From Chloroflexota bacterium (lineage in GTDB: Bacteria; Chloroflexota; UBA6077; JACCZL01), in NCBI GenBank assembly GCA_020850535.1, contig JADZEM010000058.1:1-61858 (forward strand): a stretch of DNA of 61,858 nt. The letters are read 5' to 3'. Below are positions 1 to 61,858 of the stretch, piece by piece. The position numbers were made by a program, and so were the translations under genes. Below the pieces are notes generated by a model. It was not told where the DNA came from and made no database searches. It saw only the letters and a list, made by a program, of their open reading frames with translations. Every line of letters starts with the position of its first letter. Position 1 is the first letter of the stretch.

Positions 1-167
1 CCCCGCCTACGATCCTGCAGTCGCTGCGCGACGCTCCAGTCTCACCGGACGACGGCTGTTCCCGGTCTCCGTCGCGCAGCGACGGTGTGACTGTAGGCGG
101 GGGTTTCAACCCCCGACCGCCCGTTCCATGATGCTTCGGGGACACCAATGAACATGCCATCGCCCTG
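1..167 (-). repeat. Nested palindromic element, copy A (cut by window start)
   Basis: This is the truncated, reverse-oriented copy of an element also found at 34350-34457, 38826-39042 and 61648-61858. It holds the inner arms (CCCCGCCTAC near the start, GTAGGCGGGG near 92), the facing TCGCTGCGCGAC and GTCGCGCAGCGAC blocks, the TCGGGGACACCAATG segment, and a terminal repeat ending CATCGCCCTG at 167. No reading frame fits it. It reads as a non-coding, MITE-like mobile repeat. The region from 168 to 256 shows nothing recognisable. Confidence 0.8.
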
Positions 168-256
168 TCAGCGACCGTGAGTGACTCCGCCGCAACGGAA
201 GCGCAATCTCCTGGCAGTCGCGAGTCATGCCGGCCGCGAGAGATACGAACCCGGAT

Positions 257-757
257 TCAGCCGGTCGATGCTGGGCGCGGCGCGAGCCGGCGGCGCACCG
301 TCCAGAGCAGCGCGATGGCGAGCACCGTCATCCAGCCCTTCCCCACCACCTGACCCGCCAGGAACTCAAGGCTGCCGAATGCCAGCAGCAGGAACAGAAT
401 GCTGTCCGCGACCAGCCCCACGGTGTTGGACAGGGCCACGGCGAGCAGCCAGTTCCGTTCGCGGAGCGGCGTGTACACGGCGAAGTCTGCGAGCTCGCTG
501 GCGAGGAACGCGACGCCGCTGGCGATGGCGAGGCCCGGTGACAGGATGGCCGAGACGCCCGCCCCGACGACGATGGCCCCGACGGTCCACTTGCGCCCGA
601 GCTGCTCCTGCACCAGATCTCGCAGGGTGAACGCCAGCCCGGCAAAGTAGACCCCGGCCGGCGCCAGCAGCCCGAAACCGACCGGCACCAGACCGAAGGT
701 GGAGATGGCCCAGTTGGCCAGGACAATCACCAGGATGTAGCCGATCAGGTAGGGCAT
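257..757 (-). CDS. VUT family (queuosine-precursor/vitamin transporter-like) membrane protein
   Basis: A 166-aa, strongly hydrophobic protein with about five or six membrane segments and a short basic C-terminus. The pattern of an early LANW motif, an LRDLVQEQLGRKWT loop after the second segment, and an ASELADFAVYTPLRER loop before the fourth matches the Vut_1/YhhQ family (PF02592). That family includes queuosine-precursor transporters and proteins proposed to import vitamins. The substrate here cannot be read from sequence. A GGAG lies about ten bases before the ATG. The start overlaps the 3' end of the upstream methyltransferase gene by 13 bp, so the two are probably co-transcribed. Confidence 0.75.
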   Translation of the reverse strand: MPYLIGYILVIVLANWAISTFGLVPVGFGLLAPAGVYFAGLAFTLRDLVQEQLGRKWTVGAIVVGAGVSAILSPGLAIASGVAFLASELADFAVYTPLRERNWLLAVALSNTVGLVADSILFLLLAFGSLEFLAGQVVGKGWMTVLAIALLWTVRRRLAPRPASTG

Positions 758-1767
758 GCGGGTCCGTCTCCAGGGGGTGCTGGCTCGGTCGGCGAGGGCG
801 CAGCTCCGAGGGGTCGAGGCGGGAAGCCGGGCGTGGCGTGATCAGCATCATCCGGCACCGGCGCGGCCTCCGGCGAGCCGACCACGTCGAATCTGATGCC
901 GTCGTGACCCAGGAAGCGCGTACGCATGGTGGCGATGGCCGCGGGGTTGTTGTCCACCAGCAGGAACTGACGCCCAAGCTCCAGGCAGGCCGCGCCGGTC
1001 GTGCCGCTGCCGGCGAAGAAGTCGGCCACGAGGCCCCCGGGCGGCGAGGACGCCTGGACGATGCGCCGCAGGATGCCCAGCGGCTTCTGGCTTGGATATC
1101 CTGTCCGCTCCTTGCCAGCGGTCGGCACGATGGTGTGCCACCACGTGTCGGTCGGGAGCTTGCCGCGCGCTGCCTTCTCGGCGCCGACCAGCCCCGGAGC
1201 CATGTAGGGGATCCGCTCGACGGCCTCGGCGTCGAAGTAGTAGCGGTCGACGTCCTTGACGTACACCAGGATGGTGTCATGCTTGGCGGGCCAGCGGCGG
1301 CGCGGCCGTCCGCCGAAGTCGTAGGCCCAGATGATCTCGTTCAGGAAGCAGGCGCGCCCGAAGATCAGGTCGAGCAAGAGCTTGCAGTAGTGGGCCTCGC
1401 GGTAGTCGATGTGGAAGTAGAGCGTTCCTGACGGCTTGAGCACACGATGGATCTCGGCCAGGCGGGGCTCGATGAACGCGAGGTAGTCGTCGTGGATGTC
1501 CACGTAGCTGGCCCGCCCCAGCGCTACCGTCCGATACCGCTGTCCCTGGAAGCCCGTTCGGTCGCCGTCGTCGTCGCGGGCGGTCTTCAGGCGCGTCAGC
1601 ACCTGTGCTCGGCCCGTATTGAAGGGCGGATCGACGTACACGAGGTCAATCAACCGGTCGGGCAGGCCCGCCAGCACGTCCAGGTTGTCGGAATGGAGCA
1701 CCCGGCCGCGCCCGCCGTCTGGCAGGAACGGGTGCGCGTCGATGCTCGCCTGACCGGTCACCCGCAT
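745..1767 (-). CDS. Site-specific DNA methyltransferase (DPPF class, orphan)
   Basis: A 340-aa protein with the N6-adenine/N4-cytosine methyltransferase signatures. The catalytic DPPF sits at about residues 46-49 after LVYV, and the AdoMet-binding FFAGSGTTG lies near residue 250, downstream of the catalytic motif. That order is typical of the beta class (PF01555). The segment between them, rich in Arg, Trp and Tyr, should contain the target-recognition part. It transfers a methyl group from AdoMet to a base within a specific DNA site. No restriction endonuclease or specificity gene lies nearby, so it looks like an orphan methyltransferase with a regulatory or protective role. The last residues are Pro-rich and low in complexity. 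Specificity is unknown. Confidence 0.88.
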   Translation of the reverse strand: MRVTGQASIDAHPFLPDGGRGRVLHSDNLDVLAGLPDRLIDLVYVDPPFNTGRAQVLTRLKTARDDDGDRTGFQGQRYRTVALGRASYVDIHDDYLAFIEPRLAEIHRVLKPSGTLYFHIDYREAHYCKLLLDLIFGRACFLNEIIWAYDFGGRPRRRWPAKHDTILVYVKDVDRYYFDAEAVERIPYMAPGLVGAEKAARGKLPTDTWWHTIVPTAGKERTGYPSQKPLGILRRIVQASSPPGGLVADFFAGSGTTGAACLELGRQFLLVDNNPAAIATMRTRFLGHDGIRFDVVGSPEAAPVPDDADHATPGFPPRPLGAAPSPTEPAPPGDGPACPT

Positions 1768-1839
1768 GGCCTCGTGGTGTGTGACGATGGGGCCGCCGCT
1801 CGCCCGGGGGCAGATCGGCCGGCGGCCCGACTCCGCTCG

Positions 1840-2961
1840 CTAGCTGGCAGGAACCGGCTGCGCCTGCCGCGGGGCTTCGCCCAGTGCCGCGAGGATCGCA
1901 TCGCCGACCTCGCGGGTGGTGCACGTTCCGCCCAGGTCCGGCGTCAGCATGCCGGCCGCCGTCACCGATTCGATGGCCGCCATGATCGCGCTCGCTTCCA
2001 GCGGCAGCCCGAGGTGCTCGAGCATCAGGGCGGCGCTCCAGACGGCGGCAATCGGGTTCGCGATCCCCTTGCCGGCGATGTCCGGCGCGGAGCCGTGGAC
2101 CGGCTCGAACATGCTCGGGAAGCGGCGCTCGGGGTTGAGATTCGCGCTCGCCGCGATCCCCAGGCTGCCGGCCAGGGCGCTCCCCAGGTCCGACAGGATG
2201 TCGGCGAACAGGTTCGAGGCGACCACCACCTCCAGTGTGTCCGGCCGCAGCACGAAGCGCGCCGCCATCGCATCCACCAGCCACTGCTCGGTCTCGACGC
2301 CGGGGTACTCCTGGCTGACGCGCCGGAACACCTCGTCCCAGAGCACCATGCCGTACTGCTGGGCGTTCGACTTGGTGACGCTGGTGACCTTCTTGCGCTT
2401 GCGGGTCAGGGCCAGTTCGAAGGCGTAGCGGATGACGCGCTCGCAGCCCTCCTCGGTGAAGAGGCCGGCCTGAATGGCGACCTCCTTGCCGCGCCCGCGC
2501 CCGGAGAGGTTGCGGCCGCCGATGCCGGCGTACTCGCCCTCGCTGTTCTCGCGGACGACGATCCAGTCCATGTTGTCACGGGTCGCGGCGCGGAGCGGAC
2601 TCTCGACGCCGGGCAGCAGCTGGACTGGCCGAATGTTCACGTACTGGTCGAAACCCTGGCAGATCGCCAGCCGCAAGCCCCACAGGCTGATGTGGTCGGG
2701 CACGCCCGGCCAGCCCACCGCCCCAAAATAGATGGCGTCGAACGTCTTGAGGGACTCCAGGGCGGCCTCGTCGATCATCCGCCCGGTCTCCTGGTAATAC
2801 TGACAGCCCCAGGGGAACGATTCGTACTCGAACGAGATCCGACCGCCCGAGCGCTCAGCAAGGCGATCCAGAACGCGAATCCCTTCCGGGACGACCTCCT
2901 GCCCGATGCCGTCGCCGGGGATGACGGCGATCCGGAGGGTGGTGGGGGTGGCTGCGGCCAT
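1840..2961 (-). CDS. Tartrate / D-malate dehydrogenase (isopropylmalate dehydrogenase superfamily)
   Basis: A 373-aa NAD-dependent beta-decarboxylating dehydrogenase. It opens with the family's AVIPGDGIGQEVV. FPWGCQYYQETGRM, the GAVGWPGVPDHISLWGL block and GFDQYVNIRP point to the tartrate/D-malate (TtuC/DmlA) branch rather than LeuB. The substrate-binding VRENSEGEYAG, SVTKSNA with the catalytic Lys, and the Asp-rich NLFADILSDLGSAL are all present, as is the NAD-binding EPVHGSAPDIAGKG. It would oxidise a 2-hydroxy diacid and may decarboxylate it. GAGGAAG sits seven bases before the ATG. A 26-bp palindrome lies just upstream (2987-3012). LeuB activity cannot be excluded from sequence alone. Confidence 0.87.
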   Translation of the reverse strand: MAAATPTTLRIAVIPGDGIGQEVVPEGIRVLDRLAERSGGRISFEYESFPWGCQYYQETGRMIDEAALESLKTFDAIYFGAVGWPGVPDHISLWGLRLAICQGFDQYVNIRPVQLLPGVESPLRAATRDNMDWIVVRENSEGEYAGIGGRNLSGRGRGKEVAIQAGLFTEEGCERVIRYAFELALTRKRKKVTSVTKSNAQQYGMVLWDEVFRRVSQEYPGVETEQWLVDAMAARFVLRPDTLEVVVASNLFADILSDLGSALAGSLGIAASANLNPERRFPSMFEPVHGSAPDIAGKGIANPIAAVWSAALMLEHLGLPLEASAIMAAIESVTAAGMLTPDLGGTCTTREVGDAILAALGEAPRQAQPVPAS

Positions 2962-2986
2962 GCGTGTGCTTCCTCTACCAGTGCGA

Positions 2987-3012
2987 GTCTGACGGAGTGT
3001 ACTCCGTCAGAC
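2987..3012 (-). promoter_or_regulatory. 26-bp palindrome before the tartrate-type dehydrogenase
   Basis: Two perfect 12-base arms, GTCTGACGGAGT and ACTCCGTCAGAC, are separated by GT. The site lies 26 bp upstream of the dehydrogenase start on the minus strand and 55 bp after the stop of the membrane protein at 3067. There is no T-tract, so an operator fits better than an intrinsic terminator. No cognate regulator is adjacent. Confidence 0.55.
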
Positions 3013-3066
3013 GGTGTACCTCTTCAGGCGGTGGGGCCGGGATGCGCCCACTCTGAGCGCGCGCTG

Positions 3067-4791
3067 CTACGGCCCGGGTTCGGGGACGCCAGCGAAGGCC
3101 GGCCGCCGGGCCTCTTCCGGCTCGATGCGGTAGACGCCGTACTCACGCCCGCTGCCGGACGCCGATTCCACCTCCGGGCCGAGCGCGACCACGTCGGCAT
3201 GCTTCTCGATGGTGTCCACCTTCTTGGCCGCCATCACCGTCAGAATGCGCCGCTCGCCCAGCGGGAGCCGATCGGGGTTGGCGCCGGCCAGTTTCGCCAC
3301 CTGATACGGAATGCCGTCCGCCTCCAGCAGCATGCGGATCGCCTTGAGATCCGTGCCGCCGGCCGTCAGCGGCTCCTGAGCCAGCGACTCGTCCACCAGC
3401 ACGAGGTCGCCCGGCTGGTACTCAGCCTCCAGGAGTTGGTTCAAATGGTAGAGCGGCTCGTTGGTCCGGTCGTCGCCCAGCACCTCGCGGTAGTAGAGCA
3501 CCAGCGGCGCCAGCGGAAACAGTACCAGCGCCGCCGCTACCACCCGCGACGCCAGCATGCGCTGCGCTGCGCTCAGGCGTGGCAGTCGCTCGGCGACGGC
3601 CTCGGTGCACAGGGCCACGCCGATGTACAGGAATGGCAGCAGCGGGATGAGGTACCGCCCGGAGAGGATCGGGCCGTACCTGGGGTTGAAGTACGGCAGC
3701 ACCAGCGCGCCCGAGAGGCAGAACAGCAGCGGCAGCCAGGCCCCACGCCGTGCCAGGAGCACCACTCCGACGACGCCGATCAGCAGGTAGAGCGGCGCGG
3801 CCGGATTGCCGGCCTCGTCAATCGTGCCGCTCACCAGCCGCGAGAGCGACTCAACCAGCGCATCGACGTTCGTCAGGTAGGCGCTCAGGTCGGTGGACCG
3901 GCCGCTGGTGTACCCCTGCTGGAGCGCCCGCGCATGCACCAACGACCAGAACCCGGTCTGGAGGTTGAAGATCAGCATGTTGGCGTAGGCGGCCACGAAC
4001 GCCAGGACGCCGGCCGGCGTCCACCAGCTCAGCACCAGGCGGGGCCGCAACGCCAACAGCCCGAGCGCCAGTCCCGGCACGAACGTGATGACCGAGAGGT
4101 GCGTCTGGAGCGCCACCCCGAACAACGCGCCCGCCGCCACCAGCCAGCGCCCGTTGCCATCGCGCACGGCGCGCATCAGCGACCAGACCAGCAGGGTGGT
4201 GATCAGCGGCGTGACCGAGTTCGAGCGGGCCGTGTGGCTGTTGATGATGATGTGGCCGCCGGAGGTCGCCATCAGCGCAGCGGCGACCAGGGCCACCCGC
4301 CTGCTCGCGATCTCCCGTGCCAGGGCGTAGGTCACGCCGACGCCGGCCACGGCCAGCAGGGTCGCCATCAGCCTGGGCATCAGTTCCACGTCCGCCCCGA
4401 GCCGTTCGAGGAAGAACGCGCCGGCCAGCAGGTAGCTCCAGAGTGGCCCGTAGTAGGAGTCGACGGCGGTCAGCGGCAGGATCTCGCCGCGATAGATCGC
4501 GAGCGCCCACAGGATCTCCTGTAGCTCGTCCGTGAAGCGGGGAACCTGCCAGAGATATGGCAGGCGCAAGGCCAGGGCCGCCAGCACGACAAGGCCGACC
4601 AGGGTCAGCTCGGCGCGGGTCCAGCGAGGCGGGATCACCTGGAGTGGGGAGCGGGGGAGGCGCTCCCGCGGGTCGGTCGAATGAACGGCGACGCCCGGCA
4701 TGCTCGTCAGGGACGATCCGCCGGGCGTCTCAGGGTGGGGGGTGGAAGCAGGATGTCGAACAGTCAAATGGCTGGTCACCACGGCCGGCAT
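3067..4791 (-). CDS. GT39/ArnT-like polyprenol-dependent membrane glycosyltransferase
   Basis: About 574 aa, with a cytoplasmic N-terminus of about 60 residues, then roughly a dozen membrane segments and a soluble C-terminal domain. The first exoplasmic loop after TM1 contains RFTDELQEI with an acidic pair, as in PMT/ArnT-type glycosyltransferases (GT-C fold), where an Asp/Glu after TM1 is catalytic. SYYGPLWSYLLAGAF matches the second conserved loop. It probably transfers a sugar from a lipid-linked donor at the outer face of the membrane; donor and acceptor are unknown. ATG 4791 is chosen because GGGAGAGG lies ten bases upstream; a TTG at 4815 is possible. The C-terminal 150 residues are not recognised. 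Confidence 0.8.
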   Translation of the reverse strand: MPAVVTSHLTVRHPASTPHPETPGGSSLTSMPGVAVHSTDPRERLPRSPLQVIPPRWTRAELTLVGLVVLAALALRLPYLWQVPRFTDELQEILWALAIYRGEILPLTAVDSYYGPLWSYLLAGAFFLERLGADVELMPRLMATLLAVAGVGVTYALAREIASRRVALVAAALMATSGGHIIINSHTARSNSVTPLITTLLVWSLMRAVRDGNGRWLVAAGALFGVALQTHLSVITFVPGLALGLLALRPRLVLSWWTPAGVLAFVAAYANMLIFNLQTGFWSLVHARALQQGYTSGRSTDLSAYLTNVDALVESLSRLVSGTIDEAGNPAAPLYLLIGVVGVVLLARRGAWLPLLFCLSGALVLPYFNPRYGPILSGRYLIPLLPFLYIGVALCTEAVAERLPRLSAAQRMLASRVVAAALVLFPLAPLVLYYREVLGDDRTNEPLYHLNQLLEAEYQPGDLVLVDESLAQEPLTAGGTDLKAIRMLLEADGIPYQVAKLAGANPDRLPLGERRILTVMAAKKVDTIEKHADVVALGPEVESASGSGREYGVYRIEPEEARRPAFAGVPEPGP

Positions 4792-4810
4792 GCCCGATCG
4801 GCCTCTCCCT

Positions 4811-4878
4811 TGCAACGGCTGGGCGCCGGCAGGGTTTCACTTTCCCGGGCCCGCTGCCGCCGGGCGACGACCGTTGCA
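4811..4878. other. Structured leader: long-range stem between divergent genes
   Basis: TGCAACGG (4811-4818) pairs perfectly with CCGTTGCA (4871-4878). Inside, CGGCA pairs with TGCCG, and GGG/CCC sit around an A/T-richer loop. The element lies in the 5' leader of the minus-strand membrane glycosyltransferase, just before its Shine-Dalgarno, and 200 bp before the plus-strand cyclase gene. It does not match a riboswitch class I can recognise. The remaining bases to 5084 show nothing else clear. Confidence 0.35.
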
Positions 4879-5084
4879 CGGGGCGTGCCGGCCGTAAACG
4901 CCACTCGCAGCCGTGGCCGCTCAGTGCCGAACGTGTCGAATGTCAAGCATCAGACACCTTGCCGTGAAATGCCGACAAAACGGCGCGTTTCGGCAAGGGA
5001 GCGGGGCATAATGCCGCATCGTTACCAGCCGCCACTCTGGGAGCATCGTCGGCGGCGGACCGAGCGTGTGGGAGGGGAGCACAC

Positions 5085-8051
5085 ATGACGGGCTTGCCAG
5101 CGGGAACCGTCACCCTACTGTTCAGCGACATCGAGGGTTCGACCCGACTGTTGCTGAGGCTGGGCGCGGCCTACTCCGTTGTGCTGGAGGCGCACCGTCG
5201 GATCCTCACCGAGGCTATCGCCAACGGCGGCGGTCAGTTGCTCGACACCCAGGGCGACGCCTGTTTCGCCGTGTTCGTCCGTGCCAGCGAGGCCGTTGCC
5301 GCCGCCGCCGCCATCCAGACTGAGCTGGCCGCCTACCCGTGGCCGAACGGCGTGGATGTGCGAGTGCGTATCGGCATGCACACCGGCGAGCCGATGGTGA
5401 CGCCGCACGGCTACGCCGGCCTGGACGTGCATCGGGCCGCGCGCATCTGTTCGGCCGGGCACGGCGGGCAGATCCTGATCTCCAGCACCACCGCCGACCT
5501 CGTCTCCGCGACGTTGTCGCCCCGTCTGACGGTGTCCGAGCTTGGCTCCTACCGCTTCAAGGACTTCAGCTTCGCCGAACGGGTGTACCAGCTTGACGTG
5601 GCTGGCCAGCCAACCAGCTTCCCGCGCCTGCGAACTGTCGAAGTGCCGTTTCACCTGCCCGGCCAGCACCGCTCGATGATCGGCCGCGAGCGCGAGCTGG
5701 ACGCCTGCCTGAGCCTGCTGGCCGATCCCGCGATGCGGCTGCTGACGCTCACGGGTCCAGGTGGCAGCGGCAAGACGCGGCTGGCTGTGGCCCTGGCCGA
5801 GCGGTTGCACGACCGCTACGACGACGGCATCTGCTTCGTCCCGCTGGCGACGGTGACCGATCCGTCCCTGGTGGGGATCACCGTGGCGCAGGCGCTCGGG
5901 GTGCGCGAGATGGGGCCACGCCCGGCGGCCGAGCGGCTGATCGACGTGCTGGCTGGCCGCGAGCAGTTGTTGATCCTCGACAATATGGAGCATCTGCTCG
6001 ACGCCGCGACGCTCGTCGCCGATGTGCTGGCGGCCTGCCCGCGCCTTAGCGTGCTGGTGACCAGCCGCGAGCCGCTCCACCTGACGGGCGAGCGTGAGCT
6101 GCTGGTGCCGCCGCTGGAGCTGCCCCCTGCCAGCATGAGCGTGGCCTCGGCGGCGCCGCGGATCTTCGACCTCGCCGCGCCGCGCCTCTTCGTCGCGCGG
6201 GCCACCGAGGCGAAGCGCGACTTTCACCCGACGGACGACGATGCCCCCGTGATCGCCGAGATCTGCCGGCGGCTGGACGGCTTGCCGCTGGCCATCGAGC
6301 TGGCGGCGGCGCGGATTCGGTTCCTGACGCCGGCTGCACTGCTGGCGCGCCTGGACCGGCGGCTGGCCGTGCTCACGGGTGGCCCGCGCGACCTGCCAGC
6401 CCGCCAGCAGACGCTGCGCGCCGCGATTTCCTGGAGCCACGACCTGCTCGACGAGCGGGATCGGACGGTCTTCCGGCGGGCCAGCGTCTTCGCGGACGGC
6501 TGGACGCTCGAAGCGGCCGAGATCGTCTGCGGCTTCGAGGACGACCCGCTCGCGACGATTGACGCCCTCTCCTCGCTGGTGGACAAGAGCCTCGTGCTGC
6601 GCGAGGAGCTGCCGGACGGCGAAGCTCGCTTCACGATGCTCGGCACCATCCGCGAGCTGGCAGCCGAGCACCTGGAGGCCAGCGGCGAGCGTGACGAGAT
6701 ACGGCGACGGCATGTGCAGCACTATCTGGACCTGGCCGAGGTGGCTGCGCCGCACCTTGCGCTCGACGCGACGCAGTTGGAGTGGATCGAACGGCTGGAT
6801 GGCGAGGCCCCGAACCTGGAAGCAGCGTTCGAGTGGTGCGCTGGTGCGCTCGAAGATCCGCAACGGATTGAGCTGGGGCTGCGGCTCGGGGCGGCGCTCT
6901 GGCGCTATTGGGCCGTGCGGAGCAGCGCTGCCGATGCCCGCCGGCGGGTGGAGACTGTCGTAAGGCTGGCGGGCGCGGTCGGTCCGGCGTCGGCGCGTGG
7001 ACGGGCACTGTTCGGCGCGGCCAGCCTCGCCCGCGAGCTGTCCGACTACGACACGACCGAGCGGCTGTACGAGGAGAGTCTGGCGACCGCCCGCCTGTTG
7101 GGTGAGACCCGCATGGTGGCCGATGTCCTGCACAGCCTGGGCTGGCTGCACGTCCTGCGCGGGGATACCGTCCAGGCCCGCGCGCACTATGAGGAGAGTC
7201 TGCGTCTGTTCCAGCGGCTGGCCGATCCTGCCTGGAAGGCCACGGCGCTGACGCGGTTGGGCTACATCTGCTTCATGGAGAGCGATTTCATCCGCGCGAT
7301 GTCGCTGGCGGGCGAGGGCGCGACGATCGCGCGGGTCATCGGGGACCAGCGGGTGCTGGCCGACGCGCTGGTCTACCAGGGGCTGGTACAGCAGTACGCT
7401 GGTGACATCGAGCAGGCACGGCGTCGGTTCCAGGAGTGCCTGCCGGTGGCGCGGCGGTTCGGGGATCGGCACGTGCTGAGCATGACGCTCAACCTGATGG
7501 GCCAGCTGGCGGTCCGGCACGGCAGCCTGGAGGAGGCGCGACGGTCGCTCTCGGAGGGGCTGCGGTTGGCGCGCGAAGTTGGGAACGTGCGTCGGCTGGC
7601 GTTCTCGCTCTCGGCGGTGGGGTCACTGGCGGCGGCGCGCGGCGACGCCGAACTGGCGCTGCGCTTCGACGGCGCGGCCCGGTCAGCAGCCCAGGCGGTG
7701 GGCGCGGTGCGGGCGCCGCCAGCCCTGTCTGCTACCAACGTCGAGATGGCAGCGGTGCGTGCCCGGCTAGGCGAGGCTGCTGCGACGGCGGCCTTCGAGG
7801 CTGGTGCAGCGCTCTCGGTGGACCGTGCGGTGGACGAGGCCCTGGCGTGGTTGGGCGACAGCGATCGGGAGCGCATCGACGAGGCCGAGCTGGCGCAGTG
7901 GCAGGCGTCGCCCTGGACGGTCTTCGGGTGGACGCCGCCGCTGCCGCCGCAGGGTCCGGCGGCGCGGCTGCCCAGGGCGAGGGCGACGAGCCGAGCGGGC
8001 GCGCGTGAGATTCCGGTGTTCGGCGAGGGCGGCGTCGAGACTGGCCGATAG
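5085..8051 (+). CDS. Class III adenylate cyclase-like / AAA ATPase / TPR regulator
   Basis: A 988-aa, three-part signalling protein. Residues 8-170 form a class III cyclase domain with the metal Asp in FSDIEGST (D15) and a second Asp in QGDACF (D58). The usual Asn-Arg pair of the transition-state motif is His-Arg here (VHRAARI, about 115-121). A STAND/NB-ARC-like ATPase follows, with Walker A GPGGSGKT at 224-231 and Walker B LLILDN near 290. The C-terminal 400 residues are helical, Ala/Leu-rich TPR-like repeats. Such proteins are thought to couple ligand or partner binding on TPRs to NTPase switching, but the output is unknown. No HTH is present, unlike related LuxR or BTAD regulators. Whether it makes cAMP is doubtful without the Asn. 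It is a single gene with no clear operon partner. Confidence 0.85.
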   Translation: MTGLPAGTVTLLFSDIEGSTRLLLRLGAAYSVVLEAHRRILTEAIANGGGQLLDTQGDACFAVFVRASEAVAAAAAIQTELAAYPWPNGVDVRVRIGMHTGEPMVTPHGYAGLDVHRAARICSAGHGGQILISSTTADLVSATLSPRLTVSELGSYRFKDFSFAERVYQLDVAGQPTSFPRLRTVEVPFHLPGQHRSMIGRERELDACLSLLADPAMRLLTLTGPGGSGKTRLAVALAERLHDRYDDGICFVPLATVTDPSLVGITVAQALGVREMGPRPAAERLIDVLAGREQLLILDNMEHLLDAATLVADVLAACPRLSVLVTSREPLHLTGERELLVPPLELPPASMSVASAAPRIFDLAAPRLFVARATEAKRDFHPTDDDAPVIAEICRRLDGLPLAIELAAARIRFLTPAALLARLDRRLAVLTGGPRDLPARQQTLRAAISWSHDLLDERDRTVFRRASVFADGWTLEAAEIVCGFEDDPLATIDALSSLVDKSLVLREELPDGEARFTMLGTIRELAAEHLEASGERDEIRRRHVQHYLDLAEVAAPHLALDATQLEWIERLDGEAPNLEAAFEWCAGALEDPQRIELGLRLGAALWRYWAVRSSAADARRRVETVVRLAGAVGPASARGRALFGAASLARELSDYDTTERLYEESLATARLLGETRMVADVLHSLGWLHVLRGDTVQARAHYEESLRLFQRLADPAWKATALTRLGYICFMESDFIRAMSLAGEGATIARVIGDQRVLADALVYQGLVQQYAGDIEQARRRFQECLPVARRFGDRHVLSMTLNLMGQLAVRHGSLEEARRSLSEGLRLAREVGNVRRLAFSLSAVGSLAAARGDAELALRFDGAARSAAQAVGAVRAPPALSATNVEMAAVRARLGEAAATAAFEAGAALSVDRAVDEALAWLGDSDRERIDEAELAQWQASPWTVFGWTPPLPPQGPAARLPRARATSRAGAREIPVFGEGGVETGR

Positions 8052-8229
8052 CCGGCGCCCGAACGACGCAGCATCAGCGACGGAGCGACCCCCTCCAGTT
8101 CAGTGAGTGACCGCCAGCGGGCAAGGACCGGTCGTCAGCACGCAGGCAGGTCCGGCGGGAGCGTACCCGCGATGGATGGTCGTGTCAATACTGCCTGTCG
8201 GAGTCGTTGCGCGCTGTCTGGGAAAGCTC

Positions 8230-8258
8230 TTGACAGCCCCAGAAGGCAGGAGTAGAAT
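8230..8258 (+). promoter_or_regulatory. Sigma-70 type promoter of the lacI-family gene
   Basis: TTGACA (8230-8235) and TAGAAT (8253-8258) are separated by exactly 17 bases, a near-consensus housekeeping promoter. Transcription should start near 8265, right at the operator palindrome. The sequence from 8052 to 8229 holds no other recognisable feature. Confidence 0.75.
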
Positions 8259-8267
8259 CGCCTTGTG

Positions 8268-8291
8268 TGGTATGGAAGCGCTTTCATACCA
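8268..8291 (+). promoter_or_regulatory. LacI-family operator (autoregulatory)
   Basis: A 24-bp palindrome with outer arms TGGTATG and CATACCA around GAAGCGCTTTC. It is symmetrical except for one pair. The central CG within AAGCGCTT is characteristic of LacI/GalR/CcpA operators. It sits immediately after the predicted transcription start, so binding would block transcription of the regulator gene. It also argues that the gene starts at 8315 rather than at the GTG at 8267, which would run through the operator. Confidence 0.75.
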
Positions 8292-8314
8292 GGCACCATT
8301 CGGGAGTGGCCTCT

Positions 8315-9388
8315 GTGTCCGCTGGCGATGCTGCCGCGCCTTCCTCTCGCCGCACCATCTACGATGTTGCTCAGCATGCGCGCGTCTCGCTGGCCACCGT
8401 TTCGCGCTTCATCAACGAGAGCGGCTACGTTGGCGCGGATGCGCGCGCGCGCATCGAGATGGCCATTCGCGAGCTGGACTACGTGCCCAGCCAGCCCGCT
8501 CGGGCGCTCGGGGGGCGCGGCACCGGCCTCGTCGTGCTGGGCGTGCGCCACCTTGCCAACCCGCGCTGGACCGAACTCGCCCTGGCCATGGAGACGTACC
8601 TCCGCGACCGCGGCTTGAGCCTTGTGCTGATGAGCATCGGCACCGAGCGCGAGCGCGAGCTGGCGGCGCTGGAGCAGATGCGTCGGCTGCGAGCGGAGGG
8701 CGTGGCCATCGCGATGGCCCATGCCGCCCCCGGCGATTTTGACAAGCTGCGGCGGGCCGGCATCAAGGTGCTGACGCTGGCTGGCTTCGTGGCCGATCCG
8801 AACGTGGACGCCGTCTTCCCTGACCGGCCCCTCGGCGTCGAGATCGCGATGGAGCACCTGATTCGACTGGGGCATCGGCGCATCGCCATCTTCGACAGTA
8901 CAGCCAACCTGAGCGCGATGGAGACCCGTGTCGAGGCCCACCTCCACGTCCTGCGCCAGTTCGAGCTGGAAGTGGACCCCTGTCTGATCCTGGGCGTCGA
9001 ACAGGCGACGATGGCGGCGGCTGACGCGATGGCCGAGCGCGTGCGTGACTCCGGCGCGACGGCCGTCGTAGCCATCGGCGACGTGTTGGCGATCGGCCTC
9101 TGGCTGGGGCTGGAGCGCCTCGGCGTCCGGGTGCCCGAAGAGATCTCCCTGGTCGGCATGGACGATATCGAGCTATCCGGCGCGGTTCGCAGCGGCCTGA
9201 CGACCGTTGGCTTCGACCGCCACGAGCAGGCTCGGCAGGTGGTAGACCTGCTCATGGCACGGATGCAAGGCGGCGGGCCGGAAGGCCCCGTTCACTGGCG
9301 GCTGGCGCCGCGCCTCCTGGTGCGAGGCTCGACGGCCCAGGTGACGCCCGAGTACAGAGGAGGGATCGTCCGCGCGAGCTTCGTCTGA
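8315..9388 (+). CDS. LacI/GalR family transcriptional regulator
   Basis: A 357-aa DNA-binding repressor. The N-terminal helix-turn-helix begins at TIYDVAQHARVSLATVSRF, the classical LacI recognition region, followed by the hinge-helix sequence PSQPARALGG. A periplasmic-binding-protein-like sensor domain follows (FDSTANL, VAIGDVLAIGLW, ISLVGMDDIELS). The start is GTG 8315, with GGGAG eight bases upstream; the in-frame GTG at 8267 precedes the operator. It lies 106 bp ahead of the transporter operon in the same direction, so it probably controls uptake of the transported solute and represses itself. The ligand is likely a sugar or sugar acid, which is inference from family and context. Confidence 0.9.
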   Translation: MSAGDAAAPSSRRTIYDVAQHARVSLATVSRFINESGYVGADARARIEMAIRELDYVPSQPARALGGRGTGLVVLGVRHLANPRWTELALAMETYLRDRGLSLVLMSIGTERERELAALEQMRRLRAEGVAIAMAHAAPGDFDKLRRAGIKVLTLAGFVADPNVDAVFPDRPLGVEIAMEHLIRLGHRRIAIFDSTANLSAMETRVEAHLHVLRQFELEVDPCLILGVEQATMAAADAMAERVRDSGATAVVAIGDVLAIGLWLGLERLGVRVPEEISLVGMDDIELSGAVRSGLTTVGFDRHEQARQVVDLLMARMQGGGPEGPVHWRLAPRLLVRGSTAQVTPEYRGGIVRASFV

Positions 9389-9494
9389 CCGTCGCACCCC
9401 CGTGTCGGCCTGCCTGACCGTCACCCGCCGTAGACCTTTGATGCCGCATACTCACCGTTCGTAACTCCAACCTCGGAGTGGAGGTCCTCACAGG

Positions 9495-11609
9495 ATGGAC
9501 AGCCTCAACTCAGCATCGTCCGCGACGACGACGCGTGTGCTTCGCCTGAGCCGGCGGCGCCTGTTGCGTATCGGCATGTTCTCGCTGGCTGCCGTGCCGC
9601 TGGCCGTCGCCTGCAGCCCGAGCCCGCCAGCCACCAAGCCGGCCGAGACCAAGCCGGCGGACGCCAAGCCGGCCGAGAGCAAGCCGGCCGCTGCCGCGCC
9701 GACAACCGCCGCTGCCCCGGCCAAGCCGGCCGAGGCTGCGAAGCCCGCCGAAGCCGCCAAGCCGGCCGAGTCGAAGCCGGCGGCCGCTGCCCCGGCCCCG
9801 GCCAAGCCGACCTCGTTCAAGCAGGCACCGGCGCTCGAGGAGCAGGTCAAGGCCGGCAAGCTGCCGCCCGTCGAGCAGCGCATGCCCGAGAATCCGCTGG
9901 TCGTGACCCCGGTCGAAGAGGTGGGCGCGTACGGCGGCACCTGGCGGCTGGCGTTCAAGGGTGTGGCAGACTTCCACGCCTACCAGCGGAACGTCTACGA
10001 GTCGATGCTGCGCTGGCCGCGCAACCCGAAGGATCCGATCGGCCCCGGCCTCGCCGAGAAGTGGGAGTTCTCCCCGGACGGCAAGCAGCTGACCCTGACG
10101 CTGCGTAAGGGCCTGAAATGGTCGGACGGCCAGCCGTTCACCACCGACGACATCATCTTCTGGTGGGAAGACATCGCGCTGGACGCCAACCTCAGCCCGT
10201 CGCCGCCGCCCGAGTGGGTGGTCAACGGCAAGCCGATGCAGCTGGAGAAGGTCTCCGCTGAGGTGATCCGGCTCAAGTTCGACGGTCCGAACGGCCTGGC
10301 CCTGCGGATGCTGGCGTTCCACGGCAACCAGTGGCCGCTCAACTTCGAGCGGTTCGGGTTCTACGCGCCGAAGCACTACCTGACCCAGTTCCACCCCAAG
10401 CACAACAAGGCGGTGACGGACTACAAGGCGTTCAACGAGAAGGCCGACGACTACAACACCGAGCGCCCTGGGATGACGTCCTGGCGGGTCACGTCCTGGA
10501 AGGCGGGTGACCGCTTCCTGCTGGCGACCCGCAACCCGTACTACTGGAAGGTGGACACCCAGGGCAACCAGCTGCCGTACATCGACGAGCTGCGCGTCGA
10601 CCTCGTGGAGAACGACGAGGCGATCAACCTCAAGGCGATCAACGGCGAGATCGACATGCAGTTCCGGGGCATTCAGATCTCCAAGTTCTCGCTGCTCCAG
10701 GAGAACAAGCAGAAGAACGGCTACCGGGTGTTCCAGTGGCCGGATGCCAGCGGCTCCAAGATCGCGTTCTTCGTCAACCAGACGATTGCCGACGCCGACC
10801 TGAAGCCGCTCTTCCAGAACGCGAAGTTCCGGCAGGGCCTCTCGTACGCGGTCAACCGCAAGCGCATCAACGAGGTGGCGTACTTCGGCCTGGGCAAGGA
10901 GCGCAACGCGATCCTGATCCCGGCGTCGCCGTTCTACGACCCCGCGACCGAGACGCTGCACGCGACCTACGACAAGGACAAGTCGAACGCATTGCTGGAC
11001 GAGGTCGGCCTGAAGAAGGGCGCGGACGGCTTCCGAACCCTTCCCAGCGGCAAGCCGCTCGAGCTGACCATCGAGACGTACCAGACGAGCGGTCCCGAGT
11101 TCGACGCGATGGAGCTGGTCCGCAAGGACTGGGAAGCCGTCGGCCTCAAGATGGCGCTCAAGAGCACCCCGCGCGAGACGTTTGTGCCACGCGGCAACAA
11201 CGGCGAGCTGCAGATCGGCACCTGGGGCACCGACCGGGGCCTGGAGCCGTTCGTCGATCCGGTCTATGTCTTCCCATACGACCAGCGCTCGTGGATGGCT
11301 CCGGCCTGGGGCGTCTACTTCGCGTCGGGCGGCACGAAGGGCGAGAAGCCCGAGGGCGACGTGGCGAAGGCGCACGAGTTGTTCAACCAGTTCCGCTCGA
11401 CGGTCGATCCGGCCAAGCAGGTCGAGATCGGCAAGCAGATCGTGAAGCTGGGCGCGGACAACGTCTGGGTGATCGGGACGGTCGGCGCGGTGCCGTCCAT
11501 CGCCGTCGTCAAGAACAACTTCCGGAACGTGCCCGAGGAGGCCGTCACCGACTGGATCTTCATGAGCCCGGGCAACCTCGACCCGGCCCAGTTCTTCTTC
11601 AAGAAATAG
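9495..11609 (+). CDS. ABC transporter substrate-binding lipoprotein, family 5 (Opp/Dpp type)
   Basis: A 704-aa extracytoplasmic binding protein. The N-terminus has a twin-arginine-type stretch (SRRRLLRIG) and a lipobox ending at Cys40 (LAVAC), so it should be a membrane-anchored lipoprotein. A linker of Lys-Pro-Ala-Glu repeats runs from about residue 45 to 105. The SBP_bac_5 domain (PF00496) follows, with KWEFSPDGKQLTLTLRKGL and SDGQPFTTDDI as its N-lobe markers. Family members bind oligopeptides, but many in thermophiles and Chloroflexota bind oligosaccharides. The neighbouring LacI regulator and sugar-acid dehydratase favour a carbohydrate ligand. GGAGG precedes the ATG. The gene is separated from its permease by an inserted S23-like gene. 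Confidence 0.92.
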   Translation: MDSLNSASSATTTRVLRLSRRRLLRIGMFSLAAVPLAVACSPSPPATKPAETKPADAKPAESKPAAAAPTTAAAPAKPAEAAKPAEAAKPAESKPAAAAPAPAKPTSFKQAPALEEQVKAGKLPPVEQRMPENPLVVTPVEEVGAYGGTWRLAFKGVADFHAYQRNVYESMLRWPRNPKDPIGPGLAEKWEFSPDGKQLTLTLRKGLKWSDGQPFTTDDIIFWWEDIALDANLSPSPPPEWVVNGKPMQLEKVSAEVIRLKFDGPNGLALRMLAFHGNQWPLNFERFGFYAPKHYLTQFHPKHNKAVTDYKAFNEKADDYNTERPGMTSWRVTSWKAGDRFLLATRNPYYWKVDTQGNQLPYIDELRVDLVENDEAINLKAINGEIDMQFRGIQISKFSLLQENKQKNGYRVFQWPDASGSKIAFFVNQTIADADLKPLFQNAKFRQGLSYAVNRKRINEVAYFGLGKERNAILIPASPFYDPATETLHATYDKDKSNALLDEVGLKKGADGFRTLPSGKPLELTIETYQTSGPEFDAMELVRKDWEAVGLKMALKSTPRETFVPRGNNGELQIGTWGTDRGLEPFVDPVYVFPYDQRSWMAPAWGVYFASGGTKGEKPEGDVAKAHELFNQFRSTVDPAKQVEIGKQIVKLGADNVWVIGTVGAVPSIAVVKNNFRNVPEEAVTDWIFMSPGNLDPAQFFFKK
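9630..9812 (+). repeat. In-gene Lys-Pro-Ala-Glu coding repeat
   Basis: Repeated AAGCCGGCCGAG-type dodecamers encode the Lys-Pro-Ala-Glu/Asp/Ala linker of the binding lipoprotein. Such low-complexity spacers between lipobox and ligand domain are common in Chloroflexota binding proteins. They probably keep the domain clear of the envelope. Confidence 0.8.
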
Positions 11610-11612
11610 GCG

Positions 11613-11650
11613 GAGTCGAGGGTCGTAGGTCGAGGGTCGAAGGTCGTGGG
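11613..11650 (+). repeat. Heptamer array, left flank of S23-like cassette
   Basis: Five tandem 7-bp units of the form RGGTCGW (for example GGGTCGT, AGGTCGA) start four bases after the stop codon of the binding-protein gene and end at the S23-like gene's start region. The array is mirrored in inverse orientation at 12092-12122. Confidence 0.75.
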
Positions 11651-11656
11651 AGTGGC

Positions 11657-12112
11657 GTGACAGAGCAGCAGTGGGAGCGAGCCTCCGGTGGAGGGTTTCG
11701 TGAGCTTCGTGTCTGGCACGCCGCCATGGATCTCGCCCGGACAGTCTATCTCCTCACGCGGGCCTTCCCGCGTGAGGAGGTCTACGGGATGACGGGTCAG
11801 ATCAGACGGGCTGCGGTGTCGGTGCCGTCGAACATCGCTGAAGGTCACGCTCGGGAGCACCTCCGCGAGTACCTCCATCACCTGTCGATAGCTCAAGGCT
11901 CACTCGCCGAATTGGAGACGCAACTGGAGCTTGCGCTCGGTTTCGAGTATCTACCGCAGCGCGATGCCGTGGCGTTGTTTCAAAGCCTGCACTCGGTGGC
12001 TCGTCAACTCAAGGCACTGCGAATGGCGCTTGAGCGAAAAGACCCCGGGCATCGTCGTAACACCGCCGTCCACGAGGAATCGTCCCCGTATCCCATGACC
12101 TACGATCCATGA
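11657..12112 (+). CDS. Four-helix-bundle protein, S23 / 23S rRNA intervening-sequence family
   Basis: A 151-aa protein matching the S23-like four-helix-bundle family (TIGR02436). Typical landmarks are RELRVWHAAMDLA, the central QIRRAAVSVPSNIAEGHAR and the C-terminal helix SVARQLKALRMALE. The family was first seen in 23S rRNA insertions, is related in fold to the Avd accessory protein of diversity-generating retroelements, and is otherwise of unknown function. The start is GTG 11657. The stop codon lies inside the right-hand heptamer array, which encodes the last residues. The gene sits between the binding-protein and permease genes of one transporter operon and is flanked by inverted heptamer arrays, so it looks inserted. 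No reverse transcriptase or rRNA is near. Confidence 0.85.
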   Translation: MTEQQWERASGGGFRELRVWHAAMDLARTVYLLTRAFPREEVYGMTGQIRRAAVSVPSNIAEGHAREHLREYLHHLSIAQGSLAELETQLELALGFEYLPQRDAVALFQSLHSVARQLKALRMALERKDPGHRRNTAVHEESSPYPMTYDP

Positions 12113-12122
12113 TCCGCGACCC
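12092..12122 (-). repeat. Heptamer array, right flank of S23-like cassette
   Basis: Read on the minus strand this is four 7-bp units (GGGTCGC, GGATCAT, GGATCGT, AGGTCAT), followed by GGG. It is the same family as the left array but in the opposite direction, so the cassette is bounded by imperfect inverted repeats. The array contains the S23-like stop codon. Confidence 0.7.
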
Positions 12123-12143
12123 TTCGTTCGGGACCGATGCTTC

Positions 12144-13123
<980 letters not shown>

Positions 13124-13127
<4 letters not shown>

Positions 13128-14296
13128 GCAGCGTGATACAGCGCGGCGACTGGTCCTATCCCGAGGATTCTGCTGACCGCACCGTCGAGCAGGAGGTCGT
13201 CAGCGCCGCCGACGAGAAGCGCTACGCCCGAACGCAGCTTCAGCTGGTCTGGCTGCGCTTCCTCCGCAATCGCGCGGCGATGGTCGGCGGCGGGATCATC
13301 CTGGCGATGTACCTCATGGCGCTCTTCGCCAACTTCCTGGCCCCGTACGATGCCGATCTTCGCTTCGACGCCGGCATCTACGTGCCGCCCCAGCCGATCT
13401 ACCTCGTGGACGACGGCCGGTTCTACCCGCACGTCCTCGGCGTCACGCGGACCATCGACCGCGAGACGCTGCGGCGCACCTACGTCCCAGACCCGTACAC
13501 AAAGATTCCCATCAAGTTCTTCGTCAAGGGCACCGAGTACAACCTGTTCGGCTTGATCCCGATGGAGACTCACCTGTTCGGCATCGAGGATAAGGAGTGG
13601 GGCGTCTTCCTGCTCGGGACCGACCGGCAGGGGCGGGATCAGTTGTCGCGGCTGATCGTCGGCAGCCAGATCTCCCTGTCGATTGGCCTCGTCGGCGTGA
13701 CCCTCAGCCTCTTCATCGGGTCGGTCATGGGCGTGGCCAGCGGCTACTACGGCGGCTGGATCGACGACCTGATGCAGCGGACCATCGAGATCATCCGCTC
13801 GTTCCCGTCGATCCCCCTCTGGATGGCCCTTGCCGCCGCCTTCCCGCCGCACTGGCCACCGCTCCAGGTCTACTTCGCCATCAGCGTGGTGCTGTCGCTG
13901 ATCAGCTGGACGTGGCTTGCACGGCAGCTGCGCGGCAAGGTGCTGGCCCTGCGCGAGGAGGAGTACGTCCTCGCGGCGCAACTGGCGGGCGGCAGCGACT
14001 GGCGCATCATCTTCAAGCACCTGATCCCGTCGGCCACCAGCCACATCGTCGTGATCGCCACGCTCCAGGTGCCGAACATGATCCTGGCCGAGACGGCCCT
14101 GACGTTCCTGGGCATCGGGATTCGGCCGCCGCTGGTCAGCTGGGGCACCCTCCTGCAGGAGGCCCAGAACATCCAGACGCTCGCCCACTTCCCCTGGCTG
14201 CTGATGCCCGTCATCTTCATCGCGACGGCGGTGCTGGCGTTCAACTTCCTCGGCGACGGTCTGCGCGACGCGACCGACCCGTACACGGCGGTGTAG
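13124..14296 (+). CDS. ABC transporter permease, OppC/DppC type
   Basis: A 390-aa second pore subunit, longer than the usual 290-310 aa. The extra length lies between TM1 (MVGGGIILAMYLMALF) and the LLGTDRQGRDQLSRL block: about 90 residues predicted to be outside the membrane, rich in Tyr, Asp and Pro. Extended OppC loops of this kind occur in Chloroflexota and Thermotogae transporters. The EAA loop is recognisable at YVLAAQLAGGSDWRI. It is translationally coupled to the upstream permease (ATGA overlap) and followed after 11 bp by the first ATPase. Confidence 0.92.
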
Positions 14297-14307
14297 GTGC
14301 AGCCCTG

Positions 14308-15369
14308 ATGACGACACCACTGGCAGTTCAGGCAGCGCACCAGTCCGCGACGGGCTCGCTGCTCCAGATCGATAACCTGAAGACGCATTTCTACACTCGC
14401 GACGGCATCGTCAAAGCGGTTGACGGCGTGACCATCGACATCAAGCCCGGCGAGACGGTCGGGCTGGTGGGCGAGTCCGGCTGCGGCAAGAGCGTGACGG
14501 CGCACACCGTCCTGCGCCTGCTGCCGAAGGTCAGCCGGATCGTCGGCGGGGAGATTCGCTTTACCCGCCGTACTGGCGAGGTGGTCGATCTCACCAACAT
14601 TGATCCGCGCGGCAGCCAGATCCGCTCGATCCGTGGCAACGAGATCGCGATGATCTTTCAGGAGCCGATGACCTCGTTGTCGCCGGTCCACACGGTCGGG
14701 AGCCAGATCGCCGAAGCGATCGTGCTGCACCGTGGCGCCAACAAGCATGACGCCTACCTTCGCACCGTCGAATCGCTGAAGCAGGTCGGCATCGGCAACG
14801 CCGAGCAGCGCTTTCACGAGTTCCCGCACCAGTTGTCGGGCGGGTTGCGTCAGCGCTGCATGATCGCGATGGCGTTGTCGTGCAACCCGCGCCTCCTGAT
14901 CGCCGACGAGCCGACCACGGCGCTCGATGTCACGATCCAGGCGCAGATTCTGGAGCTGCTCAAGAAGCTGCAGGGCGACTACGGCATGGCGATCCTGATG
15001 ATCACCCACAACCTGGGGGTGATCGCCGAGATGGCCGACCGCGTGGCCGTGATGTACATGGGCAAGGTCGTGGAGATGGCGGCCTCGCGGACCATTTTCA
15101 AGGATCCGCTGCACCCCTACACCATCGGGCTGTTGCGGAGCCTGCCGAAGGTCGGCAAGGACGTCAAGGCGCGGCTGGCCTCGATCCCCGGCAGCGTCCC
15201 CGATCCGTACAACCTGCCGAGCGGGTGCAGCTTCTACCCGCGCTGCCCCGCGCCCAAGCGCGAGAGCTGCCAGGACGAGGTGCCGCTGGTGGAGATCGAG
15301 CCGGGCCACTGGGTACGCTGTACCCTGTATGAGCCGAGCACGAGCCACATCCTGGGGGTGACCGCGTGA
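14308..15369 (+). CDS. ABC transporter ATP-binding protein, OppD/DppD type
   Basis: A 353-aa ATPase that energises the importer. Walker A is GESGCGKS, the Q-loop lies in [10 protein letters not shown], the signature is LSGGLRQR and Walker B is [14 protein letters not shown]-terminal oligopeptide-transporter extension ([10 protein letters not shown]) carries the spaced cysteines typical of the OppD/F family. The start is ATG 14308; longer in-frame readings upstream are antisense to nothing and overlap the permease. The stop overlaps the next gene's GTG by four bases. Confidence 0.93.
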
Positions 15370-16430
15370 CCCTGCACGAGACCGCGCCCGCCCCTCAGCC
15401 GTCGCCGGGGGCGGCGAAGACGTCCGGCGAACTGCTGCTGGATGTCCGCGATATCAAGAAGTACTTCCCGATCCAGCGCGGCTTGCTGCGGCGGACGGTT
15501 GGCTACGTCAAGGCCGTGGATGGCGTCAGCTTCCAGATCGACGAGGGCGAGACGCTCGGGCTGGTCGGCGAGTCCGGCTGCGGCAAGACGACCACCGGCC
15601 GGATGATCCTGCGCGCCTCGAAGCCGACGGCCGGCGAGATCTGGTTCCGTCACGAAGGGCGGATGCAGGATCTGACGCCGATGTCGCGCAAGGAGCTGAA
15701 GCCGATCCGCCGTGACATGCAGGTGATTTTTCAGGATCCGTTCTCCTCATTGAACCCGAGAATGACGGTGCTGGAGATCATCGCCGAGCCGCTGGTCATC
15801 CACGGCATGCGCGACGGCGACCAGATCAAGACCCGAGTGCGCGAGCTGCTGGAGATGGTCGGCCTGCGGGTCCAGCACATGAACCGCTTCCCGCACGCCT
15901 TCAGCGGCGGCCAGCGGCAGCGGATCGGCGTGGCCCGGGCGCTGGCGCTCCAGCCCAAGCTGATCGTGGCGGACGAGCCGGTCTCGGCCCTGGATGTGTC
16001 GATTCAGGCCCAGGTGCTGAACCTGCTCAAGGATCTCCAGACCGAGCTGGGGTTGGCGTACCTGTTCGTCTCGCACGATCTCTCAGTGGTGGAGCACATC
16101 TCCGACCGAGTGGCGGTGATGTACCTCGGCGGCATCGTCGAGATGGCGCCGGCCCAGCAGCTGTACGCCGCGCCGAAGCACCCATACACGGAGGCGCTGC
16201 TCTCGGCCATCCCGAAGACGGACCCCGAGAAGCAGAGCAAGCGGATCATCCTCCAGGGCGACGTGCCGAACCCCGCCAACCCGCCGGCCGGCTGCACGTT
16301 CAACCCGCGCTGCCGCTTCGCGCAGGAGATCTGCCGCGCCGAGAAGCCGCCGCTGGTCGAGGTCGAGCCTGGACACCAGGCGGCCTGCCACTTCGCGAAG
16401 GAGCTGCAGCTCATCGGCATCGAGCACTGA
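15366..16430 (+). CDS. ABC transporter ATP-binding protein, OppF/DppF type
   Basis: A 354-aa second ATPase of the same importer. Walker A is GESGCGKTT, the Q-loop [12 protein letters not shown], the signature FSGGQRQR and Walker [12 protein letters not shown]. The C-terminal [10 protein letters not shown] extension matches the family. It starts at GTG 15366, inside the upstream stop (GTGA), so the two ATPases are translationally coupled and should form a heterodimer. It is the last gene of the transporter operon. Confidence 0.93.
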
Positions 16431-16586
16431 GCGAGAGGTGCCGGGTGTTCGGTTTCGGGTTCTGGGGGACCGTTCCCAGAGACGGTGGATCGGTGCTGTC
16501 GCTGACCATCGTCGCCGTACACTCAACGCGTGGAGCATGCCGATCGGGGAGTGCTGATGAGCGGGACGGTCGAAGGCATCTTTGCC

Positions 16587-16717
16587 TGTCATTCTGAGCG
16601 GCAGCGAGCTTGCGAGCGAAGCGAAGAACCTCACCCGCTGGGGCCGCCGTTGACGGTCCGCGGGTGAGGTTCTTCGCTTCGCTCAGAATGACATGGTTCT
16701 CAGAATGACATGGTTCT
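16587..16717. repeat. REP-like long inverted repeat, copy 1
   Basis: The outer arms TGTCATTCTGAGCG (16587) and CGCTCAGAATGACA (ends 16693) enclose inner arms GCGAAGAACCTCACCCGC and GCGGGTGAGGTTCTTCGC, giving a hairpin of over 100 bp. The right end carries an exact 17-bp tandem duplication (16684-16700 and 16701-16717). It lies in the 327-bp space between the convergent transporter and dehydratase genes, where it could also act as a terminator. A diverged copy is at 53017-53148. Confidence 0.8.
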
Positions 16718-16757
16718 GGGTGGTCCGGCCCTGCACGTGCGAGGTGCGGAGTTCCGG

Positions 16758-17873
16758 TCAGTACGGGATGCCCTGCTCCAGGTAGTCCGCGCGCGGCTCG
16801 TGCCCGAGGCCCGGCGCGTCCGACACGTGGAAGTAGCCGTCGTGGACGTCGAACGGCGGATCCATGATCTGCTGGTACTTCCGCAGCTCCGAGTAGGCGA
16901 TCTCCAGCCGGAAGAAGCTCGACGTGGACATCATCGTCTGGGCGCCGGCGATCAGCGTGATCGGGCCGGTCGCGTCGTGCGGGGAGATCGGCACGAAGAA
17001 GGTCTCGGCCAGCGTGGCGATCTTCTTCATCTCCGAGATGCCGCCCGTCCGGATGATGTCCGGCATGATGTAGTCCGTCAGCTTCTGCTCGAGGACTGGC
17101 CGGAACTGCCAGCGCGTGTACAGCCGCTCGCCGACGCAGATCGGCACGTCCGTCTGATCGCGGAACTGGCGCAGAGCGTCCCAGTTCTCGGGTGGGACCG
17201 GCTCCTCAAACCAGCCGATGCGGTAGGGCCGCAGGTGGTTGGCGAGGCGGACGGCCGTTGGCATGTTGAACCGACCGTGTGCGTCGATGAAGATCTCGAC
17301 GTTGTTGCCGATCTCGGTGCGGATCGCATCGATGATCTCGACGGCCGCGTAGTCCTCGTGTGACGGGTAGTTCGCGGCGTACCCGGCGAGGTAGGCTGCG
17401 CCGCGCTTGAACGGATCGAGCTTGATGGCCGTATGGCCCTCGTCCACCGTCGCGCGGGCCGCCTTCGCGTACTGCTCGGGCGTCTCACAGCCGTCGAACC
17501 AGCCATTGCTGTACAGCACCAGCTTCTCGTGGAACTTGCCGCCCAGCAATTCGTAGATCGGCTGTCCAAGCTGCTTGCCCCGGATGTCCCACAGTGCGAT
17601 GTCGATGCCGGAGATCAACGCTGAGACGAACCCGAGCGAGCCGAGCGAGTTGAAGCTGGCGTACAGCTTGTGCCAGATGAACTCGATGCGGGTCGGGTCT
17701 TCGCCGATCAGGATCGGGGCCAGCCGGCTGGCCGCCGCCGCGACGACGGCGCTGTGCGGACCGCTGGAGGCCTGCCCCCAGCCGTACAGCCCCTCGTCGG
17801 TGTCCACGCGGAGGAAAACCCACGGGTAGCGGGTACCCGGCAGGTGATAGGCGGTGACGTTCGTGATCTTCAC
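16758..17873 (-). CDS. Mandelate racemase / muconate lactonizing-type dehydratase (enolase superfamily)
   Basis: A 371-aa member of the enolase superfamily. The capping domain (SGPHSAVV) is followed by the barrel with the catalytic Lys in IKLDPF and metal ligands in IDAHGRFN, FEEPVP and GERLYT. The late His lies in ISPHDATGP. The pattern resembles D-galactonate and related sugar-acid dehydratases, which abstract a proton next to the carboxylate and eliminate water to give a 2-keto-3-deoxy acid. Its position beside a LacI-controlled importer suggests it degrades the imported sugar acid. The exact substrate cannot be assigned. Confidence 0.85.
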   Translation of the reverse strand: MKITNVTAYHLPGTRYPWVFLRVDTDEGLYGWGQASSGPHSAVVAAAASRLAPILIGEDPTRIEFIWHKLYASFNSLGSLGFVSALISGIDIALWDIRGKQLGQPIYELLGGKFHEKLVLYSNGWFDGCETPEQYAKAARATVDEGHTAIKLDPFKRGAAYLAGYAANYPSHEDYAAVEIIDAIRTEIGNNVEIFIDAHGRFNMPTAVRLANHLRPYRIGWFEEPVPPENWDALRQFRDQTDVPICVGERLYTRWQFRPVLEQKLTDYIMPDIIRTGGISEMKKIATLAETFFVPISPHDATGPITLIAGAQTMMSTSSFFRLEIAYSELRKYQQIMDPPFDVHDGYFHVSDAPGLGHEPRADYLEQGIPY

Positions 17874-17973
17874 CGAGCAGCTCCTGTGCGTGCAGTCTGG
17901 CCGGTCCGTGGCCAGCAGGTAGATCGATTTTGCACCGGCCGGGTTTATCGCACATCCGGCTGGCAGCGGTTGC

Positions 17974-18912
17974 CTACTGCCGAGCTAACTCTGCCTGCTG
18001 CCAGCGGATCTGCGCCAGCAGCCCGTCCTCCAGCGGGGTCTTCGGCGACCATCCAAGCTCGGATCGGGCCTTGTCGGTCACCGCCAGGGCATCTCGCTGT
18101 TCGCCGGGGCGGGCTGGCCCGTGGACAACCTCGACGCGCTTCTCGGCCAGCCGCTGGATGGTCTCGACGATCCAGTTGGCCGAGCGCGCCTCGCCGCCCC
18201 CGACGTTGTACGCCTCGCCGGGGCGGCCTTCCAGCCCGGCCCGGATGGTGGCGTCCACAGCATCCTCGACGTAGGTGTTGCCGCGCGTCTGCTCGCCGTC
18301 GCCGAAGATGGTGATCTTCTCGCCGCGCAGCACCTTCTCGACAAAGATCGTATAGCCCATGTCCGGGCGCTGGCGCGGCCCGTAGACCGAGAAGTAGCGC
18401 ACCGCCACCACCGGCAGGCCCATCTCGGTGTGGTAGGCGAAGGCGAGGTTCTCGGCGCACAGCTTGGTGGCGCCGTACGGAGAGATCGGCCGCGGGGGGG
18501 CGTCCTCGGCGCAGCTCGAGCTGCGGCCGTACACCGACGACGTGGAGACCTGGACGAACGAGCGCGGACCCGCCTTGCGCGCGGCCTCCAACAGCCGCTG
18601 CGTGGCCAGCACGTTGCAGGACACATACTCCTCGAACCAGTCCCAGCTACGGACCAGGCCCGGCATCGCCGCCTCGTGGTACACCACCTCGCAGCCCGCC
18701 ACCACCGGGTCCAGGTCAGCCGTGCGAAGGTCGATCTCGTGCAGGGTGAACTGTGGATGTTCGAGCAGGGCGGCCAGGTGCCGCTCCTTCCGGGCGCGCG
18801 GGTAGTAGGCGTGGAACATGTCCACCCCGACAACCTCGTGGCCCTCGCGCAGCAGCCGCTCCGCGAGATGTGAGCCGACGAACCCGGCGGCCCCGGTGAC
18901 GAGACAGCGCAT
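17974..18912 (-). CDS. NAD-dependent sugar-nucleotide epimerase/dehydratase
   Basis: A 312-aa extended short-chain dehydrogenase. GAAGFVGSHL near the N-terminus binds NAD, STSSVYG carries the catalytic Ser, and YGATK has the Tyr and Lys of the active site. The C-terminal half has the sugar-nucleotide elements VRYFSVYGPRQRPDM and FGDGEQTRGNTYVEDA, as in UDP-glucose 4-epimerases and GalE-like enzymes. It probably interconverts an NDP-sugar for surface glycans. It diverges from the membrane-glycosyltransferase cluster that begins at 19109, with which it may work. Confidence 0.88.
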   Translation of the reverse strand: MRCLVTGAAGFVGSHLAERLLREGHEVVGVDMFHAYYPRARKERHLAALLEHPQFTLHEIDLRTADLDPVVAGCEVVYHEAAMPGLVRSWDWFEEYVSCNVLATQRLLEAARKAGPRSFVQVSTSSVYGRSSSCAEDAPPRPISPYGATKLCAENLAFAYHTEMGLPVVAVRYFSVYGPRQRPDMGYTIFVEKVLRGEKITIFGDGEQTRGNTYVEDAVDATIRAGLEGRPGEAYNVGGGEARSANWIVETIQRLAEKRVEVVHGPARPGEQRDALAVTDKARSELGWSPKTPLEDGLLAQIRWQQAELARQ

Positions 18913-18960
18913 AACATCCTCCGCGTGGAATTACAGCAGAGAAGCATCAGGAGTGGCCAC

Positions 18961-19020
18961 GCGGATGTGGAAGCAGGCATGCGGGTGTGGATGAGGGTGT
19001 GCGGGTGTGGACGAGGGTGT
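18961..19020. repeat. Three 20-bp tandem units in a divergent promoter region
   Basis: Two nearly identical 20-bp units (GCGGGTGTGGAYGAGGGTGT) at 18981-19000 and 19001-19020 follow a decayed third unit at 18961-18980. They lie between the divergent epimerase and membrane-protein genes. A TATACT hexamer (19025-19030) follows directly and could be the -10 of the plus-strand cluster. A matching -35 is not clear. Confidence 0.65.
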
Positions 19021-19108
19021 GCCGTATACTTCGGTGTCTTCCGGCTCCAGCCCATGCGCGCGCCCTGAGCTGGCCGCCCTCGGGCAACGAGGTGAGTTCG
19101 TCGTCCTG

Positions 19109-22100
19109 ATGCCCCAGGCCCGTCCGTTGCTGTTTGGCGCTGTCCTGCTCGCGCTCGCGATGCCCGGACACCCGCTTGCACACTTGAGCGGTCTGCCGCT
19201 GAGCGTGCCGAGCCTCTGCCTCGTGCTGCTCGTCGCGGGGTGGATGGTAGCGTTGCCGGGCGTGCCCACACGGGCGGGCCTCTGGTCCGGTGCGCTGGCG
19301 CTGCTGGCTGCGCTGAAGCTGGCGACCTTCTGGCTCGCGCCGACCTACGGCCTGACCGGCGAGTATCTGACCGACGGCAAGCCAGGGACGGTCCGCGTGG
19401 ATCGCGTGCTGGCGCTCCACGGCGACGAGTTCCCGGTCCACTTCTTCAACGACGTTCGGCGCTTCAACTACTACACGCCGGCCGATCCGAAGCGCGACCT
19501 GCTCCCGTTCACCGTGTCCTGGACCGGGCAGATCGTCGTTTCGGCCGGTGGGCCGCAGACGCTGACGCTCCAGTCCAACGGTCTGGCGTCCGTTCAGATC
19601 GACAACGGCCCGCCAGCCTCGATTGCGGAATCCGGCCGCGTGCGCGAGGCGAGCCTGACGTTCGACGTCCCGCCCGGCCTCTACCCGATTGTGGTCAGCT
19701 ACAGCCGCCCCGACGAGATGATGCCGTGGCTGGCGCTCGACACGCCGTCGGCGCTCGTCACGATGGGCACATCGGCGGAGGCGGTCGCTCGGGATACGTG
19801 GCTGCGGCAGGTTGGCACGCTGCTCGACGCTGCACTCGTCGGCCTGGTCGCCCTGGGGTTCCTCGCGCACCTGCGGGTCCGCGGACTCGTCTCACCTTCT
19901 CCGACGCCCAGAGCGGGTTGGGGGGCGAGATTCGCCTCTGGCCCGGGGCGTGAGGTCTTCCCCGCGCGGCTCCTGCTCGCCGCCTACCTCGTGCTGGCCG
20001 GCGGCTGGGAGCTTCTCGGGCATCTGCACCTGTACGGTCGGGCGGTGTTGTTGTCCGGCGGCAACGACTGGCTCGCCTATGAAGGCTTCGCTCGCGATCT
20101 CCTCACCAATGGCCCATTGCTGACCGAGGCCCGGCCGCTCGGGCAGGGGCTGCCGTTCTACTACCAGCCGCTCTACATCTACTGGGTGGCCTTCTCCCAC
20201 CTGATCCTGGGCGAGAGCCTGTTCGCGCCGCTGTTCATGAACGCCGTGCTCGGCGTCTGCGCCGGCCTCGGGCTGTTTGCCCTCACTCGTGAGCTGTTCG
20301 GGCGGGGCGCGGCGGTCGTCGCGCTGCTGCTGTTCGAGGCGTACCGCCAGACCGTCTTCGAGCCGACGGCTGGCCTGTTGCTCTCCGAGAACCTGATCTT
20401 CCCGATCCTGCCAATCTTTCTGCTGCTCCTGGTCCGGCTTGCCCGGTCCGGGCGGTGGCGAGCGGCTGTCGGAGCCGGCTTCGTGCTGGGCCTGGGCGGG
20501 CTGGCCCGCACCACGCCGCTGGCGATCCTGCCCCCGGCCGTGCTGGTACTGCTGCTGGCGTGGCGGCGCTTCGACCTGAGCCGCGTCGGGCCGCGCTGGC
20601 TGGCGTACGGCGGCTCACTCTGTCCGCTGGGCTGGCGAAGGACGGCCGGCCTGCTCGCCGTGTTCGTCGCCGTGGTCATCCTGACGCTCGGCCTCGCCAC
20701 CACCCGCAACTACGTCGTCTCGGGCCGCTTCGTGCCGATCACCAGCAGCGCCGGGGCGAACCTCTGGGAGGCGCATCGCCCGTCCGCGAAGGTCGACCTC
20801 TCGCGGGTGGACAAAGACCCGCTCTACGAGCGGCTGGGCCTGGACCGCACCACCCGCGAGGTGGTCGAGTTCATCCGCCAGGACCCCGTCGGGTACGTCG
20901 GCACGCTGGTCCCGATGTTCCTCTACGCTGTTGGCGTGGTCGGCGCGGTGAGCGGCTCGTGGCAGATCCATCCCGGCCTCTTTGGGCTGTGGGTCGGCTA
21001 CCTGCTGGTGACGCTGCTGCTGCCGCGCGCGCGAGCGCTGCCGACGTGGTTCGTCCACGCCTTCATCTGGAGCCATCTCGCCCAGATGACCGTCTTCTTC
21101 TCGCACCAGTACGGCTTCCGACTGATCCTGCCGATGTACGTGGCGATGGTCCCCATCGCTGCCGTCGGCATCTGGACGGTCGCCGAGCGCCTTGGGCGCC
21201 TGATGCGTCCGCTCGGGGTTCGCCTGCCGTCCGGCGCGCCATTGCCGCCGGCGGCACGTGCGTCCCTGGTGCTGGTAGCAGTTGTGGGTGGCTCGGCCAG
21301 CCTGGGGGCTGGTGAGTGGCGCGGCCACGACGCGGCCCGCGAGGCGTTCTACGGCCTGAACGGCGACGTGGCCATCGCCACCCGGCAGGCGAGTCGGCCG
21401 GAGCTCCTGATGCGGGCGGACGCCGTCTACTTCGTGGGCGACGACAGCCGCTCGACGGACGTGGCCTACCTGACCGGCCTCGCCTACCCGACGCTCCGCT
21501 GGTTCGACGGCGCGCGTGGCTTCGTGCTGCCGCCTCAGGGCCAGGACGCGTTGTACGTCGCCCCGGACCGCGCTGCCGCTGACTTCGCCGTGCGCTGCCT
21601 GGGTGACGGGGCGCTGCTCGGGCGGGAGCGCGACGCGGTGACGGGCGCTGCCCTCAACCTCTACCTCGCCGGAGCCGGCGTCGGGGAGTGCGCTGCGCCG
21701 CGCCAGACGCTCGGCGCGTCGTTCGGCGAGGGGCAGACCGAGAACGCGAAGCTGCTGGGCCTGGATGGTCCGGCCTCCATCGAGCCGGGCCGTACCATGG
21801 ATGTGCTGATCTACTGGGAGGCTGTCAGTCGGCCACGCAACCGCGCCCGGCCGTTCGTGCGGCTGGTGGACAGCCAGGGCCGTCGCTGGGGGCAGGCCGA
21901 GACGGCCGTCTACCCGAGCGCCGCCTGGCGGCCCGGCGAGCGGGCCGTCGGCGTGGCGCGCCTGGAGGTCGATCCGACGCTGCCGCCGGGCGAGTACCGC
22001 CTGGACGGCGGCTTCACGGTGGCGTCAGGACAGGCCAGGACGGTCGAAGATGGCCCGTGGGGCAGCGCCGGCCTGCCACAGGCGCGCGGCGCAACCGTCC

Positions 22101-22954
22101 GGCTGGTCAGCCGCTCCATGCCACTCTCGCCAGATGTCCTGCCACTGGATCGGCGCCTCGACGCGCAGGCGGACGGCGCACGGCTGGTCGGGGTGGACTT
22201 CGACCGAGACGCCGCCCGGGCCGGCGAGCGTCTGCGGCTGAGCCTGTTCTGGGAGAGTACCAGCCCCCGCCCCGAGCCACGCGAGGTCAGCCTCGTGCTG
22301 CGGCAGCCGGGCGGAGCGGTCCTCACGGAGTGGCGCAGCGTCCCGGTCGATGGCGCCTACCCGACAACCGACTGGAAGCGCGGCGAGATCGTGCGTGACA
22401 CCTGGGATCTCACCCTGCCGGCATCGCTCGGCGCGGGCGCGTTCGAGCTGGCCGCGGCGCTCGTGGTACCGGGACAGGCGGCCACGGGACCTATCGGCCT
22501 TGGACATATCACGGTGCAGGCTGCCGACCGCGAATTGAAGGAGCCAGAGCTGCGCATGCGGGTGGACGCGGCGTTCGTGGGCGGCGCGCAACTGCTCGGC
22601 TACGATCTGAAGGCTCGGCGCGTGCGGCCCGGCGACAACCTCGATCTGACGCTCGTCTGGCGGGCCGCGCAACCGAGTCTACGCGATCAGGTACTCGCGC
22701 TGGCCCTGCTGGACGAGTCCGGCCGCATCCTCTCGCAGTGGGAGAGCGAGCCGGCCGGCGGCAAGCGTCCGACCTCCGGCTGGACGACCGACGAGTTCAT
22801 CGAGGACGGCTGGAAGGTCCGTCTGCCGCGTGAGCTACCGAAGGGAAAGGTCCGGCTGGCCGTCTCGACGATCGACCCCGTCGCCAACCAGCGCATCCTG
22901 ACCACCGCCGGCGGGGTCTGGGTCGATCTGCCGCTGGAGGTCACGCCCGAGTGA
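19109..22954 (+). CDS. Giant GT39-type membrane glycosyltransferase with PA14-like and three C-terminal beta modules
   Basis: About 1281 aa. Two or three membrane segments open the protein. A PA14-like sheet domain with FFNDVRRFNYY follows (about residues 95-225). The multi-spanning GT-C-type core contains GGNDWLAYEGFARDLL and PFYYQPLYIYW (about 230-740). About 540 extracytoplasmic residues end the protein as three related beta-sandwich modules, each with a W near 'LxLxW' and a closing 'LPxGxxRL' pattern. It probably moves a sugar from a lipid carrier to a surface acceptor, with the added domains binding glycan; this is inference. ATG 19109 is preferred over 19007, because the upstream 34 codons run through a tandem repeat and the likely -10. 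It overlaps the next gene by GTGA. Confidence 0.7.
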   Translation: MPQARPLLFGAVLLALAMPGHPLAHLSGLPLSVPSLCLVLLVAGWMVALPGVPTRAGLWSGALALLAALKLATFWLAPTYGLTGEYLTDGKPGTVRVDRVLALHGDEFPVHFFNDVRRFNYYTPADPKRDLLPFTVSWTGQIVVSAGGPQTLTLQSNGLASVQIDNGPPASIAESGRVREASLTFDVPPGLYPIVVSYSRPDEMMPWLALDTPSALVTMGTSAEAVARDTWLRQVGTLLDAALVGLVALGFLAHLRVRGLVSPSPTPRAGWGARFASGPGREVFPARLLLAAYLVLAGGWELLGHLHLYGRAVLLSGGNDWLAYEGFARDLLTNGPLLTEARPLGQGLPFYYQPLYIYWVAFSHLILGESLFAPLFMNAVLGVCAGLGLFALTRELFGRGAAVVALLLFEAYRQTVFEPTAGLLLSENLIFPILPIFLLLLVRLARSGRWRAAVGAGFVLGLGGLARTTPLAILPPAVLVLLLAWRRFDLSRVGPRWLAYGGSLCPLGWRRTAGLLAVFVAVVILTLGLATTRNYVVSGRFVPITSSAGANLWEAHRPSAKVDLSRVDKDPLYERLGLDRTTREVVEFIRQDPVGYVGTLVPMFLYAVGVVGAVSGSWQIHPGLFGLWVGYLLVTLLLPRARALPTWFVHAFIWSHLAQMTVFFSHQYGFRLILPMYVAMVPIAAVGIWTVAERLGRLMRPLGVRLPSGAPLPPAARASLVLVAVVGGSASLGAGEWRGHDAAREAFYGLNGDVAIATRQASRPELLMRADAVYFVGDDSRSTDVAYLTGLAYPTLRWFDGARGFVLPPQGQDALYVAPDRAAADFAVRCLGDGALLGRERDAVTGAALNLYLAGAGVGECAAPRQTLGASFGEGQTENAKLLGLDGPASIEPGRTMDVLIYWEAVSRPRNRARPFVRLVDSQGRRWGQAETAVYPSAAWRPGERAVGVARLEVDPTLPPGEYRLDGGFTVASGQARTVEDGPWGSAGLPQARGATVRLVSRSMPLSPDVLPLDRRLDAQADGARLVGVDFDRDAARAGERLRLSLFWESTSPRPEPREVSLVLRQPGGAVLTEWRSVPVDGAYPTTDWKRGEIVRDTWDLTLPASLGAGAFELAAALVVPGQAATGPIGLGHITVQAADRELKEPELRMRVDAAFVGGAQLLGYDLKARRVRPGDNLDLTLVWRAAQPSLRDQVLALALLDESGRILSQWESEPAGGKRPTSGWTTDEFIEDGWKVRLPRELPKGKVRLAVSTIDPVANQRILTTAGGVWVDLPLEVTPE

Positions 22955-25257
22955 GCCGGCACCTGATGGTCATCAGCCCTGGACGCGCGAGGCTGCTCGT
23001 GGTGGCCGCGGCGCTGGCGTACCTGCTGGTGGACGGCCACCCGGAAAGCTGGCTGAACGGATTGCCCTGGCGACCGCTCAGCCTGGCAGTCGCCGTGGTG
23101 GGTGGCGTGGCAGCCTGGGTGCTCTGGCCCCGGCAGGTCTCTCCCCCTCTCCCGCGCACAGAGACGTCGGCGCAGCCGATGTTCGCGCCGCGCAACGGAG
23201 GGGGCTGGGGGGTGAGGGCCTCCTCGGGCGTGAGGTTACCCTTCATCTTTGCAGCCTCCATCCTGATCCTCACCGCTGCCAGGGGCGTCGTCGGCTGGCA
23301 GGCGCTCCCCTCGGGACTGCCCGGCTGGTACTTCGACAACAGCCGCTTCCAGGGCGACTTCGAGCGCTCGACCGACTTCCTCGGCGAGCCGTGGACCCGC
23401 CGCGAGCGCGAGATCGACTTCGGCGGCGACGAGTTCCCGACCTTCTTCCTCAACGACGTGCAGCGCTTCAACTTCTACGGCTCCGAGGCTGAGCGGCGGA
23501 AGAACCTGCCGTTCTCGGCCCGCTGGGACGGTTTCCTGTACGTGCCGGCCGGCGGCAGTTACCAGCTTTGGCTGACAGCGTCAGGGCCGGCCGCCTTGCG
23601 GATAGGTGACCGGCAAGTCGCAGCCGTGGACGCCGATGGTCGCCAGACCGCCGTCGTGACGCTCGATCTGGCGGCTGGCTCGCACCCCGTCCGCCTGACC
23701 TATGCCCGCCGACCGCCCCGTTCGCCCGATCTCAAGCTGGAGTGGTCGCTCGACGGTCGCCGCCAGCCGATCCGCGTGCCGTACTGGTTTCCCGCCAGCG
23801 TTACGCCAGCCCAGTGGGAGGCGGATCGCACATGGCTGACGGCCTCAAGAGCGCTGGACGCCGCGTTCCTGGTGCTGGTCGGCGTCGGTGCAGTGTTGCT
23901 GTCCGGGCTGGCCGTGCGGCGCTTCGTCCGACTGCCGGCCGCGCGCTGGCCGATCCTTGAGCACGTGCTGCTCGGTGTGTGGCTGCTGGCCGTGTTCTGG
24001 ACGGCGACGGTTCCGCGCCTCGACCGCGTGGACAAGATGGCGCTGCTTGGCGGCGGCCAGGACTGGCTGACCCACGAGACGTTCGCCCGCGACATCCTTA
24101 TCGGCGGGCCGTTGATGACGCTCGGGAAGCCGCTCGGCGAGGGGCGCACCTTCTACGCGCAGCCGTTCTACCCGTACGCCCTGGCCGCCTTCCACGCCCT
24201 GACCGGCGAGGATCAGTTCGGCGCGCTGGCGATCCAGGTGCTCGGCTCGGCGCTGACGGGTGTGCTGCTCTACTTCCTGGCGAAGCGGTTGTTCGGGCAG
24301 TGGGCGGCGCTGGCGACCTTCGTGCTGTACCTGCCGCTCTGGAAGTGGCACCTCGAATGGGTGGCCTACCGGCTGATCTCCGAGGCGATCTACTTCGCGA
24401 TCCTGCCGGCGCTGCTGCTGATACTGGTGCGCCTGCTGGACGAGCGGCGGGCGCGCGACCTGATCCTCGGCGGCGTCCTGCTCGGCCTCGCCATCGTGAC
24501 GCGTGGCCCGACGCTGCTCTACGTGCCGTTTGTCGGCGCGATCCTCTGGTGGGGGCTGCGACGGACAGGCCTGGCGCGGGCCGTCGTGGCGCGGCAACTG
24601 GCTGTCCTGGCCTTCGCGATGGCGCTGGCGATCGGGCTGGTCCCGATCCGCAATCAACTGGTGGCCGGACAGCCGTCGCTGCTGGCGTCGAGCGGCGGCG
24701 TCAACCTCCAGAAACTGCACCGTCCGTCCAACGGCGTCCGCCTGGGGGTGGCGCAGGAGCGCTGGTTCGCGCCGTTCATCGGCGACGCCCCGACCCGTGA
24801 GACGGTCGAATTCCTGCTGCAAGATCCGGCCGGCTACGCCTGGGCCTGCGTGCTGCTGGCGGCCTACACCCTCGGGTACGGCGCGGCCGTCGAGGAGAGC
24901 ACCATCACCGTCTGGCCGGAGCTGATCCTGTTCAACCTGCTGTATCTGCTGGCGATCATCCTCCTGGCGCGTGCCCGCTCGCCAAGGGCGCTGTTGCTGC
25001 ACGCCTTCGTGCTGATCCACTTCGCCACGATGGTCATCTTCGTGCCGTACGACTACGACAACCGGCTGGTGCTGCCGATGTACCTGCCCATCATCGTGTT
25101 CGGCGGCTACTTGTTGGCGACCGTCATTCAGCGAGCCGCCGCGCCGCTGACCGGTCGCATGCGCGCCGACGCGACCGTGGCCGCCTCGGGCCTGACCTTG
25201 GCGACGGATCGGGGGCGTCTGACGGGTGTCGCGACGCCGCGCGAGGACGTGCGGTGA
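22951..25257 (+). CDS. GT39-type membrane glycosyltransferase with PA14-like domain (paralogue 2)
   Basis: A 768-aa paralogue of its neighbour without the C-terminal modules. Short N-terminal membrane segments lead to a PA14-like domain with FFLNDVQRFNFYG and WDGFLYVPAGGSYQLWL, the classic PA14 'fluid from ligand' strand pattern. The core then carries GGGQDWLTHETFARDIL, PLGEGRTFYAQPFYPY and LLIRGP-like positive loops. Acidic residues in the first large loop fit a GT-C catalytic site. The GTG start is coupled to the upstream stop. Function is probably transfer of a lipid-linked sugar to cell-surface polymer; donor and acceptor are unknown. Confidence 0.72.
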   Translation: MSRHLMVISPGRARLLVVAAALAYLLVDGHPESWLNGLPWRPLSLAVAVVGGVAAWVLWPRQVSPPLPRTETSAQPMFAPRNGGGWGVRASSGVRLPFIFAASILILTAARGVVGWQALPSGLPGWYFDNSRFQGDFERSTDFLGEPWTRREREIDFGGDEFPTFFLNDVQRFNFYGSEAERRKNLPFSARWDGFLYVPAGGSYQLWLTASGPAALRIGDRQVAAVDADGRQTAVVTLDLAAGSHPVRLTYARRPPRSPDLKLEWSLDGRRQPIRVPYWFPASVTPAQWEADRTWLTASRALDAAFLVLVGVGAVLLSGLAVRRFVRLPAARWPILEHVLLGVWLLAVFWTATVPRLDRVDKMALLGGGQDWLTHETFARDILIGGPLMTLGKPLGEGRTFYAQPFYPYALAAFHALTGEDQFGALAIQVLGSALTGVLLYFLAKRLFGQWAALATFVLYLPLWKWHLEWVAYRLISEAIYFAILPALLLILVRLLDERRARDLILGGVLLGLAIVTRGPTLLYVPFVGAILWWGLRRTGLARAVVARQLAVLAFAMALAIGLVPIRNQLVAGQPSLLASSGGVNLQKLHRPSNGVRLGVAQERWFAPFIGDAPTRETVEFLLQDPAGYAWACVLLAAYTLGYGAAVEESTITVWPELILFNLLYLLAIILLARARSPRALLLHAFVLIHFATMVIFVPYDYDNRLVLPMYLPIIVFGGYLLATVIQRAAAPLTGRMRADATVAASGLTLATDRGRLTGVATPREDVR

Positions 25258-25303
25258 CGATGCACAATCAGGCCGAATCGCGAGTGCGCGGCCTGCCCTC
25301 CGC

Positions 25304-25309
25304 TATACT
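25304..25309 (+). promoter_or_regulatory. Possible -10 element before DUF2079 gene
   Basis: A TATACT hexamer stands out in the GC-rich 102-bp gap before the DUF2079 gene, at a sensible 50-bp distance from its ATG. No good -35 is visible 16-18 bases upstream, so this is only a candidate secondary promoter within the cluster. Confidence 0.3.
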
Positions 25310-25359
25310 CACCCGAGCCTGCCGGCCGGCCAGTCCGGCCCTCTGAGGCGGCCTCCCGC

Positions 25360-27219
25360 ATGGTCACTGACGTCGTCGAACGAGCCGCTCGCCCCGCCGC
25401 GCCTCCTGTGAGTGCGCGCAGTCAGGCGTCCGCGCGGATCAGGCTCGACGTGCTGGCGCTGGTGCTCGCCCCGCTGCTCGGACTCGGGTTCTTCGCCGTG
25501 ACGACCTGGCTGGCGTTCGCCCGGCACGACACGTTCATGACCGGGCGGTATGACCTGGAGATCTACACCCAGGTCGTCTGGAACACGGCGCACGGGCGGC
25601 CCTTCGAGACGACCCTGCTCAAGACGAACCTGAGCCACCTCGCCGAGCACGTCGCGCTGGTGTTGCTGCCGGTTGCCGCCCTCTATCGGCTCTACCCCGA
25701 TCCCAAACTGCTGATCGCGATCCAGCAAGCTTCGCTGGCGCTGCTGGGCTGGCCGCTGTTCGTCGTGGCCCGCCAGCGGCTCGGGTCGGCGTGGCAGGCC
25801 GTCGTCGTGCTGGCCGGCTTCTACCTGACGCCGGCGCTGGCCGGGGTGGCCCTGGACGACTTCCACGCCGTGGCCGTCGCGGCGCTGCCGCTGGCCGCTG
25901 GCATGGCGCTGATCCTGACCGGCCGGCCCCGGCTGGGGGCGGCTATCGCGCTGCTGGCGCTGCCGTTCGAGGAGGAGACGGCGCTCGTCGTCATCGGCGT
26001 CGGCGCGATGCTCTTCCTGCGCCGTGAGCGGCTGCTCGGCATCGCCGTCGCGGGGATCGCGGCAGCGTATCTCGCCTTGCTGATCCTGGTCGTCATGCCG
26101 AGCTTCCACGATCAGCGGACGCTCGGATCGGTCGAAGGCAACCGCACGCTGAACCACTTTCAAGAGATCCGGCAGGATCCCCGCAAGGTGCTGGACCGGG
26201 TATTCGGGGAGCGCGGCCAGGACGCCCTGAAATGGGTGGGCCTTTCGACGGGCGGGCTGGCGCTGCTCTCGCCGGCCACGGCGATCACGGCCGGGCCGTC
26301 GCTGGCGGCGCTGCTGCTCCAGAACCGCGACGACACGTTCGGTCGGCACTGGGTCGCGCCGCTGCTGGTGGGAGTCTGGATGGCGACGGCCCTGGGACTG
26401 GCGCGCCTGCCGTCCGGCTGGCGGCGTAGCGCCGGGCTGGCGCTGCTGGTCGTCGGTGCTGCTGTGGCGTACCGGCTGGTCAGCCCGTTGCCGGGCGGCG
26501 GCAAGTTCGACCCGGCCGCCCTCCGCCCGGATGAGCGGACGCGCTTGCTCCAGCGGGCCGTCGAGCGGATTCCTGACCAGGGTGTCGTCGTCGCCAGCCC
26601 GAATCTGGTGGCGCATCTTGCGGACCGGCCCGAAGCCTACGTCTTCCCCATCGACAGCCACTACGCCGAGGAGCTGGGCTGGCGGAAGAAGCGGCCCGAC
26701 TACTACGCCCTCGATCTGGTGGACGAGCTGACGAACCGCGCCACCAACTCCGAGCGGCTCAATCCGCTGGCCGCCGACAAGCCGTTCAACGTCTGGTCGG
26801 CCGGCCACAAGGTGATGGTGCTGATGGATGCCGACCGCGCGCCACAGCACCTGCTCGATCAGCGCTGGGGCGACCGCGTCCTGCTCAAGGGGTACGACGC
26901 TGAGCGCGTGGCCGAGGGCACGCGCCTGACGCTCTACTGGGAGCGCTACGACGACGCCCGTGGCCGCTACGACCGCGAGCTTGACATCGTGGATCGCAAC
27001 GAGCTGCCCGTCATGTACGAGCAGGACATGGCGCTCTCAGCCGTCTACGGTTTGAACAAGTGGCGGCTCGGCCAGACCATCATGGACGAGGTGCTGATCC
27101 CGCCGGCTGACGGCCCGATCCGCGTCCGCATCAAGTGGGTGGCCGAGGACAAGCGTCGCCCGTTCCTGCTGCAGAACCGGGCCGAGCACTTCGATCTGAT
27201 GATCGACGCGAGCCGATAG
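25360..27219 (+). CDS. DUF2079 membrane protein
   Basis: A 619-aa polytopic protein with the DUF2079 (PF09852) hallmarks RYDLEIYTQVVWNTAHG and the LSHLAEHVALVLLPVAALYRL loop, then FEEETALVVIGVGAM. Members resemble GT-C glycosyltransferases and are abundant in Chloroflexota and Cyanobacteria; no reaction is established. The last 150 residues lie outside the membrane and hold one copy of the beta module seen three times in the 19109 gene (RLTLYWERYDD). Being inserted between PA14-type paralogues suggests a role in the same surface-glycan step. Confidence 0.75.
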   Translation: MVTDVVERAARPAAPPVSARSQASARIRLDVLALVLAPLLGLGFFAVTTWLAFARHDTFMTGRYDLEIYTQVVWNTAHGRPFETTLLKTNLSHLAEHVALVLLPVAALYRLYPDPKLLIAIQQASLALLGWPLFVVARQRLGSAWQAVVVLAGFYLTPALAGVALDDFHAVAVAALPLAAGMALILTGRPRLGAAIALLALPFEEETALVVIGVGAMLFLRRERLLGIAVAGIAAAYLALLILVVMPSFHDQRTLGSVEGNRTLNHFQEIRQDPRKVLDRVFGERGQDALKWVGLSTGGLALLSPATAITAGPSLAALLLQNRDDTFGRHWVAPLLVGVWMATALGLARLPSGWRRSAGLALLVVGAAVAYRLVSPLPGGGKFDPAALRPDERTRLLQRAVERIPDQGVVVASPNLVAHLADRPEAYVFPIDSHYAEELGWRKKRPDYYALDLVDELTNRATNSERLNPLAADKPFNVWSAGHKVMVLMDADRAPQHLLDQRWGDRVLLKGYDAERVAEGTRLTLYWERYDDARGRYDRELDIVDRNELPVMYEQDMALSAVYGLNKWRLGQTIMDEVLIPPADGPIRVRIKWVAEDKRRPFLLQNRAEHFDLMIDASR

Positions 27220-27220
27220 C

Positions 27221-29404
27221 GTGTCGTCTCGGGGCTGGGCGGCGCTGCTGGCGCTGTCCATGGGCAGCTACGTGTTGTTGCCAGGGCATCCGTTGGCGTT
27301 GTCGCGGGGCCTCCCGCTGGACTGGCTCGGCGTGTCGCTGCTGGCGGCGCTGGGCTGCCTGCTGTTCGCGTTCGGGCTGCCCACCGGCGGGCTGGCCCGC
27401 GTGGAGTCGGTGAACCGGCTGCTGCGGACGATCGCGGCGGCGGCGCTCGTGCTGCTGGCGCTGAAGCTGCTGCTCTGGGTGAGCGCACCCGAGTACGGGC
27501 TGGCGGCCTCCTACTACCCGCGCGCCCGTCTCAGCGGCGCTCCCGAGCGCTCCACGCAGCACCCCACGGCCGCCTACACCCGTCTGGAACGCAGCCCGGG
27601 CGCGGAGGGCTTCCAGCTCCACTTCTTCAACGACGTGGAGCGCTTCAACTACTACGAAGCGCCAGATCCCGACCGCCTGTCGCTGCCGTTCGCCGTACGC
27701 TACGACGGCTACCTACACGTCCCGGCTGGCGGTCCGCGCGGCGACGATCAATCGCCCCGCGGTGTGCCGTTCGAACTGTCGGCGCGCGGCGTCGCGATCC
27801 TCTCGGTGGACGGCTCGCCCGCGCTCACGGTCGGCGGGCGGGACGCCATCGCCACGGATCAGGCTGCGCTGACGCTCGCGCCGGGGCCGCACCCGATCCG
27901 CCTGGACTTCCTGCACCAGGGCGGCAACGCACCGTCCTTACGGCTTGCCGCCGATCTGGGACAGGGCATCCACCCGCTGGCCGCGCCGAGCCTGACCGTT
28001 CAGCCGATCCGGCCCGACGTGCTGACGCGCGACCGGGCGGCCGGGTCCATCGCGGTCATTCTGGACGCGCTGACGATCGTCGGGCTGGCGGCCGCTACGC
28101 TGGTGACGGTGGTGCGGCGGGTTCGGCTCGTTCGGTACGAGTCGCACGCGTGGCCTGTCCTGGTCGAGCGTCCGTTGCTGGCGCTGGTCATGCTTGTGGC
28201 GACGGTCTACGCGCTCGTGACCACCGCGCCGCTGGCTGGCCGCGCCACGATCCTCGAAGGCGGCCAGGACTGGCTGACCTACGAGTCGTATGCGCGGGAC
28301 ATCCTGCTCAACGGCCCGCTGATGACCCTTGGCGAGCCGCTCGGCAAGGGGAAGCCGTTCTTCTTCCAGCCGTTCTACCCGTACTACCTGGCGGGGCTGC
28401 ACTGGCTGACCGGCGAGGGGCTGTGGGGACCAATCGTTCTGCAGCTTGCGGGTCTGGGTGTCGCGGCCGTCGTCATCTATGCACTGGGGAAGCGGCTGTT
28501 TGGCGCGGTGGCTGGCGTCGCCGCCCTCGGGCTGTTCCTGGTGCTTGGGTTGACCCAGCTTGACTGGATCGCCCGCAAGCTGCTCTCCGAGAACCTCTAC
28601 TTTGTGGTGCTGCCGGCGGCCCTGCTGATGCTGGCGCGTGCCGTCGACGAGCGCAGTCTGCGGGATCTGGCCTGGGCCGGACTCCTCTTCGGGGTGGCGG
28701 CGATCACGCGCGCGCCGACGCTGCTCTTCATGCCGGGCGCAGCCCTCATCCTGGTGCTGGCGTGGCGGCGGTCCGGCGTGCCGCTGCGCCGTGTCGCCGC
28801 CGGCTTCATGGTGCTGGCGCTCTGCACGACGGTCGTGGCGGCGCTGGTGCCGATCCGCAACCTCATCGTCTCGGGCAAGCCGGCGCTGGTCGCGTCGAAC
28901 GGCGGGGCGACGCTGTTGCTGGCCCACCAGCCCACCGAAAAGGTCCGCCTGAGCGGCATCGACCGCGATCCGCTCTACAACCGCCTCGGGCTGGACCGCG
29001 CGACCCGCGAGGTGGTGGAGTTCGCGCGGCAGGATCCGGTCGGCTACATCTGGACGCTGGTGCCGCTCGGGTTGTACTCGGTCGGCGTCTCCGGGGCGGT
29101 CGAGGACAACCGGGCCGTCGCGCCCGACGTCCTGGGCATCACGGCGCTCTACGTCCTGGCCGTCGTCTGCCTACCGGCTGCGCGGACGCTCCGCACCTGG
29201 CCGCTGCACCTGTTCATCGTGATCCACTTCGGCATCATGATGACGTTCCTGCCGTACGTCTACGGCTACCGGCAGGTCTTGCCGATGCAGGTGCTGATGC
29301 TCGCCTTCGACGGCGCGCTCATCGCCCAGGTCGTCCGGTTCGTCGGGGAGCGCCGGCGCCGACAGGCCACGCACCAGCCAGTGATGGAGCAGCGTCCCGC
29401 CTGA
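27221..29404 (+). CDS. GT39-type membrane glycosyltransferase with PA14-like domain (paralogue 3)
   Basis: A 727-aa third paralogue. HFFNDVERFNYYEAPDPDR, YDGYLHVPAGG and GGQDWLTYESYARDILLNG align closely with the 22951 protein, and the loop PFFFQPFYPYYLAGLH is almost the same. The start is GTG 27221, one base after the preceding stop. The PA14-like domain lies at about residues 90-250 and the membrane core after 280. The last 234 bp run opposite the 3' part of a VanZ gene on the other strand. It probably acts as a lipid-linked sugar transferase. Confidence 0.72.
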   Translation: MSSRGWAALLALSMGSYVLLPGHPLALSRGLPLDWLGVSLLAALGCLLFAFGLPTGGLARVESVNRLLRTIAAAALVLLALKLLLWVSAPEYGLAASYYPRARLSGAPERSTQHPTAAYTRLERSPGAEGFQLHFFNDVERFNYYEAPDPDRLSLPFAVRYDGYLHVPAGGPRGDDQSPRGVPFELSARGVAILSVDGSPALTVGGRDAIATDQAALTLAPGPHPIRLDFLHQGGNAPSLRLAADLGQGIHPLAAPSLTVQPIRPDVLTRDRAAGSIAVILDALTIVGLAAATLVTVVRRVRLVRYESHAWPVLVERPLLALVMLVATVYALVTTAPLAGRATILEGGQDWLTYESYARDILLNGPLMTLGEPLGKGKPFFFQPFYPYYLAGLHWLTGEGLWGPIVLQLAGLGVAAVVIYALGKRLFGAVAGVAALGLFLVLGLTQLDWIARKLLSENLYFVVLPAALLMLARAVDERSLRDLAWAGLLFGVAAITRAPTLLFMPGAALILVLAWRRSGVPLRRVAAGFMVLALCTTVVAALVPIRNLIVSGKPALVASNGGATLLLAHQPTEKVRLSGIDRDPLYNRLGLDRATREVVEFARQDPVGYIWTLVPLGLYSVGVSGAVEDNRAVAPDVLGITALYVLAVVCLPAARTLRTWPLHLFIVIHFGIMMTFLPYVYGYRQVLPMQVLMLAFDGALIAQVVRFVGERRRRQATHQPVMEQRPA

Positions 29405-29728
29405 CAGCGCGACCGTGTCCAGCAGCACGTCGCCCGGCTGTCCCGTGCGCCCGTACACGAATGTCTGGCGCGTCTCGTCCAGGCTGGCGAGCAGCGCCCC
29501 GGAGACAATCGTCACGCCGATGGCGAGCCGCCGCCCCACCGAGAGGCCGGCCCACGGCGACGTGAGCGCCTCGGCGACGAGCCAGCCGAGGACGCTGTAG
29601 ACGAAGACGTGCCCGGCCTTCGCGATCAGGAAGTCACGCCAGGGCTGAGTGGATTCGGGGGTCGAGGTCAGCGACGACGTGAAGACGATAGCGGCGTACC
29701 AGAGGCCGACCAGCAGCCAGCGGATCAC
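29171..29728 (-). CDS. VanZ family membrane protein (second of a pair)
   Basis: About 185 aa from GTG 29728. Residues 1-118 form a VanZ domain with three or four membrane segments and the conserved AKAGHVFVYSVLGWL and SLDETRQTFVYGRTG.PGDVLLDT patterns. The last ~65 residues are charged, His/Glu-rich and antisense to the C-terminus of the 27221 gene, so the open frame may simply read on past the functional end. VanZ is linked to low-level teicoplanin resistance, but most members are of unknown role. The start overlaps the stop of the upstream VanZ paralogue (GTGA). Confidence 0.72.
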   Translation of the reverse strand: MIRWLLVGLWYAAIVFTSSLTSTPESTQPWRDFLIAKAGHVFVYSVLGWLVAEALTSPWAGLSVGRRLAIGVTIVSGALLASLDETRQTFVYGRTGQPGDVLLDTVALSGGTLLHHWLVRGLSAPALPDEPDDLGDERAVEGEHQHLHRQDLPVAVDVRQERHHDAEVDHDEQVQRPGAERPRSR

Positions 29729-30195
29729 GGCGCGGCCTCGCGGCGCAGCCCGACGCTGCGCGGACTCGGATGGGGAATCTTGTCCGCACGGCTGCGCCGC
29801 CACAGGGCGACCGCGAGGCAGGCGGCGAGTGCCGAGGCGGTGTCCAGGGCCACGTCGGTCAGGCGCGGCTCGCGGTTGGGCGTCAGCGACTGCCACAGCT
29901 CGTCCAGGCCGCCGAAGAGGCCGGCCCAGGCGACCGTCGCCACGATGGCGGGGACAAGCCGCAGGCCGAGCCCGCCAGCGCGGGACAGGCCGGCCCGCAG
30001 CAGCAGCAGGGCCAGCACGCTGTACTCGAAGACGTGCGCCAGCTTCGCCAGTGTGAAGGTGGTCTTGATCGTCTCGCCCGTCTGGGGATTGGTCCGCACG
30101 GGCAGGTCGGAGCGCCCGGACATCCAGAGGATGGCCGCCATCCAGACCAGCGGCGGCAGCCAGATCCAGACGATGCGCGCCACACGCCCGAGCAT
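29725..30195 (-). CDS. VanZ family membrane protein (first of a pair)
   Basis: A 156-aa protein with four predicted membrane segments and the VanZ landmarks WMSGRSDLP, LAKLAHVFEYSVLALLL and GGLDELWQSLTPNREPRLTDVALDT. It is the paralogue of the following gene, with which it is translationally coupled. It is the fourth gene of an exopolysaccharide operon, 52 bp after the epimerase. The Glu in DELWQ and Asp in DVALDT are conserved in the family. A role in envelope glycan handling is suggested by context only. Confidence 0.8.
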   Translation of the reverse strand: MLGRVARIVWIWLPPLVWMAAILWMSGRSDLPVRTNPQTGETIKTTFTLAKLAHVFEYSVLALLLLRAGLSRAGGLGLRLVPAIVATVAWAGLFGGLDELWQSLTPNREPRLTDVALDTASALAACLAVALWRRSRADKIPHPSPRSVGLRREAAP

Positions 30196-30247
30196 CAGAC
30201 GGTCCGCCAGTCTACCGACACGCGCGGCCTCCGCCGGCCAGACGGGA

Positions 30248-31224
<977 letters not shown>

Positions 31225-31228
<4 letters not shown>

Positions 31229-33084
31229 CGAGCGCCGACCCCGGCCGGCTGCTTCTCGGCCTCTGCGTCAAGCTGGGAGCGGAAGAATGCGCCCACGTCG
31301 CGGAAGGTGATGCCGCGCCGCCGGCACTCGGCGACGAGATCGTCTGCGTAGCGGTTCGTCGTCAAGACGACCTCCTCAACCGGCTGGCGGTCCACCACCG
31401 CGCCGAGCGTGGATGACGACCCCAGGACGCGGACCCCGTGGATCGAGCGGTCGCGCATGTCGGAATCGTCGTCCAGGAAGCCTATCACCCGGTAGGCCTT
31501 GGTGTGGTTGCGAGCCATCGCGCGGAGCACCAGCTCGCCGGTGTCTCCCGCGCCGACGATCAGCACACGGACCAGGTCGCGCTTGCGAAGCCGTGCCAGG
31601 ATGTCCCGGATCAGCACGAACGACATCCGTGCGCCGATCAACAGCGCCGTCACGACGATCCAGTCAACCATCAGGACGGCCCGGGGCGCGCCACCCTCGC
31701 CGCGGAACGCCAGTTGAATCGCGCCGAACGCCAGCGCCGACCCGACCGTGCTGGCCACCATCAGCCGGAGCAAATCGCTGGTGCCCATGTAGCGCCAGAT
31801 GCTGCGATAGACGCCCAGCGCGAACAGGGTGACCAGCTTGACGCTGACGACCCACGGGAGCATCGTAGCGTACTGCTCGACGTAATGGCGCTCCAGGCTG
31901 CCTTCGAAGCGGATCAGGTACGCCGCCAGCAGGCCCAGGCAGATCAGGGTCAGGTCGAGCACCATCTCGGCGACCTGCCGCTTGTAGAGCCACGAGCCGC
32001 CGAGCACCAGCTTGCCGACGATGCCCGGCTGCGAGCGAATCCGCTCGTAATCGACCTCGGTGTAGATGCGGACCTGCCCCAGGTAGATGCCGAAGAACCC
32101 GATGCCCAGCACCAGCAGCGAGCCGAGCAGGACGGTCACCGGGCCGCTGACGTAGTTGGAGGCCACCGCGAGGCCGCCGAACAGCACGCTGACGGCGTAC
32201 AAGACCAGGACCGCCGACCGCTCGTTGAGGCCGAGCGCCACCAGCCGGTGCGACAGGTGGTCCCGCCCGCCCATCGAGATCGGGCGGTGGTGCAGCGAGC
32301 GCACGATGGTGACCAGCGTCGTGTCGAGGATCGGCAGGGCCATGACGCCGACCGGCACCAGCAGCGTCAGCGCCAGCTCAGAGCCGGCCTTCGCCGCCCC
32401 CTGCAGCACGATGCCGCTCAGCAGGTAGCCGATCAGCAGGCTGCCGCCGTCGCCCATGAAGATGCGGGCGGGGTTGAAGTTGAAGATCAGGAAACCGCCA
32501 CAGGCGCCGGCGATCACGATGCAGAGCAGCGCCGTCTGGTGATCTCCCTGCACGAAGTTGAAGACGAACAGCGTCAGCGAGCAGATAGCCGCGATGCCGC
32601 CGCTGAGACCGTCCATGTTGTCCAGCAGGTTGAACGCGTTGGTGACGCCGACGATCCAGAAGATCATCACCGGCACCATCAACACGGACCAGGGCAGGTA
32701 CCGGCCAATCGGCATGCTGGCGACCAGCACGCAAGCCGCCACGATCTGCCCGAGCAGCTTGGCGTACGGCGGCAGCGCTTTGAGATCGTCGATCAGCCCG
32801 AGCGAGAAGATCAGGACGGCGCCGATCAGCAGCGCGGCGAACCGATCCAGCATGTGGGCCGACACAAACTCGGCCAGCCCGACGACGAGCGGGACGCTGC
32901 CGACAAAGATCGCGACGCCGCCCATGAGTGGCGTCGGCGTGGTGTGCCAGCGGTCACGCTTCGGGTACGCGACCAGCCCGATCCGGCCGGCCAGCCGCCC
33001 GACGAGCGGCGTCGCGAGCGTGGCGACGCCCAGGGCCAGCAACCCGGCCATGATGTGAATGAGTAGGAAGGGCTGCGATGTCAC
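31225..33084 (-). CDS. WecA/MraY-type sugar-1-phosphate transferase fused to a CapD-like membrane-Rossmann module
   Basis: A 619-aa two-part membrane enzyme. Residues 1-330 are a WecA-type polyprenyl-phosphate sugar-1-phosphate transferase with PTPLMGGVAIF, the Asp-rich NAFNLLDNMDGLSGG and FMGDGGSLLIGYLL. Residues 370-480 add four membrane segments like the N-terminus of FlaA1/CapD proteins. Residues 510-600 form a Rossmann domain with IVGAGDTGELVL. The SDR dehydratase domain normally following in CapD is missing. It should start glycan synthesis by loading undecaprenyl phosphate. The Rossmann part may sense a nucleotide sugar, which is inference. It is coupled to both neighbours by 4-bp overlaps. 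Confidence 0.83.
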
Positions 33085-34256
33085 GCGGCCAGGCCTTTCT
33101 CTCGTGCCAGCTCGAGGTACAGCCGCTCGATATCTTGCACCAACCGCCCCGACGAGTGCTTCGGGTAAACCTCGGCCCGGCCAGCCTGCCCGAGCAGGGC
33201 GCCGCGTGCGGGATCTCTCAAGAGGGCCACGACCGCGTCTGCGAACGCTGCCGCGTCGCGCGGGGGCACCAGCAACCCGTTCTCGCCGTCGTGGACGACG
33301 TTCGGCACGCCGCCGACGCGGGTCGAGACGACCGGGCGCGCTGCAGCCAGCGCCTCAATGAGTGCCACCGGCGACCCTTCGTTGTTGGAGCAGAGTGTCA
33401 CCACGTCCAGATCGGCGTAGACATCGCGCATATCGGCCCGCCAGCCCACAAAGCGCGTCACGTCCGAAACACCGAGCCGCTGAGCCATCGACTCCAGCTC
33501 AGCCCGCCGCTCACCGTCTCCTATGATAAGGAACGTGGTATTCGGCTGGGCGGCCCGGATCGCCACAGCTGCCTCAAGAAACACCTCGTGGGCCTTGATC
33601 GGGACCAGCCGCGCCACGATGCCGACGAGCTTCCGATCTGCCGCGATGCCAAGGTCGCGCCGGAGGTTGCCGGTGTGCCGCTCGGCGTCGAGCATCTCCT
33701 CGATCTCCAGCCCGAGCGGGATGGTGGTGATCCTGCTGAGCGGCGCAACGCCGTACTTCGCGATGTCGGCCTTCTGAGCGTCGGTGATGGCAATGATCCG
33801 GTCGGTCATCGCGCCGAGCGACCGCTCGATCTGCAGGAAGACCGCCGACTTGACCGGCCCCCAGTAGCTGTGAAAGGTGTGGCCGTGAAAGGTGTGCACG
33901 ATGATCGGTGCCCGTGCCAGCTTCGCCGCCAGCCGCCCGGCCGTGCCGGCCTTCGCCATGTGCGTGTGGACGATGTGCGGCCGATTCCGACGGATCAGGC
34001 GGTACATCGCCAGGAGAGCTTTCAGGTCGTTCAGCGGACTGACCTCACGGCCCAGCTCGTTGAGGTAGTGCGGCTGGACGCCATGCTTTGCCGCAAGGTC
34101 ACGCATCGAACCCTCGCGCGGCCCTTCAAGGCCGGTCACCAGGACGGATGCGAAACGGTCGTTCTGAAGACCCCGTGTCAGCAGGATCGTGTGGATCGCC
34201 GGGCCACCGATGTTGAGACGGGTGATGGCCCGTAGGACCCGCAGCTTTTCCGGCAT
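33081..34256 (-). CDS. Glycosyltransferase family 4
   Basis: About 391 aa, GT-B fold. The N-terminal acceptor half has RLNIGGPAIHTI and HTHMAKAGTAGRLAA. The donor half has VGIVARLVPIKAHEVFLEA and the nucleotide-sugar EX7E motif around NNEGSPVALIEALA, typical of retaining GT4 enzymes. It adds a sugar to the growing lipid-linked glycan in the cytoplasm. ATG 34256 is chosen, since the frame upstream lies across a good promoter. It is the first gene of a five-gene operon running to 29171 and overlaps the next gene by four bases. Confidence 0.9.
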   Translation of the reverse strand: MPEKLRVLRAITRLNIGGPAIHTILLTRGLQNDRFASVLVTGLEGPREGSMRDLAAKHGVQPHYLNELGREVSPLNDLKALLAMYRLIRRNRPHIVHTHMAKAGTAGRLAAKLARAPIIVHTFHGHTFHSYWGPVKSAVFLQIERSLGAMTDRIIAITDAQKADIAKYGVAPLSRITTIPLGLEIEEMLDAERHTGNLRRDLGIAADRKLVGIVARLVPIKAHEVFLEAAVAIRAAQPNTTFLIIGDGERRAELESMAQRLGVSDVTRFVGWRADMRDVYADLDVVTLCSNNEGSPVALIEALAAARPVVSTRVGGVPNVVHDGENGLLVPPRDAAAFADAVVALLRDPARGALLGQAGRAEVYPKHSSGRLVQDIERLYLELAREKGLAA

Positions 34257-34301
34257 GATCCCTCGGCGGTAGCAGTCGCGCGCGGGTGAACGCGCGGCCA
34301 G

Positions 34302-34330
34302 AGTATACGGTTGCACGCCCGAATACTCAA
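34302..34330 (-). promoter_or_regulatory. Promoter of the first exopolysaccharide operon
   Basis: On the minus strand TTGAGT (34330-34325) and TATACT (34307-34302) are 17 bases apart, which gives a leader of about 40 bases before the GT4 start. The nested palindromic element copy B begins only 20 bp upstream of the -35. Confidence 0.6.
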
Positions 34331-34349
34331 AGCGCCGCCATTGTGCCTT

Positions 34350-34457
34350 CAGGGCGATTGCATGTCCGTTGGTGTTCCCGAAACGCCGTCAAGCGAGCGG
34401 TCGGGGCTTGAAAGCCCCGACGCCGCTGCACGACGCGCTCAACATGCGATTGCCCTG
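34350..34457 (+). repeat. Nested palindromic element, copy B (internally deleted)
   Basis: A short 108-bp version: terminal repeats CAGGGCGATTGCATGT and ACATGCGATTGCCCTG (two mismatches) and the GTCGGGGCTT / AAGCCCCGAC arms are kept. The central block with GCCTAC, GCAGTCGCTGCGCGAC and its mirror is gone. No clear direct repeat flanks it. The rest of the gap to 34568 shows nothing else. Confidence 0.8.
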
Positions 34458-34568
34458 ACTACGCCTGCAAGACGACAGAACGTCCCTCCCCGCCTCCGAG
34501 CGTGCACGCCCGACAGCGTCGCGTACACCTGGGGCTGTGCCACGCCGCCGGACTGGCGCGCCGCGCCG

Positions 34569-34841
34569 TCAGTGGTTGTGCTGCTCGGCCCGCCGGAACA
34601 GCGACTGGACCATCCCGGCCCGGATCGCCATCGTCCAGGCGAGCGCGGCCTCAATCTCGGCGTCAGTGGCGCCGGCCCGTTTGGCCCCGGTGATGCGGCG
34701 CTGCGTGCAAGGCTCGCAGTTGCCGACCAGCACCACGGCGATGCCGATCAGCGCCTTGGTCTTGTGATCGAGAACGTCGTTGTCGCGGCAGTTGGCGTAC
34801 CACTGCTCGAACTGCTCGAAGACGTTTGGCTCGTCGGCCAT
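34569..34841 (-). CDS. Carboxymuconolactone decarboxylase / AhpD-like protein
   Basis: A 90-aa all-helical protein with the AhpD-type active-site pair in NCEPCTQRRI and the following GATDAEIEAALAWTMAI. It belongs to the carboxymuconolactone decarboxylase family (PF02627), in which the CxxC and a nearby His act in peroxide detoxification or redox relay. ATG 34841 is chosen for GGAGG eight bases upstream. A TATACT at 34897-34892 is a plausible -10. It is a single gene. A redox role is more likely than decarboxylation because both Cys are present. Confidence 0.87.
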   Translation of the reverse strand: MADEPNVFEQFEQWYANCRDNDVLDHKTKALIGIAVVLVGNCEPCTQRRITGAKRAGATDAEIEAALAWTMAIRAGMVQSLFRRAEQHNH

Positions 34842-34920
34842 GTGGGGGGCCTCCGCAGGGAGTCTGGCGGCCAGCGTGGCCGATGCGGGCCAGTATACCG
34901 AGCACTCGGGGTGTGGCGAG

Positions 34921-35793
34921 TCAGAAGCGCGGTGTGTACTGGTCGCCGGCAAGCGCCCGTAGCTCCCGTTGGAGCACGACCGCGGCGTCATAGCGTGCTG
35001 CCAGCTGCTCGGGGCTGATGCCACCGCTCACGATCTGGTCCACCCGCGCCAGAAAGCTGGCCGGCACGATCGTGAACTCGGCGATCTCGCGGTAGACGTA
35101 CTTGTCGTTCATGAAGAACGTCTCGTTGAGAGCGTAGAGCGCCTGCACCATCTCCATGACGCAGCGGACCAGGAAGCCGGTCACGATGTAGGCCTCGCCG
35201 CTCTTGACGGACTTCGTGCCGGCCCTCAGCGTGAACTCGCTGCCCCAGACAAAGCTGTTGATCTGCCGCCGCTTCAGACCGGTCGGGTAGACCGCCACCT
35301 TCGCCTTGAGTGGCGGAATCACGGCCTCTGGGTCGTGGAGCGGCACGCAGGCGCGAGTCTCGGCGCAGTAGATCTGGCTGTGGAAGCCGTAGGGCGGCTG
35401 CTGCCAGAAGTCGGCCCGTGACTGGCCGGCGATGCACTCGTCGATGGTCCGACTCACCAGATCCAGGTCGCGGTACAGGAAATCGGCCCGTCGCCCGCCG
35501 ACGGTGAGCCACGCGCCGCCGTTGACCCACCGCCCCCACTGGCCCGGTTCAGTAACCACGGGGTTCTGGGTGTCGTTGAACGCCGCCGCGACCTGGCGGA
35601 CGGCCGGGATGTCGAGCGGCGTGCTCGGACGGTAGTAGATGCCAAGGTCCACGTCGGAGTCTGCCCGGGCGCGTCCGGCCGCCCAGGAGCCGCCGAGCAC
35701 GATCGCAACGACGCCTCGGACCGCCCGCAGTTGCCTGACGATTTCGTCGAGCGGGAAGGACTCTGGAAACCCTGGGATCAGGCTGCCCTGCAT
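34921..35793 (-). CDS. Nucleotidyltransferase-fold protein (MNT/ANT type)
   Basis: About 290 aa. The N-terminus carries the polymerase-beta-like nucleotidyltransferase signature: GGSWAAGRARADSDVDLGIYY, that is GS followed by DxD, with a further acidic residue at RRADFLYRDLD. The C-terminal 170 residues are helical and resemble the HI0074/DUF4037-type partner region. Such enzymes transfer a nucleoside monophosphate to a small molecule such as an antibiotic, or to protein; the substrate here is unknown. ATG 35793 is chosen because the family similarity begins only there. It stands alone. Confidence 0.78.
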   Translation of the reverse strand: MQGSLIPGFPESFPLDEIVRQLRAVRGVVAIVLGGSWAAGRARADSDVDLGIYYRPSTPLDIPAVRQVAAAFNDTQNPVVTEPGQWGRWVNGGAWLTVGGRRADFLYRDLDLVSRTIDECIAGQSRADFWQQPPYGFHSQIYCAETRACVPLHDPEAVIPPLKAKVAVYPTGLKRRQINSFVWGSEFTLRAGTKSVKSGEAYIVTGFLVRCVMEMVQALYALNETFFMNDKYVYREIAEFTIVPASFLARVDQIVSGGISPEQLAARYDAAVVLQRELRALAGDQYTPRF

Positions 35794-35863
35794 GTGACTC
35801 CGTTCATCCGGTGCTGCTGTGTCGTGCTGGCAGGCTCCGGGCGGGGGGCGAGGGCCTTCAGAC

Positions 35864-36781
35864 TTACGACCGGAAGACCGGCTGGGTCCACAGCTGCCGG
35901 CCGTCTGCCGCTGAGGCCCGCACGCGCACATAGCTGCTGCCGGAGCCGTCAACTCGGAACGACGCCCGCTGTCCGCTGACCGTCTCCAGGATCTGCCCGC
36001 CCTGGCCGATCAGCTCGATCAGGCCGCCATCCTCGGCCAGCTCCAGGCTGATCTCGGAGCGCGAGGCGTCGTACGCTGCCAGCTCCAGCCCCGACGAGCA
36101 GTAGAATCGCCCCTGCCGCAGCGCCTCCAGCACGTCACCCAGGCTGGCCGTCTCGCCCTCGACCTGGAGCCACCCGCGACCGGGATTCGCCCAATCCGCG
36201 CCCCAACTCTGAAAATGATGGGCGTCGTCCGAGGCGACGGCCCAGACCTCGCGGCCGGCGCTCAGCAGGCTGTCCCAGATGACCTCGGTGGACGGGTGCG
36301 ACTCGTCGCCCTCGTTGTGCACGATGTTGTGACCGTTCGCCACCTCGACCATCCCGAAGTCGCCCGACGCCAGCAGATCGTCGATGGTGAGCGTGTACAG
36401 GTAGTTGGGGTGGTTGACGTGCGGAACGGCGCCCTGCGCCAGAATCTGCTCGATGGCCCAGCGCACGCGCTCGGAGTGGCTCTCCTGGACGTCCGCCTCG
36501 TACATGCTGCGTCCGGGCCACGGCGGCAGGATCGGCTCGGTGACCCCCAGCCCGTTGACGTGGACCGCCGCCATCGTCACCTCTTCGCCCTGCCAGACCG
36601 GCATGTTCGGTCGCTGGAGCCTGGCAAGGTGATCGTCCGGGATCAGGATGTTGTGGTCCGTCAGAAAGAGGAAGTCGTAGTTGTGCGCGGCGTACCAATC
36701 GACGACGGTCTCGGGCGGGCTGTCGCCGTCGCTGTACTGCGTGTGGGTGTGGGTGTTGCCCTTGAGCCAGCGGCGAGCCAT
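35864..36781 (-). CDS. PHP-domain metal-dependent phosphoesterase
   Basis: About 305 aa. Metal-binding motifs of the PHP fold are in order: NTHTHTQYSDGD at the N-terminus, FLTDHNIL, QGEEVTM, HVNHPNYL and ASDDAHHF. CehA/McbA-like hydrolases and 3',5'-nucleotide phosphatases share this arrangement of a trinuclear metal site. The C-terminal 90 residues are a beta-rich appendage (YVRVRASAADGRQLW). It probably hydrolyses a phosphoester; the substrate is unknown. ATG 36781 has GAGG nine bases upstream; a start 36 bp earlier (36817) is also open. Confidence 0.83.
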   Translation of the reverse strand: MARRWLKGNTHTHTQYSDGDSPPETVVDWYAAHNYDFLFLTDHNILIPDDHLARLQRPNMPVWQGEEVTMAAVHVNGLGVTEPILPPWPGRSMYEADVQESHSERVRWAIEQILAQGAVPHVNHPNYLYTLTIDDLLASGDFGMVEVANGHNIVHNEGDESHPSTEVIWDSLLSAGREVWAVASDDAHHFQSWGADWANPGRGWLQVEGETASLGDVLEALRQGRFYCSSGLELAAYDASRSEISLELAEDGGLIELIGQGGQILETVSGQRASFRVDGSGSSYVRVRASAADGRQLWTQPVFRS

Positions 36782-36943
36782 CGGCCACGGCCTCACAGAG
36801 GAGCGTCGGCGGGCCATCCTCTGGCCAGCGCCGCGCCCAGAGGGTACCGCACAGCGGTGGCTGTTGTCGTCGCGGCGGCCGGTGTGCCGATGGTCGCCGT
36901 GTCGCTGGATTCGCGAGACAGGCGACGACCAGGACAAGAAGAA

Positions 36944-36974
36944 ACGCGACCGTGTTGGGAGACCACGGTCGCGT
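36944..36974 (-). terminator. Intrinsic terminator (minus strand)
   Basis: A perfect 11-bp stem, ACGCGACCGTG with CACGGTCGCGT around a 9-base loop, is followed on the minus strand by TTCTTCTTG. It lies between the XRE gene and the PHP gene and should end transcription of the gmd-XRE pair. Confidence 0.65.
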
Positions 36975-37024
36975 CGGCTACCAGTGGGGGAGGGCCACCG
37001 GCAATCCCGTGCTTCCTTGGGAGC

Positions 37025-37059
37025 GGGGCCGCCGCCAGCTCGGCTCTGGCGGCGGCCCC
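37025..37059. terminator. Very stable hairpin in 418-bp gap
   Basis: A perfect 14-bp stem (GGGGCCGCCGCCAG with its complement) around CTCGGCT. There is no T-tract on either side, so it may be a strong RNA hairpin or a second, T-less terminator behind the XRE gene. The rest of 36782-37199 shows no gene. Confidence 0.45.
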
Positions 37060-37199
37060 TCACAGAAGGGGATGGCGTTAGTATGGGGCTCCCGCACGCT
37101 GCCAACTACGGGCAGACCGGCCAATGTTCTGCAACACCCCGTTGTGCACTCCGCACGAATCGCCACGAACCCATCAGCGCAGGTTCGCCGACCCATAGA

Positions 37200-38748
<1,549 letters not shown>

Positions 38749-38815
38749 TCAGCGTAGGCCTGACGGCGACGGATTGTCTGCTAGGCTGCTTAGCGTCAGG
38801 ACGTCAATCGTCGGT

Positions 38816-38825
38816 GGCCGAGGCG
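38816..38825 (+). repeat. Left 10-bp flanking direct repeat of copy C
   Basis: GGCCGAGGCG lies directly before the left terminal repeat of the element and is repeated exactly at 39043-39052 directly after its right end. This is what a target-site duplication from transposition looks like. Confidence 0.8.
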
Positions 38826-39042
38826 CAGGACGATTGCATGATCTCTGGTGTTCCCGAAGACGGTGAATCGGGCGGTCAGGGACTGAAGTCCCCGCCTACC
38901 GTCATGCAGTCGCTGCGCGACGAAGGATCGGATCAACCATCGACACGCGAGACAGGAGCGTCGCAGAGCGACAGCATGATGGTAGGCGGGGACTTCAGTC
39001 CCCGACGAGGTCGCAGGACGTGCTTGTCATGCAATCGCCCTG
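38826..39042 (+). mobile_element. Nested palindromic element, copy C (complete, MITE-like)
   Basis: A complete 217-bp copy. Terminal inverted repeats are CAGGACGATTGCATG and CATGCAATCGCCCTG. The inner arms are GGGACTGAAGTCCCCGCC and its mirror ending TCAGTCCCCGAC. Innermost are CAGTCGCTGCGCGAC and a decayed facing copy. The TGGTGTTCCCGAA block near the left end sets orientation. There is no open frame, so any transposase must be supplied in trans. It fills the 380-bp gap between gmd and the next gene. Confidence 0.8.
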
Positions 39043-39052
39043 GGCCGAGGCG
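39043..39052 (+). repeat. Right 10-bp flanking direct repeat of copy C
   Basis: An exact repeat of GGCCGAGGCG from 38816-38825, touching the right terminal repeat of the element. Confidence 0.8.
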
Positions 39053-39080
39053 GCCTGTCCCCTCCCCCTGAGTTTCTCGC

Positions 39081-39692
39081 TCAGCCCTTCGGCAGATTGC
39101 CGCTCGACCGTTCAGGCCGGGCGAGTGCGGCTTCCAGGTCGGCCGGGAAGCGCGCCAGCACCCAGGCGGCGTCGAGCGGCCGGCGTCGGTAGTCCTCGCC
39201 GCCGAATTTGACGTAATCGCGGGTCTTCACGTCCATCGGCAGGTTCGCTTCGATGGGGAAGTAGCGATTGTGGTGGTCAATCAGCTCGTTGATCTGGCTG
39301 AAGTCGATGCCGTCCACAACCCGCTGCCACTCGGCGGCGAACCGCCTGGCGTTGCCCCGCGCCTTGCGAGCCGCCGTGCGCCACGACAGTGCAAGCTGCT
39401 CGTCGGCGGCGTCGGTCAGCTCGTGGATGCGCTTCAGGCGGCGGGACCAGGCCGGCGCGCCGCCGACCGCCAGTGCCCGAACGCGGTCGTCCAGCGAGAT
39501 CAGCGAGCTGGGGATGTGCTCGCTGAGGTTCGTGCCGTCACCCGGGGTGGGCGGCATCTCGGCGATGCGCGCCTCATCCTCGTGCTGCCTGCGCGAGAGC
39601 CGTCTCGAGATCCGTCCGCCGGTCAGCGGCCCGAACAACGCGCCCATGTCTTGCATGGACGGAGGATACCGCGACGGGGCAAATCCCGTCAT
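39081..39692 (-). CDS. Hypothetical protein, helical, unknown
   Basis: Up to 203 aa, of unrecognised family. The N-terminus is basic (ISRRLSRRQHEDEA). A middle segment around LSWRTAARKARGNARRFAAEWQ forms a long amphipathic helix. The C-terminal part has the well-spaced aromatic and charged residues of a folded domain (HHNRYFPIEANLPM, YVKFGGEDYRRRPLDAAW). Composition and third-base GC fit a real gene. No signal peptide or membrane segment is seen. The start could also be ATG 39656; neither has a clear Shine-Dalgarno. It is probably co-directional with the RDD gene 22 bp upstream. Confidence 0.6.
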   Translation of the reverse strand: MTGFAPSRYPPSMQDMGALFGPLTGGRISRRLSRRQHEDEARIAEMPPTPGDGTNLSEHIPSSLISLDDRVRALAVGGAPAWSRRLKRIHELTDAADEQLALSWRTAARKARGNARRFAAEWQRVVDGIDFSQINELIDHHNRYFPIEANLPMDVKTRDYVKFGGEDYRRRPLDAAWVLARFPADLEAALARPERSSGNLPKG

Positions 39693-39714
39693 GAGTATGC
39701 TGGGCCGCCGGATC

Positions 39715-40170
39715 CTACTTCGTGGCGATCACCAGCGTCTTGGCGATCTTGTCGTGCCAGCCCTGCTTGTTGCGGTCGAAGAGGATCCACAGGAAGCCCA
39801 GGTAGCACACAATCGCCGACACCCACTGCCCGACGATCTGGCGCAGCGCCATCCGCCAGAAGCCGACGGGTGCGCCGGTGTCGATCTTGATGACCTGCAG
39901 CCCCATCATCCACTTGCCGGGCGTCAGGCCGTAGGCCCACATCCCCAGCACGACCGCTGAGTAGGAGAAGAGTCCGGCGTAGGTCAGGATGCCCAGGAAG
40001 ATGAGCACCGTCAGCATCAGGTCGCTCGGCATGCTCGGCAGGCTCGCCGAGGCGACCGACGACGCTGCCGCCACCGGGATCATGATGATCGCCGGCACGA
40101 GGCCGTCCAGCAGGATGGCGGCCAGCCGCTTCAGCGGGCTGCCCAAGGGCGGCTGGCCGTTCAGCTCCAT
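39715..40170 (-). CDS. RDD family membrane protein
   Basis: About 151 aa with three or four membrane segments. The RDD family (PF06271) pattern is clear: LKRLAAILLDGLVPAII near the start (Arg and Asp of the name), TPGKWMMGLQVIKIDTG, and a final WILFDRNKQGWHDKIAKTLVI with the second Asp. Some members act in ion transport or stress; most are uncharacterised. ATG 40170 has GGAGGAG about ten bases upstream. It stands next to the unknown 39081 gene in one direction. Confidence 0.85.
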   Translation of the reverse strand: MELNGQPPLGSPLKRLAAILLDGLVPAIIMIPVAAASSVASASLPSMPSDLMLTVLIFLGILTYAGLFSYSAVVLGMWAYGLTPGKWMMGLQVIKIDTGAPVGFWRMALRQIVGQWVSAIVCYLGFLWILFDRNKQGWHDKIAKTLVIATK

Positions 40171-40247
40171 CACGCGCACACTCCTCCAGCGCTCCACATC
40201 CACGGCAAGACGCCGTTCTCAGGGCGACCTGCCTGCAGGCAGAGGGT

Positions 40248-40295
40248 ACACCACCGCCGTGCCCGCCGCATATGCAAACGGGCAGACGGTGGTGT
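40248..40295 (-). terminator. Two-part hairpin between the VIT/VWA and RDD genes
   Basis: Stems ACACCACCG/CGGTGGTGT (9 bp) and TGCCCG/CGGGCA (6 bp) are stacked with a small internal loop. It lies 118 bp after the VIT/VWA stop on the minus strand. There is no T-tract, so termination is only likely. Confidence 0.4.
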
Positions 40296-40412
40296 GGTCG
40301 CTCGCAAATGTCGAGTCGCTGCAGGATGCGAGCAGCCAGGGGCCGGCGTCACCGAGCTGGCCCGCATCTCGGCTCAGGATGCGGGGTTCACTCAGGCACG
40401 ATCTGGCCGACG

Positions 40413-43127
40413 CTAGCTGAGGTACACCTCCATGGTGGGCGCGCCGGCGGCCCAGGCCCCGCCCGAGTCGAGGAGCACCAGCCGCACCACGCCGGCCGGG
40501 TCCCGACGGATGTTCAGCGGGCGCGCGCCACCCTGACGCAGCAGGTCGGCCAGGCGCACCCGGGCGCGAGGCGTTGTCAGGTCGTCCACGAAGAGCGCCA
40601 GCACGAGACCGCCGTCCATCGGTGCGCTGCCACCGATCCGTACGCTGAGCCGCGAGAGCAGGTTGCTGCTGGCGAGCCGCGCTGGATGCTGCGTCGAGTC
40701 GAACAGCAGGGCCTCGCCGTTCACGAGCTGTGGCGTGCCCGCGAACACTGGCGCGGCCGGCGGCTGAGACTCGGAGACGCGGCGGCCGGGGCTTGCAGGC
40801 CCGTGCGGCGTGCCCCCATCCCTGCCGGATGCCGTCTTGCGGAGGCGGCCGGCCAGCGACCGGGCCGCGTCGAGCGGCGTACGAGCGAGCGCCGACATGT
40901 CTGGCAGGCTGCTTCCAGGGGCTGCACCCGGTGTCGGTGGCGACATCGGCGGGGGCGAGGACGCCGAGCGACTGACGGGGCTGTCGTCCGACGAATCGTA
41001 CGAGACGGCTTCCTCCATCACCGCCCCGTCATCTACGTCGGGTGGTGCGGCGAACGTCACGGGCATCGGGGAGGCCCGCATCGCCATGAAAGCTGCGCCC
41101 CCGCCGCTCAGCGCGAGGCGGGGCATCAAGAAGCTCTCGGACCAACCGTGCGCCAGCGCGCTCGCCACCACGACCGTGCCGGCGACCTTCGCGCCCGCCT
41201 CAGCCCGCGTCGCCACGAATGAGGTGGCCGAGCTGGCGATGCCGTAGGCCAGCGACTCCCGCACCAGCAGGCTGCGGAGCGCATCCGTCAACTCGCCGCG
41301 CGCGTTCTCGGCGTAGACCGGTGCGGAGCCGGCCACGAGCGCGGCCGGGTCGTAGCCCAACTGCCGCAGGCGCTCCTCCTGCGCGATACCCGATGTCTGG
41401 ATCAGTTCGATGTCGAGCACGCGACGCGCCCCGAAGAGGGCTGCGACGGCCGGCCTGGAGGCCGCGCCCTCAGATCGAGCGGTCTCGGCAAGCGGCTCGC
41501 CGTCAGCGAGCAGGCGCAGGTGTGGCGTCTCGCTGTGCCCGTGTTCCACTCGTCCTGCCACCCAGACCGCCCGGCCGGCCGGCAGATCGCCCAGGTCGAT
41601 CTGGCTCATTCCGCGCGCCGGGTCCACCGTGACGCGCCGTCCGGCCGCCTGAACCGCCGTGCCGGCGACCTCGACGGTCAGGTTGCGGACGACCGGTGCG
41701 GCCCAGTCGGTCAGGATCTCGTCCAGCGCCGAGGCGATGTCGTTCTCGGCGGGGTTGCTGGTCAGGAAGCGGGCGATGCCGCCACCGCGCTCGGCAAGCT
41801 CGTTGGCGAGGCCGTCGTTCGGCGCGGCGTCGATGCAGAGGACGTCCACCCGGCGCCGGGCGACCTCGCCGGCCTCCCGCTCGACCAGCGCCAGAATCCG
41901 ACCGGCGTCGCTGACCTGGGCGTCGGTGACGATCAGTACGTGCCGGGCGCGACCCTCTGCGTCGCGGGGCTGTCGGAGGGCCTGCTCCAGCGCCACACCA
42001 AGCTCAGTACCTCCGCTGTCGCGGTGGTTGACCAGAAACTCGCGCGCCTGCCGAACGGTGCGCTCGTCGCCGCGCACAGGTCCGCGCGCGAACCAGCGAG
42101 TCGTGGAGTGGAACAGGCCGAGGTTGAACGAGTCGGCGGGCGTCAGGCCGGCCAGCAGGTTCTGCACCGCCCAGTCGGCGGCCTCCCACTTCGGACCCTC
42201 CATCGAGCCGGAGTGGTCGATCAGCAGGATCAGCTCACGCGGCAGCAGGGCCGTGGCGGCCCCGGACGCCGGCGGGGAGACCAGTGCCAGGAAGCACGAG
42301 GCCTTGCCCTCGGGCAGGGCGTGCCGCAGCACCTGGAACGATGGCCGGCCGGCCTGTCGCCGCGGCTGCCAGGTCAGCACACAATCGCGGTCCGGGATCA
42401 CCTCGCCGTCGCGCAGGCGGATGCGGAGCCGTCCCTCGCCAGCCTCAACGGCCAGCGGATGCGTCGGGCTGGCGACCTGTTCGGCGGCCTCAACGGTCAG
42501 GTCGAGTGCGAAGCGGTGACCGGGGTCGCGCAGGAGGGCGAACGGCTGCCCATCGGCTGCCGACGACCCGCGTTCGTCGCCGCGCACGTAGCGCGGCACG
42601 GTCGTCAGCGGGAGACGCAGGCTCCAGCCGTCGCCCTCGGCGTGCGCGAGCTGCGTGTAGGACGTGCGGACGGTCACGTCTTCTCCAGGCTTGACGCCCG
42701 TTACCTGGAGGGTGAAAACGTCTGGCGCCTCTCGGCTGAGCAGCGTCGCCTGTCGGCCCTCGTCACGGGCGCGCTTGTACGTCTCCTCGGCCTGCTGGCG
42801 CTCGGCAAGCTCGGCCTGGATGCTCGTCTCGCCGAACTGGACGCTGACGCCGGTGATGGCAGCGTCGCCGGGCAGCGGGAAGCGGTAGGCCGCCTCGATC
42901 GGCTCGGCGGACACCTCCGCGCCGAAGCGAAAGCGCTGCACGAGCTGGAGCGCGGCGACTGGCCCTGCGATCTCGCCAATCAGGTCGGTGCGCTGGAGAG
43001 GCACAAACTGGCGAAGCTGGCCGGTGGCGGAGTCTGGCCGATCTGGCCGGGGGATGATCTCCAGGACGGGGAAGCCGTCCGGACGGGCGTTCTCAAACGT
43101 GCGAGGATTGAACACCTGGGCCTCCAC
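40413..43127 (-). CDS. VIT and von Willebrand factor A domain protein
   Basis: A 904-aa protein. Residues about 40-170 form a VIT domain (vault/inter-alpha-trypsin), seen in AAYRFPLPGDAAITGVSVQFG and the ETYKRARDEGRQATLL hallmark. Residues 295-480 are a VWA domain with the MIDAS motif DHSGS (about 304-308), the Thr in GGTELGVAL and the Asp in VTDAQVSD, so metal binding should be intact. The region after 640 is disordered, Pro/Ser-rich, then ends in a small beta domain. There is no signal peptide or membrane anchor. VIT-VWA proteins are common in soil bacteria, with no defined role; protein-protein or matrix adhesion is the usual guess. Confidence 0.85.
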   Translation of the reverse strand: MEAQVFNPRTFENARPDGFPVLEIIPRPDRPDSATGQLRQFVPLQRTDLIGEIAGPVAALQLVQRFRFGAEVSAEPIEAAYRFPLPGDAAITGVSVQFGETSIQAELAERQQAEETYKRARDEGRQATLLSREAPDVFTLQVTGVKPGEDVTVRTSYTQLAHAEGDGWSLRLPLTTVPRYVRGDERGSSAADGQPFALLRDPGHRFALDLTVEAAEQVASPTHPLAVEAGEGRLRIRLRDGEVIPDRDCVLTWQPRRQAGRPSFQVLRHALPEGKASCFLALVSPPASGAATALLPRELILLIDHSGSMEGPKWEAADWAVQNLLAGLTPADSFNLGLFHSTTRWFARGPVRGDERTVRQAREFLVNHRDSGGTELGVALEQALRQPRDAEGRARHVLIVTDAQVSDAGRILALVEREAGEVARRRVDVLCIDAAPNDGLANELAERGGGIARFLTSNPAENDIASALDEILTDWAAPVVRNLTVEVAGTAVQAAGRRVTVDPARGMSQIDLGDLPAGRAVWVAGRVEHGHSETPHLRLLADGEPLAETARSEGAASRPAVAALFGARRVLDIELIQTSGIAQEERLRQLGYDPAALVAGSAPVYAENARGELTDALRSLLVRESLAYGIASSATSFVATRAEAGAKVAGTVVVASALAHGWSESFLMPRLALSGGGAAFMAMRASPMPVTFAAPPDVDDGAVMEEAVSYDSSDDSPVSRSASSPPPMSPPTPGAAPGSSLPDMSALARTPLDAARSLAGRLRKTASGRDGGTPHGPASPGRRVSESQPPAAPVFAGTPQLVNGEALLFDSTQHPARLASSNLLSRLSVRIGGSAPMDGGLVLALFVDDLTTPRARVRLADLLRQGGARPLNIRRDPAGVVRLVLLDSGGAWAAGAPTMEVYLS

Positions 43128-43259
43128 GGGCGTGTTGACGCACGGTGCTGGCCGCGCAAAAGACGATGGGTCTCGACAGTACGCCTGGCTACCCGCATGC
43201 CTGCGCTCTCACTGCGAGACGCCGGCCGCCGCCGAAAAGATCCAATTCCGGATCGTAGA

Positions 43260-43283
43260 GCAGCGCCCGCTGCAGGGCGCTGC
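43260..43283 (-). terminator. Hairpin after the endonuclease/phosphatase-fold gene
   Basis: GCAGCGCCC and GGGCGCTGC form a perfect 9-bp stem around GCTGCA, 37 bp past the stop of the minus-strand gene ending at 43320. The T-run is weak and some distance away, so it is a probable rather than certain terminator. Confidence 0.45.
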
Positions 43284-43319
43284 AAGGAATGCACCTCGGC
43301 GGCCAGAATCTCGCAGGGA

Positions 43320-44129
43320 TCAGGGACGCACCGAGATCAACATCGGGAGGTGGTCGGAGACCTCGACGTCCGGGACACGGAACGACGCAATGTCCAGTCC
43401 TGGCGTGGCGAACGCGAAGTTCGCGTGCTTCTGCTCCTGGGGGGTGCCGTAGTACGGATTCAGTTTACTGCGCGTCGTCTCGATGGCGTACTCGGCGATC
43501 AGGTTGCGCCGGCCGTACTCCAGGAGGCGCACGCTGAGCGTCTCGGCCAGCAGGTTGAAGTCGCCGACCAGTAGGGCGGGGCCGCTGTGGCGGTCCATGA
43601 CGCGCCGAATCGCCCGGGACTGCTCCAGGCGTTCCTCGTTGTCGAGCTTCGTGCCCGGACGCGCCATGCCGTGAAAGTTCGCAATCAGGAAGCCGCCGCT
43701 CGGGCCCCTGACCCGGATCCACTGGAGCTTGCGCGCCGTTCTGAACACGCCCGGCACGGCGTCGAGCGTGTCGTCGTGCACGATGATCGGCTCGCAGCCC
43801 CGGTCGACGATCGGCAGACCTCGGCGGACAAAGGTCGCCAGCCCGAACGGAACGTGAATCGGTGGCAGACCGTCGGCGCGGGGCTGGTCCCACGACACCA
43901 CGGTGTCGAAGCGGCCTTCGAACTCGTGAAGGGTGGTCGAGAGTTCGGCGTAGAGGTCCGTGCGAAAACCACAGTCGAGCGGTACATTGGCGGAGGCGTG
44001 TAGGATCTCCTGGAAGCAGAAGACATCGGTGGTGTCGGCCTGCTGGCGGAGGAACCACAGCAGCGGTTGCAACACTTTTCCGCCCCAGGTGTTGAGCGAG
44101 ACGATCCGTAGAGGCTGCGCGTCGACCAT
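43320..44129 (-). CDS. Endonuclease/exonuclease/phosphatase (EEP) family protein
   Basis: About 269 aa with the EEP fold (PF03372). The order of catalytic motifs is intact: SLNTWGG (Asn), CFQEIL (metal Glu), NFHGMARPG, GDFNLL (Asp and Asn) and the closing SDHLPM (Asp-His). Such enzymes cleave phosphodiester or phosphomonoester bonds in DNA, lipids or inositol phosphates. There is no signal peptide, so it should be cytoplasmic. The substrate is not predictable. The start is taken at ATG 44129 because similarity begins there; ATG 44177 is open as well. Confidence 0.82.
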   Translation of the reverse strand: MVDAQPLRIVSLNTWGGKVLQPLLWFLRQQADTTDVFCFQEILHASANVPLDCGFRTDLYAELSTTLHEFEGRFDTVVSWDQPRADGLPPIHVPFGLATFVRRGLPIVDRGCEPIIVHDDTLDAVPGVFRTARKLQWIRVRGPSGGFLIANFHGMARPGTKLDNEERLEQSRAIRRVMDRHSGPALLVGDFNLLAETLSVRLLEYGRRNLIAEYAIETTRSKLNPYYGTPQEQKHANFAFATPGLDIASFRVPDVEVSDHLPMLISVRP

Positions 44130-44374
44130 CCTCGATCCGTCACAGTGGAGTTGTACGCTGGAGTGTGCGCCGGTCATCGTGGGGGAGCCTGACGCCTCAC
44201 CAGAAGCGTACAGGAATACAGACGCGTCACAGATTTCGTGACCGAGCCGTGACCGGCAGGTTTTTGCGACACCGTTGTCAGAAGGCTCCGTTTACAGTTG
44301 TTGATGAGCGCGGTTCTGTCACGTTGGACGGACACGAAGCTGGCGCATCGGACGATGGGTAGGAGGTTCCGGAG

Positions 44375-44965
44375 ATGCAAAGAGTGTGGCGAGCTTTGGC
44401 TGCGCTGCTCCTGCTCGGAGCGCCGGTGCTCTTGGCGCCGACGGGGATCGTGATGGCGGCCGGCGATCTTGCGCTGCAGGGAGCGAGCGTGCTCTCGCCG
44501 GCGGCCGGTATCAACAACGACGATCCGGACGAGCTGTGCCGGAGCGGCAACCCGCGCAAGCAGAAGAAGTGCCGCTACAACGGCTGGGACAACGACAACG
44601 CCTGGACGACGGGCGGCGGCCCGGACGCGCGCTCGATTGGCTCCGCGCGGAGCGGCCTGACTGTCGAGCTGTGGCGCTCGAATGAGTGGCCCAAGGCGAA
44701 CTCCAACCTGACGCTGGCGGTGAAGGGGGATCAGGCCCCGATCTCGCAGGTGTCCTGGCGGGCGGTCGGTCCGACCGCCGACGATCCGGCTGGCGACGAC
44801 ATGGCCCATCGCGGTGAGCAGACCTACGATTGTGCCGGGGCTGTCCCGTGCGCGTTCGCCTGGAATGTCGTCCCGCGCTACTCAGGCTACTATGCCGTCT
44901 ACGCGAAGGTTCGCGACACGTCCGGCAACGAAGCGGAGCTGGTCTGGAAGTTCACCGCCGACTAG
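44375..44965 (+). CDS. Secreted protein of unknown function
   Basis: A 196-aa protein with a classical Sec signal (basic MQRVWR, then a hydrophobic stretch, cleavage near MAAG at about 29). The mature part has four cysteines, at ELCRSGN, KKCRYNG, TYDCAGA and VPCAFAW, probably two disulfides. A beta-sandwich-like end contains YYAVYAKVRDTSGNEAEL, a pattern typical of Ig-like or cadherin-like domains. Family unknown. AGGAGG lies eight bases before the ATG, a strong ribosome site suggesting good expression. It is a single gene with its own hairpin after the stop. A surface or extracellular role follows from the signal. Confidence 0.68.
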   Translation: MQRVWRALAALLLLGAPVLLAPTGIVMAAGDLALQGASVLSPAAGINNDDPDELCRSGNPRKQKKCRYNGWDNDNAWTTGGGPDARSIGSARSGLTVELWRSNEWPKANSNLTLAVKGDQAPISQVSWRAVGPTADDPAGDDMAHRGEQTYDCAGAVPCAFAWNVVPRYSGYYAVYAKVRDTSGNEAELVWKFTAD

Positions 44966-44989
44966 CCTCGGCGCCGACCGTGCTTTGAG

Positions 44990-45018
44990 GATGCCGAGGC
45001 TCCAGGGGTCTCGGCATC
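44990..45018 (+). terminator. Hairpin after secreted protein gene
   Basis: GATGCCGAG and CTCGGCATC form a perfect 9-bp stem with an 11-base loop, 24 bp after the stop codon. There is no U-tract beyond TGGTCG, so it is a terminator-like hairpin only. Confidence 0.5.
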
Positions 45019-45073
45019 TGGTCGCTGAGCGTACTCCGCGATAGATCCCGGGGTCCGGGACACAGGAGCGACA

Positions 45074-45922
45074 ATGAAGTTCGGCCTCTTCGGCCTGCAT
45101 CGCGGCGCGAACGCTGATCCCGACGTGCTTGCCCGTCGTGCACGGCTCGCGGAGGATGCCGGCTTCGAGTCCCTGTGGCTCGGCGACCACATCATGCTGC
45201 CGTTCGGCGCGCAGGCCCTCCCGACGTTGCCCGCCGATCAGCCGCGCCTTGAGGTGGTGGTGGCCCTCGGCTACCTTGCCGCCGTCACCTCGCGGGTCCG
45301 ACTCGGTCTCGGCGTGATCGTGCTGCCGCAGCGCCAGCCGGTCCTGCTGGCGAAGCAGCTCACCACCGTTGACGTGCTCTCTCGCGGCCGGCTGATCTTC
45401 GGGATCGGTGTTGGCTACCTCGAACCAGAGCTGGAGTCGCTCGGCGCATCTCTGGCCGATCGAGGTGCGCGAACGGACGAGTACCTTGCCGCCATCCGCG
45501 CGATCTGGGCCGCCGATGCCCCGGACGTCGACGGTCGGTATGTGCGCTTCGCCTCGGTGATGCAGCGCCCGCTGCCAGTGCAGCGGCCACACCCGCCGAT
45601 TGTCGTCGGTGGCAGCTCGAGGCCGGCCTATCGGCGTGCCATCCTCGCCGCCAACGGGTTCTACGGCTCGAACTATACGGTCGCGCAATCCGAGTCGGTG
45701 CTGCGCGAGATCCGGGCGTTGGCCGCGTCGCTGGATCGCCCGCCCGCTCTCGGCGACCTGGAGATCACCGTCACGCCAACAGAGCCGATGACCCTCGATC
45801 TTGCGCGCCAGTACGCGGCGCTTGGCGTGGACCGGCTGCTGCTCCAACCGCGCGATCTCGACGGTCCCGAGGTCGAAGCGCTGATCGCGATGGTCGGCGA
45901 GACCCTGGTCGGCCGGGCGTAG
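45074..45922 (+). CDS. LLM-class (F420/FMN-dependent) oxidoreductase
   Basis: A 282-aa luciferase-like monooxygenase family protein. MKFGLFGLHRGANAD, AEDAGFESLWLGDHIMLP and LGLGVIVLPQRQPVLLAKQLTTVDVLS are hallmarks of the family. They are followed by FGIGVGYLEPELESLG and a C-terminal PPIVVGGSSRPAYRRA. Length and pattern fit the TIGR03619 group of F420-dependent enzymes, in which hydride passes between F420 and an organic substrate. Actual cofactor use is inferred. CAGGAG lies six bases before the ATG. There are no F420-synthesis genes in the window. Confidence 0.88.
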   Translation: MKFGLFGLHRGANADPDVLARRARLAEDAGFESLWLGDHIMLPFGAQALPTLPADQPRLEVVVALGYLAAVTSRVRLGLGVIVLPQRQPVLLAKQLTTVDVLSRGRLIFGIGVGYLEPELESLGASLADRGARTDEYLAAIRAIWAADAPDVDGRYVRFASVMQRPLPVQRPHPPIVVGGSSRPAYRRAILAANGFYGSNYTVAQSESVLREIRALAASLDRPPALGDLEITVTPTEPMTLDLARQYAALGVDRLLLQPRDLDGPEVEALIAMVGETLVGRA

Positions 45923-45943
45923 CGCCCCGATCCCCGGTGCCTT

Positions 45944-46573
45944 TCAGGATGGCAAGTCTGCTCGGGCCTCATCGAGCGTGGGCAGCGGTCGGCGCCAGAG
46001 CCACTCTATACGGAGACTGAGCCCAGGCAATACCGTCGATGTGTAGATGCCGGTTGGACTCGGCTCGATACGACGATACCGGCCATCTTCTTGGAGCACA
46101 AAGAATCGGGCCTCGTCGCGCAGTTCGTCGATGATCCAATACTCAGGAACGCCTGCCTGCTCGTATTCAAGAAGCTTGTCGCGACCATCCCGCACGATGC
46201 TGTCTGGCGAGACAATCTCCACCACCAGGTCAGCGGGACCATCGACATATGTGCGCTGAAGCCGATGGAGGTTCTGGTTTGCCACAAACAGCAGGTCAGG
46301 CTCACGTCCACTCGGGCGCGTTGGCAGGTGCATCAGCGTCGGTGGAAGGTAGAGGCGTCCCAGGCGAAATCGGTCGATGTATGTCCCCAGCCAGAGCGTG
46401 AGAAACGTCAGGATGTCCTGATGACCGAGGTTTGATGGCGACATCTCGACAATTTCTCCATCGACCCACTCGGCTCGTCGGTCCTCATCGAGCCAGTCGT
46501 GGAAATCTTCAAAAGACATCAGCGGCGGCTCGTAGCGGCTCGGAGATCGCCGCTCGTTGGAGTGAATCGCCAC
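45944..46573 (-). CDS. Uma2 family endonuclease (DUF820), copy 1
   Basis: A 209-aa protein with a PD-(D/E)XK nuclease-like fold of the Uma2 type (PF05685). Conserved pieces are RAEWVDGEIVEMSP, GREPDLLFVAN with the catalytic Asp, VVEIVSPDS with the Glu, and LLEYEQAGVPEYWIID. Function in vivo is unknown; the family is very abundant in Cyanobacteria and Chloroflexota. GTG 46573 is chosen because GAGGAGG lies seven bases upstream. A long frame upstream runs into a transposase remnant and is not part of this gene. A paralogue starts at 47861. Confidence 0.87.
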   Translation of the reverse strand: MAIHSNERRSPSRYEPPLMSFEDFHDWLDEDRRAEWVDGEIVEMSPSNLGHQDILTFLTLWLGTYIDRFRLGRLYLPPTLMHLPTRPSGREPDLLFVANQNLHRLQRTYVDGPADLVVEIVSPDSIVRDGRDKLLEYEQAGVPEYWIIDELRDEARFFVLQEDGRYRRIEPSPTGIYTSTVLPGLSLRIEWLWRRPLPTLDEARADLPS

Positions 46574-46644
46574 GGACAGACCTCCTCGACCGCGAACTGC
46601 TTCTCTGAAGCGTACCATGGGGCATGCCAGGGTCACACGACAAA

Positions 46645-46672
46645 GGTCGCGAGACCCGTACGTCTCGCGACC
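46645..46672 (-). terminator. Hairpin near transposase remnant
   Basis: GGTCGCGAGAC and GTCTCGCGACC form a perfect 11-bp stem around CCGTAC. On the minus strand it is followed by TTTGTCG. It lies between the transposase remnant and Uma2 copy 1 and may be the terminator left over from the insertion sequence. Confidence 0.45.
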
Positions 46673-46918
46673 TCGTTCGTTCAGCTCTGGCAGTGTTGCT
46701 AGGAGAAGCCCGGCCGACAACCGGGTCTGATGAACGCGGTTTGCAGCGATCTGAGCTGCGGACTGCGTGACGTGGTTAGGGAGGATCGGAACGCGGTCGG
46801 AACGTTGTCGTGCCACCCGGAGGCGAGCGGGCCCGTCATGGCGACTCGGAGCAGCCCCAAGAGGCCCAGGCACAGCCCAACGGCAGGCAGATGCGGGTCG
46901 ACGGGCAGTTGCTGGTGG

Positions 46919-47128
46919 CAGCGCGAGCAGGCTTGGCGGCACGCTCGGCCCGTCGTTGTTCAGCACGTACAGCCCGGCGAACGCCTCATCGTCGAACAAC
47001 TCCCCACGCTGGCTCGCCAGCCACCCGTAGAAGCTGTCCCGTCCCACGAACGCCCTGTACACTGTGTCCGCCTCAAACAGCACATGCTGTGGCCCGCGCT
47101 TCCCGGCCTTTCCGCTTCCCTCACTCAC
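46919..47128 (-). pseudogene. Transposase N-terminal remnant (IS1182-like)
   Basis: The first 70 codons after ATG 47128 read like the N-terminus of IS1182-type transposases: DTVYRAFVGRDSFYGWLASQ, RGELFDDEAFAGLYVLNN and PSVPPSLLAL. After that the similarity stops and the frame turns into low-grade Arg/Pro-rich sequence that runs on into Uma2 copy 1. The catalytic DDE part is absent, so this is a dead fragment. The interval 46574-47222 between the two Uma2 genes holds this remnant, the hairpin at 46645 and nothing else I can read. Family assignment is from memory of the pattern. Confidence 0.62.
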
Positions 47129-47222
47129 CTGACCGGTTGCTTTATCCTACCCGGCCAGCACCCCGCCCCGGTAGCCTACCTTCCGGCCGGGCTTCCTCAA
47201 GCGCCGAGCCTGAACCGCCGTG

Positions 47223-47861
47223 TCACGCCGGCAGGTCGGCCAGCGCGTCCTCAAGGTCCGGCAGCGGCCATTGCCAGAGCCAGCTAACGCGAAGCTGCAG
47301 ACTCGGCAGTACCGCCGACGTGTAGACGCCATCCGCAGAGGGTGCGATCAACGTGTACTGGCCCGCATCGTCCAGCACGTAAAACAGCGCTTCCGTCCGT
47401 GATTCGTCGATGATCCAGTATTCGGGAACACCAGCAGCCTCGTATTCGGCGAGCTTCTCCGTGCGGTCACGCCCCCGACTCTCCGGCGAGACTACCTCAA
47501 TCGCGATGTCAGCCGGGCCGTCAAGATAGGTGTCCTTCACGCGGTCCAGATGTTCGTTCGCCACGAACAGGATGTCCGGCATCCGACCGCTGGGGCGAGA
47601 TCGCAGCCGCATGATGAAGTTCGACGTGATGACGATGCCGAGCTTGTTCGGTCGGACACGCGACTTGATCAGGTCAGCAAGAAAGGCCGTCTGAAGTAGG
47701 TGGCGAATGTTCTCCGGTGACACGCTGATGAGCACTCCGTCGACCCACTCGGTTCGCCGTTCCTCCTTGTCCCAGCCGTCGTGAAACTCCTCCCAGGTCA
47801 CGCGCGCTGGCGAGGGCGACGGAGATGGGCGGTCGGGGCCGGTCAGATCGACATTGAGCAT
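47223..47861 (-). CDS. Uma2 family endonuclease (DUF820), copy 2
   Basis: A 212-aa paralogue of the 45944 protein: TEWVDGVLISVSPEN, GRMPDILFVANEHL, IAIEVVSPESRGRD, LAEYEAAGVPEYWIID and the C-terminal LQLRVSWLWQWPLPDLEDALADL all align. The PD-(D/E)XK Asp, Glu and following residues are conserved. The two copies are separated by about 650 bp containing a transposase remnant, so a local duplication followed or accompanied by insertion is likely. The role in the cell is unknown. Confidence 0.88.
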   Translation of the reverse strand: MLNVDLTGPDRPSPSPSPARVTWEEFHDGWDKEERRTEWVDGVLISVSPENIRHLLQTAFLADLIKSRVRPNKLGIVITSNFIMRLRSRPSGRMPDILFVANEHLDRVKDTYLDGPADIAIEVVSPESRGRDRTEKLAEYEAAGVPEYWIIDESRTEALFYVLDDAGQYTLIAPSADGVYTSAVLPSLQLRVSWLWQWPLPDLEDALADLPA

Positions 47862-47991
47862 GTTCGGGTTCCCTCCCGGGACGCTGGCTCGCCTATCAGC
47901 GTATCACGGCCTCGGCACAATCGGAAAAGCCATCAAGGGTCATGAGGCTCACCGCCCCATGACCCTTGAACCTGTGGCCTGAGTCCCGTGA

Positions 47992-49002
47992 CTAGACGGC
48001 GACGGCCAGCATCCGGTCGATGGACAGCCGCGCCTTGTCGGCCATCTCTGGCTCGACCTCGACGGCCGGGGACATCTCCAGCAGCGTCCGGTGCAGCTTC
48101 CGCAGCGTGATCTGCTTCATATACGAGCAGACGGCGGCACGGTCGGCGGCCAGGAACCGCTTGTCGGGGATCTCCTTCTCCAGCCGATGGAGAATGCCGA
48201 CCTCGGTCGCCACCAGGAACAGCTCCTTCGAGCTCTTCTTGGCATGATTCACCATGCCCTCGGTCGACAGAATGTAGGTCGAGTCGGCGGACAGCATGCC
48301 GGCCTGCTTGCCGTAGACGTACTGGCTGCTGCAGCCGCACTCTGGGTGCACCAGCAGATCGGCGTTCGAGTTCGCCTTGCGGTTGGCCTCGAGCTCGTCG
48401 GGGCGGATGCCGGCATGCACATGACACTCGCCCATCCAGATCTCCATGTTGTCCCGGCCGAGTGTCGCCTTGAGCCAGGTGCCGAGGAAGAAGTCCGGCA
48501 GGAAGAGGATCTTCTTCCAGGAAGGGATCGAGCGGACGATCGATTCGGCGTTGCCACTGGTGACGCAGTAGTCTGACTCCGCCTTCACGGCCGCCGTGGT
48601 GTTGACGTAGCTCACCACGACCGCGCCCGGATGCTCGGCCTTCCAGGCCCGCACCTGGTCCGCCGTGATCGAGTCCGCCAGCGAGCAGCCAGCCGTCGGA
48701 TCGGGGATCAGGACCGTCTTCTCCATGTTGAGGATCTTGGCCGTCTCAGCCATGAAGTAGACGCCGCACATCACGATGACCTTCGAGTCCGTGCGCGCCG
48801 CCTCGCGCGCCAGTCCGAGCGAGTCGCCCACGAAATCAGCGACATCCTGTACCTCGGGCACCTGGTAGTTGTGCGCGAGAATGACGGCCTGTCGCTCGCG
48901 GGCCAGCTCGCGGACCTCACGGGACAGCCTGGCGCGCTCCGCATCGGACAGGGGCGGCTCGGCGCCGAAGCCGTTTGCCATCATCGGCAGTTCCAGGGTC
49001 AC
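47992..49002 (-). CDS. nadA: Quinolinate synthase
   Basis: A 336-aa 4Fe-4S enzyme that condenses iminoaspartate with dihydroxyacetone phosphate to quinolinate in NAD synthesis. The three cluster cysteines are in VMCGVYFMAET (C79), HPECGCS and AAVCSYMK. AHNYQVPEVQDVADFVGDSL, DPTAGCSLAD and SYVNTTAAVKAESD are typical. It starts at GTG 49002, overlapping the nadC stop by four bases. It is the third gene of the nrtR-nadC-nadA operon. No nadB (L-aspartate oxidase) is present in the window, so the iminoaspartate source lies elsewhere. Confidence 0.96.
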   Translation of the reverse strand: MTLELPMMANGFGAEPPLSDAERARLSREVRELARERQAVILAHNYQVPEVQDVADFVGDSLGLAREAARTDSKVIVMCGVYFMAETAKILNMEKTVLIPDPTAGCSLADSITADQVRAWKAEHPGAVVVSYVNTTAAVKAESDYCVTSGNAESIVRSIPSWKKILFLPDFFLGTWLKATLGRDNMEIWMGECHVHAGIRPDELEANRKANSNADLLVHPECGCSSQYVYGKQAGMLSADSTYILSTEGMVNHAKKSSKELFLVATEVGILHRLEKEIPDKRFLAADRAAVCSYMKQITLRKLHRTLLEMSPAVEVEPEMADKARLSIDRMLAVAV

Positions 49003-49946
49003 AGGACGACCTCCAGTGAGAAGTCCAGGGAGCCGGCCGAATGGGTCAGCGCCCCGAGTGAGGCGTAGTCGACGCCCGTGCGGGCGATGGCTGGCAAGGT
49101 GGCGTGAGTGACGCCGCCGGACGCTTCGAGCAGCACCCGGCCGGCCGCACGCTCGACGGCCTCGCGGAGGCGCGTCACGTCGCCGTCCCCGCCGACGAAG
49201 TTGTCGAGCAGGACCATGTCGGCGTTCGCCGCGATGGCCTCGTCAAGCTCGTCCAGGTTCGTCACTTCGATCTCGACGCGCTGACCGGGCGCTGCCCGGT
49301 CCTGTGCGCCACGCACGGCGGCGGTGATGCCGCCGGCCGCGCGAATGTGGTTCTCCTTGATCAAGAAGCCGTCGTCCAGGCCGGCCCGGTGGTTGCGACA
49401 ACCGCCGACACGCACGGCGTACTTCTCCAGCACCCGTGCACCGGGGGTGGTCTTGCGGGTGTCCAGCACCTCGGCGCCGGTCCCTGCGACGGCTTCAGCG
49501 GCCCGCCGGCTGCTGGTGGCGACCCCGCTCAGCCGCTGCACGAAGTTCAGGGCCGTCCGCTCGCCGGTCAGGATCGAGCGGGCCGAGCCTTCGATCCGCG
49601 CGACCACCCGCCGACTGCCCCAGGAGCCTTCGTCGGCCAGTCGCGTGATGCGGACGGACGGATCGACCATCGCGAAGACGGCTTCCACCACCGGCAGCCC
49701 ACACAGGATGCCGTCCTGCTTCTGGAGGATCTCGGCGACGGCCGTTGTCTCCGCTGCGACCGTCGCTTCGGTGGTGATGTCGCCCCGGCCCACATCTTCG
49801 GCGAGCGCCAGCTGGATGATCGCGGTCACGGCGTCGCTGCGCGGAAAGCTCGCAGCGGCCCCACGGCCGGCCTGGCTGACGACGCTCCCACGGTCCGCCG
49901 GGGCCGAGACGGCGGACACTGGGTTCGATACCCCGGGCGGGGTCAT
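48999..49946 (-). CDS. nadC: Nicotinate-nucleotide diphosphorylase (carboxylating)
   Basis: About 315 aa; makes nicotinate mononucleotide and CO2 from quinolinate and PRPP. Family landmarks are [31 protein letters not shown], the PRPP-binding [32 protein letters not shown] and the C-terminal [11 protein letters not shown] 49946 is chosen since GGAGG is seven bases upstream; the family's N-terminal domain starts near residue 35, so about 30 residues are an extra Ala/Pro-rich leader. It is coupled on both sides by 4-bp overlaps. Confidence 0.95.
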
Positions 49947-50737
49947 GAGGCTACCTCCGACGATCCCGGCCCGACCACGAGCCGGGGACTGCGCGAGCCG
50001 GCCGGGCCACCCTGCCAGCGCAGCTCGCGACGCCACGTACCGGACAGCGGTCCGGAGAACTGGTACAGTTCGCCCGGCCGACCCGGGCCTTCTGCCGCCG
50101 CGCGCTCGCCCGTCTGCACGAGCGCGCCGGTCGTGAACAGGGCGGCAAACGCCTTCTTGAAGTTGCTGGTGTTGAGGCGGACCAGCGACGGATCGAGGAT
50201 CGCCGCGTAGACCGCGCGTAGCTCCGGCAGCGTGAATTTCTCTGGCAGAAGCTGGAACGCCACCCAGGAGTAGCGGACCTTGCTGCGGACGCGGTCAATC
50301 GCGACGCGGAGCATGTCTCCGTGGTCGAACGCCAGCTCTTCCCAGGGCAGCTCCGAGATCGGGAACCAGGCGATGCGGAGGACATCCGCTCCAGGCGCCA
50401 GCTCCAGGTGATCCGTCCGCACCAGGGCTGCGTGCGCCACCGAGACGACCCGCCCCCGCGAGTCGCGGTCCGGCCGTCCAAAGGTAGCCAGCTGCTCCAG
50501 GTACCAGTCTCGGGCGTCCAGGCCGGCCTTGCTCCGCAAGGCTCGGCGCGCGGCCTCGTCAAAAGTCTCATCCGAGCGCAGCAAGACGCCGGGCAACGAC
50601 CAGTGCCCGCCAAATGCGGCGTCGCCGCGCTGGACGAGCAAGACCTGCCAGGCGCTGTCAACGCGTGCCGCGGCACGGACCGTGAAAAGGACCACGTCGA
50701 CGGCCGCCACAACATTCGGGATGAGCTGGTCCGGCAC
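49943..50737 (-). CDS. nrtR: NrtR-type NUDIX-like transcriptional repressor of NAD synthesis
   Basis: A 264-aa protein. The N-terminal NUDIX fold carries a degenerate box: in GVLLRSDETFDEAARRALR and the following SKAGL, the catalytic Glu positions are Ala, Ser and Lys, so hydrolase activity should be lost. The C-terminal half is the winged helix of NrtR (WVAFQLLPEKFTLPELRAVY, RLNTSNFKKAFAAL). NrtR proteins repress NAD-biosynthesis genes and are released by ADP-ribose. It starts at GTG 50737 with GAGG eight bases upstream, and heads a nadC-nadA operon, fitting the known role. The operator lies at 50751-50775. Confidence 0.9.
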   Translation of the reverse strand: MPDQLIPNVVAAVDVVLFTVRAAARVDSAWQVLLVQRGDAAFGGHWSLPGVLLRSDETFDEAARRALRSKAGLDARDWYLEQLATFGRPDRDSRGRVVSVAHAALVRTDHLELAPGADVLRIAWFPISELPWEELAFDHGDMLRVAIDRVRSKVRYSWVAFQLLPEKFTLPELRAVYAAILDPSLVRLNTSNFKKAFAALFTTGALVQTGERAAAEGPGRPGELYQFSGPLSGTWRRELRWQGGPAGSRSPRLVVGPGSSEVAS

Positions 50738-50750
50738 CCACCGATCCTCA

Positions 50751-50775
50751 GAATAGAATCAACTCGATTCTATTC
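50751..50775 (-). promoter_or_regulatory. NrtR operator (perfect palindrome)
   Basis: Perfect 10-bp arms GAATAGAATC and GATTCTATTC are separated by AACTC. The site is 13 bp upstream of the nrtR GTG and covers the -10 and expected start of the minus-strand promoter. That promoter has TTGCTA at 50795-50790 and TAGAAT at 50772-50767, spaced by 17. It is the obvious autoregulatory site. Confidence 0.8.
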
Positions 50776-50922
50776 CCGTCCGGGCTAAATAGCAAGGAGC
50801 TTGACATCATCGTTTCTTTGAGCGCGCTTTCCGCAGATTGATGGGCACGTCACCGTGGACGAGTCCCCTAACCGCTGCGCTTTGCGTTTTGATAGCCAGC
50901 AAACGCGAGAACGGAGCGTCGG

Positions 50923-51519
50923 ATGTCACCCCAACCGCATTCTCAGAGTCGAGAGGCGCTCATCGGCCGCCCACGCGACATCGCGTTCGCGCTCCCCAAG
51001 CACCTCTGCCTCGTGCCGCCCAGCCAGCGCGCTGAGCGCGCCCAGTGGACCACCGATCTCTGCGTCATCGACGACCGCGACTACTTGATTCGCGGCATCC
51101 TGGCCGTGCCGGTCCCAGAGGAGCAGGGCGAGTTTACCTGGGGCGTCTGGGCCCGCGTTGCTCGGGCAGACTTCGAGCAGTACGTGGACGCCTGGGAGAG
51201 CGACAGCGAGTTGCAGGTGCCGCTGTTCACTGGCCAGTTGTCTGGCGGGATCGAACCGTATACCGACGCCGACCGTCTCGACGTGGTCGTGCATCTCCAG
51301 GGCGGCGGCCTGCGGCCACGCTTCCTGGTGATCTCCGACCGGCACCCGCTGGGCCAGGATCAGCGGCACGGCATCACCACGGCTGAGGCCGACTCGATGA
51401 TCGCGCACTATCGGCGGCAGGAACAGGCGGCTGAGTCCGCGCGGGCGACGCAGCCCGTGCGCCAGGAGCGCGGCCTGCGCCGGCTGATCCGAGGGCTGAT
51501 CGGCTGGTTCGCCCCGTAG
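50923..51519 (+). CDS. DUF2199 domain protein
   Basis: A 198-aa protein with the DUF2199 (PF09965) pattern: LPKHLCLVPPSQRAER, DLCVIDDRDYLIRGILAVPV, FTWGVWARVARADFEQYVDAW, LDVVVHLQGGGLRPRFLVI and DQRHGITTAEAD. Function unknown; members are usually cytosolic and some carry a Zn-ribbon N-terminus, which is missing here. GGAG lies seven bases before the ATG. The C-terminal Arg-rich tail (RGLRRLIRGLIGWFAP) is amphipathic and could touch membrane; that is speculation. It is a single gene diverging from the nrtR operon. Confidence 0.85.
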   Translation: MSPQPHSQSREALIGRPRDIAFALPKHLCLVPPSQRAERAQWTTDLCVIDDRDYLIRGILAVPVPEEQGEFTWGVWARVARADFEQYVDAWESDSELQVPLFTGQLSGGIEPYTDADRLDVVVHLQGGGLRPRFLVISDRHPLGQDQRHGITTAEADSMIAHYRRQEQAAESARATQPVRQERGLRRLIRGLIGWFAP

Positions 51520-51601
51520 GCTCGCACTCGGGAACGTCCGCCGCCCTGCTCCGAAGCTGGTACACGTTGACAGCGTCTGAGACGGCCCGCTGACGTGAGG
51601 A

Positions 51602-52063
51602 TTAGCGGCCGTTTCGGCGCTCGCGCAAGCGCCGGTTGACGACCTCGTCCAACTTGCCCGCGAACTTGCCCCGGTCGCGCGCGTTGAGCGGCGGCGGCCC
51701 GCCCGTGTACTCGCCGAAGCCGCGCAGGTAGGATGCGATCTCCCGGCTGGCGAGCAGTCCTCCGACGGCGTCTGGGGTGAACTCTCGCCCCCGGAAGTCG
51801 ATGCAGAGCGCGCCCTTGTCGATCACGCGGCCGGCCAGCGGCAGATCTGCCGTGGCGACGATGTCGTCTGCCGTCGTCTCCTCGGCGATCCAGTCGTCGG
51901 CGACGTCGAGGCCGCCGTTGACCTGCACCAGCGTGATGCTGTCCTGCTCGGGGACGCGCATCCAGGTGTTCGAGACGACGACGACCGGCAGCCCGTAGCG
52001 GGTAGCGACCTTGTAGATCTGCTCTTTGACGGGGCAGGCATCCGCATCCACCAGGATTCTCAC
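51602..52063 (-). CDS. YaiI/YqxD family protein (DUF188, PIN-like)
   Basis: A 153-aa protein. MRILVDADACPVKEQI, VVVSNTWMRVPE, TADDIVATADLPLAGRVIDKGA and GREFTPDAVGGLLASREIASYLRG match DUF188/YaiI-type proteins (PF02639), a PIN-like fold with three acidic residues that could hold a metal. The biochemical role is unknown; nuclease activity is conjecture. It starts at GTG 52063 with a GGGGGG ahead. It is transcribed away from the trmB-like gene and shares the divergent region. Confidence 0.87.
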   Translation of the reverse strand: MRILVDADACPVKEQIYKVATRYGLPVVVVSNTWMRVPEQDSITLVQVNGGLDVADDWIAEETTADDIVATADLPLAGRVIDKGALCIDFRGREFTPDAVGGLLASREIASYLRGFGEYTGGPPPLNARDRGKFAGKLDEVVNRRLRERRNGR

Positions 52064-52128
52064 ACGGCCTGCCCCCCACTCCGTGGAGGCTGCATGCCGA
52101 GAGTGTACTCCGAAGCAGGGCAGAACGG

Positions 52129-52178
52129 TTGACAGGGCGCCAGTGAACGCGCGATAGTAACCACGACGGTGGTTACTA
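52129..52178 (+). promoter_or_regulatory. Promoter and operator of the TrmB-like regulator
   Basis: TTGACA (52129-52134) and GATAGT (52153-52158) form a promoter with an 18-base spacer. The -10 overlaps a perfect palindrome at 52155-52178, with arms TAGTAACCAC and GTGGTTACTA separated by GACG. The arrangement suggests autorepression by the TrmB protein, whose GTG lies 17 bp downstream. Confidence 0.7.
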
Positions 52179-52194
52179 CTGCGGAGGCGGTGTC

Positions 52195-52965
52195 GTGGCG
52201 GTCGATCTGCTCCAGCGCATCGGGCTCAACAAGTACGAGGCCGAGGCCTACCTCGCCCTCCTCGCCGATGGTCCCCTGACCGGCTATGAGCTTGGCAAAC
52301 GTTCGAGCGTGCCGCTCTCCAAGAGTTACGAGGTGCTGGAGCGGCTGACTCGGCGGGGGCTGGCCCTGGTGCAGCCGGGAGATCCGCCACGCTACCTCGC
52401 CGAGCGCCCCGAGCGGGTGCTGGCCCGGACCCGCGCCGAGCAGGAGGCCGTGCTCGGGGAGCTTGCCGAGCAACTGGCGAGCATCCAGCAGCCAGACCCC
52501 GCTGACGGGTTCTGGGTGCTGCGCGGCCGGCACAACGTGCTGACCCGGGCCGGCGCAGCCATCGACGAGGCCCATGCCGAGGTCGTGATCGGGCGGCCCG
52601 GCTCGGGCAGCGCCCCGGACGTCGAGATTGACGCCGCGCTGGAGCGGGCACGGACGCGCGGCTGCCGGGTGGTCGAGCACCGGCTCTCCCCCCCCGACGG
52701 CCAGTCCGCGCCCGTCATCGTGCTGGTGGATGGCCGCGAGTCGCTCGCCGGGACGCTGGCCCCGGCCGATCACTGTCAGGCCGTCGTGAGCGCCAACCCG
52801 GCCCTGGCTCTGGCGATTCGTGGGGCCTGCGCCGGGCAGCCATCACCGGCCGTCCGTTTGACCCAGCCGGCGGCGGCCGTCGGCGACAACGGTGGCTGGC
52901 TGGACTGGGAGGCCAGAAAGCACCAGCAGCTTCGGCGGACGGGCGGTGGCGGGCGCGTCGCCTGA
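52195..52965 (+). CDS. TrmB family transcriptional regulator
   Basis: A 256-aa regulator. The N-terminal winged helix (GLNKYEAEAYLALLADGPLTG, ELGKRSSVPLSKSYEVLERL) is the TrmB type (PF01978), followed by a coiled stretch (RTRAEQEAVLGELAEQL) for dimerisation. A C-terminal PLD-like/TrmB ligand region contains WVLRGRHNVLTRAGAAIDEAH. TrmB members sense sugars. It starts at GTG 52195, with GGAGG seven bases upstream. The operator overlaps its promoter. No sugar transporter is adjacent, so the regulon lies elsewhere. Confidence 0.87.
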   Translation: MAVDLLQRIGLNKYEAEAYLALLADGPLTGYELGKRSSVPLSKSYEVLERLTRRGLALVQPGDPPRYLAERPERVLARTRAEQEAVLGELAEQLASIQQPDPADGFWVLRGRHNVLTRAGAAIDEAHAEVVIGRPGSGSAPDVEIDAALERARTRGCRVVEHRLSPPDGQSAPVIVLVDGRESLAGTLAPADHCQAVVSANPALALAIRGACAGQPSPAVRLTQPAAAVGDNGGWLDWEARKHQQLRRTGGGGRVA

Positions 52966-53016
52966 CACCTCAAGTTTTCAGTTGTGAGCCAATGGTGAGT
53001 GACGCGTGCCCCTCCC

Positions 53017-53148
53017 TGTCAGCCTGAGTTGAGTGAGCTTGCGAACGAAACGAAGGACCTCACCCACTGACCGTCAACGTACCCGTCACCCGCTGTCGTT
53101 CAGGTGTCGCGTCAGCGGGTGAGATCCTTCGCTGCGCTCAGGATGACA
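53017..53148. repeat. REP-like long inverted repeat, copy 2
   Basis: A diverged relative of 16587-16717: TGTCAGCCTGAG at the left and CTCAGGATGACA at the right, with inner ACCTCACCC and GGGTGAGATCCTTCGC blocks. It lies in the 273-bp leader of adenosylhomocysteinase. Confidence 0.7.
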
Positions 53149-53180
53149 ATTGCAGCTTGCATGCTTTCACCAACATTGAC

Positions 53181-53229
53181 GACCCACGACCCACGACCCA
53201 CGACCCACGATCCACGATCCACGATCCAC
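53181..53229 (-). repeat. Solo heptamer array before adenosylhomocysteinase
   Basis: Seven tandem units, four GACCCAC followed by three GATCCAC, end right at the Shine-Dalgarno of the adenosylhomocysteinase gene. Read on the minus strand the unit is GTGGGTC, a rotation of the GGGTCGT units that flank the S23-like gene at 11613-12122. There is no S23 gene here. Confidence 0.8.
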
Positions 53230-53238
53230 GGAGGCTCC

Positions 53239-54507
53239 ATGTCGTTCGATATCGCCAACCCCGCCCTGGCCGCCACCGGCCGCGGCAAGATCCGCTGGGC
53301 GGCCCGCCACATGCCGGTCCTCGGCTCGATCCGCGAGGAGCTGGCGGCCACGCGTCCGCTCGTCGGCCAGCGGATCGCGGCCTCGCTGCACATCACCACC
53401 GAGACCGCCGTGCTGCTCGGGGCGTTGCGGGCGGGCGGGGCCGAGATCGCACTGTGCGCGTCAAACCCGCTGTCCACCAAGGATGATGTCTGCGCCGCCC
53501 TGGTCGCCGACGACGGCATCGACGTCCACGCCTGGCACGGCGAGGACCTCCCGACCTACGAGCGCCACCTGAACGCCGTGCTCGCAACCGACCCGCACCT
53601 CGTCGTCGACGACGGCGCGGACCTGATCGCGGCGCTCCACCAGCGGGGTGACATCGGCTCGACAGTTGCCGGCATCGAGGAGACCACCACCGGCGTGATT
53701 CGGGTGCGGGCGCTGGCGGCTGAGGGTGGTCTGCGCTTCCCGGTCATCGGCCTGAACGACACGCCGACCAAGCGCCTGTTCGACAATCGGTACGGGACCG
53801 GCCAGAACACGCTGGACGGCATCCTCCGTGCGACGAACATCATGTTGGCTGGCTCAACGTTCGTGGTGGCCGGGTACGGCTGGTGCGGCCGGGGGATCGC
53901 CGCCCGGGCGCGAGGCATGGGGGCGCGCGTGATCGTCTCCGAGGTCAACGCGACTCGGGCGCTCGAAGCCGTGATGGACGGGTTCGAGGTGCTCCCGATG
54001 ACCGAGGCCGTTCCGTTGGGCGACCTGTTCGTGACGGCAACTGGCATGGCCGGCGTCATCCGCGCCGAGCACTTCGCGCTGATGAAGGACGGGGCGATCC
54101 TGGCGAACTCGGGGCATTTTGACGTCGAGGTCGAGGTGGCCGCCCTCCGCGAGCAGGCCGGCGCGGAGATCGAGATTCGCCCGAACCTGGCCGAGTTCCG
54201 CCTGCCGAATGGCAAGGCGATCTACCTGCTGGCCCAGGGGCGGCTCGTCGGGCAAGTGGCCGCCGAGGCCAGCCCCGCCTCGGTGATGGATCTCAGCTTT
54301 GCCGGGCTGGCCCTGAGCGCGCGCTACCTGCTGGAGCGTGCGGCCACGCTCGCGCCGGGCGTCCATGACGTGCCGGCCGCGCTCGACGAACAGGTGGCCA
54401 CGCGCAAGCTGGCGGCCATCGGCGTGCGCCTGGACACGCTCGACGAGAACCAGGAGGCGTACGCCCGCTCCTGGACGGTCGGCACGCTGGCCCAGTCCGT
54501 CGCCTGA
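53239..54507 (+). CDS. ahcY: Adenosylhomocysteinase
   Basis: A 422-aa enzyme that splits S-adenosylhomocysteine to adenosine and homocysteine and so recycles the product of methyltransferases. The NAD-binding GYGWCGRGIA lies at about residue 212. The catalytic region has GIEETTTGVIR, IGLNDTPTKRLFDNRYGTGQ and NSGHFDVEV. The C-terminus SWTVGTLAQSVA replaces the usual tyrosine-ending tail. It lacks the 40-residue insert of plant and gamma-proteobacterial types, as in archaeal, Thermotoga and Chloroflexota enzymes. ATG 53239 is chosen since GGAGG is four to five bases upstream; longer frames read through the heptamer array. Confidence 0.95.
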   Translation: MSFDIANPALAATGRGKIRWAARHMPVLGSIREELAATRPLVGQRIAASLHITTETAVLLGALRAGGAEIALCASNPLSTKDDVCAALVADDGIDVHAWHGEDLPTYERHLNAVLATDPHLVVDDGADLIAALHQRGDIGSTVAGIEETTTGVIRVRALAAEGGLRFPVIGLNDTPTKRLFDNRYGTGQNTLDGILRATNIMLAGSTFVVAGYGWCGRGIAARARGMGARVIVSEVNATRALEAVMDGFEVLPMTEAVPLGDLFVTATGMAGVIRAEHFALMKDGAILANSGHFDVEVEVAALREQAGAEIEIRPNLAEFRLPNGKAIYLLAQGRLVGQVAAEASPASVMDLSFAGLALSARYLLERAATLAPGVHDVPAALDEQVATRKLAAIGVRLDTLDENQEAYARSWTVGTLAQSVA

Positions 54508-54555
54508 CTCGAAGCGATCCTGACCCACGCGTGCGGTGATCGCTCGAAGGACCGT

Positions 54556-54584
54556 GGCCCCCGTTCCGGCACGGAGCGGGGGCC
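54556..54584. terminator. Hairpin between convergent genes
   Basis: GGCCCCCGTTCCG pairs with CGGAGCGGGGGCC over 13 positions with one G-T wobble and a three-base loop. It lies between the ends of ahcY and the convergent GT4 gene and could stop transcription from both sides, though T-tracts are weak. Confidence 0.5.
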
Positions 54585-54659
54585 GCGGATGCACTCACTC
54601 CGGAAGCTGACCGGGTACAGCACATCGTGCGTCGGCCCGGGTGCGGCGGCTTGTGCGGC

Positions 54660-55781
54660 TTACGGACGCTCGGCTTTCGACCGGTGCTCGGTCTGCCATT
54701 CGGCGTAGGCCCGCTCGACGAAGTTGGTGAACCGCTCGCGGAAGAGTGACACGCTGAAGCGCTCGGCGTTGCGGCGAATGCGCTCCGGGTCGAACGACAT
54801 CGTCTCGAGCTTGCGGACGGCGTCGGCGAGGTCCTTCGGTGTCTGGCGCGGGAACAGCACGCCGGTCTCGCCGTCAATGACCGTGTCGAGCGAGCCGCCA
54901 GCGGCGTAGGCCACCACCGGCTTGCCCACGGCCTGCGCCTCGACGGGCGCGATGCCGAAGTCCTCCTCGCCGGGGAAGAGATAGGCCCGGCAGTTGGCGT
55001 AGAGGTCGGCCAGCGTCTCGTCGTCCACGCGGCCCAGGAACTCGATGTTCGGCGTGGCGCGCCCCTCCAACCGGGCGCGATCCCGCCCGATCCCGACGAT
55101 CTTGACCGGCAGGCCCAGCTCGCGGAACGCCTCCACGATCAGGTCGATGCGGCGGTACGGCGCCAACCGCGCCACGGTCAGATAGTAGTCGCCGCTGGTC
55201 CGGCTCAGGGTGAACTGCTCGGTGTCGACCGGCGGCGGGATGATCTCCGACTCGCGGCGGTAGTACTTCTGGATGCGCGCGGCCACGGCGGTCGAGATCG
55301 CGATGTAGCGGTCCACCCGTGACGACGCGCCAGCATCCCAGACGCGCAGATAGTGGATCAGCGGCGGCAGCACCAGCCGCGCGAAGCCGCCAAGCCGCTC
55401 CCGCTCGACATACTCGCGGTAGCGCCAGACCCACCGCATCGGCGTCAGACAGTAGCTGATGTGCAGCGTGTTCGGGCCGGTGACCACGCCCTTGCAGAAC
55501 GCGCTGCTGTTCGAGATCACCACGTCGTAGCCGCCCAGGTCGAACGACTCGAAGGCGATGGGGTACGCCATCAGGTACGCCTGGTGCTGCTTCGTCACCA
55601 GCGGGAAGCGCTGCATGAACGACGTCCGGATGTCCCACGAGCGGTAGGCCGCCGGCATCACGTTCGCGTCGTACATTGAGGTGTAGATCGGAGCGTCGGG
55701 GTAGTAGCTGTGTAGCTGTTCGAGAACCCGCTCAGCCCCGCCATACTGGTTCAGATAGTCATGCGTCAGTGCGATTCTCAT
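54660..55781 (-). CDS. Glycosyltransferase family 4
   Basis: A 373-aa GT-B enzyme. MRIALTHDYLNQYGGAERVLEQL, ISNSSAFCKGV, YLTVARLAPYRRIDLIVEAF and the donor-site EX7E in FPGEEDFGIAPVEAQ mark the mannosyltransferase-like GT4 group used in exopolysaccharide assembly. It lies nine bases after the polyprenyl glycosylphosphotransferase gene, so it probably adds an early sugar to the lipid-linked unit. The sugar is unknown, though mannose from GDP-mannose is plausible. Confidence 0.91.
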   Translation of the reverse strand: MRIALTHDYLNQYGGAERVLEQLHSYYPDAPIYTSMYDANVMPAAYRSWDIRTSFMQRFPLVTKQHQAYLMAYPIAFESFDLGGYDVVISNSSAFCKGVVTGPNTLHISYCLTPMRWVWRYREYVERERLGGFARLVLPPLIHYLRVWDAGASSRVDRYIAISTAVAARIQKYYRRESEIIPPPVDTEQFTLSRTSGDYYLTVARLAPYRRIDLIVEAFRELGLPVKIVGIGRDRARLEGRATPNIEFLGRVDDETLADLYANCRAYLFPGEEDFGIAPVEAQAVGKPVVAYAAGGSLDTVIDGETGVLFPRQTPKDLADAVRKLETMSFDPERIRRNAERFSVSLFRERFTNFVERAYAEWQTEHRSKAERP

Positions 55782-55790
55782 CTGTTGCTG

Positions 55791-57290
55791 TCAGAACGCC
55801 CCGCGACCCTGGAGCACCGCGGGCACCGTCCGCAACAGGATGCGGAAGTCCAGCCCGAGCGACCAGTTCTCGATGTAGTAGATGTCGTAGATGACCATTT
55901 CGTCAAAGGTCAACTCGCTTCGACCGCTGACCTGCCAGAGACCTGTCAGTCCAGGCGATACTGCCAGTCTTTTGTAATGCCAATCCTCGTAATTTGCAAC
56001 CTCTGGCGGAATCTGCGGGCGCGGGCCGACGACGCTCATGTCGCCGATCAGCACGTTCCAGAATTGTGGCAGCTCGTCGAGGCTCCAGCGGCGGATCACG
56101 CCGCCGACCCGCGTGATCCGAGGGTCGCGCCGATCCTTGAAAAGCCGATTGTCGCCATCTTGCTCCTTGAGCATCGCGGCGCGGAGCTTGTCGGCGTCCT
56201 GGCGCATCGAGCGGAACTTGAACATCGTGAACGGCAGGCGGTTCTTGCCGATGCGGGTGTGGTGGTACAGAACGGGCCCGCGCGATTCGAGCTTGATCAG
56301 CAGCGCGATGACGGCGAGGATCGGCGAGAGCGCCAGCAGGGCCAGCGACGCCACCACGATGTCGATGGCCCGCTTGGTCAGGGCGTTCCAGCCGATGATC
56401 GCGACGTCCTTCAATCCGATGAGCGGGATGCCGCTCACGGTATCCACGTCCACGCGGCTGAGGCTCATCTCGTAGAGGTCGGGCACCAGTTTGAAGCTGA
56501 CCTGTCCCTGCCGGCAGTGATCGACGATGCGGAGGATCGCGGCGTGCGACGCGGCCGGCAGCGCCACGATCACCTGGTCGATCTTCTCTTCCTCGGCCAG
56601 CCGCTCGACGTCGTCCAGGCCGCCCAGGTGCCGGAACCGGCCAAAGTCGCCGGCGCGGTCGTCGTCCACGAAGCCGACGACGTAGTACCCCAGGTGAGCG
56701 CGCGAGGCGAGGCTCTGCATGATGATGCGGCCAAGGTTGTTCCCGCCCACGATCAGCACCCGCTCGACGCCGATGCCCCGCTGGTGGAGGATCGAGGCGA
56801 CCAGTTGGACGATGGCCCGCCCGAGAATGACGAACAGGGTGGCGGTGAACCACGTCAGGATGAACGTCAGGCGGGAGGTGGCCGGGTAGCGCAGCAGGGC
56901 CACGCCGGCGAACAGCGTCATGGTCGCGAGGGCGATGCTCCGCGTGACGCTCGGGATATCGTCGAACCACTCGGTGCCGCGCCGCTGGCGGTAGAGACCG
57001 CTGAACGCGATCGCCAGCAGCGAGACCGGTATGAGTCCGAGAAGGACCGGCGCGAAGACCGAGAATGGGACGTAGTTCGTCTCCTCGATCTCAGGCCCGA
57101 TCTCGGCCACGTAGCGGATCGCCCAACTGGTGAAGAACGCCAGCACGATCATGGCGGCGTCAGTGGCGACGTGGACGACCGTCAGCACCCAGTCGCGGCG
57201 GCCGCCGGACGGGCCGTCAGCGCGCTCGGACGGGCCTGGGCGGGGAGCCTGGGCGACGCCGACACGACCCTGGGGATCGACGACGGTCAT
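55791..57290 (-). CDS. Exopolysaccharide polyprenyl glycosylphosphotransferase (WcaJ/WbaP type)
   Basis: A 499-aa initiating transferase. About four N-terminal membrane segments lead to a Rossmann-like domain (VERVLIVGGNNLGRIIMQSL). The catalytic C-terminal bacterial-sugar-transferase domain (PF02397) follows, with KRAIDIVVASLALLALSPIL, YHHTRIGKNRLPFTMFKFRSM and WSLDELPQFWNVLIGDMSVVGPRP. It transfers a sugar-1-phosphate to undecaprenyl phosphate at the cytoplasmic face, starting a repeat unit. Neighbouring GT4 genes would extend it. Confidence 0.94.
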   Translation of the reverse strand: MTVVDPQGRVGVAQAPRPGPSERADGPSGGRRDWVLTVVHVATDAAMIVLAFFTSWAIRYVAEIGPEIEETNYVPFSVFAPVLLGLIPVSLLAIAFSGLYRQRRGTEWFDDIPSVTRSIALATMTLFAGVALLRYPATSRLTFILTWFTATLFVILGRAIVQLVASILHQRGIGVERVLIVGGNNLGRIIMQSLASRAHLGYYVVGFVDDDRAGDFGRFRHLGGLDDVERLAEEEKIDQVIVALPAASHAAILRIVDHCRQGQVSFKLVPDLYEMSLSRVDVDTVSGIPLIGLKDVAIIGWNALTKRAIDIVVASLALLALSPILAVIALLIKLESRGPVLYHHTRIGKNRLPFTMFKFRSMRQDADKLRAAMLKEQDGDNRLFKDRRDPRITRVGGVIRRWSLDELPQFWNVLIGDMSVVGPRPQIPPEVANYEDWHYKRLAVSPGLTGLWQVSGRSELTFDEMVIYDIYYIENWSLGLDFRILLRTVPAVLQGRGAF

Positions 57291-57336
57291 CGTGGTTGGA
57301 AGCGTCCGACGCGGCGGTCCGCGGCGCGCGAAGCGG

Positions 57337-58476
57337 TCACGATTGAAGCACCTCGCGGTAGACCTGCACCGTTTCCTCGGCCATCCGACGCCATGAGAAG
57401 GTCGCCGCTCGTGCGAGGCCGGCCGCCGACAGCTCGGCGCGCAGCGTTTCGTCGTTCATCAGCTCGCACAGCGCTGCCGACAATCCTTCGACATCCGACG
57501 GATCGACAAGCCGTCCGGCATCCCCGACCACTTCTGGCAGGGATGAGGCCCACGATGAGACGACGGGGGTGCCGCACGCCATCGCCTCCAGCAGGGGGAG
57601 ACCGAAGCCCTCGAACCGACTCGGGAACGCGAACACGGTCGCGCTACTATACCACAGGGCCTGCTGCTCGGCCGGCACGAAGCCCGGGAAGCGCACGTAG
57701 TCGGCCAGTCCGAGCGACTGAACCAGCGCGAAGATCGTGTCGTAGAGCCAGCCGCGCCCGCCCGCCAGCACCAGGATATGGTCAGTGCTCCCGTGCTCTC
57801 GCAGTCGGGCGTAGGCCCGCACCAGCGTCTCGATGTTCTTCCGTGGTTCGAGCGTCCCGAGGTAGAGAATGAACCTCTCGGGCAGGCTGTACTGTTGACG
57901 GAAGACGCCGATGTCGGTGGGCGTGGCCGGGCGGAAGCGCTCGTCGGCGGCCAGCAGGATCGGCGTGACCCGCTCTGGGGCCACGCCGCACAGCTCGATG
58001 ACATCCTGTCGGGTGCTCTCCGAGATGGTGATGACCCGGTCGGCGCGGCGCAGCGACGACGGCGTGAACGTGCCCAGGTAGAAGCGGTTGCCCCGGTTGA
58101 AGACCTCCGGAAATCGCAGGAAGCTGAGGTCGTAGACCGTGACGACGCTCCTGCCACGCCAGCCGAACGGCGACACAAACCCGAGCGCGTGAAGCAGGTC
58201 GGCGCGCTCGCGGAGCAGCTCGAGGGGTAAGACGCTCTGTTCCCAGGCGATGCGGACCGGCGGCCGAGCGACGGGCAGATGGGTGAGGCGGCGGCGAACT
58301 CGCGGGCGGCTCAGGAGCTGCCGATTCGGGTCGCTGGCCGGCGCATAGACGAGGTACTCCTCGTCGCCCGGGACGCGCGGCAGCTCGTCCAGCAGGTGGT
58401 AGATGACCCGGTTGATACCCGCCGTGCGATAGCTCGCGCTGGTCGAGAGGAGCTGGGCGTTGAGGGCTATACGCAC
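57337..58476 (-). CDS. Glycosyltransferase family 4
   Basis: A 379-aa GT-B enzyme with YRTAGINRVIYHLLDELP, FILYLGTLEPRKNIETLVRAY and the donor EX7E segment FPSRFEGFGLPLLEAMACG. HALGFVSPFGWRG is typical of WbaZ/mannosyltransferase-like GT4. GTG 58476 matches the usual family start (VRIALNAQL); the 89 codons before it have no family match. It is the first gene of the second exopolysaccharide operon, 46 bp before the priming transferase. No polymerase or flippase gene lies in the window. Confidence 0.9.
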   Translation of the reverse strand: MRIALNAQLLSTSASYRTAGINRVIYHLLDELPRVPGDEEYLVYAPASDPNRQLLSRPRVRRRLTHLPVARPPVRIAWEQSVLPLELLRERADLLHALGFVSPFGWRGRSVVTVYDLSFLRFPEVFNRGNRFYLGTFTPSSLRRADRVITISESTRQDVIELCGVAPERVTPILLAADERFRPATPTDIGVFRQQYSLPERFILYLGTLEPRKNIETLVRAYARLREHGSTDHILVLAGGRGWLYDTIFALVQSLGLADYVRFPGFVPAEQQALWYSSATVFAFPSRFEGFGLPLLEAMACGTPVVSSWASSLPEVVGDAGRLVDPSDVEGLSAALCELMNDETLRAELSAAGLARAATFSWRRMAEETVQVYREVLQS

Positions 58477-58745
58477 GTGATCTGCGTCCCGGTGGTGACC
58501 ATACACGCACATTATCGGGCGAAGCGCCACCTGGCTGCCGCAGATCCATTCCGGCGCAGGTGTACTGCTCGCGGCTGGCCGAGCGAACCCCGGCGGGGTA
58601 TCCCCTTTTGGGCTGCCGACGCCGTTGTACCTGGTAAGTCCCGGGGCCTTGTTCCTCCGGTCTGTGCATTGAAGTGGCGGCTTCTCTCGCAGGATTGCGG
58701 TGAGTGTGAATGGCGCCGTCGACTTCAGCAGCCCTGGGAGCAACC
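58477..58745. other. 269-bp divergent intergenic region, GC-rich leader
   Basis: The space between the second exopolysaccharide operon and the chemoreceptor holds short GC hairpins (CCCCGGCGGGG and GGGGTATCCCC side by side near 58590) but no consensus promoter or known riboswitch that I recognise. Regulation of either gene cannot be read here. Confidence 0.3.
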
Positions 58746-61511
58746 ATGAACATCCAACTGAGAATCCTCATTCCCGTTGTGTTGGCGCTGGTACTCACCG
58801 CTGGCGTAACCACCGGCATCAGCGTCTTCGCGCAGAATCAGATTCTCGAAGCCCAAGAGGAACAGCGTCTCGACTATCTCCAGAAGACGCTGGCGCAGAA
58901 GATCGAGGCGCGCGCGCAGCTTGCGCTGGCCGGCGCGACTGTCGTGGCGGAGAATCCTGTCGTGCGAGAAGCACTCGCCCGCCAGGATCGTGACGCCTTG
59001 ATCGCCGCCGTGGGCCCGGGCTACGCCGAGCTCAACCGCCAGTACGGCGTGCCGCAGGCGCAGTTCCACCTCGCACCGGCAACGTCGTTCGTCCGCTTGC
59101 ACGATCTGAAGAAGTTCGGCGACGACCTCTCCCAGATCCGCAAGACCGTCCTCGTCGCGAACCAGGAGCGGCGGCCCGTCAGCGGCCTCGAAGAGGGTGT
59201 GGCGGGCTACGGCATCCGTGGCGTGGTGCCGGTCACGTTCGAGGGTCGACACGTCGGCACGTTCGAGCTGGGCATGGATCTTGACCGCGTCGTACTCGAA
59301 CAGTTGCGCGCGGCGTTTGGCGCGGAGTTGACCGTGTACATCCGCCCGGCCGGCGGCGGCCAGGACGGCGCGCCCGCCTTCAAGGTGTTCGCCTCGACGA
59401 CGGACCAGCCTCTCCCGGTCGACGATGCGACGCGCGCGGCGGTCTTCGCTGGCGGATCGGCTGCTGTGTCGCGGGTGATGCATAACGGCGAGCCGTTCGC
59501 GGTGATGTCTGCCCCGCTGCGGAACTTCGCCAATCAGCCCGTCGGCCTGGTAGAGATCAGCCTGTCCCGAACGGAGACGCTCGCACGGATCGGCGAGAAC
59601 ACCCGAAACGGCCTGCTGGCTGGTGGGCTGTTGACCATCCTGATGGTCGCGGTGACCTGGTGGATCACGACGCGGCGGATTGTCCGTCCGGTGCGGCTGC
59701 TGACAATCGCCGCGCAGCAGATCGCGCGCGAGGATCTGCCGTCGTTTGTGCGCGTCGCGAAGGCACTGGCGGCCGGCGACCTGACCCAGACGGCGACCGT
59801 CACGGCCCAGACGGTCGAGGTCTCTGGCAAGGATGAGCTCGGTGCGATGGCCGAGGACTTCAACATCATGATCGACAGCTTCCGTCTCACCGGCGCAGCG
59901 TTCGCCGAGATGGGTTCCAGCCTCCGAGACACCATCGGGCTGGTGAAGCAGATCGCCGACGAAGTCGCCGACTCGTCGACGCACCTGGGGAGGTCGGCTG
60001 ACCAGGTCAGCGAGGTTGTCGGACAGGTTACCGTCGGCATCCAGCAAATCGCGGTCAACGCCGACCAGCAGGCGTCGGCGGCATCGGTGAGCAACCAGTC
60101 CGTCGACCAGCTCAAGGTGCTGATCAGACAGGTCTCACAGGGCGCGCAGGATCAGACCGTTTCGGTCTCAGACGCGTCGGCCAACACCGAGCGCATGGCG
60201 ACGGGTGTCGGCCAGGTCGCGATGAACGCGCAGTCGCTCGCCAGCGCTGCCCAGCACACGCAGGAGGCTGCCGAACAGGGCGCGCTGGCCGTTCGTCGCA
60301 CGGTGGATGGGATGGCTGAGATTCATGCGGTGGTGGAAAAGGCGTCAAGAAAGGTCGAGGAGCTCGGCGGCCTGAGCGAGAAGATCGGCGCGGTGGTCGA
60401 GACCATCGACGACATTGCCGAGCAGACGAACCTCCTGGCCCTTAACGCGGCCATCGAAGCGGCCCGCGCTGGCGAGCATGGGCGTGGTTTCGCCGTGGTG
60501 GCCGACGAGGTCCGCAAGCTGGCCGAGCGCTCTCAGCGCGAGACGAAGTCGATTGCCGAGCTGATTCGTGAAGTGCAGCAGGGGACGCGCGAGGCCGTCG
60601 AGGCGATTGCCCAGGGCACGGTCAAGGCGAACGACGGCTCGGCTGAGGCCGACCAGGCAGGCCGGGCGCTCGAAGCGATCCTGACGGCCATGCTCGACAC
60701 CGTCGGGCAGGTCGAGGCCATCGCGACGGCTGCCCAGGAGATGGCCGAGCGCAGCCGGCAGGCCAGCGAAACGATGATGTCGATCACGGCAGTGGCCGAG
60801 GAGACGACCGCCGCATCTGAGTCCATCGTCGGTGCGTCTGAGGAGGTTGGCGGATCGATTCGGTCGATTACCGCGGGCTCGGCGGCGAACAGCGCCGCGA
60901 CCGAAGAGATCTCTGCCGCCGCCGAGGAGATGAGCGCGCAGGTCGGAGAGATGTCCGATCAGTCGCAGGTGCTCGCAGCGACCGCCGAGCAGCTTCAGGG
61001 CGTCGTCGGAGGCTTCCGTACCGACGCCGACGCGGAAGAAGGCTCCGATCGTGACCGACACCTGCTGGCCGCGGTCCGCGCACATGCTCGCTGGCGGCTG
61101 CACCTTGAGCGTGCCATCGCGGGGGGCCAGGCGACGGTTGACGTCCCGACAGCGCGGCGCGACGATGCCTGCCCGTTCGGCGCGTGGCTGTACAAGGAGA
61201 TCGGTCCGGCCGACCGTCAGCACCCGCAGTACCTTCCGGTGCGAGAGCTGCACGCCGAGTTCCATCGGTGCGCGGCATCGGTGCTTGAGCTTGCTGTTGG
61301 CGGCCGGCAGGCGGAAGCGCGGGCCGCGGTGGCCCCGGGCAGCGCGTTTGTCCGTGCGAGCCTCGCGCTGACCCACGCCATCGGTGACTGGCGGCGTGCA
61401 GCTGGCGATGCAGATGCCCCCGAACGGCCGACGGGACACCCGGCCGTCGGCGCTCGTCCTGGCGTGGCCGGCCCGAAGGGCGCGGCCCGAGGTGGATTGC
61501 GCGCGGTCTAG
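58746..61511 (+). CDS. Methyl-accepting chemotaxis protein with C-terminal CZB zinc domain
   Basis: About 921 aa. TM1 is at about 8-28. A Cache-type sensor of about 240 residues leads to TM2 ([16 protein letters not shown]), HAMP-like segments, then the signalling coiled coil. Its conserved tip has [20 protein letters not shown] and [14 protein letters not shown] at about 555-590. The last part is a chemoreceptor zinc-binding (CZB) domain with His in [10 protein letters not shown], Cys in [11 protein letters not shown] and His residues in [16 protein letters not shown] domains bind zinc and are linked to hypochlorite or zinc taxis in other bacteria. ATG 58746 has GGGAG five bases upstream. 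No CheA/CheW genes lie nearby and no C-terminal CheR pentapeptide is seen. Confidence 0.9.
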
Positions 61512-61647
61512 CAGGAGTGGTGGCGCACACCGGGGTGACGGCTTCGGCTGTCACCCCTTGCGCCGGCGTACAAGAAGCGGTCGGGGAGTTCGAGCGCCGG
61601 CAAGCAGACGCAGCGCGCACACCCCGCATTCGCCACGCCTGCATTCC

Positions 61648-61858
61648 CAGGGTGATTGCATGTTCATTGGTGTCCCCGAAGCATCGTGGAACGGGCGGTC
61701 GGGGACTGAAGTCCCCGCCTACACGCATTCAGTCGCTGCGCGACGGCCGTCGGGAACGGCTGGGGCTGGCGAGCCTGGAGCGTCGCGCAGCGACTGCAGG
61801 ATGGTAGGCGGGGCTTTCAAGCCCCGACGCGGCGGCACGACGACATCAACATGCAATC
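61648..61858 (+). repeat. Nested palindromic element, copy D (cut by window end)
   Basis: This forward copy runs from CAGGGTGATTGCATGT to the window end, within the right terminal repeat (ACATGCAATC). The inner arms GTCGGGGACTGAAGTCCCCG and GGGGCTTTCAAGCCCCGAC, and the facing CAGTCGCTGCGCGAC and GTCGCGCAGCGACTG blocks, are well kept, making this the least decayed copy. The bases 61512-61647 before it hold no recognisable gene. Confidence 0.8.

Follow-up and report, generated by a model that had tools for sequence, protein, structure and literature searches.

The locus analyzed here raises the question of whether a gene-free sequence of 217 bp is a mobile element and, if so, which transposase moved it. 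It lies at positions 38826-39042 of the window (the whole analyzed stretch of 61,858 nucleotides from a Chloroflexota bacterium, referred to as the host), between a gene for GDP-mannose 4,6-dehydratase and an unassigned gene. The preliminary description had interpreted it as a MITE-like nested palindrome. The features of this copy and of the three related copies in the window are as follows.

38816..38825, + strand: left target-site duplication GGCCGAGGCG, 10 bp, read directly
38826..39042, - strand relative to the genome-wide profile: complete 217-bp ISAs1-type MITE
38826..38840, + strand: terminal inverted repeat CAGGACGATTGCATG, 15 bp, the same ends as ISAs1 elements
38875..38899, + strand: left palindromic arm GTCAGGGACTGAAGTCCCCGCCTAC, REP-like, with a GTAG tag facing inward
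38909..38922, + strand: inner stem GTCGCTGCGCGACG
38959..38972, + strand: facing inner stem CGTCGCAGAGCGAC
38982..39006, + strand: right palindromic arm GTAGGCGGGGACTTCAGTCCCCGAC
39028..39042, - strand: terminal inverted repeat, reading CATGCAATCGCCCTG on the + strand
39043..39052, + strand: right target-site duplication GGCCGAGGCG, read directly
34350..34457, + strand: 108-bp short form, a shell without the inner dyad, with flanks differing at 4 of 10 positions
1..167, + strand: copy cut by the contig start
61648..61858, - strand: copy cut by the contig end

The terminal inverted repeats and the exact 10-bp duplication claimed for this copy were borne out. The ends, CAGGACGATTGCATG and CATGCAATCGCCCTG, form an inverted repeat in which one position is mismatched, and the 10-mer GGCCGAGGCG occurs only twice in the whole window, on either side of the 217-bp copy. 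The interior contains two palindromic arms with GTAG on their inner sides and a facing pair of TCGC..GCGA stems; complementarity between the 48-nt inner arms (38875-38922 and 38959-39006) amounts to 90%. The three further copies that had been announced are also real, being the two copies cut by the contig ends and the short form, which is probably an older insertion, given its flank mismatches. Other repeats in the window were tandem 15-bp units of the AAGCCGGCCGAG.. type (9614-9827), probably a repetitive Ala/Pro/Lys-rich linker within a coding region, and three diverged direct repeats (20046-20216, 24041-24211, and 28248-28418) about 4.0-4.2 kb apart. Further matching pieces recur at the same spacing, which suggests three paralogous long genes in tandem.

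The host genome (7.65 Mb, 227 contigs) was searched with the element, as had been proposed. The 15-bp end, with up to two mismatches allowed, matched 765 times and the arm motif 780 times (5 and 0 matches, respectively, for the reversed control patterns), and the genome therefore holds about 380-390 elements. For the copy census, 2.18 Mb read in long stretches and a set of separate loci were used; they yielded 125 distinct full-length copies, and the element accounted for about 0.9% of the sampled DNA. When the flanks of 61 isolated full-length copies were aligned, 30 showed a perfect 10-bp duplication and 40 a duplication with no more than two mismatches, and the length was exactly 10 bp in every exact case. 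From base composition, about 0.0002 exact duplications would be expected in this set. About one third of the isolated copies had no recognisable duplication, which counts against the explanation by transposition.

The insertions are mostly intergenic and avoid genes: seven of 49 fell inside coding-like frames, compared with 463 of 600 random points. Uninterrupted sites with the target present once were found for the single copy at C143:92248 (at C135:4954-5111), for a dimer at locus L038 (at C28:50532-50658), and for the single copy at locus L045. These empty sites are paralogous, being relatives of a dispersed repeat within the host genome. This second repeat family (GGAAGATCCCTCGACTGCGTTCGCACGCTCACTCCGCTCGGGATGACGG), a landing place for the MITE, has many diverged copies; it was seen in the flanks of L038, at C135:4954-5111 and C28:50532-50658, and at C4:108373-108554.

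The element thus shows a length of 217 bp, no coding capacity, 15-bp inverted ends, a fixed 10-bp duplication, and a high copy number. Bacterial MITEs such as Correia/NEMIS, RUP, Nezha, Bcr1, and EFAR are likewise short and non-coding, with inverted ends, target duplications, and many intergenic copies; they differ in having other parent insertion sequences, and the present element also forms direct dimers, which recur with fixed spacers and are mobile as units.

The preliminary description knew of no named family with this layout, a statement that is superseded by the likeness to ISAs1. In genome G001, a member of the host's family, we found a full-length element of 1256 bp, of the kind that had been called for, with a transposase matching the ISAs1 profile NF033564 (397 bits). 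Its ends are identical to the MITE consensus at 15 of 15 positions on both sides; it has no flanking duplication. Among 29 genomes of the class, perfect 15-bp ends were found 337 times in the host and twice in G001, where they are those of the ISAs1 element, and in no others.

The host carries ISAs1 transposase remnants at C136 and C187, which adjoin ends matching at 13-14 of 15 positions (CAGGGGGATTGCATA and GATGCAATCGCCCTG at C136, CAGGGCGATTGTATA at C187). The C187 copy is truncated, and the one at C136 (C136:21107-27873) has a frameshift and is interrupted by 5.5 kb of inserted DNA in which a group II intron was matched (RF00029, 50 bits); beyond this insert, transposase coding resumes at the next profile position. 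A perfect duplication was sought at the C136 copy and not found, nor did its outer flanks show any duplication. The host assembly yielded no intact ISAs1 transposase, which, like the missing duplication around the G001 element, speaks against mobilisation by ISAs1. ISAs1 relatives in named genomes across bacteria have CAGGGCRATYGCAT-type ends and an exact 10-bp duplication at 28 of 57 inspected loci, a count that is not unbiased, as the scoring behind it favoured CAG-starting ends and flanking duplications; one such duplication is CAGGGCGATTGCATGA at a Janthinobacterium locus. When a DDE partner was sought through PF01609, most matches lacked matching ends, and those near matching ends were ISAs1.

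ISAs1 insertion sequences are about 1.2-1.3 kb long and carry a transposase gene, whereas the MITE is 217 or 108 bp long and has none; the likeness lies in the 15-bp ends, which are of the CAGGGCRATYGCAT type, and the 10-bp duplications, and the assignment to the ISAs1 family rests on these two traits. The copies are numerous, most of the isolated ones have 10-bp direct repeats, empty sites exist as paralogues, and a transposase-bearing element has the same ends; the MITE interpretation thus held, and we consider it very likely that the element is a MITE and that an ISAs1-family DDE transposase has mobilised it in trans. The movement in trans is deduced from these sequence comparisons.

The element varies in its interior. 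The 108-bp form is missing the sequence that lies between the GGGG run of one arm and that of the other, and since one copy of this form (C15:27180-27287) has a perfect duplication, the interior seems dispensable for movement. Perfect duplication was observed for one of nine isolated short forms, and their poorer duplications suggest that they are older than the 217-bp form. The polarity may run either way, by gain or by loss of the interior, the difference being the stretch between the two GGGG runs. Copies of about 203 bp have a shorter shell at both ends, as would be expected from recombination between inverted copies. At locus L317 (C11:16300-17100), about 90 bp bounded by CCCTTGACGAA.../...TTCGTCAAACG inverted ends split the right arm and may be a third, smaller element nested in the copy; an arm at locus L318 contains similar letters (TTGACGAAATAA).

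The description as a nested palindrome was correct for the window copy and does not extend to the typical state, as the arm centres of most genomic copies differ (CTTGAAAG on the left and ACTTCAGT on the right, both self-complementary); the window copy, with its long and almost perfect hairpin, is therefore not representative. The arm centre switches as a self-complementary block among the CTTGAAAG, ACTGAAGT, and GTTGAAAC types. Because the two arms differ in most copies, each acts as a palindrome in its own right. The possibility that the interior moves independently was considered and rejected, as the interior and shell distances showed significant correlation (0.23 and 0.47; Mantel p 0.003 and 0.001).

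The hairpin could be the reason why the element is kept. On this account, transposition was only its origin, and it is retained mainly as an RNA hairpin serving as a terminator, an mRNA stabiliser, or a processing site. The fold of the window copy is very stable (z = -10.1 as RNA and -9.2 as DNA), equalled by none of 200 shuffles; the interior is somewhat more conserved (0.87) than the shells (0.78 and 0.84); and each arm retains its palindrome through the block changes. The intergenic location of the copies also agrees with such a role, but this bias is expected of any surviving insertion. Moreover, pairing between the two arms is imperfect in most copies, and an Rfam search of the window returned no match to any known RNA family. 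We therefore regard retention for an RNA function as unlikely, and the ISAs1-driven MITE, in which the quasi-palindromic interior would be compact non-coding filler, possibly forming an RNA or DNA hairpin, is preferred.

The arms also invite comparison with REP sequences. They read GTAG followed by a GCGGGG..CCCC palindrome and face each other, so that a GTAG tag beside a short palindrome, in dimers, is present as in GTAG-tagged REP dimers and REPINs. GTAG repeats have been described in Chloroflexi (GTAG-23 of T. roseum), and some REP dimers are set within larger palindromes (Di Nocera et al., 2013, PMC3733652). The interior could accordingly be a REP doublet (REPIN/BIME) that owes its movement to a RAYT-type tyrosine transposase, with the outer ends incidental. 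Two interior-centred copies without clear ends (C13:119274 and C41:87047) would fit this origin; on inspection, they resembled decayed full copies. However, a Y1 transposase (PF01797) had no match in the three genomes of the family that were searched (the host and two other members), and a REP/RAYT origin was rejected on this ground. REP-type movement gives no 10-bp duplication, whereas the MITE copies have one flush to their outer ends, which are of the ISAs1 type. A free REP family was sought in the host and not found; very few arm motifs fall outside the MITE, and the motif is essentially absent from the 28 other genomes of the class. As the correlated distances indicate, interior and shells travel together. 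A REP doublet as the mobile unit is thus highly improbable, and we would note the resemblance of the arms to GTAG REP dimers while claiming no REP membership.

The preferred MITE reading extends to tandem copies. Head-to-tail copies recur with a period of 227, corresponding to 217 + 10. Among 21 distinct full-length pairs, the spacer was ATGCTGCTAC in nine, AGTCACGAAC in three, and a 17-bp sequence in two, and each recurring spacer kept a single orientation with respect to the element. The outer flanks carried a perfect 10-bp duplication, unlike the spacer, in nine pairs, and a duplication with one mismatch in three more; this outer duplication is specific to the locus. If a second element had inserted beside a first, the spacer would equal the outer duplication. 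As the two are unequal, the pairs have apparently transposed as units, with the outer ends of the dimer serving as one transposon. Trimers were found at C112:46484-47046 and at loci L081 and L023. At locus L316 (C20:1-600), ACGAATCAGT and an inverted end copy, CCGGGCCATTGCC, follow the right end in that order, unlike the usual direct dimers.

The outer ends of two direct-order copies also mobilise the whole unit in tandem IS dimers and composite transposons; the difference is that the MITE dimers carry no cargo beyond the 10 bp or 17 bp of spacer that separate two non-coding elements. The spacer is probably the target duplication that arose when the dimer was founded, retained when the dimer moved, and the founding may have been the entry of a second copy into the duplication of the first or slippage across that duplication. 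The two halves within a pair (A and B) are as alike as the A halves across loci, and more alike in the 17-bp class. This speaks against a simple single origin of the dimers, which predicts otherwise unless the copies homogenise each other, and we propose that recombination may homogenise the halves. Tentatively, then, the dimers could form a self-propagating class that was founded repeatedly with new spacers, each freezing the founding duplication, and that spread as units while their halves homogenised; the spacer would be a heritable barcode from which the transposition history of a bacterial genome could be reconstructed. In the papers covered by a literature search, with ISfinder outside its scope, neither a MITE of the ISAs1 family nor mobile dimers of MITEs were described.

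The earlier remark on an assembly breakpoint was right in that 10 of the 28 contig ends examined lie inside copies, and copies break the assembly at both ends of the window, but the repeats and dimers are most implausible as assembly artefacts, as mis-assembly would not create their unique flanks, their sequence divergence, or the 10-bp duplications that match around single copies and whole dimers.

Searches of 399 further genomes sampled from the phylum gave only short and weak matches to the MITE, and the burst is therefore local to the host lineage, to which it would be limited as far as sampled; it is probably also recent. An exceptionally abundant non-autonomous ISAs1 lineage, with about 380 copies, is thereby added, and its repeats account for part of the fragmentation of the draft genome. 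The MITE itself fits the known ISAs1-type kind, and the new aspect is the dimers that move as units. They indicate that two neighbouring elements can be handled by a bacterial transposase as a single unit; with the recurring spacers of the dimers, sequence data alone may suffice to reconstruct the order in which events took place.
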